A DNA stretch of 64,000 nucleotides from an uncultured Gammaproteobacteria bacterium (GTDB lineage Bacteria; Pseudomonadota; Gammaproteobacteria; PS1; Pseudothioglobaceae), in assembly GCA_902513495.1 (NCBI GenBank), contig CABXNH010000002.1, positions 21,746-85,745 on the forward strand, in the 5' to 3' direction. Numbering within the stretch: position 1 is the stretch's first letter; each line of letters begins with the position of its first letter. Shown piece after piece: positions 1-64,000 of this stretch. The notes beneath the pieces were generated by a model, which was given only the letters and a program-made list of their open reading frames with translations, was not told where the DNA came from and ran no database searches. Both the position numbers and the translations under genes were made by a program.

Positions 1-1362
1 AGCAGTCTCGCCGAGGGAACCATAGTTTTGTGCAACTTCACCTAATCCTGGACCAAGGTTATTCATTGTCGCAGCTGTTGCTGAATAGGCTGTAACCTGA
101 TCTAAACCAGCGAACATCAGTAACATCAAAATAAGGAAAAAAGTAATCGCATAAAGTGAAAAGAAGCCAAGCACAGAAACTAGAGCCTTTTCATTAATAC
201 TTGCACCATTTAATTTGACACTTACCTGAGCATTCGGGCGAATAAACTTATGTATCTCTTTCATTCCTAGTCTGAACATTACCAGGATTCGAATAACTTT
301 AATCCCTCCACCAGTTGAGCCAACACAGGCGCCAATAAAGCTCATCATGATAAGAAAAACAGGAATGGCTGCTGGCCAACTACTATAGTTTTGGGAGGTA
401 AATCCAGTCGTAGTAGCTATAGAAATTGTATGAAATAAACTATGTCTTATAGTTTCAATTGAAGAGCTATACTCAGAGTTTATACCGAGAGCAATAATAA
501 CAATAACTGATGAAACAACAAGCACCATTGCATATGTCTTGAATTCAGAGTCTTTAATATAATCTATCAATGACTTATTGTTCCAAGCGAGAAAGTGCAA
601 CGAGAAGTTTATGCCTGCTAAAAACATAAAAAATATGGCAACCATTTCTATTGAAATCGAATTAAAGTAACCAATAGAGGTATCATGAGTTGAAAATCCA
701 CCAATAGCGACAGTGGAAAAACTATGACTAACAGCATCAAAAATACTCATGCCTGACACAAAGTATCCGAGTGCACACAAAACTGTCAATGAAACATAAA
801 TTTTCCAAAGTGCAATTGCTGTATTTTTAAGTTTGGGTGTGAGCCTATCTTTTGCGATACCACTTGATTCTGCATGATAGAGTTCCATTCCACCAACGCC
901 TAGTAAAGGCAATACTGCAATTGCTAAAACAATAATTCCCATTCCGCCAAGCCACTGAAGTTGTTGTCTATAAAACAAAATACTTTTAGGTAAATCATCC
1001 AGTTGACTCAATACAGTTGCTCCTGTTGTTGTTAGTCCAGACATGGATTCAAAAAATGCCTCAGAAAAGGAAAGATTACTAATAGAGTCAGTAATTAATA
1101 ATGGAAGAGTTCCAAAGAGAGATAACACAATCCAAAAGCACACTACGATTAAAACACCCTCTCTAAGCCTAAAATCTTTTTTGGTGTCTTTGAAAGGCCA
1201 CCAAAGAATCAAACCACCCAAAACGGTTAAAACGAATGACAACAGGAAAGAAAAATACTCACCTTCAGCATAAATTAAATCGACAATGATTGGGGGTACT
1301 TGCGCAAAGCTAAAGACCATTAAAAGAAGACCAATAGTTTTAGCAACAATACTTAACTGCAT
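1..1362 (-). CDS. trkH: Trk system potassium uptake protein TrkH (C-terminus cut by window edge)
   Basis: Manual reverse-strand reading from ATG at 1362 gives MQLSIVAKTIGLLLMVFS...SGLTTTGATVL...LQWLGGMGIIVLAIAVLPLLGVGGMELYHAE, typical TrkH; no in-frame stop seen to position 1; adjacent to trkA. Confidence 0.9.
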   Translation of the reverse strand, partial: MQLSIVAKTIGLLLMVFSFAQVPPIIVDLIYAEGEYFSFLLSFVLTVLGGLILWWPFKDTKKDFRLREGVLIVVCFWIVLSLFGTLPLLITDSISNLSFSEAFFESMSGLTTTGATVLSQLDDLPKSILFYRQQLQWLGGMGIIVLAIAVLPLLGVGGMELYHAESSGIAKDRLTPKLKNTAIALWKIYVSLTVLCALGYFVSGMSIFDAVSHSFSTVAIGGFSTHDTSIGYFNSISIEMVAIFFMFLAGINFSLHFLAWNNKSLIDYIKDSEFKTYAMVLVVSSVIVIIALGINSEYSSSIETIRHSLFHTISIATTTGFTSQNYSSWPAAIPVFLIMMSFIGACVGSTGGGIKVIRILVMFRLGMKEIHKFIRPNAQVSVKLNGASINEKALVSVLGFFSLYAITFFLILMLLMFAGLDQVTAYSATAATMNNLGPGLGEVAQNYGSLGETA

Positions 1363-1397
1363 TTAGTTTTCACCTATAAAGTATACACACTGAAAAA

Positions 1398-2771
1398 TTA
1401 CTGCTCATTCTCTAAGAAGAGAGTCTCAACCTCATGAATCTTTCGAACATCCATTAACACCATTAATATATGGTCTCCTGATTCAATAACTAATTTTTTA
1501 GAGCCCATTAAGAGTTCATTATCTCTGACCACAGCACCGACAACAACACCTTCTGGCAGTGGTAAATCTTTAATTTTTACTCCTATAACTTCTGAAGTTT
1601 TTTCGTCACCATGAACTACAATTTCAATTGCCTCTGACTTGCCATGCTGCAGTGAATGAACCTTCATGCAGTCACCCTTTCTTAGGTGAGATAAGATACC
1701 ACTAACTGTAATTTGGTCTGGCGATACAATAATATCTACATCTCCACTTTGTTCTGCAAGAGCAGCATAAACATCTCTTTTAACTAGAGCAATCGTTTTG
1801 TGAGCGCCAAGACGCTTTGCAAGAATCGAGACTATTACATTAACCTCATCTGAGTCAGTCAATGCTAAAAATAAATCAGTATTTTCAATACCCTCTTCTT
1901 TAAGCAAATCTTCATCTGAGGCATTTCCTTGCAGGACAAGAGTGTTATTTAGTTTTTCGCTTAAATATTTAGCTCTCTCTTCTCCAAGCTCAATGATTCT
2001 TATATTGTGGGTATCTTCAAGAAGTTTAGCTACATTGAGCCCAATACTTCCACCACCTGCAATAAATATTTTTTGATAGGTATTTTCTGCCCTTCTGAAC
2101 TCTTTGAGAGCTCTCGAAATATGATTTTTTTTCGCAAGAAAGTAAACTTGGTCGCCTTCTCTAATGACAGTATCACTTTGAGCAAGGATTGCTCTTTCAT
2201 TTCTAAAAAGACTAACGATACGTATTTTGACATCAGGCATATGCTCATGGAGCTCCTTAATGGGTCTATTGACAATCGGCGTACCAATAAAGGCGCGCGT
2301 TTCTACCAATTGAACTAAGCCATTCTCAAAGTCAAAAACCTGCGAAGCTCCAGGCTCTTCAACAATACCTTGAATGTAATCTGTAATTAGATTCTCAGGT
2401 GTAATTAAGAAATCAATTGGCAGAGCATCATTAGTAAATATTTCAGGCCTTAGAAGATACTCAGTGGTTCTGATCCTTGCAATTTTTTTCTTAACGTTAT
2501 AGAGGGTGTGCGCCATTCTACAAGCAACCATGTTTCTCTCATCAGAATTCATTACAGCAATGACTACATCCATTGATTTAATACCCGCCTTTTCAAGAAT
2601 GCTCGGGTATGCGCCATAACCATTAACAGTTTTAATATCCAAGTGTCTCTGCAAAGGAGTCAACATTTCTTCCTTTTGATCAACGATAGTAATATCATTA
2701 TCATCGTCTAAACAAAGATATTTAGCTAACGTTGAACCAACTTGGCCAGCACCAAGGATTAATATCTTCAT
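1398..2771 (-). CDS. trkA: Trk system potassium transporter TrkA (two RCK/TrkA-N and TrkA-C units)
   Basis: 457 aa, MKILILGAGQVGSTLAKYL Rossmann start and second IFIAGGGSIGLNVAKLLE. Confidence 0.95.
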   Translation of the reverse strand: MKILILGAGQVGSTLAKYLCLDDDNDITIVDQKEEMLTPLQRHLDIKTVNGYGAYPSILEKAGIKSMDVVIAVMNSDERNMVACRMAHTLYNVKKKIARIRTTEYLLRPEIFTNDALPIDFLITPENLITDYIQGIVEEPGASQVFDFENGLVQLVETRAFIGTPIVNRPIKELHEHMPDVKIRIVSLFRNERAILAQSDTVIREGDQVYFLAKKNHISRALKEFRRAENTYQKIFIAGGGSIGLNVAKLLEDTHNIRIIELGEERAKYLSEKLNNTLVLQGNASDEDLLKEEGIENTDLFLALTDSDEVNVIVSILAKRLGAHKTIALVKRDVYAALAEQSGDVDIIVSPDQITVSGILSHLRKGDCMKVHSLQHGKSEAIEIVVHGDEKTSEVIGVKIKDLPLPEGVVVGAVVRDNELLMGSKKLVIESGDHILMVLMDVRKIHEVETLFLENEQ

Positions 2772-3343
2772 TTTTTATCAATTCCTAAATCTTTAAGCTT
2801 TCTGTAGAGCGTTGTTCGCTCTAAGCCAGCAATTTCAGCAACCACAGCAATATTATTATCATTAGAAGATAAATGATGAAGTAGGTACTGACTTTCAAAA
2901 ATATTCCTTGCCTCTTTTAGTTTCAAAGAGAAGTCGATACCGCTAACATGCTGAACAGCTTGCGCTGGCTCTTCACGCGTCATGATATTTCTTAATATTG
3001 GTAAAAAGTCATGAAGCGGCTTTTTTAGAAAATCAACAGCACCTAACTTCATTGCTCTCACTATATCACTGGGCTCTGCATGACCTGACATCATAACTAT
3101 AGGGGTATCAAAACCCTCAGAATGCCATTCAGACAGTAAGGAAATTCCATCTTGTCCTGGCATCCAAACATCCATTAGAATTAAGTCAAAATCATTCGCT
3201 GCAATGACTGCTTTGGCTTCAGCAGCACTTCTCGCTAGCATTGTTGAATAACTAACATCTTCAAGGATGTCCTTTAAGATTTCAGTATTGTCCCTCTCAT
3301 CATCGATGATCAAAATTTTTCCGAATGTAGAATCTTCTTTCAT
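2768..3343 (-). CDS. Response regulator, NtrX-like receiver plus Fis-type HTH, no AAA+ domain
   Basis: 191 aa; receiver IDDERDN...LMDVWMPGQDG...KKPL and C-terminal AEIAGLERTTLYRKLKDLGI helix-turn-helix; 4-nt overlap with the upstream kinase gene. Confidence 0.88.
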   Translation of the reverse strand: MKEDSTFGKILIIDDERDNTEILKDILEDVSYSTMLARSAAEAKAVIAANDFDLILMDVWMPGQDGISLLSEWHSEGFDTPIVMMSGHAEPSDIVRAMKLGAVDFLKKPLHDFLPILRNIMTREEPAQAVQHVSGIDFSLKLKEARNIFESQYLLHHLSSNDNNIAVVAEIAGLERTTLYRKLKDLGIDKK

Positions 3344-5418
3344 TTCGTCCCCTTAGAATTCTCAATTATACTTAATTCAATAGTTACTCTTGCACCATGA
3401 GGTTTTACATTACTTGCATATATTTGGCCATCATGCTGCTCTATAATATTTTGTACTATCGCAAGACCTAATCCACCACTCTTTTCCTTTGTGGTTATAT
3501 AAGGTTCAAAAACTTGGTCAATGATATCTTTTGGAAAGCCTTTGCCATCATCTGTAATTGTTAATTGAACTAAACCTTCTTTTTCCTTAAAAGCTGATTT
3601 AATATTAATATTTAATTTTGTTTTTTCTTGCTTGGCTTCTGTGGCATTTTTAATGAGGTTAATTAGAACTCTTGAGAAAGCATCTTGATCTAACTTAAGC
3701 TTTGGCAAGTCTCCACTTAAATCAAGATTTACTCTAACTCCATCATGGTTATCATAAAGAGAGACTGATTTATTGATAAGGGTATTTAATGATGTTAAAG
3801 TCTTTTGAATTTCAGGCGTATTAGCGTAATTTGCAAAAGCGCTAACCATTGAGTCCATTGATGCAACTTGGTCAATAATAGTTTGCGTCGTTTTATCAAT
3901 AATAGCGGAATCTTTTTTTTCAAGTTTTTCTAAAAAAAGATTTCTAAGTCTTTGTGCTGACAGTAGAATAGGAGTCAATGGGTTTTTAATTTCATGGGCC
4001 ATTCGAACTGCAACCTCTCCCCAAGCAGCCTTCTTTTGAGCCCTACTAAGTTTTGAAATATCATTAATGATAATGACATAACCGAGTGATCTATTTTCAA
4101 TATCAAGAACGGAACCCTGACAGTACAGAAGTCGAACTCTATCATTCAGTGCCAACTCAATCTCATGACTCCACTCCATGGAGTCAATCTTTATCTGATC
4201 TTCTATGTAGGAAAAAAGTGGATTCAGATTAGGGTATGCATCGACAATAACATCGTAAGATTGTCCATTAAATATTGACTCATCATCAATCTGAAGCATC
4301 TTCCCCACAACTGGATTAATGAGCTGTATTTTCTTATCCTTATTAAGCGCAATAACACCGAAAGAATATTTAAGAATCGTTTCAAGATAAAGGTTATGAG
4401 TATCAAGCCCTTCCCTAGAGAGTTTTATTCGCTTACTCATTTCATTAAAATGACCTATTAAATCATGCATATCCCTGTGCTTAGGGTCTTGCTCAATTTC
4501 AACATCATAGTTACCTGATGAAATCTCTCTTGTAGCTATCGACAAATTATGCATTGGTTTCATAAGCTGATCAATCATCCTAAGAACAACCAATAGAGCA
4601 CTTAAAACTGATAATAAGATCGTTGAGGTAAAGTCAATCATAAACCGGGTTTTGATAATAGACGAGTTCAATGATAACTCTGCATCTTTTGCAGCATCTC
4701 GAAAACGTGTCATTCTTGAAGTTAAGCTGTCAATACTGATGTCTGGAGAAAAATGAGCAGTTAAAGTAAACTCATCCGTTGAGGCTGTATAGCCATCCCT
4801 CATACAGTTTATCTCAGCGAGCTTACTAGAAGCTACAAGATTCATTACATTATCATATAATTCTAAATCACATGCCCATAAGTCACTGGTAAGAAGATTT
4901 AAGACAGTTTGCATTTTTTCAGCTGAAGCCCTTGGAGCATCAAAATAGTTAATTAATTTCCCAATATTACGCGTTCGATCTTCATAATATTTAATCGCAA
5001 CATTATTGGTATTTCTATAAAGCTCATCTACTTCTCCACCAACTTTCAAATTAAACTCATCAAACTGACTCTCTGCAATTTGAAGATTATCTCTAATTGA
5101 TCCAAATGAAAAAAGATAAAAAGAGAGAACTGGGAGCAAAACGAGAACTGGAACAATCTTAATAAAAGACCAGGTAAACCTAGAGCCTATGACGCCCTTT
5201 TGCGTATTTTGTTTTAGTTTTTTCATTGAGAGCGCAATGTAATAGATTGCCACCAAACTCATCAATACGTTAAATCCAACCAGAAGTAAATACCATTTAT
5301 CAATCAGCTCAGCATTTAAGCCAAGATAAAACATCCCAAAAAATGAAATTAAGAAAACGCCTATCCAAAATAAAGCGCGAGGAGCCTCTCTTATAGAAAA
5401 AGCCTGATTAAGCAACAT
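3340..5418 (-). CDS. NtrY-like sensor histidine kinase (HAMP, PAS, HisKA, HATPase)
   Basis: 692 aa; H-box RMAHEIKNPLTPILLSAQRL, N-box NLIKNATEA, G boxes DDGKGFPKDI and GGLGLAIV. Confidence 0.92.
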   Translation of the reverse strand: MLLNQAFSIREAPRALFWIGVFLISFFGMFYLGLNAELIDKWYLLLVGFNVLMSLVAIYYIALSMKKLKQNTQKGVIGSRFTWSFIKIVPVLVLLPVLSFYLFSFGSIRDNLQIAESQFDEFNLKVGGEVDELYRNTNNVAIKYYEDRTRNIGKLINYFDAPRASAEKMQTVLNLLTSDLWACDLELYDNVMNLVASSKLAEINCMRDGYTASTDEFTLTAHFSPDISIDSLTSRMTRFRDAAKDAELSLNSSIIKTRFMIDFTSTILLSVLSALLVVLRMIDQLMKPMHNLSIATREISSGNYDVEIEQDPKHRDMHDLIGHFNEMSKRIKLSREGLDTHNLYLETILKYSFGVIALNKDKKIQLINPVVGKMLQIDDESIFNGQSYDVIVDAYPNLNPLFSYIEDQIKIDSMEWSHEIELALNDRVRLLYCQGSVLDIENRSLGYVIIINDISKLSRAQKKAAWGEVAVRMAHEIKNPLTPILLSAQRLRNLFLEKLEKKDSAIIDKTTQTIIDQVASMDSMVSAFANYANTPEIQKTLTSLNTLINKSVSLYDNHDGVRVNLDLSGDLPKLKLDQDAFSRVLINLIKNATEAKQEKTKLNINIKSAFKEKEGLVQLTITDDGKGFPKDIIDQVFEPYITTKEKSGGLGLAIVQNIIEQHDGQIYASNVKPHGARVTIELSIIENSKGTK

Positions 5419-5462
5419 AAATTTTGTTAACCAATTAATAAAGTCATTTGATTATCTCATAA

Positions 5463-6542
5463 ATGAAATATTACTATCACAACTTGTTGATAAAATACAA
5501 CAACACATTAAACACAACTGTTTTGATAAAAAACGACAAACAACTAGAAAAATATGTAGAAGTCATTAAGAATGATATTGTCCTTGGAATAGACACTGAA
5601 TTTAGGCGGGTTAACTCTTATTTTCCTGAGTTGTGTTTAATTCAGATTGCATCGAAATATCAATTAGAATGCGTAGATGTTCTTTCAATAAGTAATCTGA
5701 AGCCACTATTTGATAAGCTCTATGATGGCAAAACATTATGGGTTATTCATTCTTCAAGGCAAGATATTGAAGCGCTATACTATTTATCAGATAGAATTCC
5801 AAACCTACTCTTCGACACACAAATTGGGGCATCGTTCCTAAATTATCCGCTACAAGTTTCTTATCAGAGCCTTACAGAGAAACTTCAAAATGTATTTTTA
5901 GATAAAAAATATACTCGCTTTGATTGGAGAATACGCCCTCTTCCTAATGCCGTTTTGCAATATGCATTGGACGATGTAAAGTACTTATTGCCAAATTATA
6001 ACACTCTAACTAAAGAACTAAAAAACAAAGGAAAACTTGATTGGGCTGAAGAAGAAGTTGAGTTATTATTAAATAAGGATACTTATAAGCCAAACTTTAG
6101 AAAGATTTTAAAAAAAACAAAAGGTATCTCAAAGATTTCGCATCAAAACCAAGAAAATGCATTTCGATTAATTCTTTGGCGCGAATCCGCAGCGCAACAG
6201 AAAAATAAACCTCGAAGATGGATTATGTCTGACGAAGCATTGATAGCTTATGCTGATGGCACAAGGAAACTTTCAAACAATCAAAATATACTTTTTGAGA
6301 AGTTTATAAGAAAAACCAAATTAAAAGTTAGGCCTAAAGAGGCACTAGTCGTTCAAAAACCTCTTTCAGAGACTGAAAAACTATTAATAAACCAGCTAAA
6401 AGAAAAAATTAATCACCTGTCTCTCAAATATGCTATTCCTTCTGAACTTATATGCTCTTCAAAAAACCTTGTGAAGTTTATGAGGGGAGATAATACTTTA
6501 TCGATCAATAGGGGCTGGCGCTCAAAAATATTTAAAATATAG
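5463..6542 (+). CDS. rnd: Ribonuclease D
   Basis: DEDD exonuclease motifs GIDTEFRRVNSYFPELCLIQIA, LFDTQIGASFL, YALDDVKYLLP; HRDC-like C-terminus. Confidence 0.92.
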   Translation: MKYYYHNLLIKYNNTLNTTVLIKNDKQLEKYVEVIKNDIVLGIDTEFRRVNSYFPELCLIQIASKYQLECVDVLSISNLKPLFDKLYDGKTLWVIHSSRQDIEALYYLSDRIPNLLFDTQIGASFLNYPLQVSYQSLTEKLQNVFLDKKYTRFDWRIRPLPNAVLQYALDDVKYLLPNYNTLTKELKNKGKLDWAEEEVELLLNKDTYKPNFRKILKKTKGISKISHQNQENAFRLILWRESAAQQKNKPRRWIMSDEALIAYADGTRKLSNNQNILFEKFIRKTKLKVRPKEALVVQKPLSETEKLLINQLKEKINHLSLKYAIPSELICSSKNLVKFMRGDNTLSINRGWRSKIFKI

Positions 6543-6567
6543 TTTATGTTATATTGAACTCAATAAT

Positions 6568-7146
6568 ATTATTAAAACAAATACCTTTAAAATTATTTCA
6601 GGAGACCTTAAGGGAAGAAAATTCTTTTTTCCAGACTCAGATGGGTTGCGCCCTACTTCAGGAAAAACAAGAGAAACGCTCTTTAATTGGCTTCAGTTTG
6701 ATATTGCTGGAAAAACTGTCCTTGATCCTTTTTCCGGGAGTGGCGCCTTAAGTCTTGAGGCAATTTCAAGAGGTGCAAAAAAAACAATCTTAATAGAAAA
6801 AAATAATAAAGTATTCAAGAGCCTTAAATCAAATCTTAAAATCATAGACTCAACTAAATTTGAACTCATCAACAAGGATTCGCTTGAATACCTTAATAAA
6901 CTTGAACACAATGCTTTTGATTATGTCTTTCTAGATCCGCCATTCAAACAGCAAATACTACCTTTGACACTTGCTTTGCTCTCTGAAAGAAAGCTTATTA
7001 ATTCAAATAGTAAAATTTTTATTGAATCAGAATTTATGTTAACAGAAGAATTCTTAAATAATATTTGTGGATTTGAATGTAAAATTGAAAAAGAGAAAAA
7101 GTCAGGCAATGTTTATTTTTGTTTGATAAGTTTAGGAGTCTTATGA
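6568..7146 (+). CDS. rsmD: 16S rRNA (guanine(966)-N(2))-methyltransferase RsmD; start codon unresolved (non-canonical or indel)
   Basis: TFKIISGDLKGRKFFFPDSDGLRPTSGKTRETLFNWL...DPFSGSGALSLEAISRGA...VFLDPPF; the ORF-track start (TTG 6646) lies inside the conserved N-terminus. Confidence 0.85.
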   Translation: MIKTNTFKIISGDLKGRKFFFPDSDGLRPTSGKTRETLFNWLQFDIAGKTVLDPFSGSGALSLEAISRGAKKTILIEKNNKVFKSLKSNLKIIDSTKFELINKDSLEYLNKLEHNAFDYVFLDPPFKQQILPLTLALLSERKLINSNSKIFIESEFMLTEEFLNNICGFECKIEKEKKSGNVYFCLISLGVL

Positions 7147-7625
7147 AAAACATTGCTATTTATCCTGGATCCTTTGATCCCATTACTAATGGCCATATTG
7201 ATCTAATAAAAAGAGCCTCTAAACTATTTGATGAAGTTATTATCGCAATAACTCAAAATGCTAATAAATTAAGTTTTTTATCAATCGAACAAAGAATAAG
7301 CGCCGCTGAAACCTCTATTAGTTCTCTCAAAAATACTAAAGTACTTAGTTTTAACTCACTTCTTGTTGACTTCGCAAGTGAGCACAATGCTCAAATAATT
7401 ATAAGAGGTTTGAGGGCTGTTTCTGATTTCGAATATGAGTTTCAGTTAAGCGGAATGAATAAGCGTCTTAATCCTGAAATTGAAACTCTCTTTATGACTC
7501 CCTCTGAAGAATTCGCTAATATTTCCTCATCTTTAGTTCGTGAAATTCTCTCTTTAGGTGGTGATGTAAGCCTATTTGTTCCAAGTCAGGTTAAAAAAAT
7601 ACTTTTAGATACAGTTCAAAAATAA
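7143..7625 (+). CDS. coaD: Pantetheine-phosphate adenylyltransferase
   Basis: MKNIAIYPGSFDPITNGHIDLIKRA; ISSSLVREI; ATG at 7143 preferred over track start 7119. Confidence 0.95.
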   Translation: MKNIAIYPGSFDPITNGHIDLIKRASKLFDEVIIAITQNANKLSFLSIEQRISAAETSISSLKNTKVLSFNSLLVDFASEHNAQIIIRGLRAVSDFEYEFQLSGMNKRLNPEIETLFMTPSEEFANISSSLVREILSLGGDVSLFVPSQVKKILLDTVQK

Positions 7626-7637
7626 TTTCAAATACAC

Positions 7638-7665
7638 CTTGAAATAAGATTTTGTATCCCTAAAT
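7638..7665 (+). promoter_or_regulatory. Candidate sigma-32 (heat-shock) promoter upstream of dnaK
   Basis: CTTGAAA (7638-7644), 13 nt, CCCTAAAT (7658-7665), close to sigma-32 consensus CTTGAAA-N11-16-CCCCATNT; 35 nt before the dnaK ATG. Confidence 0.65.
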
Positions 7666-7699
7666 AGGGTTTATACAAAAAATACAAGGAGTAAAAGAA

Positions 7700-9607
7700 A
7701 TGTCAAAAATGATAGGTATTGATTTAGGAACAACAAATTCATGCGTTTCAGTTATGGATAGTGGTGTTGCTAAAATCATAGAAAACTCTGAAGGAAACAG
7801 AACTACACCTTCAATTATTGCATACCCAAAAGACTCTGAAGAGATCTTGGTGGGACAACCTGCAAAGAGACAGGCTGTAACTAATCCTGAAAATACACTT
7901 TATGCTATTAAGCGTTTAATTGGCCGTCGATTTGATGAAGAAGCCGTTCAAAAAGATATTGATCTAGTCCCATATAAGATTATTAAAGCTAAGAATGGCG
8001 ATGCATGGGTTGAAGTAAAGGGTAAAAAAATGGCAGCACCCGAAATATCTGCTCGAGTCATTCAAAAAATGAAGCAAACTGCAGAAGATTATCTAGGTAA
8101 TGAAGTGACTGAGGCTGTTATTACCGTACCCGCTTATTTCAATGATTCTCAGCGCCAAGCTACGAAAGATGCAGGAAAAATTGCAGGCTTAACAGTTAAA
8201 AGAATTATCAATGAGCCAACTGCTGCTGCACTGGCCTATGGTGTTGATAAAACAACGGGTGATAAGAAGGTTGCAGTCTATGATTTAGGTGGTGGAACAT
8301 TCGACGTTTCAATCATCGAAATGGAAGACATTGATGGTGAAAAACACTTTGAAGTTCTATCTACAAATGGAGACACATTCCTTGGTGGTGAAGACTTTGA
8401 TCAAAGAATTATTAATTTTCTTGTTGATGAGTTCAAAAAAGAACAGGGCCTTGATTTAGCAAAAGATGCTATGGCTCTTCAAAGATTAAAAGAGGCTGCT
8501 GAAAAAGCAAAAATAGAACTTTCTTCTTCTGAGCAAACAGAGGTTAGTCTGCCTTATATTACTGCAGATGCTTCTGGCCCTAAACACCTCAACATCAAAA
8601 TAACAAGATCGAAACTTGAGTCGTTAGTTGCAGATCTACTTAAGCGCTCGATTGATCCATGCAAAACAGCCCTTAAAGATGCAGGCTTATCAAGTGGTGA
8701 TGTTGATGAAATCATTCTTGTAGGCGGACAAACACGAATGCCTAAAGTTCAGCAAATGGTTAAAGATTTCTTTGGTAAAGAGCCTAAGAAAGACTTAAAC
8801 CCAGATGAAGCTGTCGCCATGGGCGCAGCAATTCAAGCTGGTGTATTAGGTGGTGACGTTAAAGATGTCCTTCTTCTTGATGTAACTCCTCTATCTCTTG
8901 GAATCGAGACAATGGGTGGCGTTATGACAAAATTGATTGAAAAAAATACAACAATTCCTACTAACCAGTCTCAAGTATTTTCCACGGCTGCAGACAATCA
9001 ATCCGCTGTAACTGTTCATGTTCTTCAAGGAGAGCGCGAAGTAGCGAGTGCAAATAAGTCTCTAGGACAGTTTAACTTGGAAGGTATAGCTCCAGCGCCT
9101 AAAGGTCAACCTCAAATTGAAGTAACCCTTGATCTGGACTCGGACGGTATTTTGAATGTATCTGCCAAGGATAAAAATACTGGCAAAGAACAATCCATCA
9201 CAATCAAATCCTCAAGTGGTCTCTCCGATGAGGAAGTTGATAAAATGATTAAAGATGCTGAGGCTCATGCTGATGAAGATAAAAAGTTCCAAGAACTGGT
9301 TTCAGCTAGAAATATGGCTGACTCACTTGTTCATTCTACAAAACAGTCTCTCGAGGAGCTCAAAGATGAGATTTCTGATGATGAAAAAACTGCAATTGAT
9401 GGCGCTCTAAGTGAACTAGAGGAAAGTATCAAAGGTGATGACAAAGACGCCATCGATGCTAAAGTACAAAATCTTAGTGAAAAAGCGCAAGTTCTAGCTC
9501 AAAAAGCGCAAGAAAAGGCTGGAGCAGATGATAGTGCTGAAGCCAACTCAGATGCTGGTGAAGATGTTGTTGATGCTGACTTCGAAGAAGTTAAAGAAGA
9601 AAAGTAA
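7700..9607 (+). CDS. dnaK: Molecular chaperone DnaK
   Basis: [19 protein letters not shown]...[12 protein letters not shown]; 635 aa. Confidence 0.99.
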
Positions 9608-9632
9608 TTAGCTTTATTTGTTGATCTAAAAT

Positions 9633-9661
9633 AACCTCTCGTGTCTAGTACATGAGGGGTT
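9633..9661 (+). terminator. dnaK-dnaJ intergenic hairpin (attenuator/processing stem)
   Basis: AACCTCTCGTG-TCTAGTA-CATGAGGGGTT: 11-bp stem with two G-U pairs and a 7-nt loop, followed by a T-rich tract. Confidence 0.55.
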
Positions 9662-9679
9662 TAATATTTTAAGGGAAAT

Positions 9680-10783
9680 ATGTCAGAAAGAGATTATTAC
9701 GAAGTTCTAGGTGTCGATAAAGGCGCAGATGAGGCCAAGATTAAAAAGGCTTACAAGCGCCTTGCTATGAAATATCATCCTGATAGAAATGCAGATGATA
9801 AAGTAGGTGCTGAGAAGAAATTTAAAGAAGTTCGTAAAGCCTATGACGTTATCTCAAATCCTCAAAAGAGATCTGCCTACGATCAATTTGGTCATGCGGG
9901 GGTCGATCAAGGAGGACAGGGCTTTGGTGGTGGAAATCCTTTCGGCGGGGCTGGAGGCTTTAGTGATATTTTTGGTGATATTTTTGGTGGTGGCAATTCA
10001 AAGCCAGATAACAGAGGCTCAGACCTACGCTATGATCTAGAAATTGATTTAAAACAAGCTGCTGATGGCGATACTGTAAAAATAAGAGTCCCTAAAAATG
10101 ATACCTGTGACACCTGCTCAGGAAGTGGCGCAAAGCCAGGCACTTCAGTTAAAACATGTGGAAATTGTCGAGGAACTGGTCAAATGACTATGCAACAAGG
10201 TTTTTTTGCTGTTCAGCGCCCTTGTAATCAGTGTAATGGCTCTGGTGAAAAAATCGAATCTCCATGCGGAACCTGTCGAGGACAAGGTGTTGTTAGAAAT
10301 CAAAAAACTCTATCTGTAAAAATACCTGCAGGTGTAGATACTGGAAATCGAATAAGGCTCAGTGGTGAGGGTGAGGCAGGCTTGCGAAGTGGCCCTCATG
10401 GTGATCTATATGTTCAAATTCATATTAAAGACCATCCTATATTTCAGCGTGAAGGTAATGATTTATACTGTGAAGTACCAATTGATTTTGCAACCTCAAC
10501 GCTTGGTGGATCGATTGAAGTTCCTACGCTCAAAGGTAAACTCAAGATCAACGTTCCAGCAGGAACACAAACCTCTAAACTTTTTAGACTAAGAGGTAAA
10601 GGGATGCCAGCAATGAGGCATAGCGGTTCTGGTGATTTATTATGCCAAGTCAAAGTTGAAACTCCTGTAAATTTGAACTCTAAACAAAAGAAACTATTAA
10701 AAGATTTTTCAAACTCTTGTGAGGCTAAGCATCACCCAGAATCTGACTCATTTTTTGGTAAAATGAAATCTTTTTTTGAGTAG
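9680..10783 (+). CDS. dnaJ: Molecular chaperone DnaJ
   Basis: [35 protein letters not shown] region, four CxxCxGxG-type repeats. Confidence 0.98.
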
Positions 10784-10843
10784 TTCTGAAACAATTTGTA
10801 ACAAAGAATCAATTGCTCATCTATAAAATTTCTTTTTTTATAA

Positions 10844-12139
<1,296 letters not shown>

Positions 12140-12219
12140 TTGACACGCACCCTTGTTTTAGTCCTTTATGTTAATTTAAGGTTAAAATAAAACTTCATTA
12201 ACTATTTTTGGATGACTGA

Positions 12220-13467
12220 TTGGAATCGCTGTCAACTTTTTGGCTAAGTTTTATACTGTTTATTCTTATTATTGCTTCGGCATTTTTTTCTGCCTCAGAA
12301 ACTTCGATGATGGCACTCAATCGCTATCGACTTAAGGCTCTTAGTGCAAAGAATAATGTTCAAGCCAAAAGAGTAGAAAAACTCCTAAACAAAATTGACT
12401 ATCTGATTGGAGGTATATTACTTGGTAATAACTTCGTTAATATACTTGCAGCAAGTATTGCAACCCTTCTGTCAATAAAATTATGGGGAGAAGGTTCAGT
12501 AATCATTGCCTCATTAGTTCTAACTTTAGTCATTTTAATATTTGCAGAAAACACTCCAAAGACTTTTGCAGCAAAAAATCCTGAAAAGATTGCATTACCT
12601 GCCTCTTGGTTACTAGAAATACTAATAAAAATTTTCAAACCTCTTATTTATCTTATATCAGTCATCTCTAAATTTATTCTAAGGCTACTTGGTCTGAAAA
12701 ATGTTAGCAAAGACATCTTAAATTCTGAAGAACTCAGAATGGCCGTCAAAGACTCAAAATCACAAATGTCCAAGAATTATCAGAATATGCTTCTCAATAT
12801 TATTGATCTTGAAAAAGTAAAAGTTGAGGATATTATGATTCCACATCACGAGCTAGTAAGTGCTGATGCCAATAATAAAGATGAATTATTTGAACAATTT
12901 AAACGAATTCAACACAACCGTCTACTTCTCTTTGAAGGCTCAGAAAACAACATTATTGGAACAATACATATGAGGGATATTCTCAATATTTATGCCAAAG
13001 AAGAAATTAATGTCAGGAAAATTAAAGAATTAATTAGAGAGCCTTATTTTATTCCAGAGGGCACTCCTTTATCGCAACAACTTGAACACTTTAAAAAACA
13101 AAAAAGAAGGCTTGGGATTGTTGTTGATGAATATGGCGAAGTCAAAGGAATGGTTGTATTGGATGACATTTTAGAAGAAATAGTTGGACAATTTACATCG
13201 TCACAAGGTGAAACTATCGAAGAAATTAAAATACAGGATGATGGAAGCTACTTGGTTGATCCAAGAGTAAGCATTAGAGAGCTAAACTCAGAACTCAATG
13301 TTAAACTACCTTTTGACAGTGCAAAGACACTTAATGGATTAATCTTAGAACAGCTCCAAAGCTTTCCTCAGCACAACGTATCCCTGAAAATTGATCCTCT
13401 CATTATTGAAATTATTCAGGTTAATAAACAGGGTATTAAACTAGTTAAAATCACTAAAATAAATTAG
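12220..13467 (+). CDS. HlyC/CorC (CNNM) family transporter with DUF21, CBS pair and CorC_HlyC domain
   Basis: N-terminal SAFFSASETSMMALNRYRLKAL, CBS region, VVDEYGEVKGMVVLDDILEEIVG; TTG start. Confidence 0.9.
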   Translation: MESLSTFWLSFILFILIIASAFFSASETSMMALNRYRLKALSAKNNVQAKRVEKLLNKIDYLIGGILLGNNFVNILAASIATLLSIKLWGEGSVIIASLVLTLVILIFAENTPKTFAAKNPEKIALPASWLLEILIKIFKPLIYLISVISKFILRLLGLKNVSKDILNSEELRMAVKDSKSQMSKNYQNMLLNIIDLEKVKVEDIMIPHHELVSADANNKDELFEQFKRIQHNRLLLFEGSENNIIGTIHMRDILNIYAKEEINVRKIKELIREPYFIPEGTPLSQQLEHFKKQKRRLGIVVDEYGEVKGMVVLDDILEEIVGQFTSSQGETIEEIKIQDDGSYLVDPRVSIRELNSELNVKLPFDSAKTLNGLILEQLQSFPQHNVSLKIDPLIIEIIQVNKQGIKLVKITKIN

Positions 13468-13514
13468 GTATTATCTAAATTTATAATCAGTAATTTCAAA
13501 TAAAAGGACAATTA

Positions 13515-14504
13515 ATGTTTAAATTTTTCACTCAAAAAAAATGGTTTCTTTGGGCCTATCTAGGTTCAACAGTTATCCTTACCTCGTTATGGCTTTCAGT
13601 TCAAATTGATGTTCAAATCAATGAGTGGTTTGGTGGCTTCTACGATATGATTCAAAAAGCTCTAGGAACGCCAAATGCAGTAACAATGGAAGAGTATATT
13701 GGAGGACTTTGGAGCTTTGCAAAACTTGCTGCAATGTGGATTGTGTTAGGCCTTGCAACTTCATTTTTGACTTCTCATTTCTTGTTTAGATGGAGAGCAT
13801 CAATGGTTGAGTTCTATCATAGCGTATATGATAAAGCTCGCATGATTGAGGGCGCATCACAACGCGTTCAGGAAGACACCATTAGGTTTTCCAGAATCAT
13901 GGAAGGATTGGGCACTAGCCTCATTGAATCTGTCATGGTACTTATTGAATATTTTCCATTATTAATGGGACTATCAGTCGGCATTCCGATTATGTGGTTT
14001 GGTGATTGGGAGTATGGTTTAGTAACTGGAGCTTTAATTTGGGCAGTTGGTGGAACACTATTAATGATTGGATTAGCATGGGTATTAAGATTAGTTGGCA
14101 TAGAGTATGACCTTCAAAAAAGAGAGGCTGCGTATAGAAAAGTTCTTGTAATTGCAGAAGATGACGGAACCGTGAGACCAAAAACTCTCAATGAGCTCTT
14201 TGAGGGTGTAAGGCTAATTCATTACAAAAGCTATTTATTTTATTTGTACTTTAATATTGGTAGACTGGCTTACCTTCAAATAAACGTATTAGTTGCATAC
14301 ATTGTTCTTGCTCCTGCCATAGTTGCAGGGGTCATGACTTTAGGTGTGATGCAGCAAATCATTAGAGCATTTGGACGAGTTGAAGGTTCACTTCAATATT
14401 TATTTAATGCATGGCCTACTATTATTGAACTCGCAAGTGTTTATAAACGTCTAAAAGAGTTTGAAAGTCAGATTGAATCAATGACTGAGGTAGAAACAGA
14501 ATAG
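13515..14504 (+). CDS. SbmA/BacA-like family transporter
   Basis: QKKWFLWAYLGSTVILTSLWLSVQIDVQINEWFGGFYDMIQKAL; FRWRASMVEFY; QRVQEDTIRFSRIMEGLG. Confidence 0.85.
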   Translation: MFKFFTQKKWFLWAYLGSTVILTSLWLSVQIDVQINEWFGGFYDMIQKALGTPNAVTMEEYIGGLWSFAKLAAMWIVLGLATSFLTSHFLFRWRASMVEFYHSVYDKARMIEGASQRVQEDTIRFSRIMEGLGTSLIESVMVLIEYFPLLMGLSVGIPIMWFGDWEYGLVTGALIWAVGGTLLMIGLAWVLRLVGIEYDLQKREAAYRKVLVIAEDDGTVRPKTLNELFEGVRLIHYKSYLFYLYFNIGRLAYLQINVLVAYIVLAPAIVAGVMTLGVMQQIIRAFGRVEGSLQYLFNAWPTIIELASVYKRLKEFESQIESMTEVETE

Positions 14505-15317
14505 TTATTGAGTAATTGATTGTCCCATATTAAGCACTTGAGCCTCCTCAAGACTTAATTTAGGAAAGTCATTTGGCATAAGAATGATTATGGTCGATCC
14601 CATATTAAAGCGACCAAGCTCATCCCCTTTTTTAAGTCTAATTTGTCGGCCCTTGTAATCATAATTTTTAACAAATTTAGAGTATGGAGGCGTAATCTGT
14701 CCTTCCCAAGAAGTCTGCATTGATCCAACAAAAATCGCACCAACCAATACAAAGACCATTTCACCAAACTCAGTGTTAAAGAAACATACAAGCCTTTCAT
14801 TACGCGCAAAAACTTCATCGATACCATCAACCGTTCTCTGGTTTACTGAAAACAGGTCTCCTGGAATGTATTTCATCGAAACCAAATCACCGTCACAGGG
14901 CATATGAACACGATGGTAATCCTTTGGTGATAAATAAATTGTCGCAAAACTCCTAAGATAATCTTTATCGATAGATTTATCATCGAGCAAAGCTGAAACT
15001 GAATATTTTCTACCTTTAGCTTGAACAATCTCCGACTCTTTAATGTTTCCAGCCTGTGAAACAAATCCGTCTACTGGCGAAATCACTGGCGAGCTAGATA
15101 TTGGTCTTGAACTTTTCTTGAGAGATCTTGTAAAAAAATCATTAAAGTGATCATAATCTTTAACGTTTTCTCTTTCAGCTTCACTCAGATTAACTTCATA
15201 TGCAGCAATAAACCAATTAGTAAAACTATTTTTTAGCCATGGAGTCTTAATTCTTGCAAATCGAAACATTAACCTCGATAAGAGATGCTGAGGCAAGAGG
15301 TATTGAAGGAAAATCAT
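14505..15317 (-). CDS. psd: Phosphatidylserine decarboxylase proenzyme
   Basis: 270 aa; FFTRSLKKSSRPI, SPVDGFVSQAG, YLSPKDYHRVHMPCDG, C-terminal MGSTIIILMP cleavage motif. Confidence 0.95.
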   Translation of the reverse strand: MIFLQYLLPQHLLSRLMFRFARIKTPWLKNSFTNWFIAAYEVNLSEAERENVKDYDHFNDFFTRSLKKSSRPISSSPVISPVDGFVSQAGNIKESEIVQAKGRKYSVSALLDDKSIDKDYLRSFATIYLSPKDYHRVHMPCDGDLVSMKYIPGDLFSVNQRTVDGIDEVFARNERLVCFFNTEFGEMVFVLVGAIFVGSMQTSWEGQITPPYSKFVKNYDYKGRQIRLKKGDELGRFNMGSTIIILMPNDFPKLSLEEAQVLNMGQSITQ

Positions 15318-17020
15318 TAATCAAGCTTATCAACAATAAAACTAACTGCCTCCTTAAAGTCAATTTCAACTTTATCTGGATGCATCCTAGATTTATATTC
15401 TATTTTCCCGTTGTCAGCATGAGTATCACTGATCACGAGGCGATGGGGAATACCAAGAAGTTCAGAGTCAGCAAACATAATTCCAGGTCTTTCCTTACGA
15501 TCATCAATTAAAACATCAATATTCTGTTCTATGCAGTCCATATAAAGCTGATCTGCAAGTGCTTTAACGCGAGATGATTTATTGTAATTTATAGGGACTA
15601 TAACAAGCTCAAATGGAGCAATAGCTTGAGGAAAAATAATACCCCTATCATCATTATTTTGTTCAATACTCGCTGCGATAATTCGTGTTACACCAATACC
15701 ATAGCAACCCATATTCATATAGACTGCCCTTCCATCTTCACCGATTACGTTAGCATTCATAGAGTCTGAGTACTTAGTGCCGAGCTGAAAAATATGTCCA
15801 ACCTCGATGCCTCTTTTAATTTCTATCTTGCCCTTTCCATCAGGTGATGGGTCTCCAGCAACAACATTACGTATATCTGAAGCAACAATCTTTTTTGAGT
15901 CTCTTTGCCAGTTGACTCCAATATAATGCTCATCGTCCTTATTAGAACCACAAACAAAGTCTGATAAATGAGCCGCTGCATAATCAACAAAGATTGGAAT
16001 ATCGAGATTTACAACTCCAATAGACCCAAAAGAACAGCCTAATTGCTTAAGAACTTTGGTCTCTTCGGCCATTTGCAGAGGGTTTTTAACACCGTCCAAT
16101 TTGGCTGCTTTCACTTCATTGAGTTCATGATCGCCTCGCAAAACAAGAGCAATAAGATTATCATCAGTTCCTTCAACAATCAGCGTTTTTATTGATTTTT
16201 TTGGGCTAATTTTTAATAAATTACAGACATCATCAATTGTTTTGACACCGGGTGTATGAGCAATCTCTAATTCTTGTTTGGGGGCATTAGGTTCACCTTG
16301 AGGAAGCGTTTCAGCCCTTTCAATATTGGCAGCATAACTAGAGTCATCAGAAAAACAAATAGCATCCTCACCTGACTCAGCAAGAACATGGAATTCATGA
16401 GAACTATCACCACCAATAGCACCAGAATCAGCTAAAACGGGTCTGTAGTCCAAACCTAATCTATCAAAAATATTACAATAAGTCTGGTGCATCACTTGGT
16501 ATGTCTCACCAAGTGATTTTTTATCTATATGAAAGGAGTAAGCATCTTTCATAATAAATTCTCTTGAACGCATGACTCCAAAACGAGGCCTTATTTCATC
16601 CCTAAATTTTGTTTGAATTTGATAAAAGTTGATAGGTAACTGCTTATAGCTTCTTATATACTGCTTAGCTATGGTTGTAATCACTTCCTCATGTGTTGGG
16701 CCCATGCAAAAATCTCTTTCATGCCTATCCTTAAAACGAAGCAACTCAGGGCCATATTCCTCCCACCTCTTTGATTCTTGCCATAGCTCAGCTGGCTGCG
16801 CAACTGGCATCAATAATTCTAATGCCTTTGATTTGTTCATCTCCTGTCTTATTATTTTTTCAACTTTCTGAATAATTTTCAAACCAATGGGTAAGTATGA
16901 ATAAAGTCCAGATGCTAATTTAGATATTAGACCGGCTCTTATCATTAATTGGTGAGATATGATTTGGGCATCGTTAGGCGCCTCCTTCACTGTAGAGATT
17001 AAAAAATCACTGCTTTTCAT
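15317..17020 (-). CDS. proS: Prolyl-tRNA synthetase (bacterial type with editing insertion)
   Basis: 567 aa; [56 protein letters not shown]. Confidence 0.98.
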
Positions 17021-17061
17021 ATAAAATGAGTTTATATCAATAAATAATTCGATTTTACCTA

Positions 17062-17697
17062 ATGCCTGATTTTCAAACTTTATTAATTTATATTATTCCA
17101 TTGGTTTTTGCAATCACACTTCATGAGGCAGCACATGGCTGGGTTGCCAGTAAATTGGGTGATCATACTGCAAGAATGATGGGGCGAGTTACCCTAGATC
17201 CGACGAAACACATCGATCCTATAGGTACCATTGCTATTCCACTCGTTCTTCTGCTTTCGTCCTCTGGTTTTATCTTTGGATGGGCTAAACCTGTCCCTAT
17301 TAATTTTAATGCGCTAAGGTCTGGAAAATCTGGAATGATTTGGGTTGCATTGGCTGGGCCAGGTGCTAATTTAGTGATGGCTATTGGCTGGCTACTATTA
17401 ATGATCATTGCAATCAATCTGAGCATACCAGTTTTAATTGAGATGGGTCGTATTGGAATACTTGTGAATTGTGTTCTTGCTGTATTCAATCTCTTGCCTA
17501 TTCCTCCATTGGATGGCTCTAGAGTGATTAGCGCCTTATTGCCTAATCGACTCTCATATCAATACAACCAATTAGAGCAGTACGGTCTTTATATACTCCT
17601 CGGCCTAATGTTTTTAGGTGGTTTTAACTATCTCGTAAGGCCTATGGTTGAATTTCTTTTAAGCTGGTTTCAGTATGCCCTAGTTATTTTAGGATGA
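17062..17697 (+). CDS. Site-2 protease family (M50) membrane metalloprotease
   Basis: HEAAHGW (HExxH), [13 protein letters not shown]; multiple TM segments. Confidence 0.9.
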
Positions 17698-19074
17698 GCA
17701 ACTTAACTCAAGATTTTGAGCCCATTCTGGTGTTTCACTATCGTAAGACTCATGCCTTTCATGCTCTTCAAATGGATCTCTAAGGAGCTTAAAGAGGGTC
17801 TCAATCTCAGCATATTCATTGTGATCTTCTGCCCTCCTTATCGCAACTTCAGCTAAATAATTTCTTAAAATATATTTTGGATTAACCCTATTCATTAAAG
17901 TGCGCCTTTGATTTAGATCTCCTGTTTCCTTCTTTAGACGCTTTCGGTAGTCTTTGAACCAAGGATCAAATGCTTTACCTAACGAGTTTTCATCATCATT
18001 TGAGAGCAGTCTTATTGACTGATGGTAATCTTTTTTATGCGTGTAGAGAAGTTCTAAAAAATTAGTAATTATTGCATTATCACTTTCATCTTGGACAGTA
18101 AAACCAAATTTATTTCTCATTAGCAAGGAATATTCTTTGACCAAAGTTTTCTCATACATCGATAGTGCTTCTTTTAACTGGTCTTTTTTTATCAAAGTTT
18201 TCAGAGAATCTGCAAGTCGGTGTAAGTTCCATAATGCAACAGATGGCTGCTTCTCAAAGGAATATCGACCCTGCGTATCTGAATGATTACAAATAAAGCC
18301 TGGATCATAGGCCTCCATAAAACTAAAGGGGCCATAGTCAATCGTCAGACCCAAAATAGACATATTATCTGTATTCATAACGCCGTGAGAAAATCCCTGA
18401 GCTTGCCATCTTGCAATCATTATTGCGGTTGATTGAATAACTTTACTAAATAGACCCAAGTAATCACCTTGCTTAACTTCTGGCATGTAATGCTGTATTA
18501 CAAAATTAGCTAATTTATTAACATTTTCATTTTGCCCCAGAGACGAAAAATATTCAAAGTGTCCAAATCGAATATGACTCTCAGCCACTCGCGTTACAAC
18601 GGCAGCATTTTCAACGTGTTCTCTATATACTTCTGAGCTACTAGTAACAATAGCTAGGGCTTTTGTAGTAGGAATATTTAGACCCTGCATCGCAATAGAA
18701 CATAAATATTCACGGATACTTGACCTTAGAACTGCACGACCATCTGCACCACGAGAAAATGGCGAAGTTCCAGCACCTTTTAATGATAATTCATTATCCT
18801 CTAATTCCCCAATCAGGCATGAGCGTCCATCTCCAAGCTGAGGTACAAAGTAGCCAAACTGGTGGCCAGCATAAACAGTTGATACTGGACGCTCTTGAGC
18901 TAACTGCTTGTCTCCAGAGCAAATCTCTAATAACTCCTTATCGGTTATATCAAAGTTTAAATCTTGCTTTAATCTTTGATTTACATGGATTAAAGAGGGA
19001 TTTTCGAGTCTTTGGGTTTGGATATGTGCAAAGAAATCAGTACCTAAATCCTTGAATTTAAGAGAGTTTTTCAT
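17689..19074 (-). CDS. selO: Protein adenylyltransferase SelO (YdiU/UPF0061)
   Basis: [81 protein letters not shown]. Confidence 0.93.
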
Positions 19075-20485
19075 TTAATATCTGGTTAACCTGCTTAGGG
19101 TTTGCTTTTCCTTGTGTAGCCTTCATAACCTGGCCAACAAAAAAACCTAATAGCTTCGAATTACCATCTTTATACTGCTTAACTTGATCGAGATTGTTAG
19201 AAATTATATCGTCAATGATTGACTCTAAAGCACTGGAGTCAGTCATTTGCTTAAGACCTTGCTTCTCAATAATTTCATCAACACTTCCATTACCTTCCCA
19301 CATCAGCTTAAAAACATCTTTAGCAATTTTTCCAGAGATTGTGTTGTCAGTAATTCTTGAGATTAACACAAATAATTCATTTGAAGGTATCGGTGAATCA
19401 TTAATTTCGACTTGGTTTTTGTTCAGAGCCGCAGAGAGTTCACCCATGACCCAGTTAGCGGAAAGCTTAGCATCTGCACCTTTATTTATCACTGCTTCAA
19501 AATAGTCTGCGACCTCTTTTTGAGAGGTTAAGATTTCGGCATCATATGAGCTCAAACCTAATTGTTCAACAAACCTTAATTTCTTTTCAGTAGGCAATTC
19601 AGGGAGTGATTTTTTAATCTCCAAGAGGAGTTCTTCACTAACAGCAACTGGAAGTAAATCAGGATCTGGGAAATATCTGTAATCATTCGCTTCTTCTTTA
19701 GAGCGCATGGATCTAGTTTCATTTTTAATTGAATCATAGAGCCTTGTTTCTTGAACTACTGAACCTCCTTCTTCCAAGATGTCAATCTGTCTTTCTACTT
19801 CAAGATTAATAGCTTTTTCTAAAAATTTAAAAGAATTTATATTTTTAAGTTCTGCTCGGGTCCCAAGCTTATCGCCGTGTTTGCGGACTGAGACATTCGC
19901 ATCACATCGAAAAGAGCCTTCCTGCATATTACCATCACAAATATCGATGTATTGAACCAAAGCGTGTATTTTCTTAGCATAAGCAACCGCTTCCTTTGCG
20001 CTACTCATATCAGGCTCTGATACAATCTCTAGTAAGGGAGTGCCAGCACGATTTAGGTCGATTGCTGTAAACTCATCATACATATCATGAATTGATTTTC
20101 CGGCATCCTCCTCAAGGTGAGCGCGAGTAATTCCGACCAGTTTGTTTTCACCATTTTCTAAAGATATATCTATGACTCCATTTCCAACGATTGGAATTTC
20201 AAATTGTGAAATTTGATACCCCTTCGGAAGATCTGGATAAAAATAATTCTTACGTGCAAAAATAGAGTTTTTGTTTATCGTTGCATTGACAGATAAACCA
20301 AAGCTGAGCGCCATTTTAACGGCCTCCTGATTAAGAACCGGAAGAACACCAGGGTAACCAAGATCAACGGCACATGCTTGCGTGTTAGCTGTTGCACCAA
20401 AGGCTGTAGATGCACCAGAAAAAATTTTTGATTTAGTTTTTAACTGTGAGTGTATTTCAAGCCCAATTACCGTTTCCCAGGTCAT
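19058..20485 (-). CDS. gatB: Asp-tRNA(Asn)/Glu-tRNA(Gln) amidotransferase subunit B
   Basis: [22 protein letters not shown]...[15 protein letters not shown]; start 20485 has upstream GAGGAGC; track start is 20506. Confidence 0.97.
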
Positions 20486-20498
20486 AAATAGCTCCTCA

Positions 20499-21941
20499 TT
20501 AATCAACTGGTGATAAATGATGCCAATCAGTTTTCAATTGAAACTGATGTGCAGTATTAAGTAATAATTCTTCAGACCAATGGTCACCAATTAATTGAAG
20601 ACCAACAGGTAAATTATCTGAAAATCCGGCAGGAATACTCATCCCTGGAAGTCCTGCTAAATTAACTGAAAGTGTATATATGTCTGCCAAATACATAGAT
20701 ACGGGGTCTTTAACAGAGCCTAAGTCAAAGGCAGCAGTAGGAGAAACTGGACCCATAACAACATCCACCTCTTTGAATACTTTTTTAAAGTCTTCACTGA
20801 TGAGCTGTCGGACTTTTTGAGCTTTGAGATAATAAGCATCATAATATCCAGCAGAAAGTGCATAAGCACCAATCATAATTCTTCTTTTGACCTCGTCTCC
20901 AAAGCCTTCAGAGCGCGATCTCAAGTACAAATCATTTAAATCTTTCGGGTCATCACATCGGTATCCATACCTGACGCCATCAAACCTTGAAAGATTTGAA
21001 GAGCACTCACATGGAGCAACAATATAGTAGGCAGGAATTGCATGAATTGAATTCGGCAATGACACTTCAATAATCTCAGCACCCATGGACTCATAATCAT
21101 TAATAGCCTTCATCACAACCTTTTCAACACCCTTATCTAAACCTTCTGAAAAATATTCTTTTGGCAGACCAATCTTGAGCCCTTTTAATGACTTTGATAA
21201 ATTTTTGGTATAATCAGGCACTAATTTATTAGCACTTGTCGAATCTTTTGTGTCAAAACCAGCCATTGCGTTTAGAATGATTGCAGAATCCTCAGCCGTT
21301 CGCGTCATTGGGCCTGCTTGATCCAGGCTTGAAGCATAAGCTATCATTCCGTAACGAGAAATCCTACCGTAGGTTGGCTTGAGTCCTGTAATACCGCATA
21401 AACTCGCCGGTTGACGAATGCTGCCACCCGTATCTGTTCCAGTAGCAAAGGGGGAAATATGAGATGCAACAGCGGCAGCAGAGCCTCCTGAAGAGCCACC
21501 AGGCACTTTTTTTGTATCCCATGGGTTTTTTACAGGTCCATAATATGAATTTTCATTGGACGAACCCATTGCAAACTCGTCCATATTAGTTTTACCAAGC
21601 ATCACCATATTTTGAGAGTTTAGCTTTTCACTTAGGGTTGCATCATAAGGCGAAATAAATGAATCCAGCATTTTTGATCCTGCACTGGTTTTTACACCTT
21701 TTGTACAAAAAATATCTTTGTGTGCATAGGGGATTCCAGTAAGGCTTGTAGCATTTCCTTTGGCCAATATTGAATCTGCCAGTTTTGCTTGAGTGATGGC
21801 CTGTTCACTGGTGACTGATATAAAAGCGTTTAACTTTGAATCATCAATCCGATTTAGATAGTGCTGAGTGAGCTCTAAAGAAGAGAAATCTCTATTTTTT
21901 AGCCCTTTAATTTGCTCAGCAATAGTGAGATTATGCATCAT
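20499..21941 (-). CDS. gatA: Asp-tRNA(Asn)/Glu-tRNA(Gln) amidotransferase subunit A
   Basis: Amidase signature [26 protein letters not shown]. Confidence 0.98.
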
Positions 21942-22228
21942 TATTCAATTACAGTTGGAACCAAAAAATGATTACTTCCTGTCTTAGGAGCAATCTCTTG
22001 AAATTCTTCAGATAAATCTTTTTCTGTAACCTGATCATCTCTCAGGCGTTGAGACATCTCTAAAGGATGTGCCATTGGCTCTGCGCCTCCAGTATCTATC
22101 TCGCCAAGTTGATCCATTAGGCCAAGAATATTATTAAGCTCTTTAGTGCTTTGTTCTAACTCTGAATCTTCAATACTCAATCTTGCTAAAAAAGCGATTT
22201 CTTTAACTTTGTTATTATCTAGTGACAT
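21941..22228 (-). CDS. gatC: Asp-tRNA(Asn)/Glu-tRNA(Gln) amidotransferase subunit C
   Basis: 95 aa, [18 protein letters not shown]...[18 protein letters not shown]; gatCAB order. Confidence 0.95.
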
Positions 22229-22240
22229 ATTTAAATTACT

Positions 22241-23332
22241 TTAGTGACAAAAATTTGAAACAACTGTATTAAAATTTTCTTTGGAATAAGAACCCGTAAT
22301 TAACGAATCTCCAATACTCTTTAGAAGAACAAATCGTATATTGCCATCAATGGATTTCTTATCTAAAGACATTGCCTTAATTAAGGATTCACTATCCATA
22401 GATTTTTTAATTGTTGTAGGCAGATTTGCTTTTTCAAGGATGTTTTGGATTCGATTTGTATCTTCTTTAGATAAATCTCCTTCAAGCATTGATAGTATTG
22501 AAGCCATATACATGCCAATAGAGACCGCTTCACCATGTAAATATGTTCCATACCCAAAAGTATTTTCAATACCATGTCCAAAGGTGTGGCCTAGATTCAA
22601 TAGCGCCCTCTTTCCATTCTCGAATTCATCTAAAGCTACAATTCGAGCTTTATCCTCACATGATTGAAAGATTACATCTGTTATTAAATCTTTGTCTCTA
22701 TTCATAATCGATTCAATATTCTCTTCAATTATTGAGAAAAAATCAGCATTACCAAGTAGTCCATATTTAATGACTTCTGCCATCCCAGCAGAAAATTCTC
22801 GATCATTCAAGGTGTCTAGGGTATTCACATCAATAATGACTGCTTTTGGCTGAAAAAAAGCACCAATCATATTTTTACCTAAATCATGATTAACACCAGT
22901 CTTTCCTCCAACGCTGGAGTCTACCTGAGACAATAATGTTGTAGGGATTTGAATAAAGTTAACCCCTCTTTGATAAGAGGCTGCTGCAAAACCGGTAATA
23001 TCACCAACCACTCCTCCGCCAAGAGCAATAAGGGTTGAAGTTCTATCAAACTTTGACTTTAAAAGGGCATCAAAAATAGTATTAACGGTTTCCAGTGTTT
23101 TGTATTGCTCTCCATCAGGCAAAATTATAAACTCAACATTGTATCCATCTAATTGCTTAGCAACTTGATCTAAATATATAGGTGCCACTGTAGTATTTGA
23201 CACAATCATGACCTGTTGACCATGAATATGGTCAGTAATAAAAGGTTTTTGTGACAGCAGTCCGCTTCCAATAAATATAGGGTATGACTTCGAGCCAAGC
23301 TCAACATTTAGAATTTTTGGATAATCTGTCAT
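22241..23332 (-). CDS. aroB: 3-dehydroquinate synthase
   Basis: LPDGEQYKTLETV, ALGGGVVGDITGFAAASYQRGV, GGKTGVNH, GHTFGHGIE. Confidence 0.97.
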   Translation of the reverse strand: MTDYPKILNVELGSKSYPIFIGSGLLSQKPFITDHIHGQQVMIVSNTTVAPIYLDQVAKQLDGYNVEFIILPDGEQYKTLETVNTIFDALLKSKFDRTSTLIALGGGVVGDITGFAAASYQRGVNFIQIPTTLLSQVDSSVGGKTGVNHDLGKNMIGAFFQPKAVIIDVNTLDTLNDREFSAGMAEVIKYGLLGNADFFSIIEENIESIMNRDKDLITDVIFQSCEDKARIVALDEFENGKRALLNLGHTFGHGIENTFGYGTYLHGEAVSIGMYMASILSMLEGDLSKEDTNRIQNILEKANLPTTIKKSMDSESLIKAMSLDKKSIDGNIRFVLLKSIGDSLITGSYSKENFNTVVSNFCH

Positions 23333-26100
23333 TAAGCAAACACCCTATTTTCACCTTTACCGGAGACATTTTCAATACATCTATCACATAGATCATCATG
23401 CGCCTTATTTTGACCAATTTCTGGGCGATGATGCCAACAACGAACACACTTTTGATGGTTACTTTTGTGAACTTTAATTGCGATTGAGCTATTAATCTCT
23501 TTTGCGTCTGATGGTTTGTCCGATAATTCATTGACCCTTGCTTCAGAGGTTATAAAGACAAATCTTAATTCACTCTTAAGGCCTAACAAGTTTTGATAAT
23601 TCTCATCTTTACAGTAAATATCAACTTCGGCATCAAGTGACGATCCTATGACCTTATTTTGCCTCATCTCTTCAAGCTCTTTTCTTAAATGCGTATTAAT
23701 ATCTCTGGAGGTCTCGATCACTGGATTATCAAAATTACCCTCTAGACCCTCATACCAGGTCTGAAGGAAAACACTTTCATTGCTAGCTCCTGGCAAAAAT
23801 TGCCATATTTCCTCTGAGGTAAATGTAAGGACGGGCGATAACCATCGTACCATTGCATGAGAGATATGAAATAATGCACTTTGAGCAGAGCGTCTCGCCA
23901 ATGATTCAGCCTGAGTCGTATATTGTCTATCCTTAATGACATCCAAATAAAAACCACCTAAATCGTTAGTACAAAAATTAAGGATAGCCTTCATAACAAA
24001 ATGAAAATTATAATTTTCGTACTCGTTAATAACTTGTTGCTGTAAATCATGCGTTTTTGACACAATCCATCGATCTAGAACGAGCATATTATTCATATCA
24101 ACTAAATCATTCTTTGGATTAAAGCCCTGCATATTTGCAAGCATAAAGCGCATAGTATTCCTAATTCTTCTATAGCTGTCTGCACTTCGGTTTAGAATTT
24201 CATCAGAAACGGTCATCTCTCCAGAGTAATCAGTACTTCCAATCCATAGCCTCAAAATATCAGCGCCTAAAGAGTTTACAACCTTTTGCGGGGGAATGAC
24301 ATTGCCAAGAGACTTACTCATCTTGTATCCATTTTGATCCACCGTAAAGCCATGAGTTAAAACCTGTTTGTATGGTGCTCTTTCATTAATAGCGCAAGAT
24401 GTTAAAAGAGATGATTGAAACCATCCTCGGTGCTGGTCTGAACCCTCAAGGTACATATCTGCCACATCACTTAAATAATTGCTTGCTTTTAAAACGGCAT
24501 AATGACTTACGCCAGAATCAAACCAAACATCTAGCGTATCAGTCGTTTTCTCGTAATCTTTGGCTTCAGAGCCTAAAACATCCTCTACTTGAAGTTTGAA
24601 CCAAGCCTCAATTCCATCAAGCTCAATTTTTTTGGCAACCACTTCAAACAAATTTTCAGTGTCAGGATGCAACTCTCCAGTATTTTTATTAATGAATAAA
24701 GTGATTGGAGAGCCCCAATATCTTTGACGCGAAATACACCAGTCTGGCCTATTGCCAACCATTAGTTCAATACGCTTTTGCCCCCAATCTGGAATCCACT
24801 TAACGTTCAGTATTTCATCGTTAACCTTATCTCTTAGGTTCTTTTGCGTCATTGAGACAAACCATTGCGGTGTTGCACGAAAAATAACTGGTGTTTTGTG
24901 TCTCCAGCAATGCGGATACGAGTGGGTGATAGGCTCATGTTTGACCAGCGTACCTTGAGTTTCTAGCAACTCCATAATCGTTGCATTAGCCTTAAAAATA
25001 AATTCTCCTGCTACGCCCTCGGTAGAATCTATAAATACACCTCTTCCATCTACAGGACAGTCTACAGGGAGGTTGTACTGCAAGCCAACTACATAATCAT
25101 CCTGGCCATGTGCTGGTGCGGTGTGAACGGCTCCAGTTCCAGTTTCAGTGGTCACATGATCTCCAAGAATGACTGGGACTTGTTTGTCATAAAAGGGATG
25201 CTGAAGCATGATCCCCTCAAGTTCAGAGCCTTTATATGTTCTGCTTAGTTTTTTGAAGTCTTTGATTCCATATCTTTCGAGAGAAGATTCAATCAAATCT
25301 TCAGACAAAATATAGAAAGTCTTGCCGACATCGACCAAAGCATAATTAAGATCAGGATGAAGTGAAACAGCTTCATTAGCTGGCAATGTCCAAGGCGTTG
25401 TGGTCCAGATAATAAGGGCTACAGGTTTATCATTTCCAAAAAAATCACCAACAACGTTGAACGCAACATCAACTGTATCAGAGCCTTTATCTTTGTACTC
25501 TACTTCAGCTTCAGCGAGTGCAGATGAGCATTCTGTACACCAATGAACAGGTTTAAATCCTTTAGCAAGATGGCCATTTTTAACAATTTTTCCAAGTGCA
25601 CGAACAATATCAGCTTCATATTTAAAGTTTTTAGTTAAGTAAGGATTATCCCAATCACCAAAAATTCCTAAACGCTTAAAATCAACTTTTTGTTTTTCGA
25701 TTTGCTTGTCTGCGTATTCTCTGCAGGCAGCTCGAAACTCGTCAGCAGAAATTTTATGTCCAACTTTTCCTTTCTTTTTTTCAACCATGTGCTCAATTGG
25801 AAGCCCATGACAATCCCACCCAGGGACATAAGGCGCGTCATAGCCCGACAAGGTTTTGCTTTTAACTATGACATCTTTAAGGACTTTGTTAACAGCATGT
25901 CCGATATGAATATCACCATTTGCATACGGGGGTCCATCATGCAAAACAAATAATGGCTTACCTTTAAATTTTTGACGAATTTGTTGATTAATATCTTTGT
26001 CTTGCCATTCTTTAAGGAAAGACCCTTCTCGATTTGCCAAGTTAGCCTTCATTGGAAAATCAGTAGCAGGTAAATTTAAGGTGTTTTTGTAGTCAGACAT
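23332..26100 (-). CDS. ileS: Isoleucyl-tRNA synthetase
   Basis: 922 aa; [18 protein letters not shown] (HIGH), KMSKSLGN (KMSKS), C-terminal zinc site [14 protein letters not shown]. Confidence 0.99.
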
Positions 26101-26212
26101 TCTGGCGTATATTATTTCTATCTAAAAACGCCATTATACTTGACACATAAGGTATATCAAGATTGATAATCTCTTGAAAATGTAAATTAAAACTTCTAAA
26201 AAAGGTACTGAT

Positions 26213-26947
26213 TTAACTTTGTAAATTAACTGACTTTAGGAGTGCTTGTACCTGTTTCGGTTTGAGATATTCTGATTGATTTGCACGCAATTTTTCAGGC
26301 AAACGAATATCGCTAAATCTTGTTCTAATAAGTCGAGAAACTTTAAAATCTAATGCCTCCCATAGCCTTCTTACCTCTCTTTTTCTGCCCTCTCTAACGA
26401 CTACATGGTACCATCGGTTAGCACCCTCCCCACCTCCAAGAGTGACTCTATGAAATTTTGCAAAGCCATCATCTAACTCTATGCCGGATTTGAGCTGTTT
26501 GATGTGATCGTCTTCTACCTTGCCCAAAACGCGAACTGCATACTCCCTATCTATTTCTGAACTGGGATGCATTAATTTATTAGCTAAGTCTCCATTATTG
26601 GTGAACAGAAGTAGCCCTGAAGTATTCAGATCCAAACGACCTACCATAACCCATCGCGTATTCTCAGGTAGGAAGTCAAAAACACTCTTTCGACCCTCTT
26701 CATCCTTGTTTGAGCATATAACGCCGGCTTGTTTATTTAGTATCAGTACTTTTGTTTCTTCCTCTGCATAGCGCTGAAGATCTATTAATCTTCCATCAAT
26801 AGTTACTCTATCTGTTATAAGAGCTTTATCGCCGAGCTTTGCTTCTTGATTATTTGTTGAAATTCTACCTTGCTCAATTAATCTTTCTGCCCAGCGCCTT
26901 GAGCCGTACCCAGCATTTGCAATGAGTTTTTGTAATCTTTCAGACAT
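26213..26947 (-). CDS. rluB: 23S rRNA pseudouridine synthase RluB-like
   Basis: S4 domain RLQKLIANAGYGSRRWAERLIEQGRI; GRLDLNTSGLLLFTNNGDLANKLMHP; RQGRKREVRRLWEAL-like VREGRKREVRRLWEAL. Confidence 0.9.
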   Translation of the reverse strand: MSERLQKLIANAGYGSRRWAERLIEQGRISTNNQEAKLGDKALITDRVTIDGRLIDLQRYAEEETKVLILNKQAGVICSNKDEEGRKSVFDFLPENTRWVMVGRLDLNTSGLLLFTNNGDLANKLMHPSSEIDREYAVRVLGKVEDDHIKQLKSGIELDDGFAKFHRVTLGGGEGANRWYHVVVREGRKREVRRLWEALDFKVSRLIRTRFSDIRLPEKLRANQSEYLKPKQVQALLKSVNLQS

Positions 26948-26963
26948 AAATTTATAGCTTTAT

Positions 26964-28163
26964 TTAGTAGGTTATACCCATGGCGTCTCGAACTTCGTCC
27001 ATAGTAGTTTTTGCCACTATTCGTGCTCGTTCAGAGCCGTCAAAGATTATTTCCTGAATTAGATTAGGGTTTGACTCATACTTCATTATTTCTTCTTGAA
27101 TAGGCTCTAATTCAGAATTGATAGAGTCTACAATCGTCTTTTTACACTCTATACACCCTATTTTGGCTTTAGTACAGCCTTCCTTTACCCAACTCAAAGT
27201 TTCATCGGTGGAATATATTTGATGCATTTGCCAAACAGGGCATTTATTTGGATCTCCAACATCTGTTAGTTTAATACGTGCTGGATCTGTTGGCATTCTA
27301 TTCACCTTTTGCTTAACTGATTCAGGCTCTTCCCTTAATGAGATCGTATTATTGTAAGACTTAGACATTTTTTGTCCATCCAAACCAGGCATTTTTGATG
27401 CTTTCGTGAGCAGCGCTTCGGGCTCAGTGAGTATGATTTTTCCCAAACCTTCTATAAATCCAAGTAGTCTTTCTCTATCGCCTAGAGTGATGTTTTGTTG
27501 TTCTCCAAGCAGAGCTTTTGCCTTTACCAGTGATTCATCATCACCCGTCTCTTGATAAGCTTTTCGAAGCTCTCTATAAAGTTTGGACTGCTTCTTTCCC
27601 ATCTTACCAATCGCTAATTCAGCTTTCTCTTCAAAATCAGATTCTCTGCCATAAACATAATTAAAGCGCCTTGCAACCTCTCTAGTAAACTCAACATGCG
27701 CAACTTGATCTTCACCGACAGGAACAAGGCCAGCCTTATAAATTAATATGTCGGCACTTTGAAGAAGTGGGTAACCTAAAAAACCATAGGTTGATAAGTC
27801 CTTAGATTTCAACTTTTCTTGCTGATCCTTGAATGACGGGACTCTCTCTAGCCAGCTAAGAGGGGTTGTCATGGATAAAAGCAAATGAAGCTCTGCGTGC
27901 TCAGGCACTTTTGATTGAACGAATAGGGTTGCAGTGTTTGGATTAAGGCCAGTCGCCAGCCAGTCAATAACCATATCTGAGACGTTTTTTTCTAGATCAA
28001 TCCTGTCAGAATAGTGAGTTGTGAATGCATGCCAATCAGCTACAAAATAATAAGAATCATACTCATTTTGAAGTCTTGCCCAGTTTTTAAGAACACCATG
28101 GTAATGCCCAAGATGAAGTTGGCCTGTTGGACGCATTCCAGATAGTACGCGATGATCTTTCAT
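26964..28163 (-). CDS. trpS: Tryptophanyl-tRNA synthetase
   Basis: LSGMRPTGQLHLGHYHGVLKNW; GQKMSKSYNNTI; 399 aa. Confidence 0.97.
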   Translation of the reverse strand: MKDHRVLSGMRPTGQLHLGHYHGVLKNWARLQNEYDSYYFVADWHAFTTHYSDRIDLEKNVSDMVIDWLATGLNPNTATLFVQSKVPEHAELHLLLSMTTPLSWLERVPSFKDQQEKLKSKDLSTYGFLGYPLLQSADILIYKAGLVPVGEDQVAHVEFTREVARRFNYVYGRESDFEEKAELAIGKMGKKQSKLYRELRKAYQETGDDESLVKAKALLGEQQNITLGDRERLLGFIEGLGKIILTEPEALLTKASKMPGLDGQKMSKSYNNTISLREEPESVKQKVNRMPTDPARIKLTDVGDPNKCPVWQMHQIYSTDETLSWVKEGCTKAKIGCIECKKTIVDSINSELEPIQEEIMKYESNPNLIQEIIFDGSERARIVAKTTMDEVRDAMGITY

Positions 28164-28196
28164 TTTATTTAATTAAGGATTAAATGTTTAATTGCA

Positions 28197-28889
28197 TTAT
28201 CCCATAGATTGGCTATAGCTTTCTAAGCCATCTAAAACCAAATTATCAAAGAATTCAATAGAGTCAGGCAGCTCTTGTTTAATTTCTTTTATCATACCTC
28301 CACAAATAGCAATAATCCCATCAGAGAAGTTGGATTGAAAACTTTCAATTTGATAATTGATAGCACTAATCATCATTGCATAGGTTCCATGCTCCCATGC
28401 ATCATCAGTATTATTAGCTAAATCTTTTGAACCAGAGGTTAAATTACTCGTTTTAAACTTTTCAAAACTCCATCTTAGAGAACTCAGACCTGGCATTATT
28501 AGGCCGCCTTGATGCATTCCATTCTTATCAATCACATCACAGGTAATCGCGCTTCCAATATCAATTACCAAAAGTGGCTTATTGGGGAAATGGTTTATTG
28601 CGCCTAACATAGCAGCAAATCGATCTGCGCCTAACTTGGAAGGATCTTCATATGAAAGCGTAAGATTTCCAAATTTCTTTTGAGGTTTTATAATGTTTAT
28701 TGTCTCAAAATGAGTCGATATTTCCTGAACAATATCTGAATGAGCCACAGCACTAAGCCAAGCAATATTTGTTTGGTTAAGTGCTTTTATTGAAAAATTT
28801 TCTATACCCTCTGAAAAAACTTTTGAATCACCCGTTCGCCATTTAACAGCAGAGTTTCCAATGTCTATAAAAAGGTTAGATTGGGACAT
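28197..28889 (-). CDS. coaX: Type III pantothenate kinase
   Basis: MSQSNLFIDIGNSAVKWR, GADRFAAMLGA, VIDIGSAITCDVI; ATG at 28889 preferred over track start 28937. Confidence 0.92.
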   Translation of the reverse strand: MSQSNLFIDIGNSAVKWRTGDSKVFSEGIENFSIKALNQTNIAWLSAVAHSDIVQEISTHFETINIIKPQKKFGNLTLSYEDPSKLGADRFAAMLGAINHFPNKPLLVIDIGSAITCDVIDKNGMHQGGLIMPGLSSLRWSFEKFKTSNLTSGSKDLANNTDDAWEHGTYAMMISAINYQIESFQSNFSDGIIAICGGMIKEIKQELPDSIEFFDNLVLDGLESYSQSMG

Positions 28890-30255
28890 CAAAAAGTGCT
28901 GAATTAATCCAAAGATGGACCAAAATACTTGCAGCATATCCTAAGGCAATCGCCCAAATCCATTTTAGATGTGACACAAAAGTATAGTAGCCTTTTGATT
29001 GTCCCATTAACGCAACACCAGCCGCAGAGCCAATTGATAGTAGACTTCCACCAACTCCTGCTGTCAATGTAACCAATAACCATTGTCCTAGTGACATATC
29101 TGGAGTCATTGTTAACACTGCAAACATGACTGGTATGTTATCCACAATCGCAGATAAAATTCCAACTAATACGTTAGCATAAGTAGCACCTAGCTGAACA
29201 TACATGGCTTCCGATACAAGCGCTAGATAACCCATAAAGCCTAAGCCGCCAACACTCACTATGACGCCAAAGAAGAATAGCAACGTGTCCCACTCTGCTC
29301 TAGAGACATTTTTAAAGATATCAAATTTTTCTGAGATTGGATCATTAGGGTTGTAACCACGTTTTACAAAATAACTAATAACCATTAAGTAACCCAGACC
29401 GGTCATCATGCCCATTGCAGGAGGAAGATGTAAGAAATTATGGAAGCTTACTGCAGTCGCAATCGTTAATAGAAACATAAATGTAATTAAAACGCCGCCC
29501 ATTTTAATGTCAACTTGCTCATCAATTATCTTAGGCTTTTCATTTTTAATCGCAAAATGCATAATTCCAGCAGGTATAAGGAAATTAACCAAAGATGGAA
29601 GGAATAAGCTAAAGAACTGCTGAAAATCAACGAGGCCTTTCTGCCAGACCATTAGAGTTGTAATGTCCCCAAATGGGCTGAATGCACCGCCAGCATTTGC
29701 AGCAACAACAATATTAACAAAAGCAATTGAAATAAAACGCGCATTTCCAGCCCCAACTGCCAATACCACAGCGCCCATTACTAAGGCAGTAGTAAGATTA
29801 TCTGCAATTGGTGACATAAAGAATGCTATAAAACCTGTAAGCCAGAAGAGCTGCCTGTAACTAAATCCTTTTGATATAAGCCATACCTTTAATTTTTCAA
29901 AAACAAGACGTTCACGCATCGCCTCAATATAAGTCATTGCCACTAAAAGGAACAAGAATAACTCTGCGTACTCTAAAAAATTATGCCTGACAGCAGCTTC
30001 AGCTGCATGTGGTATACCTTCGGATGCATAAACCCAGCCAATAATTCCCCATATAATTCCAGCAACTAAAATCACTGGCTTAGATTTTCGGAAATGGGTG
30101 AATTCTTCGAGCATAACAAATGCATATGCTATGACAAACAAAATAACGGCTAAGTAACCCGCCCAATGACTTGTTAAATCAAGAGTGGTGACATCAGAAA
30201 CAGCAAAACTAAGGCTTGGAATTAATCCGATTAATATAAGTAAAATTTTATTCAT
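28876..30255 (-). CDS. nhaD: Na+/H+ antiporter NhaD
   Basis: 459 aa polytopic protein; FFMSPIADNLTTALVMGAV, NAGGAFSPFGDITTLMVWQKG. Confidence 0.92.
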   Translation of the reverse strand: MNKILLILIGLIPSLSFAVSDVTTLDLTSHWAGYLAVILFVIAYAFVMLEEFTHFRKSKPVILVAGIIWGIIGWVYASEGIPHAAEAAVRHNFLEYAELFLFLLVAMTYIEAMRERLVFEKLKVWLISKGFSYRQLFWLTGFIAFFMSPIADNLTTALVMGAVVLAVGAGNARFISIAFVNIVVAANAGGAFSPFGDITTLMVWQKGLVDFQQFFSLFLPSLVNFLIPAGIMHFAIKNEKPKIIDEQVDIKMGGVLITFMFLLTIATAVSFHNFLHLPPAMGMMTGLGYLMVISYFVKRGYNPNDPISEKFDIFKNVSRAEWDTLLFFFGVIVSVGGLGFMGYLALVSEAMYVQLGATYANVLVGILSAIVDNIPVMFAVLTMTPDMSLGQWLLVTLTAGVGGSLLSIGSAAGVALMGQSKGYYTFVSHLKWIWAIALGYAASILVHLWINSALFDVPI

Positions 30256-31075
30256 TGTTTATTTTTTCTAGTTTAGGTCCATTTTTATTATTAAGCGTTA
30301 TCTCTTCATCTATTAGGTCTACATCGAGTGTAGCTAAGCAATAAAATAACGAATTATATTTTACCTTAGATACAACAATTCCACTACCTTTATACCGATC
30401 ACCTCTTGCCAAAGCATTCTTTGAGGTTGCACAAAATAGTGAGTCACCAACAGACATCTCTTGATCAGCTCTAAAAGAAAATAATCGACGTTTTGCTGAA
30501 CCTAAATAATGAAGTCGAGCAACGACTTCTTGCCCTGGATAGCAGCCTTTTGAAAAACTCACACCCAATTCATCGATATCTAAATTAAGCATTTGAGGAA
30601 CCAGTTTTTCACTAGTATTTAAATATATTTCTGGAATTTGAGAATCAATACAAGCCTTTTTCCATTCATCATCATTATGATTAATTTCTTTATTCATCTC
30701 ACCAGAAGAAACAATTAAGAGTGACATACCTTCATTCATTGAATATGCATTAGAATGACTTTCATTAATTAAACCAATCTGATTATATTGTTCTGAGATA
30801 TCTTCTATTACTACATCTGACATAATGACAAACATTTGAAGTCTTGAAGTAACTTTTTCACTAAGTTCAGCTGGAAAAGATAGAATAAAATAATCATTTA
30901 AACGCATGACCCAGAAGAGGACTAATATTTTTCCTTGGTGTTGGCAATAAACATTAAATTGTATTTTTGAATTATCTAGCTTATTAATATTATTGCTCAG
31001 CTGATTTTGAAGAAATAACTCTGAATCAGATCCTGATATCTTTATTAATGTTCTGTCATTTAGAAGAAGTTTCAT
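30248..31075 (-). CDS. Folate-binding YgfZ/GcvT-like protein
   Basis: KGCYPGQEVVARLHYLGSAKRRLF, the YgfZ signature K-G-C-Y-x-G-Q-E. Confidence 0.9.
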   Translation of the reverse strand: MKLLLNDRTLIKISGSDSELFLQNQLSNNINKLDNSKIQFNVYCQHQGKILVLFWVMRLNDYFILSFPAELSEKVTSRLQMFVIMSDVVIEDISEQYNQIGLINESHSNAYSMNEGMSLLIVSSGEMNKEINHNDDEWKKACIDSQIPEIYLNTSEKLVPQMLNLDIDELGVSFSKGCYPGQEVVARLHYLGSAKRRLFSFRADQEMSVGDSLFCATSKNALARGDRYKGSGIVVSKVKYNSLFYCLATLDVDLIDEEITLNNKNGPKLEKINNE

Positions 31076-31145
31076 TAGATTTTTATTAATTGCGTGGCAA
31101 TATTTTAAACATTTTTAATCAGAATTATTTTCCATTGGACAAAAA

Positions 31146-31169
31146 AAACCCAGGGCTCGCCCTGGGTTT
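31146..31169 (-). terminator. Rho-independent terminator downstream of the porin-like gene
   Basis: AAACCCAGGG-CTCG-CCCTGGGTTT perfect stem; A-tract at 31141-31148 gives poly-U on the minus strand. Confidence 0.9.
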
Positions 31170-31211
31170 CAATACTAACTTAGATAAGTTAACTGTTCAA
31201 ACTAAACGAAT

Positions 31212-32063
31212 TTAGAATGCAACAGAAGCCTTAAGAGTTAGTGAACTATCAAACGTGTTATACGTTGCAGATAATGCAGCACCTGAAGTCAGGTCACGCG
31301 CAACAGCGATTGTAGTGTAAGCATCTTTCTGTGCAGTTGAGTACTTAGTAGCAGTAGTAGAAGCTGCCGCAGCACGCTCTGCAGTGTGAGTTACAACTAC
31401 AGTGTTACCAGTAACACCAAATGTAGCAGATACAGACTTATCACTTCCAACAGTTACTGCAGTTCCAGCAACAGTTGTACCAATAGTCCACTCAGTAGCA
31501 CCAGCATCATTAGTCAAGCTAACGTCCATACCAGCAATGCTTGCAGAACCTACAGTCTTGTCAGCACCATCTTGGATAGTGTGTGCTAATGTAACACCTG
31601 ACCATGTACCTGAAACAGTTACATCACCAGAGTCATCTAGGCCGATAGTAGCGTCACCAACTGGAGCATCTAAGCTTACAGTTACACTTCTGTTGTCACC
31701 ACTGTCTGCTATAAGACCACCAGCAGTTACTGTAGTAGCTGCATCATTTTCATCATACATATCAGCAGAAATAGTTACTGGACCAATAGTAGTAGCCAAT
31801 ACTGCAGAAGTAACACTTACATCGTTATTGTTCACAGTAGTTGAAGCTGAACCATCAGTACCGCCATCAATGTCCATAGACGTTGTATAAGTAGTTGCGC
31901 CTGCCGTACCAGTAATGGTTAGGTCAGCATCGTACGAAGTAGCAGATGCAGCAGAACCGTTATCATCATATGATACAGAAGCCGCTCCACTTAGTGCGAT
32001 AGCACCCATAGCAGAAGTAGAAGCTACAGCTGTTGTCGCGAATAGTGCGATTAGTTTTTTCAT
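31212..32063 (-). CDS. Signal-peptide-bearing porin-like outer-membrane protein (Thr/Ala/Ser/Asp-rich)
   Basis: MKKLIALFATTAVASTSAMGAIALSGAASVSYDD signal peptide; alternating short beta-like segments; C-terminal ...LTLKASVAF with terminal Phe; SD-like GGAG upstream of ATG 32063. Confidence 0.75.
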   Translation of the reverse strand: MKKLIALFATTAVASTSAMGAIALSGAASVSYDDNGSAASATSYDADLTITGTAGATTYTTSMDIDGGTDGSASTTVNNNDVSVTSAVLATTIGPVTISADMYDENDAATTVTAGGLIADSGDNRSVTVSLDAPVGDATIGLDDSGDVTVSGTWSGVTLAHTIQDGADKTVGSASIAGMDVSLTNDAGATEWTIGTTVAGTAVTVGSDKSVSATFGVTGNTVVVTHTAERAAAASTTATKYSTAQKDAYTTIAVARDLTSGAALSATYNTFDSSLTLKASVAF

Positions 32064-32373
32064 TTTATTCTCCATTTAGAATATTTAATTGTTGGTTATC
32101 CCAACACCCTTTTGCTATTCTTACAAATAACAATGCGTACATAATAATGATATTACACAGCTTTGTCAATGAAAATTTGAAAAATAAATACAAATAGTTG
32201 TATTTTTTCAACAATTTATCCAATTTAAACTATAAATCCTTTATATATAAGGTTTATTAATAGTATTTTTTTTCAATAAATAAGGTTTTTTTGCTTATAT
32301 AAGACGAATAAACAGGCAAACATTGATAGCTTAATTAAGAATAGTTGATTAATTGCAACTTTACTAAATACTT

Positions 32374-32402
32374 AAAAAAAACCGGGATAAGCCCGGTTTT
32401 TT
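32374..32402 (-). terminator. Rho-independent terminator
   Basis: AAAAAAACCGGG-ATAA-GCCCGGTTTTTT; lies just downstream of the 32425-33036 minus-strand gene and could also act on the plus strand. Confidence 0.88.
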
Positions 32403-32424
32403 CAATAATTATCATAAAGTACAA

Positions 32425-33036
32425 TTAAAACAAGTAGCCACCATGTCCTGCGCCAATCATGCAAAGAAGCATTGGTACTGACAAAACGACATTAGTTCTA
32501 GAAGCCATTGCTGCTGTGAACTTAGCGCTAGCTATTTCTTCAGCACTTGCCTCAACTATTCCGAGCACCTTTTTTTGGTTTGGCCAAATAAGGATCCATA
32601 CATTAAATAGCATAATTGTCCCCATCCAGGCACCCAAACTCATCATGGGGCCTGCTGGTGCTTGAAAAATAAAAGTTTTAAAAAATCCATACTGAGGCGA
32701 GATAGATAGGGCCCATGCGCCTGTAAGCCATGTGGCAGCAGCAGCCATACGAAACCAGAGAAGAGCTCTAGGTGCAACATACTTTCCAATTGCAGCTGGA
32801 CCAGGGCCTCCTTCGTCTGCTAATGCATCAGCTAGCGCTGGCACCTGTACAAAGTTAAAATAATATAATAAGCCAATCCAGGTAACTCCAAAAATTGCAT
32901 GGAGCCAAACGCTTAGATTTCTTCCAATCAAAGACGAGTTTTCAGGTGAAACATAAATAGCAACAAGGATGGCTAATACAAAGCCGCTAATAATAGTGCC
33001 TTTTACAGATGTTAATGGATTCATAGTTTTACTCAT
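32425..33036 (-). CDS. Urate hydroxylase PuuD / Urate_ox_N-like membrane protein
   Basis: LSVWLHAIFGVTWIGLLYYFNFVQVPAL...MWFRM-type RALLWFRMAAAATWLTG...MMSLGAWMGTIMLFNVWILIWPNQKKVLG; start codon ambiguous (33057, 33036 or 33024). Confidence 0.8.
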   Translation of the reverse strand: MSKTMNPLTSVKGTIISGFVLAILVAIYVSPENSSLIGRNLSVWLHAIFGVTWIGLLYYFNFVQVPALADALADEGGPGPAAIGKYVAPRALLWFRMAAAATWLTGAWALSISPQYGFFKTFIFQAPAGPMMSLGAWMGTIMLFNVWILIWPNQKKVLGIVEASAEEIASAKFTAAMASRTNVVLSVPMLLCMIGAGHGGYLF

Positions 33037-33150
33037 TGTTTGTTCAAAAGTTAACATTATAAATAGTTCATGATTTAGTGAGTTGCTTTTTACTCATTTA
33101 TCTTACTGAATAAGATATACTCAAACTTTTTATATAGAAGGAAATAATTA

Positions 33151-33714
33151 ATGACTTTTAAAGTAAATAGGCCTTTATCAATATTATTAATGATTTTAGC
33201 TTCTTTTTCAATAACCCCGACAAATGCTCTTGATATTCCTAACACCATGGAGTACCAAGGCACAAAACTCACACTTAATGGGCACGGCCCTCGAGTAAAA
33301 ATGTTTATGAAGGTCTATGAAAATAGTCTTTATCTTCAGTCTTCCAATTCCAATGCCGAAGAAATAATGAGCGATGACGCCCCAATGGCTATTCGTATCG
33401 ATGTTACATCTTCATTAGTTACGGTTGACGCTATGAAAAATGCGTTGAATGAAGGCCTAGAAAAATCAACTGGTAACAATATTGTGCCTATTCAGAAAGA
33501 GGTCGACCAGCTAACTTCAACGTTTAATAGTGATGTTAGTAATGGTGATTATTATGAATTTATATACCTACCTGACGCGGGTACAAATGTCCTTAAGAAT
33601 TCTGAATATATTGACACAATCCCAGGAATTGAATTCAAAAAAGCTTTTTTTGGAATCTGGATTTCAGAAAACCCTATCCAAAAAAATCTTAAGAAAGCCA
33701 TGCTTGGAGGCTAA
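33151..33714 (+). CDS. Chalcone isomerase-like family secreted protein
   Basis: Signal peptide, then LTLNGHGPRVKMFMKVYENSLYL...FKKAFFGIWISENPIQKNLKKAMLG. Confidence 0.8.
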   Translation: MTFKVNRPLSILLMILASFSITPTNALDIPNTMEYQGTKLTLNGHGPRVKMFMKVYENSLYLQSSNSNAEEIMSDDAPMAIRIDVTSSLVTVDAMKNALNEGLEKSTGNNIVPIQKEVDQLTSTFNSDVSNGDYYEFIYLPDAGTNVLKNSEYIDTIPGIEFKKAFFGIWISENPIQKNLKKAMLGG

Positions 33715-33720
33715 TTCATT

Positions 33721-35364
33721 ATGTCAAATCACCCAACTTCTTTTGCTGACTGGCAAAACTACCCTCTAACACTAGACCCTATTCATGTCTCTTGGCTGAA
33801 GAATGCAAAAAAATCCAAAACTGCTTTTGCTGTTGCAGATATTGAAGGTGTAGAGATATCTCATAAAAAGTTCTTAACTGGCGTTCTTTTATTCTCAAAA
33901 AAAATTGCAAAATATAGCCCTGAGCAAAATGTTGGTCTACTTTTACCTAGCAGTGGTGGTGGAGCAATTGCATCAATGGCGATTCTCTCGCTTGGAAAGA
34001 CCATTGTGAATTTAAATTTTACTGCAGGAAAGAAGGCACTTGAATCGGCTGCAAACCAAGCTGAAGTCAAACACATATATACATCACGTAAATTTTTAGA
34101 TAAGATGCTAGAGAGAGGCGTGAATTTAGAGTCATTTTTTCTTAACTCTAAGCTTCTAATGTTGGAAGATATTCGTGAAGAAATTTCAACCATATCAAGG
34201 TTAGGAACGCTTCTAAAGGCTATTTTATTTCCTGCCAGTGTCATTCAGAAGGCCTACTTCAAAGAAGTTGCAATGAATGATACTGCGGCCATTTTGTTTT
34301 CAAGTGGTAGTGAAGGGTCTCCAAAAGGGGTTGAATTAACTCACAGCAATATAGCAGCTAATGCTAAACAAGCTGCAATCGAGTTAGGAGCTGTAAATAG
34401 TGATGTAATTATGTCAACACTACCTACTTTTCATGCTTTCGGCTTTGCCATTACAACTTTTATGCCTCTATCGGAAGGCATTCCAATTGTATGTCACGCA
34501 GACCCTAAAGATGTCACAACCATTGCATCTGGAATTCAAAAATACTCTGGCACGATTTTAGTTGGAACTCCAACTTTTCTTAGAATGTACACTATAAGTA
34601 AAAAAGTTAGCTCAGAATCAATGCAGTCTTTGAGGCTTGTTGTCGCTGGAGCTGAAAAGTTAAGATCAGAAGTTAGAGATGGTTTTGAATCAAAATTCAA
34701 TATACCTGTTTATGAGGGTTATGGAACAACGGAAACATCGCCTGGAGCATCTGTAAATTTACCAGATATCGAATCACCCTATAAATTAAGGAATCGACCA
34801 GGTACTGTAGGTAAAGCCTTTAGTGGAACTGAATTCAGGATCGTTGATCCCGATTCACTAGATCCTATACCAGTAGGAGAGGATGGATTGATTTTAATTG
34901 GTGGGCCACAAATTATGAAAGGCTATCTCAAGATGCCAGAAAAAACTGCTGAGGTAATCGAGTTAATTGATGGCTATAGATGGTACCGAACTGGAGATAA
35001 AGGTCATTTAGATGAGGATGGATTTTTAACAATTGTTGATCGCTACTCTAGGTTTGCAAAGATAGGTGGCGAGATGATTAGTTTAACGACAGTTGAAGAA
35101 GAAATTTTAGATGCCTGTAGCATTAAAGATTTAGAAGTTGCGGCAACCTGTTTGCCAGATCAGCGCAAAGGTGAAAAAATTGTCCTTCTTTCTACGAAAA
35201 ATCTTGACAAAAGTGAACTCATAAAGATTCTTTCAGACGCAAAAATTAGCCCACTTTATCACCCATCCTCTGTTTTGGTTGTTGATGAGATACCAAAACT
35301 TGGAAGTGGAAAAACTGACTTTGGAGCAACTAAAAAGATTGCATTGGTTAATGATCAGAACTAA
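33721..35364 (+). CDS. AMP-binding acyl-CoA/acyl-ACP synthetase (Aas C-terminal-like)
   Basis: ILFSSGSEGSPKGVELTHSNI, YEGYGTTETSPGASVN, WYRTGDKGHLDEDGFLTIVDRYSRFAKIGGEMIS. Confidence 0.9.
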   Translation: MSNHPTSFADWQNYPLTLDPIHVSWLKNAKKSKTAFAVADIEGVEISHKKFLTGVLLFSKKIAKYSPEQNVGLLLPSSGGGAIASMAILSLGKTIVNLNFTAGKKALESAANQAEVKHIYTSRKFLDKMLERGVNLESFFLNSKLLMLEDIREEISTISRLGTLLKAILFPASVIQKAYFKEVAMNDTAAILFSSGSEGSPKGVELTHSNIAANAKQAAIELGAVNSDVIMSTLPTFHAFGFAITTFMPLSEGIPIVCHADPKDVTTIASGIQKYSGTILVGTPTFLRMYTISKKVSSESMQSLRLVVAGAEKLRSEVRDGFESKFNIPVYEGYGTTETSPGASVNLPDIESPYKLRNRPGTVGKAFSGTEFRIVDPDSLDPIPVGEDGLILIGGPQIMKGYLKMPEKTAEVIELIDGYRWYRTGDKGHLDEDGFLTIVDRYSRFAKIGGEMISLTTVEEEILDACSIKDLEVAATCLPDQRKGEKIVLLSTKNLDKSELIKILSDAKISPLYHPSSVLVVDEIPKLGSGKTDFGATKKIALVNDQN

Positions 35365-35369
35365 GATTT

Positions 35370-36182
35370 ATGCCTGAACTGCCTGAAGTTGAAACTACTC
35401 GCCGTGGATTAGAACCTCTTATTACTGATAAAAAAATAGTATCGATACATATTTATAAAAAAAAACTGCGATGGGAAATACCTTCACATCTTACGAGTAC
35501 TTTAAAAAATCAAACTATTAAAGCAATCTCAAGGCGCGCCAAATACTTATTGGTACAATTTGAAAAAGGTCAGCTTGTGATGCATCTCGGCATGTCGGGC
35601 TCTATTAGAGTTACACCTTCCTCAGTACCATTAAGAAAACATGAGCACTTTGAAATTAAACTTGATAACTTAACAAGCATAAGATTGCATGATCCCCGCA
35701 GATTTGGCTCAGTTCTATGGCAAAACCTCAATGAAACAATATGTCTGCTCAAAAACCTAGGTCCAGAGCCGTTAAGTTATGAATTTGATAACAACTCTCT
35801 TCATAAGGCATCTATAGGTAAATCAAAAAATATTAAAACTTTCATTATGGATAGCAGTGTTGTCGTTGGAGTTGGCAATATTTATGCTTCTGAAAGCCTT
35901 TTTTTAGCAGGAATATCTCCCAATAGAAAAGCAGGGAAAACTTCAAAAAAACGCTTCATAGTCTTGACTAAATGCATAAAGAATGTCTTATCAGATGCGA
36001 TCAATAATGGTGGAACAACTCTAAATGATTTTTATAGCGTTGACAGTAATCCTGGTTATTTTTCACAATTACTGTGTGTTTATGGCCGTGATGGCATGCC
36101 TTGCGTTAGATGTAGTGTTAAAATTAAAAGAATTATTCAGAATCAGCGTGCTACTTATTTTTGCCCCAAATGTCAACATTAG
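35370..36182 (+). CDS. mutM: Formamidopyrimidine-DNA glycosylase
   Basis: MPELPEVETTRRGLEP N-terminus, VGNIYASESLFLAGI, C-terminal zinc finger CVYGRDGMPCVRC...RATYFCPKCQ. Confidence 0.98.
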   Translation: MPELPEVETTRRGLEPLITDKKIVSIHIYKKKLRWEIPSHLTSTLKNQTIKAISRRAKYLLVQFEKGQLVMHLGMSGSIRVTPSSVPLRKHEHFEIKLDNLTSIRLHDPRRFGSVLWQNLNETICLLKNLGPEPLSYEFDNNSLHKASIGKSKNIKTFIMDSSVVVGVGNIYASESLFLAGISPNRKAGKTSKKRFIVLTKCIKNVLSDAINNGGTTLNDFYSVDSNPGYFSQLLCVYGRDGMPCVRCSVKIKRIIQNQRATYFCPKCQH

Positions 36183-36565
36183 ACGATCCTAAAGCTCTAT
36201 TTCAGAATACCTGTTCTACAAACTCAGAGCCATACGCACTTCAAAATATTGGTGATATGATGTCACCTGAATTCATTGAGAATTGTATTATCATTGTTGA
36301 CCCTTCAATGCCAATTCATCATAGGGCTTATGTGATTATTGACTTTAATGATGAGCTATATTTCCGCCAATATTTTGAAGTTAATGGAAGCAAAATTTTA
36401 AAGTGTCTCAATCCTTCTTATGATGATATTGAATTAGATAATGATTTTGATGTTCGTGGCTGCATTATTCAGCAAAAGCAAAGGAAGCAAAAATCACTGC
36501 ATTATTATCTTCATAATAAAATCACTGGTGAAATAGAATTTAATACCCAAGGCAAAGAGAAGTAA
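36170..36565 (+). CDS. S24-peptidase-like (LexA/UmuD fold) single-domain protein, degenerate active site
   Basis: EPYALQNIGDMMSPEFIENCIIIVDPSMPIHHRAYVIIDFNDELYFRQYF...GCIIQQ resembles S24 domain proteins; ATG at 36170 preferred over track TTG 36161. Confidence 0.7.
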   Translation: MSTLDDPKALFQNTCSTNSEPYALQNIGDMMSPEFIENCIIIVDPSMPIHHRAYVIIDFNDELYFRQYFEVNGSKILKCLNPSYDDIELDNDFDVRGCIIQQKQRKQKSLHYYLHNKITGEIEFNTQGKEK

Positions 36566-36579
36566 GAAGACAGGTAATT

Positions 36580-37296
36580 TTATTTTATCCAGATGAGATG
36601 CGCCATCCTGCCTGAATCATCCCCATCCCTTCGATAAGAAAAAAAATGATTCTCCTCTTTGTAAGTGCACCTATCACCTCCAGAAATTGAAAATATTTTA
36701 AATCCTTCTAGTATTATTTTAGCTGCATCATATAAATCAAGATAGTGTTTATTGTCATGGAAAGAAAAAGAACGCTCAAAATTCTCATTTTTAGATAGAT
36801 ATTGACTTTTAACCTCTTCGCCAACCTCAAAAGAATTCATTGAAATTGCAGGGCCAAGGTGAACTACTAAATTATCTCCATCGGATTCGAAGGATTTAAT
36901 TAGGTTTTCAATAACTCCAGAGATTAACCCTCTCCAGCCAACATGAGCAACTCCAACCATTGAGCCGTCTTTTTTACTTACAAAGACTGGCAAACAATCA
37001 GCAGTTAAAACTCCGCAAACAATCCCTGAATCACAAGTAAAACTTGCATCAGCATCAACGATTGTTTTAATTGTGGAGGCATTAACACAAATAGATGAGT
37101 GTGTTTGATTTATCCATACTGGTTCAGATGGCAAATCATAATAACTTTCAAGTATCAATCTATTTTTGATTACACTCTCTCGCTTATCGTTGACATGAAG
37201 CGCTAGATTAAAGTTTTCAAAATTACCTATACTTTTTCCACCATCAAGAAACCTTTGTGTAGACAAAAATTTAACGTTTTTTGGAAAAAATTTCAT
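36580..37296 (-). CDS. pgeF: Peptidoglycan editing factor PgeF / polyphenol oxidase family (YfiH)
   Basis: WINQTHSSICV, TADCLPVFVSKKDGSMVGVAHVGWRGLISGVIEN, LGPAISMNSFEVGEEV. Confidence 0.93.
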   Translation of the reverse strand: MKFFPKNVKFLSTQRFLDGGKSIGNFENFNLALHVNDKRESVIKNRLILESYYDLPSEPVWINQTHSSICVNASTIKTIVDADASFTCDSGIVCGVLTADCLPVFVSKKDGSMVGVAHVGWRGLISGVIENLIKSFESDGDNLVVHLGPAISMNSFEVGEEVKSQYLSKNENFERSFSFHDNKHYLDLYDAAKIILEGFKIFSISGGDRCTYKEENHFFSYRRDGDDSGRMAHLIWIK

Positions 37297-37326
37297 AAAT
37301 TTCAGAATTTACTTAAAATGTTTTAG

Positions 37327-38265
37327 CTAATTATTATTGGAATATTTTAAAAGGTCAATAGTTTCCTTAATACCTCTTCTAATATCGCCAGAAAAAATAA
37401 ATCCCTTAGACTTAAAACGATCACACATTACTTCGTAAGAAAGTTGATTCATAATTCGATTATTGACAAATTCTATTTCTAAATTTGGAACAAACTCCTT
37501 AATTGTTTCAACAACTTGTCGAACAGTAGCATTAATAGTTAAAACATTATATATTTGACCGTCAAAAATATTATTTTTTATGATAAATGCTATCGCTCTA
37601 GATGCATCTAATAAATCTAGATATGGTCTTTTTTGATCGTATGCAGAACTCCAAACACTTATAGGTTGATTCATTACAGCCTGCCAACAAAACTTATTGA
37701 CTGCCGTATGAAAACGCATTCCTGGAGAAGCGCCAAAAATTGTTCCAAACCTGCAATGTATTGCTTTTAGACTTTTATCTTTAACAAATTCAGCAATAAG
37801 TTCTTCTTCTTTAAGCTTTGTAGTTGCATAAGGGCTCTGTGGCTGAAGCTCTGACTCAGAACAGTTTTCATCAACTTGGTTATTTTGTGTCCCGTAAACG
37901 CTTGTAGATGAAAGTGCAATTAAAGGAGCATCAGCTTTTATACATGCTTCTGCCACTTTTAGTGTTGACTGAAAATTATTTGCCTCTAGCTCTTCAGCCA
38001 TATCAATACTTCCAGCAGCATCGGTTATTGCGGCCAAATGAATTACTACATTAGCTCCAATAAAAATTGGCTTTAAATTCATTTGACTAACATCTCCCTC
38101 AATAAATTGATAATTAGCACTCGATGGGAGGTTGAATAAAGAAGGAAAACGCTGAGTCATCATATTGTCAATCATTACTATTGTAGATTCAGGAAAAGAA
38201 ATTCCTAAATCACGAATAATATAGGATCCAATATGCCCTATTGCGCCTGTAACTATAATCTTCAT
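37327..38265 (-). CDS. NAD-dependent epimerase/dehydratase (extended SDR)
   Basis: MKIIVTGAIGHIGSYIIRDL, YATTKLKEEELI. Confidence 0.88.
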   Translation of the reverse strand: MKIIVTGAIGHIGSYIIRDLGISFPESTIVMIDNMMTQRFPSLFNLPSSANYQFIEGDVSQMNLKPIFIGANVVIHLAAITDAAGSIDMAEELEANNFQSTLKVAEACIKADAPLIALSSTSVYGTQNNQVDENCSESELQPQSPYATTKLKEEELIAEFVKDKSLKAIHCRFGTIFGASPGMRFHTAVNKFCWQAVMNQPISVWSSAYDQKRPYLDLLDASRAIAFIIKNNIFDGQIYNVLTINATVRQVVETIKEFVPNLEIEFVNNRIMNQLSYEVMCDRFKSKGFIFSGDIRRGIKETIDLLKYSNNN

Positions 38266-38684
38266 TTTTTTCCCTTATTTTCTAGTTGGGAAACAAAATC
38301 TTTAAAGTATTGATAATCACTTATATAATCTTCTGCTTCATAAAGACGATCACAGATTACAGTCATAGTTGAATTATGTTCAATATATTTTTCCTCTGCC
38401 CAAATACCTGGAGGAACTAATAGACCAAAATTAGGCTTATCAAGTATGAAAACTTTTTTACTTACTGAATCATCACACGAGACCTCTACAGACCCATTAG
38501 AACATATAAGAAGCTGTGAACATAGACGATGAGCATGCTTACCTCTAATGCTTCCCTTTTCAGACATTACATTAAAAATCCTTTTTATCGAAAATGGAAT
38601 TAACTCATTTCCATGCTCAAAAACTGAAAGCTCACCATTATCTTCTTTAAAGACAGGAAATTCTATTAATTTAACAGACTTCAT
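38262..38684 (-). CDS. WxcM/FdtA-like dTDP-keto-deoxyhexose 3,4-ketoisomerase (cupin)
   Basis: GELSVFEHGNELIPFSIKRIFNVMSEKGSIRGKHAHRLCSQLLICSNGSVEV...LVPPGIWAEE. Confidence 0.85.
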   Translation of the reverse strand: MKSVKLIEFPVFKEDNGELSVFEHGNELIPFSIKRIFNVMSEKGSIRGKHAHRLCSQLLICSNGSVEVSCDDSVSKKVFILDKPNFGLLVPPGIWAEEKYIEHNSTMTVICDRLYEAEDYISDYQYFKDFVSQLENKGKK

Positions 38685-39676
38685 TTAGAATATTCCTTAC
38701 TTAAATGATTCACCAACAAATATATACCCTCCTCAATTGATGTTTTAGCCGACCAGCTTGTGAGCGATTTTAATCGTTCAGCTGAGCCTATAAAATTTCT
38801 TTTCTCAATTTCAGATATCCCACTGGGCCATGATACATTTTCAATCTTTAAATTGAAACCAGTTATTTTTTCTATTTCATTCACAATCAATCCAAATGCA
38901 CTTTTAATTGGTGTGCCTACACCACTTGAAACATTAAATAGTATTTCATCATTTTTTTTAATTTTTTCGTAATTAAGAGTACTTGCAAATAAAAATGCCT
39001 GAACAACATCGTCTATATAAATATAATCCCTTATATAATTTCCCGTACCATAAATCTTTATAGATTTATTTTCAAAACCTAATCTTGTAATTTTACTGAG
39101 AATACCTCTGTCAAGAGCTGAGCTATCATTAATGCTAGGACCATAAACATTTGCTAGTCTTAATGACACTGACTCAATTAAGTTTTCACGAGTGGCCATT
39201 TTTAGTATTTTTTCAACACTTAACTTATTTGAGTCATAGGAGGTTATTGGAATAGAGGGTTGATCTTCTGATACAGGGAATTCGTGAGTTAAGCCATAAA
39301 TTGTTGCTGTTGATGCATAAATAACTTTTGGCTTAATAGATAATTCTTTAGCAGCATTTACTAAATTTGTAATCGGAATAATCTCTACATTTAGACTATT
39401 TTCAGGATTTTTTTCAGCAGCTGCAATACTTGTATTTCCTGATAAATGGAAAATAATATCTGAATGATTGACAATTGTTAACCAAGAATCTAAATCATTT
39501 AAATCAATATTCCAGTCTTCAATATTCTCTTCAGCCTTAAGTTTTGTTCTACTAATACGAACAAGTTTTTTGACAGAATAGCCTTGTAACTCATTTACCA
39601 ATGCAGAACCAATGTATCCACTTGCACCAGTTATAGCAATAACTTTATTCTTTAACTTGCTTTGAAGTTCATTCAT
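38681..39676 (-). CDS. NAD-dependent epimerase/dehydratase (extended SDR)
   Basis: VIAITGASGYIGSALVNEL; SYDSNKLSVEKIL; YGTGNYIRDYIYIDDVVQAF. Confidence 0.88.
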   Translation of the reverse strand: MNELQSKLKNKVIAITGASGYIGSALVNELQGYSVKKLVRISRTKLKAEENIEDWNIDLNDLDSWLTIVNHSDIIFHLSGNTSIAAAEKNPENSLNVEIIPITNLVNAAKELSIKPKVIYASTATIYGLTHEFPVSEDQPSIPITSYDSNKLSVEKILKMATRENLIESVSLRLANVYGPSINDSSALDRGILSKITRLGFENKSIKIYGTGNYIRDYIYIDDVVQAFLFASTLNYEKIKKNDEILFNVSSGVGTPIKSAFGLIVNEIEKITGFNLKIENVSWPSGISEIEKRNFIGSAERLKSLTSWSAKTSIEEGIYLLVNHLSKEYSK

Positions 39677-39717
39677 TTATTTACAATAATTCTCTAGATT
39701 CATTGGATTTTCTAAAT

Positions 39718-40815
39718 TCAGAGATTAAAAAATCGTTTTATTCTATTTACTATTTTGTTTAAATCACTTTTTGATAATTCAGGATAGATTGGTAGCGAAA
39801 TAATTTTTTGAACAATGTTTTCAGTAACTGTCATATCTTCTGATTTTATTACTCTATCATTGTAAGCAGGTTGCATATGAACTGGCAAAGAGTAATGAAT
39901 CCCAGCAATAATTCCATCCTCTTTGAGAAAGCTTAGTAAAGAATCACGAGTTTCGACCTGAATCACAAAAAGATGAAAAACAGATTCAGCATTGCTACGA
40001 ATAGATGGCAATAAAATTGGAAGTTCTAAGAGTTTTTCATAATAAAATTCTGCTATATCTCTTCTCTTTTGATTATCTTTATCTAAATGTCTCAGCTTGA
40101 TTCGTAATATAGCTGCTTGAAGCTCATCTAACCTAGAATTTCTTCCTGGCTGCATACTGACTCTATCTTGCCATCCATATTCTCTAATCATCCGAATTTT
40201 TGAAGCTAATTCATGATTATTTGAAGTAACTAATCCAGCATCTCCAATTGCACCTAAATTTTTTGTTGGATAACAACTAAAGCAACCAATATCGCCTATA
40301 CTGCCAACCCTTTTATTATTGTATTTTGCGCCATGGGCTTGTGAAGCGTCTTCAATTAAATAGATTTTATTTGAATTACAAAAAGTTATTATTGGATCAA
40401 GGTCAGCAGCCTGTCCATAAAGATGAACAGCAATAATAGCCTTTGTTTTTTTTGTTAATAACTCTTGAAGGTGGGCTGGATTGAGTGTATAGAATTTTGA
40501 ATCTACGTCAACTAAAACAGCACTAGCGCCTGTAGCTTCAATAGCTGCAATAGTAGCTACAGCAGTATGTGAAACAGTAATAACTTCATCGCCAAAACCT
40601 ATATTTAAGGCTCTCAATGCTATCTCAATAGCATCAGTTCCATTAGCAACACCAATTGCAGATGAAGTACCTATATATTCAGCAAACTCTCTCTCTAAGT
40701 ATCTAACCTGCTCTCCTAAAACATAGGAATTACCTCGCATCACTGAAATAACAGCATCCTCAATTTCAGACTGATAACTCTTGAATTGTTCTGATGGATT
40801 TGAACAAAGTACCAT
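39718..40815 (-). CDS. DegT/DnrJ/EryC1/StrS sugar aminotransferase (FdtB-like)
   Basis: GVANGTDAIEIALRALNIGFGDEVITVSHTAVAT, LIEDASQAHGA, GCFSCYPTKNLGAIGDAGLV (PLP-Lys). Confidence 0.92.
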   Translation of the reverse strand: MVLCSNPSEQFKSYQSEIEDAVISVMRGNSYVLGEQVRYLEREFAEYIGTSSAIGVANGTDAIEIALRALNIGFGDEVITVSHTAVATIAAIEATGASAVLVDVDSKFYTLNPAHLQELLTKKTKAIIAVHLYGQAADLDPIITFCNSNKIYLIEDASQAHGAKYNNKRVGSIGDIGCFSCYPTKNLGAIGDAGLVTSNNHELASKIRMIREYGWQDRVSMQPGRNSRLDELQAAILRIKLRHLDKDNQKRRDIAEFYYEKLLELPILLPSIRSNAESVFHLFVIQVETRDSLLSFLKEDGIIAGIHYSLPVHMQPAYNDRVIKSEDMTVTENIVQKIISLPIYPELSKSDLNKIVNRIKRFFNL

Positions 40816-40816
40816 A

Positions 40817-42034
40817 TTAACTAACCTTTACATTAGGTATATAAGTTATCCAATGCCTTTGGTCTCCCATAAAGTCAATTTCTTTTTTCATAATTTCTTC
40901 AGAATGATTCCAAGCAAAAAGTAATACATAATCCGGATTGCTATCTCTAAATTGATCATATGGCAAAACCGGTATATGTGCACCGGGAGAATACTTATTT
41001 TGCTTAATTGGAGTTGTATCATAGATACATTCGACAAGATTAGGTGTTATTCCAAAATAGTTTGTTACAGTTGTACTTTTAGAAGTTGCACCATATGCTA
41101 CAACTTTCTTTCCAGCATTTTTAAGATTATTAAGAAGCTCAATTAAGTCATTTTTTATCTTATTAACACTAGCAGTAAAATCTAGGTATGCATCGTTTCT
41201 ATCCAACCCTATTTCCTTTTCTTTCTTTATTAAACTAATCACATTTTGAGAGACTTGCTTAACCCCTTTGTGAGCTATTGTATATCGCATTGATCCTCCA
41301 TGAGTGATTTGAGGTTCAACATTTACTAGTTCAAGATCATGCATATTAGCAATATGACTTATAGATAAAGCTGAAAAAAGAAAAACATGCTCATCATAAA
41401 TTTGATCAAAAGATGTTTTTTCAATAATTTCACCAAGATAAGGATCTTCAAATATAAAAACACCTTCTTCATTTAATAATGTTTTAACGCCTTCATAAAT
41501 AGAATGCATATAAGGAATATGGCACATAACATTTGCACTCAAAATTGCATCTGCTTTTTGATAATTTTTTGAAATTTTATCGGCCAATAACTTATCAAAA
41601 AACTCAGTTATTACCTCTATCCCCTTGCTTTTAGAAACTTCCGCAACATTTTTAGAGGGCTCAATGCCAAGACATGGAATTTTATCTGATACAAAATTCT
41701 GCAGCATAATTCCATCATTACTTCCTATTTCTACAACAAAAGACTTTTGATCTAGATTCTGAAGCGAAGTCACTGAATTAGAAAATTTGCGAAAATGACT
41801 AATCATATAGTTTGATGTTGATGAGAAAAAAGCATAATTATCATGAAACATTTTTTCTCTATCAGGCTGTTCAAGCAATTGAACCATATTACAGTTTTCA
41901 CAAAAACCAACCTTCATAGAAAATAAATATTCATTCTCTAACTCTTTTTTCGTAGAAAATGCATTTGCTATTGGCATATTTCCAAAATCAACGAAAGGAT
42001 TAAAACTATTGTCGCATATTAGACATTTATTCAC
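40817..42034 (-). CDS. Sugar C-methyltransferase-like class I SAM methyltransferase (TylC3/NovU-type architecture)
   Basis: N-terminal Cys-rich zinc module CLICDNSF...CENCNMVQL; VVEIGSNDGIML; C-terminal VVAYGATSKSTTVTNYFGI...YDTTPIKQNKYSPGAHIPV. Confidence 0.85.
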   Translation of the reverse strand: MNKCLICDNSFNPFVDFGNMPIANAFSTKKELENEYLFSMKVGFCENCNMVQLLEQPDREKMFHDNYAFFSSTSNYMISHFRKFSNSVTSLQNLDQKSFVVEIGSNDGIMLQNFVSDKIPCLGIEPSKNVAEVSKSKGIEVITEFFDKLLADKISKNYQKADAILSANVMCHIPYMHSIYEGVKTLLNEEGVFIFEDPYLGEIIEKTSFDQIYDEHVFLFSALSISHIANMHDLELVNVEPQITHGGSMRYTIAHKGVKQVSQNVISLIKKEKEIGLDRNDAYLDFTASVNKIKNDLIELLNNLKNAGKKVVAYGATSKSTTVTNYFGITPNLVECIYDTTPIKQNKYSPGAHIPVLPYDQFRDSNPDYVLLFAWNHSEEIMKKEIDFMGDQRHWITYIPNVKVS

Positions 42035-42242
42035 TGTTTCTCCTAATTAAATTATAATCTTTATTTAAAAATTTAATTCCTGACCACTCTCATAAACAAG
42101 TAATATTTATTTATTAATAAAAAGCTACTATTATGGCTCAAAATTCTATATTTGATAATTATAAAGCCTTTACTTTAAGTTACTCAAATATCTAACGGCT
42201 AAAATTATTTTTCAAATTTAAGAAGCTTCTCTTGAGACTCAA

Positions 42243-43187
42243 TTAGTTCTTGTCAAATTCAACCAATACTTTAATAAGGTCAAACATATCTTTTGGAAGT
42301 TCAGTCTTAAAGGAAATCAATTCTCCAGACTCTGGATGATTTAAGGTTAATTTTTTTGAATGAAGAGCTTGCCTTTTAAAATTAGATATTTTATTTTTTA
42401 GAATATCACTTGCTTTTTTTGGATATCGGACCTTACCCCCATATATAAAGTCTCCAATTAATGGATGGCCAATATGCGATAAATGGACACGGATTTGATG
42501 AGTTCGTCCTGTCTCAAGGATTGCTTTAACATGAGTATGATTATTATAACGATCAATTACCCGATAATGAGTTTTTGCCTCTCTTCCACTCCTAATAACT
42601 GCTTGTTTAACCCTATCTTTGGGATCCCTCCCAAGAGGTTCATCGATAGTCCCGCCAGAAATCATATGGCCATAAACAACAGCAGAATATTCTCTAACTA
42701 CTGAATGCGTTTGAAGCTGCTCCACTAACAATTTTTGTGATTTTATATTTCGTGCAACAACCATAAGGCCTGAAGTATTCTTATCCAAACGATGAACAAT
42801 TCCTGCTCTATCTAATTTTGAAAGACTAGGGTCATAATGAAGAAGAGCATTAGCTAGAGTTCCGCTCCTATTTCCAGCTCCAGGATGAGTTACTATACCG
42901 TGCTCTTTATTGATAACAATAATGTGATCATCTTCGAAAACAATATTAAGTGGAATATCTTCAGCTAGCCAATCATAATTTGACTCTTGATTTAAAGCTA
43001 GAGAAACTATTTCATCTCCACTCACTTTATCTTTTGGTTTGAATATTCTCTCATTAATCATTGCTTCACCAGATTTAACCCATGAAGTTATTTTAGATCT
43101 AGATTGCTCTGGCAACATCTTAGATATTGCTACATCAAGCCTTTCACCTTTCATTCGTTTCGGAATAATTATTTGAATACACTTCAT
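42243..43187 (-). CDS. rluD: 23S rRNA pseudouridine synthase RluD-type (RluA family)
   Basis: S4 domain then AGIVHRLDKNTSGLMVVAR, LETGRTHQIRVHLSHIGHPLIGD. Confidence 0.9.
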   Translation of the reverse strand: MKCIQIIIPKRMKGERLDVAISKMLPEQSRSKITSWVKSGEAMINERIFKPKDKVSGDEIVSLALNQESNYDWLAEDIPLNIVFEDDHIIVINKEHGIVTHPGAGNRSGTLANALLHYDPSLSKLDRAGIVHRLDKNTSGLMVVARNIKSQKLLVEQLQTHSVVREYSAVVYGHMISGGTIDEPLGRDPKDRVKQAVIRSGREAKTHYRVIDRYNNHTHVKAILETGRTHQIRVHLSHIGHPLIGDFIYGGKVRYPKKASDILKNKISNFKRQALHSKKLTLNHPESGELISFKTELPKDMFDLIKVLVEFDKN

Positions 43188-43198
43188 ATCAATTAATC

Positions 43199-44089
43199 TT
43201 AGTTTGAATTTGAAGAATTAGACAAAGCCTGGATGCATTTATTTAATGAATCTTTCCAATAAATAATGTCCAAATCAAAGGAGTTTCTTATTTTGTTATT
43301 ATCTAATAACACATGTTTTGGTCTTAATGCTTCTTGTGGGTAATCTTTTGAATCAATTGAGGTGATAATGCACTTTGTGTCCGAAATATTAGCTATTTCT
43401 TTTGCAAAATCATACCAACTGCATTCACCATCATTTGAATAATGGAACACCTCTGAAATTTGACTAGCTTCAGAAAATTTCTTACTTTCAATAATTTTTA
43501 ATATTGCAATTGCTATGTCATTAGCGTAGGTTGGAGAGCCTATCTGATTAGAGACAATATTTAATTTTTCTTTTGTTTTCATTAACTTTAGTATTGTATC
43601 TAGAAAGTTATTTCCATATTTTGAATAAAGCCAACTTGTTCTAATAATTAGTGCATCAAATACCATTATTGATAATATTGCATTCTCACCATCTAACTTT
43701 GTTTTGCCATATACATTTATTGGAGAGGTATCATCCGTTTCATTGTATGGTTTGAGCTTCAAACCATCAAAAACATAGTCAGTTGAAATTTGTATCAGCT
43801 TAATACAATTGTCTCTAGCTATTTCTGCAATATTATTAACTGACAAATGATTGACCAAATTTGCCTGTTCCTTTTCCACTTCAGATTTATCTACTGCAGT
43901 ATAAGCAGCACAATTAATAATTACATCAAATTGATTTTTCTCAATAAAACTGCGAACATTTTGAAAATCTGTCAGATCTAATTGCTCTCTAGTGGCAAAA
44001 ACAAAACGATTATCCGATTTATTATGATCAACTAGATAATTAAATGTTTTTCCTAGCTGGCCATTTGCTCCTGTAACTAATATGAACAT
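43199..44089 (-). CDS. rfbD: dTDP-4-dehydrorhamnose reductase
   Basis: ILVTGANGQLGKTFNYL, ISTDYVFDG, YGKTKLDGE; in rfbBACD order. Confidence 0.95.
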   Translation of the reverse strand: MFILVTGANGQLGKTFNYLVDHNKSDNRFVFATREQLDLTDFQNVRSFIEKNQFDVIINCAAYTAVDKSEVEKEQANLVNHLSVNNIAEIARDNCIKLIQISTDYVFDGLKLKPYNETDDTSPINVYGKTKLDGENAILSIMVFDALIIRTSWLYSKYGNNFLDTILKLMKTKEKLNIVSNQIGSPTYANDIAIAILKIIESKKFSEASQISEVFHYSNDGECSWYDFAKEIANISDTKCIITSIDSKDYPQEALRPKHVLLDNNKIRNSFDLDIIYWKDSLNKCIQALSNSSNSN

Positions 44090-44101
44090 GACATAATTAC
44101 A

Positions 44102-44656
44102 TTAAAATAATTTATCACTTTTTGCCAACGTAGGATAATTTTTATCGACCTCAGAGAGGATTATTTCATTATCTGAAAAACCCCAATCAATATTAATATC
44201 GGAATCATTGTAAGCAATGCCTTCATTGTGTTTTGCTGAGTAATATGCATCAACTTTATATAAAATAGTTGCACTTTTACTCAAAACAACAAATCCATGA
44301 GCAAATCCACGAGGTATGAAGAGCTGATTTTTATTTTCTTCATTTAACTCTATGGCAACATACTTGCTAAATGTTTTGCTATTTCTTCTTATATCTACTG
44401 CCACATCTAACACGCTTCCACTAATAACTCGAACCAACTTGCCCTGAGTGTGCGGAGGTGACTGAAAGTGCAAACCACGCAGAACCCTTTTTGAGATAGA
44501 TTTTGATTCATTATCCTGCACAAAATCAACTTTATATCCAATAGCCTCATCAAACAATGATTGCCTAAAGGTTTCTATAAAGTACCCTCTATTATCTTTA
44601 TGAATTATCGGTTCAATTAATAATACTTCTGGGATAGATTGAGGTATGAATTTCAT
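44102..44656 (-). CDS. rfbC: dTDP-4-dehydrorhamnose 3,5-epimerase
   Basis: KDNRGYFIETFRQSLFDE, RGLHFQSPPHTQGKLVRVISGSVLDVAVDIR, IPRGFAHGFVVLS. Confidence 0.97.
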   Translation of the reverse strand: MKFIPQSIPEVLLIEPIIHKDNRGYFIETFRQSLFDEAIGYKVDFVQDNESKSISKRVLRGLHFQSPPHTQGKLVRVISGSVLDVAVDIRRNSKTFSKYVAIELNEENKNQLFIPRGFAHGFVVLSKSATILYKVDAYYSAKHNEGIAYNDSDINIDWGFSDNEIILSEVDKNYPTLAKSDKLF

Positions 44657-45523
44657 TTATAGACTCAATAAGTATTGACCATATTGATTATTCTTCATCG
44701 CTTTGGCAATCGCTAATAATTGCTTTCTTGAAATATACCCTTTTTCGAATGCAATCTCTTCAATACAAGCCAATTTTAATCCCTGTCTTCTTTCAATAGT
44801 TTCAACAAACTTTGAAGCCTCTAGTAAATCCTCATGAGATCCAGTATCAAGCCAGGCATATCCTCTTCCAAGCAACTTAACTCTTAAACGATTCTCTTTC
44901 AAATACATATCATTAACAGAAGTAATTTCAAGCTCTCCTCTTTCGGAAGGGGTTATTGAGTGAGCTTTTTTTACTATATCATTGGGATAAAAATAAAGAC
45001 CAGTTACTGCAAAGTTGCTTTTTGGATTCAATGGTTTTTCATCAATGCTAATTGCCTTATTAGATTTATCAAATTCAACAACGCCATATTTCGAGGGCTC
45101 TTTAACATGATATCCAAACACAGTTGCCAAATTGTTTGAAGTCACATTAAAAACTGCTTCAATCAACAAATCAGTAAGTCCTTGACCATAAAATATATTG
45201 TCACCCAAAATTAAAGCGACACTATCTTCTCCTATGAAATCCTCTCCTATAATAAAAGCCTGAGCTAAGCCGTCAGGAGATGGCTGTTCTTTGTAATCTA
45301 ATTTAATTCCAATATTTGAACCATCGCCAAGTAAATTTTCGAATTTTGACAAATCTTGAGGAGTAGAAATAATTAATATTTCTTCTATACCAGCTAACAT
45401 CAATACTGACAATGGGTAGTAGATCATTGGCTTATCATAAATTGGAAGTAACTGCTTGGAAACACTCCTAGTTAATGGATAAAGCCTAGTTCCAGAGCCT
45501 CCCGCAAGAATAATTCCTTTCAT
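44657..45523 (-). CDS. rfbA: Glucose-1-phosphate thymidylyltransferase
   Basis: [39 protein letters not shown]. Confidence 0.98.
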
Positions 45524-45524
45524 T

Positions 45525-46610
45525 TTAATTTACTCCTAAACGCTCAAGTCTGTAACTTCCATCTTGAATATTTTCTGACCAAGATAAGTTGGTTAAGTAC
45601 CATTCAACAGTTTTCCTTATACCAGAAATAAAATCCTCTTTAGGCTCCCAGTTCAAGTCAAATTTGATTTTTGAAGCATCAATTGCGTATCTTACATCAT
45701 GTCCTGGTCTATCTTTAACATAAGTAATTAAGTCTTTGAAAGAAGCAAGACCATTCAATCGATCTGGCATTAATTCATCTAATATATTACAAATTGTATT
45801 AACAACTTCAATATTCTGTATTTCATTATTCCCGCCTATATTATATGTTTCCCCAATACTACCATTTTCTAACACAGTCATTAGTGCACGAACATGATCA
45901 TTTACATAGAGCCAATCTCTAATTTGTCTACCGTCGCCATAAACTGGAAGACTTTTCCCATCAAGGGCAGTAAGAATCATATGAGGAATAAGCTTTTCTG
46001 GAAATTGATATGGTCCATAATTATTTGAGCAATTGGTTATAAGAACTGGAAAATTATATGTCCTATTCCAAGCTCTAACTAGATGGTCTGAACTCGCTTT
46101 AGAGGCAGAATAAGGAGAGCTCGGATTATAAGGAGTATCTTCAGTAAATAAATCATCAGTTTGATCAAGATCGCCATATACTTCATCTGTTGAAACATGA
46201 AGGAATCTAAAGTTTTCTTTTTTTATTCCCTTAAGTGATTGCCAATAATGCTTAGCCTGCTCAAGAAGAGTAAAAGTTCCAACTATATTTGTTTGAACAA
46301 AATCTGCTGGTCCATCTATCGATCTGTCCACATGTGACTCAGCTGCAAGGTGGATTAATGCATCAGGTTTATTTTTGAGTAATAAAGTTTTTATAGAATT
46401 TTCATCACAAATATCTATTTTTTCAAAAAAATATTTTTGATTTAATTCAATAGATTTTAAGGACTCTAAATTGCCAGAATAGGTCAATTTATCAATGTTT
46501 ATTACCTTATATTCTGTATGAGAGATAATATGTCTGATTAATGCAGAGCCAATAAAGCCAGCACCGCCAGTAACTAAAACTGTTTTTTTACTTTTCATTT
46601 TTTCTACCAA
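45525..46610 (-). CDS. rfbB: dTDP-glucose 4,6-dehydratase
   Basis: [49 protein letters not shown]; start could also be 46598. Confidence 0.97.
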
Positions 46611-46639
46611 ATAAGTTCATTTTACAATATCTTTTTGAT

Positions 46640-49555
46640 TTACTTAAAATGTTCAAAATAAATATGATCAGGCTCTAATCCCTTATGATGTCTTTCATTC
46701 ATCGTTGTATAAGCAGATTCAAGATTTTTTACAAACAGCTTAGTATTATAAAGTGGCGATGTAGAGAGGTTACTTGCTAACTTATCTTTAATCGCTTTGA
46801 GTTTATCTGGTTGTGAAGCAAGTTCAATAGCAAGTGCTTCATACTCTTCTGGAGTATTGGTAATGAGTTCAGGAAGATTGATTGAAGTAAGGATGCTGGC
46901 ACCCATTCTTGCTTGGTAGGATTGTCCTATCATAGTAAGCATAGGAAGCCCCATTTTAAGGGCGTCACTCGCTGTTGTTCCCGCGTTATAAGGATGTGTG
47001 TCTAGGAATAGGTCAGCCACTCGATAGCGGGCTAGGTATTCTGGCCTCTCATAGCGGTCAGCAAAAATGAGTCGGTTTGGATTAATATGTCTTAGCGCTA
47101 TCTCTTTAGTAAGATTCACTTTAGAGGATTCATTACTTGCAAATACAACCAGTACACTATCTTCAACTGCACTTAAGATTCGAGCCCAACTATCAAAAAT
47201 CGTAGGAGTAAATTTATAAGTATTGTTAAAACAACAAAACACAAAGCCTTCTTCAGGAAGGCCCACGTCTTTGCGAGTCAGAGTAATCTCCGGTGGTAAG
47301 TCCTTAGAGTCATTCACTTGAAAGCTAGGTAGATAAACAATCTTCTCAACATAATACTTTTGATTCTCTTTAGGGATCATCACTGGATCAGCAATAAGAT
47401 AGTCATAATAATCAGCTCCCATCGTCCCCAAATAACCGATATAACTCAGCTGAATCGGGGCAGCTGACATGGCAAAGACATCTGTTCTTGCATCTTGAGT
47501 AAAACCACCTAAATCAACTGCAATGTCAATTTCCAATGACCTAACAAATAAAGCCATTTCTTTATGAGACATCGACTGCACATTATGAAACTGGTCTACC
47601 CCTGCCTTAATACGCAGATTAAGTGCGTCTTTGGTATCAGAACCAAAAGAGAAGGCATGAACCTCAAAATAATTCCGATCATGAAGCTCGTAAAGCTCAG
47701 CAGTTAGGTATGCGAGAGGATGCTCCCTAAAATCGGCAGAGAAATAACCAATACGGATCTTCGGATGCTTGGGATATCGAACGATTGTGGGTAAAATATT
47801 GCTTTTAGGATGATCACCAGTCATTCTAAGCTTCTGAGCCTTTATTTGAAGAGCGGGATCATCAACCAATCCCATTAAGTTGAACGGCTCAATTATTTTT
47901 TCATTGTTAACAATTCTTTGTTTAGCATCAGTAAGTAACTCTTCTAAATCATCCCAATTGCATGAGTTCATTTTAGTGTTTAGTATATTACCTAATACAT
48001 TTTCCAGACTATTTTCAATATCAAAAGCTCTTTCATAACTGCTTAGCGCTTCATTGAGATAATTGAGATCTTTATATGCATTACCAAGATTGTTATAAGC
48101 TATTGCAAAATCGGGATTAATTTCAACTGCTTTTTCAAAACTTTTGACTGCCTGATTAAGAAGGCTTGTATCCATGGTTAAAACATTACCAAGATTATTA
48201 TATGCCTCCGCAAAGTTTGGATCTATTTCTATGGCTTTTTTATAGCTTTGTACAGACTCGTTAATCCTATTGAGACCTTTAAAAACATTGCCAAGATTAT
48301 TGTAAGCCTCTGCAAAATTTGGATCTATTTCTATGGCTTTATTGAAAGTATTTATTGAATCATCTAGACGCCCAAGGTCTGCCAGAATATTGCCATAATT
48401 ATTATGCACCTCAGCAAAGTTATCAGAAATTTTTATTGATTTTTTGAAACTTTCAACTGCATCATCTAATCGGCCAAGATCCTTTAAAAGATTACCAAGA
48501 TTGTTATAAGCTATTGCAAAATCGGGGTTAATTTCAACTGCTTTTTCAAAACTTTTAATGGCTTCTTCCGATCGCTCAGAATCTCTGAAGGCATTCCCTA
48601 GATTATTGTGAGCCTCAGCATAGTCTGGATTAATAGATATAGCCATCTTATAGCTTTTAACTGCCTCATCAAGCTCTTCAAGCTCACCAAATACATTTCC
48701 AATGTAATTATGCGAGTCAGCATTATCTGGATTATGTATTAAAGCATTTCTATAAGATTTAAGCGCATTATCAAGTTGTCCAAGCTCTTTATATGCATTA
48801 CCTAAATTATTATGAAGGGCTGGATAATCTGGATTTAAATCGAGAGCCTTTAAATATGATTCAATGGCCTCATCTAGCTGTCCAAGCTCAGTGTAAGCAT
48901 TACCTAAATTATTATATACTTCTGAAAAATTTGGATTTTTATCTAAAGCCTTTAAATATGATTCAACAGCATCATCTAATTGACCAAGCTCATTATAGGC
49001 CACTCCAAGAAAATTATGAGCTTCTGCGAGATTTGGATGGATGCTCACTGCCCTCTCAAGATGGTTAATCATAGACTCAATTTCACCTAATTCATAAAAG
49101 GTTAGACCAAGACCATAATTGGCTTCAAAAAAGTTCGACTTGATAATAAGGGCTTTTTCATAACTCCTGACTGCTTGATTATATTCACCACTTTCTCTAT
49201 AAATATTCCCAAGATTGTTATAAGCCTCAGCATATTCTGGATCAATTTCCAGAGACTTTTTATAACTTTTTATTGATTCCTTATGTTTATTTTGATGATG
49301 ATACGCATCGCCAAGGTTATAGTGGGCCTTAGCATATTCAGGATCAATAGATATCGCTTTCTTATAGCTCTTGACTGCTAAAGCTAATTGCCCTAAACCA
49401 GCATAACACGCTCCCATTATGTTACAAAGCAATGAATCGTCTGGAAAAATTTTTGTTAGATCTTTTATTGTATCGATAGCCTCTTGATATTGACCATTCG
49501 AATATAGAGCTATAATGGAGCTTGTTTGGGTGACGAATAAATCTTTTTTACTCAT
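46640..49555 (-). CDS. TPR-repeat protein with C-terminal O-GlcNAc transferase (GT41/SPINDLY-like) domain
   Basis: About 14 34-aa TPR units (..DPNFAEAYNNLGNVFKGLNRINESVQSYKKAIEI..), then IGYFSADFREHPLAYLTAELYELHDR, VDLGGFTQDARTDVFAMSAAPIQLSYIGYLGTMGADYYDYLIADPVMIP, FCCFNNTYKFTP, DTHPYNAGTTASDALKMGLPMLT. Confidence 0.93.
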   Translation of the reverse strand: MSKKDLFVTQTSSIIALYSNGQYQEAIDTIKDLTKIFPDDSLLCNIMGACYAGLGQLALAVKSYKKAISIDPEYAKAHYNLGDAYHHQNKHKESIKSYKKSLEIDPEYAEAYNNLGNIYRESGEYNQAVRSYEKALIIKSNFFEANYGLGLTFYELGEIESMINHLERAVSIHPNLAEAHNFLGVAYNELGQLDDAVESYLKALDKNPNFSEVYNNLGNAYTELGQLDEAIESYLKALDLNPDYPALHNNLGNAYKELGQLDNALKSYRNALIHNPDNADSHNYIGNVFGELEELDEAVKSYKMAISINPDYAEAHNNLGNAFRDSERSEEAIKSFEKAVEINPDFAIAYNNLGNLLKDLGRLDDAVESFKKSIKISDNFAEVHNNYGNILADLGRLDDSINTFNKAIEIDPNFAEAYNNLGNVFKGLNRINESVQSYKKAIEIDPNFAEAYNNLGNVLTMDTSLLNQAVKSFEKAVEINPDFAIAYNNLGNAYKDLNYLNEALSSYERAFDIENSLENVLGNILNTKMNSCNWDDLEELLTDAKQRIVNNEKIIEPFNLMGLVDDPALQIKAQKLRMTGDHPKSNILPTIVRYPKHPKIRIGYFSADFREHPLAYLTAELYELHDRNYFEVHAFSFGSDTKDALNLRIKAGVDQFHNVQSMSHKEMALFVRSLEIDIAVDLGGFTQDARTDVFAMSAAPIQLSYIGYLGTMGADYYDYLIADPVMIPKENQKYYVEKIVYLPSFQVNDSKDLPPEITLTRKDVGLPEEGFVFCCFNNTYKFTPTIFDSWARILSAVEDSVLVVFASNESSKVNLTKEIALRHINPNRLIFADRYERPEYLARYRVADLFLDTHPYNAGTTASDALKMGLPMLTMIGQSYQARMGASILTSINLPELITNTPEEYEALAIELASQPDKLKAIKDKLASNLSTSPLYNTKLFVKNLESAYTTMNERHHKGLEPDHIYFEHFK
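47990..49500 (-). repeat. Coding tandem repeat array: TPR units of about 102 bp
   Basis: Recurrent YNNLGN...NP(D/N)FAEAYNNLGN periodicity; near-identical DNA segments at 48081-48147 and 48492-48558, and at about 48185-48242 and 48287-48344. Confidence 0.9.
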
Positions 49556-51219
49556 TGCTTATTAGTGACTAAACCCTTGATCAAAGGCTGCAAATAATCT
49601 TCATATTGTTTCCAAGCTTCTGAGCTACCCTGATACATTTTTTTTCTAACTTGCATTGAACTAGTTGTTTTGACTGCTGAATTATTTTTATGAAAATTAA
49701 GGCAGTTTTCATCCCACTCTAAATCACAGTAATCTAATAATTTTCGAGTTTCTTTTTCTTGATTAGTTGTTAGATTCTCATAATAAAGATCATAGATTAT
49801 ACCTGGAAAAAGCTTATTCCAAAAATCCATAAGATCCTTATAAAGATGATAATAAGCAGCTATATCTTTCTGGTCAAATGAATAAGCATTTCCCTTGAAC
49901 GTATACTTATATATAGACCAACAGGTGGCCATCGGATCTCTGTTCATGTGAATTATTTTAGCTTCCGGAAATGCAGATAAAATAAAACCGATATATCGAA
50001 AATTTATAGGCATTTTATCAACAATAATATTTTTCTCAATTCCTGCCATAGGGAGGGAACTTATATAATCATTTCGTATAGACAGTATTTCATTTTCAGA
50101 AAAGCCTTTATTGTTCAAAGCGTCATAATCTCTGAGAAGCGGCATAACTATTTTGTTTAAATTATTCAATTCGCCGACTCCATGCACATTTTTATGACTA
50201 TCTAGAATTTGATGAACTAAGGAGGTCCCGGAGCGCGGCATACCTAAAATGAAAATGGGTTTTACTTTTAGCGCATTATAAGCTGATGGTTTAACAATAT
50301 GAGAATTAGATTGGAATACATCCTTAATTCTTGAAAACAAGTCTTGGTCTTTTTTAATTGAATACCCCAACTCTTTTTTGTGCAAACTATTTGCATCATT
50401 TAAAAATTTAAATTGCTCTTTGTTATTTTTAAGGTCCTCAAAGGCTTTTGATAGAGCAAAGCTAAACCCAATACGATCGTTTATTGGCAAATCATCTCTG
50501 TTAAGAATTGATTTCATTTCATCAATTTGAGGGTCATTTTTTGTAAACTTTTTAATACGGCTTAAGTGGTAGTAGGCATACCCCCAATCAGGCTTAAGAG
50601 CGAGAGCCTTTTCAATATTTTTTAGAAAACCTTTTTCATCACCAAGATCTTTAAAAACTAGAGCGAGATTAAAATAAGCTTTGTCATAATTTGGATTATA
50701 GTGAATAGCTTTTTCAAAATTTATAATAGCATCTTTTTCATTTCCTAAATTATTGTATGCTTTTGCTAAATTATTGTACGCTTCTGCAAAATCATGTTGA
50801 TGTGCTATAGCCCATTCAAAACTTCCAATTCCAGCCTCATACTGGTCAAGTGCAATATATACATTCCCTAGATTATTATGTGCATCAGGAAAATTTGGAG
50901 TAATAGCAATTGCTTTTTTATAACTTTCTATTGATTCATTTTTTTGATCTAAATCTTGGAAAACAACTCCAAGATTAAAATGAGCTTCAGCATAGTTTGG
51001 TCTTAGTGATACTGCAATGCCAAACATCTTGGCAGCACCCTCCAATTGGCCTATCTCCTTATAGCAAGCGCCAATAAGATTAAATAATAAAGGCTGATTA
51101 GGGAATTTTTCATTTAGGACTTTTATTTGACCTATGGCCTCCATTATCTGACCATTTGAGAATAGTTCATAAGCTGATTCAAGCTCTTTTTTTGGAAGCG
51201 AGACCTGTTTATTTGTCAT
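49552..51219 (-). CDS. TPR-repeat sulfotransferase family protein
   Basis: N-terminal TPRs, then KPIFILGMPRSGTSLVHQILDSHKNVHGVGELNNL (PAPS P-loop-like), MNRDPMATCWSIYKYTF. Confidence 0.9.
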   Translation of the reverse strand: MTNKQVSLPKKELESAYELFSNGQIMEAIGQIKVLNEKFPNQPLLFNLIGACYKEIGQLEGAAKMFGIAVSLRPNYAEAHFNLGVVFQDLDQKNESIESYKKAIAITPNFPDAHNNLGNVYIALDQYEAGIGSFEWAIAHQHDFAEAYNNLAKAYNNLGNEKDAIINFEKAIHYNPNYDKAYFNLALVFKDLGDEKGFLKNIEKALALKPDWGYAYYHLSRIKKFTKNDPQIDEMKSILNRDDLPINDRIGFSFALSKAFEDLKNNKEQFKFLNDANSLHKKELGYSIKKDQDLFSRIKDVFQSNSHIVKPSAYNALKVKPIFILGMPRSGTSLVHQILDSHKNVHGVGELNNLNKIVMPLLRDYDALNNKGFSENEILSIRNDYISSLPMAGIEKNIIVDKMPINFRYIGFILSAFPEAKIIHMNRDPMATCWSIYKYTFKGNAYSFDQKDIAAYYHLYKDLMDFWNKLFPGIIYDLYYENLTTNQEKETRKLLDYCDLEWDENCLNFHKNNSAVKTTSSMQVRKKMYQGSSEAWKQYEDYLQPLIKGLVTNKQ

Positions 51220-51443
51220 TTATTATTTTTATTATTTTTTTGAATACAATTCTCATTTTAGACTTGCAGATTAAAAAATTAAATAAATATTATATATATC
51301 ATAAGAAGCTTTCTAGACAAAATAGGAGAATGGGAATTTATATTTTAAAAAACTTGATTAAACAACAAAATTAAACAAATTTAACTAACGATTAAGTATA
51401 CTTTGAAATTCATTAAACTTATATTAAATACAGACCTAATATA

Positions 51444-53252
51444 ATGTCAATTAAAATCGATCGACTGTTATTACGAGCCAAAAAACTCAGAAAAAAAAGT
51501 CAATTCAATGAAGCTAAAGAAATATATTTAAGTGTTTTAGAATCATTCCCGTCAAACAAAGAAGCAAAAAATGGCTTACTTGAAATTAATCAAAATAAAG
51601 AAATAAAACCAAATGTAAATCAATTAGAAGTTTTGGTAAATTTACATAATACTGGTCAATTTCAAAAAGCATTATCTAGCATTGATGAACTTTTAAAAAC
51701 TTATAATAATGACCCTTTTTTGTTCAATATTAAAGGATCTTGTTTGTGTGAAATTGGAGATTTAAATGCTTCAATTTTAAACCTTGAGATGGCAATAAAA
51801 CTCAAATCAGATTATGCTGAAGCTCATTTTAATCTTGGTGTTGCTCATCAAAGGCTAGAACAGTTCGATATGGCAATTGAAAACTATCAAAAAGCATTAG
51901 ATATTCAACATGCGCAACCTAAGGCCCATCTCAACTTAGGAACTATTTATTTTCAAAGAAATCAGATCAGTTCTGCAATTAAAAGTTTTGAATGGGCAAG
52001 TGCTTATAGTCCAAATTATCCAGAAGCAGCTAGAAACTTAGGGTCGGCTTTTCAAAAAATAAATAAATTTGAAAAAGCTAAAAAACAATTTGAAAAAGCT
52101 ATATCTATTAACCCAGAATATGATCAACCATATGAAGATTTAGGCATATTATGTGAAATCATCAATCTTCCAAAAGAAGCTTTAAGTTATTTTGAAAAAG
52201 CTTTAGAGATTAACCCTAACTTAACTAACTCCTACCGTAATTTAAGTAAATATAAAAAATTTGAAGCTAAAGATCCTCTTATTAGTCAAATGGAGTCACT
52301 TTATTCTAAAAGTGATTTGCCACGTTTACATAAAATTAACCTTTGCTTTGCTTTAGCTAAAGTATATGAAGATTTAAACGATCCGGAAAATTTTTTTAAA
52401 TTCTTAAATAAAGGTAACGCGTTACGAAAACAAGAGTTGGGATATGATTTTGTCATGAGTGAAAATTTTTATTCAATTATTGTTAATTTGTTCTCATCAA
52501 CTCAGCCTGTAATTAATACACCTTCAGATAAACATTCAAGTATAAGACCTATTTTTATTGTTGGAATGCCCAGATCCGGAACAAGCTTAATAGAACAAAT
52601 AATCTCAAGCCATCATGCTGTTCATGGGGCAGGCGAACTCCTTACTCTAAGAAATATTATTGATCCTATCTTAGCAAAATCTTTAAAGAAAGATAAATTT
52701 AAAATGTCTAAAAAAGATCTTTTATTAGTTCGTGAACAATATCTAGATTATCTTTCTAATCTTAATGTTTCAGAGAAAATAATTACTGACAAGATGCCAG
52801 TTAATTTTAGACTGATTGGCTTCATTCTCTCAGCATTACCTGAAGCTAAGATTGTTCACTTAAAAAGAGATGCTAGAGCTATCTGCTGGTCAAATTATAG
52901 ACATTACTTTAGCGATGGAAATGGCTTCTCTTTTAATCAGGAGGATTTAGTCAAATTTTATACTCGCTATTCTGAAATGATGGAATTTTGGCACAAATTA
53001 TTTCCAAACAAAATATATGATATGAGTTACGAAGAATTAACAAATAATCAAAAAAAAGAAACTCAAAAACTTTTAAATTACTGTGATTTAGATTGGGATG
53101 AAGACTGTTTAAATTTCCATAAAAACACTCGAGGAGTTGTCACTGCAAGCTCCTCACAAGTTAGAAAAAAGATGTATCAAGGAAGCTCTGATGCTTGGAA
53201 AAAATATGAGCCATACATTGAACCCCTTATCAAAGGGCTAAAAGGATATTAA
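51444..53252 (+). CDS. TPR-repeat sulfotransferase family protein (paralog of 49552-51219)
   Basis: N-terminal TPRs, then RPIFIVGMPRSGTSLIEQIISSHHAVHGAGELLTL, KRDARAICWSNYRHYF. Confidence 0.9.
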   Translation: MSIKIDRLLLRAKKLRKKSQFNEAKEIYLSVLESFPSNKEAKNGLLEINQNKEIKPNVNQLEVLVNLHNTGQFQKALSSIDELLKTYNNDPFLFNIKGSCLCEIGDLNASILNLEMAIKLKSDYAEAHFNLGVAHQRLEQFDMAIENYQKALDIQHAQPKAHLNLGTIYFQRNQISSAIKSFEWASAYSPNYPEAARNLGSAFQKINKFEKAKKQFEKAISINPEYDQPYEDLGILCEIINLPKEALSYFEKALEINPNLTNSYRNLSKYKKFEAKDPLISQMESLYSKSDLPRLHKINLCFALAKVYEDLNDPENFFKFLNKGNALRKQELGYDFVMSENFYSIIVNLFSSTQPVINTPSDKHSSIRPIFIVGMPRSGTSLIEQIISSHHAVHGAGELLTLRNIIDPILAKSLKKDKFKMSKKDLLLVREQYLDYLSNLNVSEKIITDKMPVNFRLIGFILSALPEAKIVHLKRDARAICWSNYRHYFSDGNGFSFNQEDLVKFYTRYSEMMEFWHKLFPNKIYDMSYEELTNNQKKETQKLLNYCDLDWDEDCLNFHKNTRGVVTASSSQVRKKMYQGSSDAWKKYEPYIEPLIKGLKGY

Positions 53253-53315
53253 AAAAATCAATCAAAAAGAAAAAACTGATTTATACTCCACCTATTTAGA
53301 ACCGTTTAATTCTAA

Positions 53316-54476
53316 ATGAGATTTGATTTTGTCCCTTTCTTTAATCCAGGTGAAAACATTCCCTGGAATCGTGTCGTTAAAATGATGAGGGAGCAAACTC
53401 AACTTGCAGAGCAAGCAGACTTTACAACCGTTTGGCTTACTGAACACCACTTTGCTCACAACGGCTATCTAAACGCTCCCCCTAACCCAATCATGATGTC
53501 ACTTGATCTAGCGTCTCACTCAGAAAAAATTAGAGTGGGTCAAGCTCCTATAGTTTTGCCTGACTGGCATCCACTCAGAGTTGCAGAGGATGTGGCTCTT
53601 CTTGATAATATGACAGAAGGAAGAGTTGACTTCGGCGTTGCTAAAGGAATCAATGAAAGAGTAACACTTCAATTTAATAAGGAAGCTGATCGAAGGGATA
53701 ATGAAAAGAGCTACAGACTATTTATGGAATCTCTTGAAGTAATTTTAAAGGCTTGGACTGAAGATCCTTTTACTCACAAGGGGGAATTTTATGAGTTCCC
53801 AGTTCCTGGATGGAGAGAGACGAATCGATTCTTAATGCCTCTTGAGAAAGAGTATCACTCAGAGGATAATGAGTACACGGGCATGTATATCCATCCTAGG
53901 CCATATCAAGATCCGCATCCACCAGTATGGCTGATGTCAAACTCCCCTCATACCTATAAACTGGCTGCTGAGAGAGGCTTTAAAGTGATTGGCATGTCGA
54001 GCCCGCCAGGCAAGCTTTTGAGCTGCTGGGATGCCTATGCCAATGCAGAATCGCATGACGGGACAGTTCACCAAAGAGGAGACGGGGTTGGTGTATGCAC
54101 TGTTGTCTACGTCGCTGAGACGATGGAGCAAGCAGACAAAGATGTCAGAGCCGCCATTAATGGTTACTATGAGTACCTTAGCGGTGCAAGGCCTGAGGGG
54201 AGCTGGACTCGTAAAGCCTATCTAGATGATGATGCTAATCCGACAGATCAAGATCTGAACGGTGAGTGGTTCGATTTCCTTATGAAATACGAGCTGATCT
54301 GGGTTGGAGATGCTGATTACGTGGCCGAGAAGATCCAAAAACATAATGAGTCAATAGGTCTTAAACACATTATGCTTCTTCAGCAGTTTCCGGGCTTTGA
54401 CTATCAAAAGATACTCAAGAGTATGACTCTTTTTTCAGAGAGAGTGATGCCTCGTTTTAATCTAGATGGTGCTTAA
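53316..54476 (+). CDS. LLM-class flavin-dependent oxidoreductase (luciferase-like)
   Basis: MRFDFVPFFNPGENIPWNRVVKMMREQTQLAEQADFTTVWLTEHHF...LASHSEKIRVGQAPIVLPDWHPLRVAEDVALLDNMTEGRVDFGV. Confidence 0.93.
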   Translation: MRFDFVPFFNPGENIPWNRVVKMMREQTQLAEQADFTTVWLTEHHFAHNGYLNAPPNPIMMSLDLASHSEKIRVGQAPIVLPDWHPLRVAEDVALLDNMTEGRVDFGVAKGINERVTLQFNKEADRRDNEKSYRLFMESLEVILKAWTEDPFTHKGEFYEFPVPGWRETNRFLMPLEKEYHSEDNEYTGMYIHPRPYQDPHPPVWLMSNSPHTYKLAAERGFKVIGMSSPPGKLLSCWDAYANAESHDGTVHQRGDGVGVCTVVYVAETMEQADKDVRAAINGYYEYLSGARPEGSWTRKAYLDDDANPTDQDLNGEWFDFLMKYELIWVGDADYVAEKIQKHNESIGLKHIMLLQQFPGFDYQKILKSMTLFSERVMPRFNLDGA

Positions 54477-54495
54477 GAATTAGGAGAGTAGAGCT

Positions 54496-55167
54496 ATGTT
54501 AGAGTTATGGGGTAGGAAAAATGCGAATCAGGTGATCCAAATTCTTTGGACGCTATCTGAGCTTGGTGTTGATTATGAAAGGCACTCCATTGGCACTCAG
54601 ACTGGCGACCTTGAAACTAAGGAATACAGATCTCTTAACCCAAACTCAAAAATTCCAACCATTCGAGATAACGGCTTTGTAATGTGGGAGTCTCATGCCG
54701 TCATACGCTACCTTGCAAGGCAATATGGTTTAGGTACGCTTTACCCTGAAGACCCTCAAAAGGCCGCAATATCTGACCAATGGATGACCTGGTCAACGGA
54801 TAGCTTTATGGGAACTTTTTTTCCAGTCTTTTGGCAGCTTGTGAGGACCGAAGAGCAAGACAGGGATTACGTAAAAATTGCTGAAATGGCGAAGCAGAGT
54901 GCTGAAATCCTTAAAGTCCTTGATGGTCACTTAGTAGGTAATAACTTTGTTGCTGGAGATGACTTCACTTTTGGAGACATTCCACTAGGCGTTTTAATTC
55001 ATAAGTACTTTGTTCTTGATATCAAAAGGCCTTCACTTCCAGGCATTGAAGCCTGGTATGAGAGACTCAAAGAGCGTCCAGCTTTCAGAGAGCACGCAAT
55101 GCAGCCCTTTGGCAACTCTCCATCAGAATTCTTTGCTCTGCAAACTAAAGGCGAACAAAGCTCATAA
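54496..55167 (+). CDS. Glutathione S-transferase family protein
   Basis: MLELWGRKNANQVIQILWTLSELGVDYERHSIG...LNPNSKIPTIRDNGFVMWESHAVIRYLARQYG. Confidence 0.92.
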   Translation: MLELWGRKNANQVIQILWTLSELGVDYERHSIGTQTGDLETKEYRSLNPNSKIPTIRDNGFVMWESHAVIRYLARQYGLGTLYPEDPQKAAISDQWMTWSTDSFMGTFFPVFWQLVRTEEQDRDYVKIAEMAKQSAEILKVLDGHLVGNNFVAGDDFTFGDIPLGVLIHKYFVLDIKRPSLPGIEAWYERLKERPAFREHAMQPFGNSPSEFFALQTKGEQSS

Positions 55168-55191
55168 CTGTTAAGTATTAAAGGAATAAAG

Positions 55192-56046
55192 ATGGAAAGA
55201 ACAATACCAATTGACCCAATTCTCGAAAAAGGATACAACGTCAGACTTCTAGTTGATGATTTCGATGGTCTCATTGAAAAATGGTCCAAAAGAAGTGAAA
55301 AATTTAGAGCGACTGTCGATTCGTCTCTTGACTGTCAGTACGGAAGTGGTGAGAAAGATAAACTTGATATCTTTAGAGGCGGAAAAACCAATGCACCATT
55401 GTTCATTTTTGTGCATGGTGGTTATTGGCAAAGGGGTGACAAATCAGTTTACAGCTTTGTAGCGGAGTCCTTTGTTAGCTCAGGTATCGATGTTGCACTG
55501 ATAGGCTATCAGTTGTGTCCTGGCGCTAGTATGACCAACATTGTTGATAAAATTCGTGAGGCAATCATTTGGATCTGGAATAACGCGGATAATCACTCCA
55601 TATCAAAGAACCGAATCAATGTGTCTGGTCACTCTGCTGGAGGTCACATTACAGGCATGGTTCTAGCAACTGACTGGAAAAAAATTTCTAATGAACTGCC
55701 TTCAGATATGGTTAAAACTGGAATCCCGGTCAGTGGACTTTACCAGTTAGACCCAATTAGAGAAACAACGATAGCAGATGCGCTTGGATTGGACGATGAG
55801 GAAAGTAAAGCCCTAAGCCCTCACTACGTTAAACCTAAAACTGACGCCCCAATCCTTGTTGCCTTGGGCGCAGGTGAGACCCCTGAGTTTCACTGGCAAA
55901 CAGATAACTTTGTAGAAAAATGGAAAGAATATAGTGCGCCACTTGATTATTTTGCTGAGCCAGTTGTAGATCACTTTGGTGTTGTAGAAAGACTTGCAAA
56001 CAAAGAATCACAAATTTTTAAAAAGGTTAATGACTGGCTTTTGTAA
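55192..56046 (+). CDS. Alpha/beta hydrolase, kynurenine formamidase-like
   Basis: LFIFVHGGYWQRGDKSVYSFVAESFVSSGIDVALIGYQLCPGASM; NVSGHSAGGHITGMVLATDW (GxSxG). Confidence 0.88.
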   Translation: MERTIPIDPILEKGYNVRLLVDDFDGLIEKWSKRSEKFRATVDSSLDCQYGSGEKDKLDIFRGGKTNAPLFIFVHGGYWQRGDKSVYSFVAESFVSSGIDVALIGYQLCPGASMTNIVDKIREAIIWIWNNADNHSISKNRINVSGHSAGGHITGMVLATDWKKISNELPSDMVKTGIPVSGLYQLDPIRETTIADALGLDDEESKALSPHYVKPKTDAPILVALGAGETPEFHWQTDNFVEKWKEYSAPLDYFAEPVVDHFGVVERLANKESQIFKKVNDWLL

Positions 56047-56051
56047 TTTAT

Positions 56052-56939
56052 TTAAGCCTTTTTCAAAAGTTTAGCCATTGTTATACCCATATCTGATGGA
56101 GTAGGTGCAACCATGATGCCAGCTTCTTCAAGTATTTCAACTTTTTCAGCAGCGCTTTCTCCACTCGAACTAACAATTGCTCCTGCATGGCCCATTAATC
56201 TCCCTGGAGGCGCAGTCAATCCAGCTATATAGGCAGCCATAGGCTTACTCATATTTTTTTGAAAATAATCTGCAGCCTCTGCTTCTTGAGGGCCACCAAT
56301 TTCACCAATAATCAAAACTGCTTCGGTTTCATCATCACTCTCAAAATGCTTAAGAATTTCAAGAAAAGAGCTTCCATTAATTGGGTCTCCACCAATTCCA
56401 ACCGCAGTACTAATTCCAATTCCTAGTTCCTTCATTTGGGAGGCAGCTTCATAACCTAAGGTGCCAGATCTTCCAATCAATCCAACACTACCTTTCATGT
56501 AAATATGGCCAGGCATAATTCCCATCATTGCCTTTCCGGGAGAGATGGTTCCTGCGCAGTTAGGTCCCGTTAAAACCATTCGCTCTTCTGGTTGGGCACT
56601 ATTGATATAGCGCTTTACACGAATCATATCATGCGTTGGAATGCCATCTGTAATGCTAACACAATATTTAATACCCGACTCAGCAGCCTCCATAATCCCA
56701 TCGCCTGCATAGGCTGGAGGAACAAAAACAATACTGGCCTCTGCTCCAGTCTCCTTAACAGCTTCATGAACAGTGTTAAATACTGGCTTTCCAAGATGCG
56801 TTGTGCCTCCTTTACCAGGCGTTACGCCAGCAACCACGTTGGTTCCATAATCGATCATTTCTTTGGCATGAAAAGAGCCTATTCGTCCAGTAATACCTTG
56901 AACCAGTACTGGGGTTTTTTCATCAATAAAAATACTCAT
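56052..56939 (-). CDS. mtkB: Malate--CoA ligase (malate thiokinase) subunit alpha
   Basis: SucD family; MSIFIDEKTPVLVQGITGRIGSFHAKEMIDYGTNVVAGVTPGKGG...VLTGPNCAGTISPGKAMMGIMPGHIYMKGSVGLIGRSGTLGYEAA closely matches remembered methylotroph MtkB; next to mcl. Confidence 0.85.
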   Translation of the reverse strand: MSIFIDEKTPVLVQGITGRIGSFHAKEMIDYGTNVVAGVTPGKGGTTHLGKPVFNTVHEAVKETGAEASIVFVPPAYAGDGIMEAAESGIKYCVSITDGIPTHDMIRVKRYINSAQPEERMVLTGPNCAGTISPGKAMMGIMPGHIYMKGSVGLIGRSGTLGYEAASQMKELGIGISTAVGIGGDPINGSSFLEILKHFESDDETEAVLIIGEIGGPQEAEAADYFQKNMSKPMAAYIAGLTAPPGRLMGHAGAIVSSSGESAAEKVEILEEAGIMVAPTPSDMGITMAKLLKKA

Positions 56940-56950
56940 AATTTCAACCT

Positions 56951-58120
56951 TTATTTATTACTTTTCCAAGCATCAACCACCTTATAGGCTGCATCAGCCA
57001 GAGTGTCTGCTGTAATAACTTTTTTGCCGCTGTCCCTTAGAATTTTTTGACCCTTTTCGACATTTGTGCCTGAAAGACGAACCACCAAAGGGATATCAAC
57101 TTCTCTCTTATTCAATAAATCAACAATACCCTGGGCTACCCAGTCACAGCGATTTATTCCTGCGAAGATATTAATCAATATAGCCTCAACATTTTTATCT
57201 GATAAGACTAGCTCTATCGAAGTAGCAACCCTTTCAGATGAAGCGCCGCCACCTATATCAAGGAAATTGGCTGGCTCACCACCAGCATGCTGAATCATGT
57301 CCATAGTGGCCATTGCTAAGCCAGCTCCATTGATAATACAGCCGATGTTTCCATCCAGCCCGATATAGCTTAGGTCATGCTCTGCAGCATTTGTCTCTCG
57401 CGGGTCTTCTTGCGTTTTATCACGGAACTCAAAAATCTCTGGACGACGGTAAAGCGCATTAGAATCAAAAGTCATTTTTGCATCTATGGCTAATATTCGA
57501 TTATCTGAGGTTAAGACCAATGGATTAATTTCCAGTAAGTTGGCATCAGTATCGCGAAAAGCGCGATAGCACTTCATCACTGCTCGACTTGCAGCGCCAA
57601 CAACCTCGTTGGGAAGATCCAAAGTAAATGCCAGCTGCCTTGACTGAAAAGGCTGCATCCCAACAGCAGGATCAATTACTATCTTGGTAATCTTTTCGGG
57701 AGTCTCCTCGGCAACCTTTTCAATATCCATTCCTCCCTCAGTTGAAGCGATGAGTGTCACTTTCTGAGATGCACGGTCAAGAATAATGCTAAAGTAAAGT
57801 TCTTTAGTAATGTCGCTTGCCTCTTCTACATAGATACTCGAGACCATCTTTCCTTGGGGGCCTGTCTGATTTGTAACTAGGTTATTTCCGAGTAGCTGGT
57901 CACAAAATTCTGAGATTTCATTATGACTCTTACACAACTTAACGCCGCCCGCCTTTCCTCGAGCCCCTGAATGAAGCTGTGCTTTAACAATCCATTGATT
58001 ACCTCCCAACTCGTTGGACTGATAAATAGCCTCAGTAGCAGAGTGAGCAACGCCTCCTCTTGGAATTGGAACGCCGTAATTAGCTAATAATTTTTTGGCT
58101 TGGTATTCATGAATATTCAT
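56951..58120 (-). CDS. mtkA: Malate--CoA ligase (malate thiokinase) subunit beta
   Basis: SucC family; [25 protein letters not shown]...GGQ-type [49 protein letters not shown]. Confidence 0.86.
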
Positions 58121-58128
58121 AATGAAAC

Positions 58129-59076
58129 CTATTTCTTTCCATTAATTGCATTATCAGCATTGACAACATTTTCAGCCATCTTCGCAGATGCGGCATCAAT
58201 CATACGTCCATTAAGTTGGGCCGCACCCCTGCCCGCTTTGGCAGCCTCTTCAAGCGCAATAAGAATTTGCTTTGCATGAAGCACTTCTGATGCAGGCGGA
58301 GTATAAATCTCATTAGCTAGCTCAATCTGTGATGGATGAATTGCCCATTTACCCTCAAACCCAAGAGCTGCTCCTCTGCGTGCTGCATCTTTGTATGATT
58401 CTGGGTCATTAAAGTCTCCAAAAGGTCCATCAATTGCACGCAATCCATAGGCACGACAAGCCACTAACATTTGGGACAGTCCAGCATGCCATTGATCTCC
58501 AGGATAATCTAGATTTAAGCCGCCAATAACTGTAGTTCTTGCCCTACAACTCGCAGCATAATCAGCAACACCAAAATGCATCGCTTCAAGCCTTTCATCT
58601 CGACCCTGCTTTGCAATATCCATTACATTGGCCATACCTAGTGTGGTTTCTATGAGAACTTCTATTCCAATTATATTTTTTAAGCCTTTTGCCGTTTCAA
58701 TTTGATTAAGCATTGCTGACAACATATACACATCCGATGCGGTTCCAGCTTTTGGAAGTAAGATAGTGTCAAGCCTACTACCAGCCTGCTCCACGACCTC
58801 CACTACATCACGATACATATAATGAGTATCGATACTGTTGATTCGCACTGAAATCGTTTTTCCGTTACCTTTCCAGTCTAAATCGTTAATAGCATCGATG
58901 ACATTTTGACGTGCTGGTAATTTATCATCTGGAGCCACAGCATCTTCCAAGTCTAAAAAAACATAATCAGCATCGCTGTTTAAAGCCTTCTCAAACATAT
59001 TAGGACTCGATCCAGGAACAGCCAACTCACTGCGTTGAAGTCTCTGCTTTACAGATTCATAAATAATATGACTCAT
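58129..59076 (-). CDS. mcl: L-malyl-CoA lyase (HpcH/HpaI-CitE family)
   Basis: [47 protein letters not shown]...[20 protein letters not shown]...[22 protein letters not shown]. Confidence 0.87.
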
Positions 59077-59219
59077 AACACCCCTTTAAAAGATAATTTT
59101 CTAACTGCTAACTATAACAACAAAGTAGCTGAGTAGATTGAGTAATTATCAAAGATGATATAGGTCAATTAACTCTGAAATTTAATTCATTTTGATATTT
59201 TGATTGATTAGCTCTCAGG

Positions 59220-59296
59220 TGGCGTCCCGTAGGAGATTTGAACTACCTGTTTCCAGGATGAAATCCTGGCGTCCTAGGCCACTAGACGAACGGGAC
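59220..59296 (-). tRNA. tRNA-Glu (TTC), copy 1
   Basis: Minus-strand GTCCCGTTCGTCTAGTGGCCTAGGACGCCAGGATTTCATCCTGGAAACAGGTAGTTCAAATCTCCTACGGGACGCCA; anticodon loop ATTTCAT; encoded CCA; T-stem mismatch. Confidence 0.92.
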
Positions 59297-59321
59297 ATAA
59301 AAATTTTAGAGGACTTTAAGA

Positions 59322-59355
59322 TGAAAAAGTAAGTTAAATTTAACTTACTTTTTCA
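59322..59355. repeat. 34-bp perfect palindrome between the two tRNA-Glu genes
   Basis: TGAAAAAGTAAGTTAAA|TTTAACTTACTTTTTCA, zero-spacer inverted repeat checked base by base. Confidence 0.95.
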
Positions 59356-59362
59356 AAAAAAA

Positions 59363-59437
59363 TGGCATCCGGTAGGGGAATCGAACCCCTCTTGCCAGGA
59401 TGAAAACCTGGAGTCCTAACCGATAGACGAACCGGAC
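59363..59437 (-). tRNA. tRNA-Glu (TTC), copy 2
   Basis: Minus-strand GTCCGGTTCGTCTATCGGTTAGGACTCCAGGTTTTCATCCTGGCAAGAGGGGTTCGATTCCCCTACCGGATGCCA; anticodon loop TTTTCAT; encoded CCA. Confidence 0.95.
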
Positions 59438-59453
59438 AAAATCATTTTTGCTA

Positions 59454-59529
59454 TGGTGGAGCTAGGCGGGATCGAACCGCCGACCTCAACACTGCCAGTG
59501 TTGCGCTCTCCCAGCTGAGCTATAGCCCC
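59454..59529 (-). tRNA. tRNA-Ala (GGC)
   Basis: Minus-strand GGGGCTATAGCTCAGCTGGGAGAGCGCAACACTGGCAGTGTTGAGGTCGGCGGTTCGATCCCGCCTAGCTCCACCA; anticodon loop CTGGCAG. Confidence 0.97.
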
Positions 59530-59558
59530 AAAAAACCGGGTTGTTAGCAAAACCGTAG

Positions 59559-59586
59559 ATTATAATCTGTATCTCATTTCAGTCAA
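59559..59586 (-). promoter_or_regulatory. Sigma-70 promoter for the tRNA-Ala/Glu/Glu cluster
   Basis: Minus strand TTGACT (59586-59581), 16 bp, TATAAT (59564-59559), about 30 bp upstream of the tRNA-Ala 5' end. Confidence 0.75.
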
Positions 59587-59612
59587 GTCAAAATTGGTAA
59601 AATAGTAGTATT

Positions 59613-60335
59613 ATGGAAAAAATATATAACAGCAATAATTACTCAATCGAGGTGCTTTATCATATCGGCGCCTATGAAAATTCTATACATTTTATTTTTG
59701 ATAAAGCAACCAAAACATGCGCTATTGTCGACCCTGCATGGGAACCTGATTTATTTCTAAAAAAAATTAAGGACAAGGGTTACACGCTTACAGACATCTG
59801 GATAACACACTGGCATGGTGATCACACGAATGCAGTTGACGACATTGCTAATAAAACTGGCGCAAAAATTACAGCTGGGGTTAATGAGGTTCCGTACCTC
59901 AGTATTGAAAATCCAGTTAATACGGTTGATGATGGGGATACGATTAAGCTTGGAAATATTGAAGTAAAAATCATTGAAACGCCTGGTCATACTGCCGGTG
60001 GGGTCTGCTATCTTCTTGATGAGCATCTTATTGCTGGAGACACATTATTTGTATATGGTGTTGGCATCTGTAGCCTCGCTGGATCAAATCCAGTCACATT
60101 ATTTCACTCATTAAAAAAATTAATGGCCCAGGTGCCTGATGATATTCATTTGTTGTGCGGACATAACTACGGCTCAGAAATCACAACGACGATTGCTGAA
60201 CAAAAAAAAGCCAACCCTTTCTTGTTGATTGAAGATGAAGACACATTTGTCCGTTATAGAATGTATGTTCATGACTCTACGAGAACATACCCAATGTCTC
60301 CTATGACACTAGATGAGGTTAATGCCCTACTATGA
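59613..60335 (+). CDS. MBL-fold metallohydrolase (glyoxalase II-like)
   Basis: THWHGDHTNAVDDIANKTGAKI (HxHxDH), GHTAGGVCYLL, AGDTLFVYGVG, LLCGHNYGSE. Confidence 0.93.
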   Translation: MEKIYNSNNYSIEVLYHIGAYENSIHFIFDKATKTCAIVDPAWEPDLFLKKIKDKGYTLTDIWITHWHGDHTNAVDDIANKTGAKITAGVNEVPYLSIENPVNTVDDGDTIKLGNIEVKIIETPGHTAGGVCYLLDEHLIAGDTLFVYGVGICSLAGSNPVTLFHSLKKLMAQVPDDIHLLCGHNYGSEITTTIAEQKKANPFLLIEDEDTFVRYRMYVHDSTRTYPMSPMTLDEVNALL

Positions 60336-60934
60336 TAGGGATTTATGGCGGTTCCTTCGACCCCGTTCATTTAGGGCATCTTAAAACAGCAACCTCAATT
60401 AAAAAAGAACTCGCTATTGAACGTTTGTTCCTTCTGCCGTGCTATGAGCCTGTGCATAAAAGCGCACTTAAATATTCCTCAGACCAAAGACTTAAAATGT
60501 TAAGCCTTGCAATCGAAGAGTTTGATGAACTTGAAATTGATTCAAGAGAAATCCTTCGTGGTGGTAGCTCTTATATGATTGATACCCTTAAAGAATTAGT
60601 AGATATACACAAAAAAGAGTCAATCTGTCTTATTATTGGCATGGATAGCTTTGTAAACTTTAAAACATGGAAACAATGGGATAAGTTTTCAGATCTTATT
60701 CATATGATTATCCTGCCAAGAAATGGAAACCAGCCTAGTCATAAGAACCTTGATACTTTTAAGGTGACAGATAATATTGAGCATTTAAAATCCAAACCAA
60801 ACGGTCTTTTATATTTCTCTCATTCAAAGCTTATAGATATCTCGTCTAGCGATATTAGAGGTAAAATTGCCAGCAATCAAAATCTTGATAACTTAGTGCC
60901 CCCCTCCGTGATAAATTTTTTACATAAAATATGA
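60332..60934 (+). CDS. nadD: Nicotinate-nucleotide adenylyltransferase
   Basis: MIGIYGGSFDPVHLGHLKTA; ISSSDIRGKI. Confidence 0.95.
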   Translation: MIGIYGGSFDPVHLGHLKTATSIKKELAIERLFLLPCYEPVHKSALKYSSDQRLKMLSLAIEEFDELEIDSREILRGGSSYMIDTLKELVDIHKKESICLIIGMDSFVNFKTWKQWDKFSDLIHMIILPRNGNQPSHKNLDTFKVTDNIEHLKSKPNGLLYFSHSKLIDISSSDIRGKIASNQNLDNLVPPSVINFLHKI

Positions 60935-61266
60935 AGCTTGCTGAACAAATTAAAGTTGTTGAAAATGTTATTCATGATTTAAAAGGAGTAGATATTGTAA
61001 CTCTCAATATTATGAAGCAGAGTGACGATATGGAGGCCATTGTTATTGCAACTGGACGATCTATTCAGCATGTCAGGAGTATAGCCAACAATGTGAGTAT
61101 CGAAGCCAAAAGACTTAATATGCCGATCCTCGGAACTGAGGGCACTGAGTTTAGTGAATGGGCGCTTGTTGATCTTGGAGAAGTAGTAGTTCATGTTATG
61201 ACTGAAAAAACTAGAGATTTTTATAAACTAGAAAAATTGTGGTCTATCGATAAAGATGAAGATTAA
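60931..61266 (+). CDS. rsfS: Ribosome silencing factor RsfS
   Basis: VIATGRSIQHVRSIANNV, WALVDLGEVVVHVMTEKTRDFYKLEKLW. Confidence 0.95.
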   Translation: MKLAEQIKVVENVIHDLKGVDIVTLNIMKQSDDMEAIVIATGRSIQHVRSIANNVSIEAKRLNMPILGTEGTEFSEWALVDLGEVVVHVMTEKTRDFYKLEKLWSIDKDED

Positions 61267-61723
61267 TCTGATTGCTGTAGGAAAAAAAATGCCTGACTGG
61301 ATCTCTCATGGCATTGAACATTATAAGAAGCAACTCCCTAAAAACTATAATTTCACAATTACCGCTCTCGAATCGCAAAGCCGAAAATCAATTAGCGCTG
61401 ATAATACTAAAAGCCTAGAAGAAAAATTAATTCTAGATGCTGCCTCTGGATCAACTCTTTTGATAGCATTTGACGAGTTAGGCAAACAACAAACAAGCAA
61501 AGAGCTATCTAGGTCAATTCAAAAGTGGCAGCTTGATGGTGAGAGTGTCGCAATGATTATCGGAGGTGCAGACGGCCTTTCGTTAGAACTAAAGCAAAAA
61601 TGTAATTTGACTTGGAGTCTTTCAGACCTTACCTTAACACATTCTATGGCTCGATTACTCATAGTAGAGCAACTCTACCGAGGCCATAGTTTACTCAACA
61701 ATCACCCATACCATAGGAGCTAG
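61256..61723 (+). CDS. rlmH: 23S rRNA (pseudouridine(1915)-N(3))-methyltransferase
   Basis: MKINLIAVGKKMPDWISHGIEHYKKQLP...MIIGGADGLS...LTLTHSMARLLIVEQLYRGHSLLNNHPYHR. Confidence 0.97.
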   Translation: MKINLIAVGKKMPDWISHGIEHYKKQLPKNYNFTITALESQSRKSISADNTKSLEEKLILDAASGSTLLIAFDELGKQQTSKELSRSIQKWQLDGESVAMIIGGADGLSLELKQKCNLTWSLSDLTLTHSMARLLIVEQLYRGHSLLNNHPYHRS

Positions 61724-61732
61724 AGAATTAAC

Positions 61733-62080
61733 TCAAAGGATTGAATTGATATTCTCTGGTGGCCTTCCAATAGCAACACCTTTATCTGTTCTAACAATGG
61801 GGCGCTCAATTAAAATTGGGGACTCTAACATTGCTTTTATTAAGTGATCTTCACTGAGTGACTTGTCAGAAAGGCCAAGCTCTTTGTATTTTGACTCCCC
61901 TCTTCTCATTAAATCTCGAGCACTGATTCCTAAATCTTTTAAGATAGCCTTAAGTTCTGACTCACTTGGAGGATTATCAAGGTAATTAACAACCTCAAAG
62001 TCAACATCGTTTTGTTCTAAAATGGCAACTGTTGCTCTTGATTTAGAGCAACGCGTATTGTGATAAATCTTAGCACTCAT
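61733..62080 (-). CDS. arsC: ArsC-family arsenate reductase (glutaredoxin type)
   Basis: IYHNTRCSKSRATVAILEQNDVDFEVVNYLDNPPS...ILIERPIVRTDKGVAIGRPPENI. Confidence 0.88.
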   Translation of the reverse strand: MSAKIYHNTRCSKSRATVAILEQNDVDFEVVNYLDNPPSESELKAILKDLGISARDLMRRGESKYKELGLSDKSLSEDHLIKAMLESPILIERPIVRTDKGVAIGRPPENINSIL

Positions 62081-62091
62081 AAATTTAACTC

Positions 62092-62619
62092 ATGAAAAAA
62101 CTTCTTATTATACTCCTGCTAATATCACCCATTCATACTAGCCAGGCACTCAGTTTTAACTCAATAGTTGACTGGGTAAAACCTTTGATGCCGTGGTACG
62201 AGCAAGAGCCTGAATTAACATTTAAGTTGACTGACATCAAGGGGAATGTATTTACAGAAAAAAACACACAAGGGAAATACCTAGTGGTTAATTTCTGGGC
62301 TACTTGGTGCACTCCCTGCTTAAAAGAGATCCCTGCATTTGTTAAATTCTATAATAAAAATTCTAATCATGTGGAGATATTGGGCTTAGATTTTGAACCA
62401 GTCAATATAGAGATTATTAATGAATTTATCGAGCGCTTCAATATCAATTACCCAATAGTCCTATATGATCACCAAAATGACTCTGAATACTCAAATTTTG
62501 GTCAGATTGTCGGAATGCCTACAACCCAAATATATAGCCCAGAGGGAAAGCTACTACAAACATTTATGGGAGAGGTCACTATAGAAGATTTAGATAAATT
62601 TATATCACCAATCTCTTAG
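62092..62619 (+). CDS. TlpA-family thiol:disulfide reductase (secreted thioredoxin-like)
   Basis: Signal peptide MKKLLIILLLISPIHTSQA; VVNFWATWCTPCLKEIPAF. Confidence 0.92.
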   Translation: MKKLLIILLLISPIHTSQALSFNSIVDWVKPLMPWYEQEPELTFKLTDIKGNVFTEKNTQGKYLVVNFWATWCTPCLKEIPAFVKFYNKNSNHVEILGLDFEPVNIEIINEFIERFNINYPIVLYDHQNDSEYSNFGQIVGMPTTQIYSPEGKLLQTFMGEVTIEDLDKFISPIS

Positions 62620-63541
62620 ACTCGCCGCCCTCATCCCTAACTAATTTAGGCAATAAATAGCCTGGGACAATATTCTGCAGAGTTGTATAAATTTTATTAG
62701 CCTGATTATCTGAAATTAAGAAACGCTCTGCACCAGTCACCTTATCAAGTAGGTGAATATAGTATGGCAATATAGATGCCTCAAAAAGCTTATAGGATAA
62801 TTCAGCTAAAGCCTTAGCATCATCATTCACATCCTTCAAAAATACCGATTGATTAAGTAATGTAAGATTCCTCAAAGGTTTAATATTATTTACAAATTCA
62901 TCGGACACCTCCTGAGCATGATTGATATGGAAAACAATCACAACTTTTAGTTTAGTTTGATTAAGGGTTGCTATGAGCTCCTCAGTAATTCTTGAGGGAA
63001 TGACTACAGCAGTCCTAGTATGAATCCTTAGCGTTTTAATGTGCCGAATACTTTCAATTTTTTCTAATATTTTGCTAATTTTTTTATCACTCAATGTAAG
63101 CGGATCACCGCCACTCAAAATAGCCTCATTGATCTCTGTTCTTTTTGACAAATAATTTTCGATATCAGCCCAATTATTTAAAAAATCGTTATCATCATAA
63201 TCAAAGTTCTGCCTAAAACAATACTGGCAATGAATAGCACAAACACTGCTCGAGATTAATAGAACTCGAGTTGGATATTTATGAATCAAGCCTTTCACAG
63301 GGGAAAACTCTTCGTCGTATACTGGGGAATCAATAAAACCTTTAGTGCTTTGCGCTTCTTCGGGAAGAATTTGCAATAAAAGGGGATCTAGAGGGTTAGA
63401 TTTATCTATTCTTTTAGCAAATTCGATTGGAACCTTGATTGGAAAACTGCCATCTTGAAATCGATCATTATCAAAGTAATCATTACAATCATTCGCATTT
63501 TTTAAAGAACCTCTAACGCTCTCATTCCAAGTTTTATTCAT
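62600..63541 (-). CDS. epmB: EF-P beta-lysylation protein EpmB (KamA-family radical SAM)
   Basis: CAIHCQYCFRQNFDYDD (CxxxCxxC), EAILSGGDPLTLSD, LLPKLVRDEGGESKRLV. Confidence 0.92.
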   Translation of the reverse strand: MNKTWNESVRGSLKNANDCNDYFDNDRFQDGSFPIKVPIEFAKRIDKSNPLDPLLLQILPEEAQSTKGFIDSPVYDEEFSPVKGLIHKYPTRVLLISSSVCAIHCQYCFRQNFDYDDNDFLNNWADIENYLSKRTEINEAILSGGDPLTLSDKKISKILEKIESIRHIKTLRIHTRTAVVIPSRITEELIATLNQTKLKVVIVFHINHAQEVSDEFVNNIKPLRNLTLLNQSVFLKDVNDDAKALAELSYKLFEASILPYYIHLLDKVTGAERFLISDNQANKIYTTLQNIVPGYLLPKLVRDEGGESKRLVI

Positions 63542-63701
63542 CTGAATGTACTATTAACTAGCTTATCTACTATTAAATAATCAGTCATCATTATAATGAC
63601 TCAATTAGTGATTATAATTTATCTATACTGACTCACTTGAGCGCGATATTTACTTAAAGTCAGAACTTTAATGAGCCCCTATTTTTACTCAACTACCTAT
63701 T

Positions 63702-64000
63702 ATGATTGCACCACCTATTGCTGACGGATTAAATGAAAAACAGCAACAGTCGGTGGTCCTGAGTGAAGACATTAATGCCCTAATTCTTGCTGGTGCTGGA
63801 AGCGGAAAAAACAAGAGTTTTAACCCACAGAATTCATTATCTGGTCTCTGAAAAGAATCATCATGTTGATGATATCCTCGCAGTGACCTTTACCAACAAG
63901 GCTGCAAATGAAATGAAAGAAAGGTTGACTGACCTGCTGAGACAACCCATTGGCAGAATGTGGGTTGGTACTTTTCACTCTCTCGCGCATAGGCTTCTCA
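63702..64000 (+). pseudogene. uvrD: UvrD/Rep-family DNA helicase, 5' part, with apparent +1 frameshift in Walker A and truncated by window edge
   Basis: MIAPPIADGLNEKQQQSVVLSEDINALILAGAGSGK, then frame break at A6 (63806-63811); the other frame continues TRVLTHRIHYLVSEKNHHVDDILAVTFTNKAANEMKERLTDLL...WVGTFHSLAHRLL. Confidence 0.85.

What the first reader, a model, noticed from the sequence alone, without database searches (positions are those of the whole stretch)
46640..53252. TPR/O-GlcNAc-transferase-like protein with two TPR-sulfotransferases: candidate glycosylation-sulfation locus
A GT41-type protein with conserved catalytic-region motifs and about 14 TPRs overlaps by 4 nt (ATGA-type coupling) the gene of a TPR-sulfotransferase. 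A second TPR-sulfotransferase lies head-to-head next to it. All three share the N-terminal TPR start (S/NNGQ..EAI..I..L...FP...LLxNxxGACY/SC), suggesting a common docking or substrate-recognition module. The set lies directly upstream of rfbBACD. Hypothesis: TPR arrays recruit shared protein substrates that are glycosylated and then sulfated, or a surface glycan is built and sulfated.
Basis: partly seen in the sequence, partly recalled or inferred. Interest (0 to 1): 0.65.

Follow-up and report, generated by a model that had tools for sequence, protein, structure and literature searches.

The report
Shared-TPR glycosyltransferase and sulfotransferase island
In a marine sulfur-oxidising bacterium (Candidatus Thioglobus), a sugar-attaching enzyme and two sulfate-attaching enzymes carry the same distinctive N-terminal docking repeat and sit in one gene island with the genes for the sugar, which suggests, but does not prove, a shared system that adds sugar and sulfate to the cell's own proteins.

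Summary
In detail: a TPR-GT41 protein (971 aa), a TPR-sulfotransferase overlapping it by 4 nt and a divergent second one, upstream of rmlBACD, in a Ca. Thioglobus genome. (1) The common N-terminal cap is real: cross-class profiles rank it first in 41 of 41 complete caps, at least 40 units above internal repeats; GT41s of other taxa lack it, and it has moved between GT41 and sulfotransferases (AU p=8e-9). (2) All 10 GT41 genomes of the genus (10/29) carry TPR-sulfotransferases (15/29; p=2e-4), mostly in one island; outside the genus the pairing is nearly absent. (3) Sulfotransferase genomes usually carry APS kinase and none has PAPS reductase, so PAPS is probably for sulfation. (4) The nearest solved sulfotransferases are protein-tyrosine enzymes, with active-site residues kept. 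(5) Y856 argues against UDP-GlcNAc; the operon suggests a dTDP-6-deoxysugar. (6) In closed genomes GT41 paralogs share a 97-99% identical donor lobe but divergent TPRs. The cap also heads methyltransferases and 2OG-oxygenase-like proteins. Best reading, at moderate confidence: TPR-guided protein glycosylation and sulfation. Client proteins and order of steps are unknown.

The parts
46640..49555 (-). TPR-GT41 glycosyltransferase, 971 aa
   Evidence: profile matches OGT (6e-99), XcOGT and SPINDLY in PDB
46643..47887 (-). GT41 catalytic part (aa 557-971): H612, Y780, K781, Y840, Y856, G859
49307..49546 (-). N-terminal cap module of GT41
   Evidence: score 90.6, best elsewhere in the TPR region 21.5
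49552..49555 (-). 4-nt ATGA overlap between ST1 stop and GT41 start
49552..51219 (-). TPR-sulfotransferase ST1, 555 aa
   Evidence: AlphaFold model pLDDT 89.7
49708..50259 (-). Sulfotransfer_3 domain of ST1 (aa 321-504) with R329, E350, K402, R427, S435
50965..51204 (-). N-terminal cap module of ST1
   Evidence: score 88.8, best elsewhere -3.8
51220..51443 (.). 224-bp A+T-rich divergent intergenic region between ST1 and ST2
   Evidence: promoters not tested
51444..53252 (+). TPR-sulfotransferase ST2, 602 aa
51603..51842 (+). cap module of ST2 (after an extension of about 48 aa)
   Evidence: score 61.9 with the GT41 profile, next -7.5
52548..53102 (+). Sulfotransfer_3 domain of ST2 (aa 369-553) with R377, E398, K450, R475, S483
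45525..46610 (-). rmlB (rfbB), dTDP-glucose 4,6-dehydratase; the start may be the ATG 12 nt inside the listed TTG
   Evidence: named from its sequence; conserved beside GT41 in relatives; start codons seen
44657..45523 (-). rmlA (rfbA), glucose-1-phosphate thymidylyltransferase
   Evidence: named from its sequence
44102..44656 (-). rmlC (rfbC)
   Evidence: named from its sequence
43199..44089 (-). rmlD (rfbD)
   Evidence: named from its sequence
40817..42034 (-). sugar C-methyltransferase (Methyltransf_13/14), possible tailoring gene
   Evidence: part of an insertion between pgeF and rluD not seen in the relatives read
39718..40815 (-). DegT/DnrJ/EryC1 aminotransferase, possible tailoring gene
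38681..39676 (-). NAD-dependent epimerase/dehydratase, possible tailoring gene
37327..38265 (-). NAD-dependent epimerase/dehydratase type, possible tailoring gene
   Evidence: by sequence only

Best explanation
An accessory island for TPR-guided modification of the cell's own proteins. The TPR arrays choose client proteins, probably exported or surface proteins held in the cytoplasm before secretion. GT41 transfers a 6-deoxyhexose from the dTDP-sugar made by rmlBACD (with possible tailoring by the C-methyltransferase, aminotransferase and epimerases at 37.3-42.0 kb). The TPST-like sulfotransferases transfer sulfate from PAPS (Sat plus APS kinase) to the same or neighbouring clients, on Tyr or on the glycan. 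The common N-terminal cap either docks all these enzymes on one partner or joins them to each other. Shown by computation: gene identities, the cap, its exchange between enzyme classes, co-occurrence, kept active-site residues, donor-lobe homogenisation. Inferred: donor sugar, protein clients, cap function, order of steps.
For: Cap shared across enzyme classes and distinct from internal TPRs; absent from GT41s of other taxa; exchanged between GT41 and ST (1067 nt and 241 nt at 100% identity in G019; at least 3 changes on supported branches without those copies). GT41 occurs only in ST genomes (10/10, p=2e-4), within 20 kb in 7 of 10. rmlB and rmlA beside GT41 in 5 genomes with varying third genes. 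APS kinase beside ST in 7 genomes, CysQ-like genes in 2; ST and APS kinase co-occur (p=0.003); no PAPS reductase in 15 ST genomes; Sat common. ST profile nearest to TPST1/2 (2e-14) with R, E, K and 3'-phosphate residues kept (catalytic residues in PMC5562738). Y856 instead of OGT C917; an aromatic residue there excludes GlcNAc in SPINDLY (PMC9715652). Donor lobes 97-99% identical in DNA between paralogs of closed genomes, against 34-48% protein identity in TPRs. Precedent: FlmG binds flagellins through its TPR domain and glycosylates them in the cytoplasm (PMC7591256).
Against: No client protein is identified, and no autotransporter, flagellin or pilin was seen in the island. rmlBACD may serve lipopolysaccharide; rmlA also occurs in 3 of 19 genomes without GT41. 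The pairing is confined to one genus, so the genomes are not independent. The fit of the donor-pocket class to rmlA rests on few genomes: G025 has the Y/G pocket without rmlA, and Y/G is common outside without nearby rml genes. The 100% copies are in a draft genome. Sulfotransfer_3 enzymes can also act on glycans or small molecules.
Confidence: 0.5

Rival explanations
1. Surface polysaccharide island: rmlBACD feed lipopolysaccharide or capsule, the sulfotransferases sulfate that glycan, and the GT41 is a neighbour without functional coupling.
For: rml genes and deoxysugar-tailoring genes are typical of polysaccharide loci; the locus is a variable hot spot between rluD and the LLM-GST genes; another glycan-type island in the same genome (contig C21) carries two short Sulfotransfer_3-like proteins of 321 and 430 aa.
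Against: No polysaccharide glycosyltransferase, flippase or polymerase was seen among the genes at 36.5-53.3 kb; the only glycosyltransferase in the operon is the TPR-GT41 type; the ST profile is nearest to protein-tyrosine sulfotransferases; the cap is shared by GT41 and ST.
Confidence: 0.22
2. No functional coupling: the cap is a lineage-specific first TPR spread by recombination between adjacent repeat genes, and the enzymes have separate clients.
For: Gene conversion between paralogs is frequent here; adjacent repeat genes recombine easily; the cap also occurs on methyltransferases, 2OG-oxygenase-like and TPR-only proteins far from the island.
Against: The cap keeps its N-terminal place and invariant residues in several enzyme classes while the TPR arrays diverge, as expected under functional constraint; GT41 was never found without ST in the genus.
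Confidence: 0.2
3. The sulfotransferases act on a small molecule or lipid and the TPRs only oligomerise the enzymes.
For: Weaker sequence matches to CurM and cytosolic SULTs.
Against: The TPST match is far better (2e-14 against 1e-6), the TPST active-site positions that could be aligned are kept, and the TPR domain is long.
Confidence: 0.07

Closest known systems
FlmG of Caulobacter crescentus (TPR + GT-B cytoplasmic flagellin O-glycosyltransferase)
   Same: N-terminal TPR domain that binds the client, C-terminal GT-B glycosyltransferase, dedicated sugar-nucleotide genes (PMC7591256)
   Different: FlmG depends on pseudaminic acid and modifies flagellins; here the linked donor genes are rmlBACD, clients are unknown, and sulfotransferases share the cap
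SPINDLY / OGT (GT41)
   Same: TPR array plus GT41 catalytic region; K842/K665 equivalent K781 kept; Y856 as in SPY Y744
   Different: OGT uses UDP-GlcNAc and SPY GDP-fucose; SPY H495 is F685 here; OGT H901 and H920 are Y840 and G859
Protein-tyrosine sulfotransferases TPST1/2
   Same: closest solved sequence relatives; R, E and K catalytic residues and 3'-phosphate R/S aligned
   Different: TPSTs are Golgi membrane enzymes without a TPR domain; the ST1 model has six TPRs before the sulfotransferase domain
RaxST / raxX-raxSTAB of Xanthomonas
   Same: bacterial protein-tyrosine sulfation is established there (PMC6637879, PMC4216712, abstracts)
   Different: no GT41 or TPR partner is mentioned in the abstracts read; no peptide precursor or secretion genes in this island
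'Tetratricopeptide repeat-containing sulfotransferase family protein' (annotation term)
   Same: TPR plus sulfotransferase, 28-31% identity over most of ST1, on plasmids of many bacteria
   Different: no paper using that name was found; only the Thioglobus ones were shown here to share a cap with GT41

Membership tests
GT41 (TPR glycosyltransferases) | GT41 catalytic region over the curated cut-off | tested here: met
   234.6 bits against cut-off 25
GT41 (TPR glycosyltransferases) | essential lysine (OGT K842 / SPY K665) and diphosphate-binding Thr | tested here: met
   K781, T860, T861; K invariant in 14 sequences
O-GlcNAc transferase proper | small residue (C917) that leaves room for GlcNAc | tested here: not met
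   Y856; Y or F in all 14
O-GlcNAc transferase proper | UDP-GlcNAc transfer to protein | not testable with these tools
   needs an assay
SPINDLY protein O-fucosyltransferase | Y744-type aromatic residue | tested here: met
   Y856
SPINDLY protein O-fucosyltransferase | H495, dead when mutated (PMC9715652) | tested here: not met
   F685, variable in relatives
FlmG-type flagellin glycosyltransferase | dependence on pseudaminic acid; flagellin as client | not tested
   linked donor genes are rmlBACD; flagellins were not searched
Protein-tyrosine sulfotransferase (TPST) | closest solved relatives are TPSTs | tested here: met
   TPST1/2 at 2e-14 to 2e-11; next CurM 1e-6
Protein-tyrosine sulfotransferase (TPST) | R78, E99, K158 catalytic residues and 3'-phosphate R/S | tested here: met
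   R329, E350, K402, R427, S435 invariant in 19 sequences; catalytic set from PMC5562738, 3'-phosphate pair from general knowledge
Protein-tyrosine sulfotransferase (TPST) | catalytic S285 | tested here: inconclusive
   beyond the aligned part
Protein-tyrosine sulfotransferase (TPST) | sulfates peptide Tyr | not testable with these tools
   needs an assay

The most novel reading that the evidence does not exclude
A bacterial modular protein-modification system in which one interchangeable TPR cap brings different enzymes (GT41 deoxyhexosyltransferase, TPST-like sulfotransferases, 2OG-oxygenases, methyltransferases) to common clients, so that bacterial proteins are both glycosylated with a dTDP-derived 6-deoxysugar and sulfated in the cytoplasm, with TPR arrays diversifying and donor lobes kept alike by gene conversion.
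Probability: 0.27. Interest if true: 0.85.

Novelty: new variant of a known kind. Interest (0 to 1): 0.62.

Why it matters
If true, it would be a bacterial system that joins protein glycosylation and sulfation through a shared docking repeat, and it would explain what PAPS is for in a sulfur-oxidising lineage without PAPS reductase. It would give GT41 enzymes a dTDP-sugar donor, which the papers read here do not mention.

Tried and rejected
Generic TPR similarity as the cause of the shared start: rejected by cross-class profiles. A general GT41+ST partnership across bacteria: rejected, 1 of about 77 outside loci. A one-residue loop deletion as a donor-specific mark: rejected, common outside without nearby rml genes. 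The pocket pair OGT H901/H920 as a donor code: two coupled classes exist (H/H 49, Y/G 33 outside), but the link to rmlA in the genus is too small and has an exception (G025); kept as a hint. Autotransporters as clients: present in only 9 of 29 genomes, next to cap enzymes in G000 and G019 and about 5 kb away in G027; suggestive only. Unknown C-terminal domain of the 470-aa cap proteins: no Pfam, PHROG or PDB match and a poor model. Fold search of ST1 is dominated by TPR superhelices; the best sulfotransferase is tick TPST, 8w5z, E 4e-8; the viral library added nothing. Literature searches for TPR-sulfotransferases gave nothing.

Full report
What is there. The window is part of a 1.22-Mb, 70% complete genome. 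GT41, ST1 and ST2 are at the stated coordinates; ST1 and GT41 overlap by ATGA, and GT41 is followed by rmlB, A, C and D with gaps of 29, 1, 0 and 12 nt. In this genome four further genes lie between pgeF and rluD: two epimerase-type genes, a DegT aminotransferase and a sugar C-methyltransferase; the relatives read lack them there.

The shared N-terminal module. BLAST already prefers the N-to-N register. A profile of the sulfotransferase caps, scanned over 12 GT41 and 7 proteins without either catalytic domain, gives the N-terminal cap as best hit in 19 of 19 (51 to 126 units, at most 29 elsewhere). The reverse test, GT41 caps on sulfotransferases, gives 19 of 19 (41 to 124 units, at most 25 elsewhere). 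The smallest gap is about 43 units. ST2 of the window and two further complete proteins pass as well; a fourth, the C53 GT41, is cut off at its contig end and cannot be judged. The cap is the first TPR of the ST1 model (helices 10-21, 25-38, then 43-55; pLDDT 89.7). In 77 loci with GT41s of other taxa no protein scores above 11.3. A wider search finds the cap at E below 1e-17 in only 4 other genomes of 299 in the phylum, all of one family; the matching proteins are TPR-sulfotransferases.

The cap crosses enzyme classes. In G019 a sulfotransferase and a GT41 are identical over 1067 nt from the start codon, and another pair over 241 nt. With those recent copies left out, GT41 caps do not form one clade (AU p 8e-9; 7 changes, at least 3 forced by well-supported branches). 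Because 72 columns are few, the forced count is the safer number. The cap also heads SAM-methyltransferases, 2OG-Fe(II) oxygenase-like proteins (weak Pfam matches), TPR-only proteins and a family with an unknown C-terminal domain.

Co-occurrence. Of 83 genomes in 11 genera of the family, GT41 and TPR-ST were found only in the window's genus. There 10 of 29 have GT41, 15 have TPR-ST, and all 10 are among the 15 (Fisher p 2e-4; the genomes are related, so this overstates independence, and several are incomplete). In 7 of 10 they lie within 20 kb. The order GT41(-), ST1(-), ST2(+) is the same in the window, G007 and G012. The site is a variable island between rluD and the LLM-GST or mtkAB-type genes; in G023 it is decayed. 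Outside the genus, only 1 of about 77 GT41 loci has a TPR-ST within the fetched flanks of up to 10 kb.

Donors. True APS kinase hits occur in 15 of 29 genomes, 12 of them with ST (p 0.003), and a stand-alone APS kinase lies beside ST in seven genomes. Strong PAPS-reductase-family hits occur in 5 genomes, none with ST (p 0.017). In ST genomes PAPS therefore has no evident assimilatory use. Sat is present in 21 of 29; in the window's own incomplete genome it was not found. rmlA and rmlB lie within a few kb of GT41 in five genomes, with rmlCD in two and other dTDP-sugar-type genes in three.

Active sites. GT41 keeps H612 (OGT H498), K781 (K842) and the Thr pair, but has Y856 where OGT has C917. 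The SPINDLY structure paper argues that an aromatic residue there leaves no room for GlcNAc and suits a 6-deoxyhexose (PMC9715652). With rmlBACD next door, dTDP-L-rhamnose or a related dTDP-6-deoxysugar is the best guess; this is inference. The sulfotransferase profile is nearest to TPST1/2, and R329, E350 and K402 align with the catalytic R, E and K named in PMC5562738; the catalytic Ser could not be aligned. This favours protein sulfation but does not exclude glycan sulfation.

Donor lobe against acceptor parts. In the closed genomes G007 and G008, GT41 paralogs are 97-99% identical in DNA over the C-terminal lobe, 53-78% over the N-terminal lobe, and 34-48% identical in protein over the TPRs. 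The window pair shows the same trend (87% against 47% protein). G012 is an exception: its two copies differ in both lobes and in pocket residues. The reading 'one donor, several clients' fits, but gene conversion alone could give part of the pattern.

Verdict. The reading that best fits is a TPR-guided protein-modification island, at moderate confidence because no client protein is known.

Noticed in passing
L233:4287-5831, L237:4977-5798, L240:779-1684, L244:4677-5729, L245:4266-5783: Sulfotransferases of the same family are encoded in viral contigs among what look like phage structural genes, in L237 overlapping the preceding gene by 4 nt.
   Followed up: partly
L222:4851-6260, L229:5851-7206, L083:11686-13299: Cap-TPR proteins with a conserved C-terminal domain of about 270 aa that matches nothing in Pfam, PHROGs or PDB.
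   Followed up: partly
L227:3-3638, L223:3-5745: A cap-TPR methyltransferase (window's own genome, contig C40) and a cap-TPR 2OG-oxygenase-like protein (G019) lie next to autotransporter-type surface proteins, possible clients.
   Followed up: partly
L100:9341-21352, L094:9548-21358, L113:7799-16411, L090:8885-15421: Very long open frames (2,178 to 4,004 aa) with three to five GT41 matches in one protein, in Methylococcales and Chlorobiaceae genomes.
   Followed up: no
L010:1-3789: The window's genome has a second GT41 on contig C53 followed directly by a TPR gene with the same cap; both run off the contig ends.
   Followed up: partly
L069:11333-14128: One of three GT41 paralogs in G007 has lost three residues just after the conserved His of the HP motif and has D to G nearby; it may be inactive.
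   Followed up: no
GT41s of L090-L167 and Thioglobus: Two coupled donor-pocket classes at the positions of OGT H901/H920: H/H (49) and Y/G (33) outside the genus; both occur in Thioglobus.
   Followed up: partly
window 31212-32075 (-): Conserved Ser/Thr-rich, apparently secreted protein near the island in several relatives; a possible abundant surface protein.
   Followed up: no
L080, L081 (G023): The island is broken into fragments with stops and frameshifts in G023, which has no rmlA hit.
   Followed up: no
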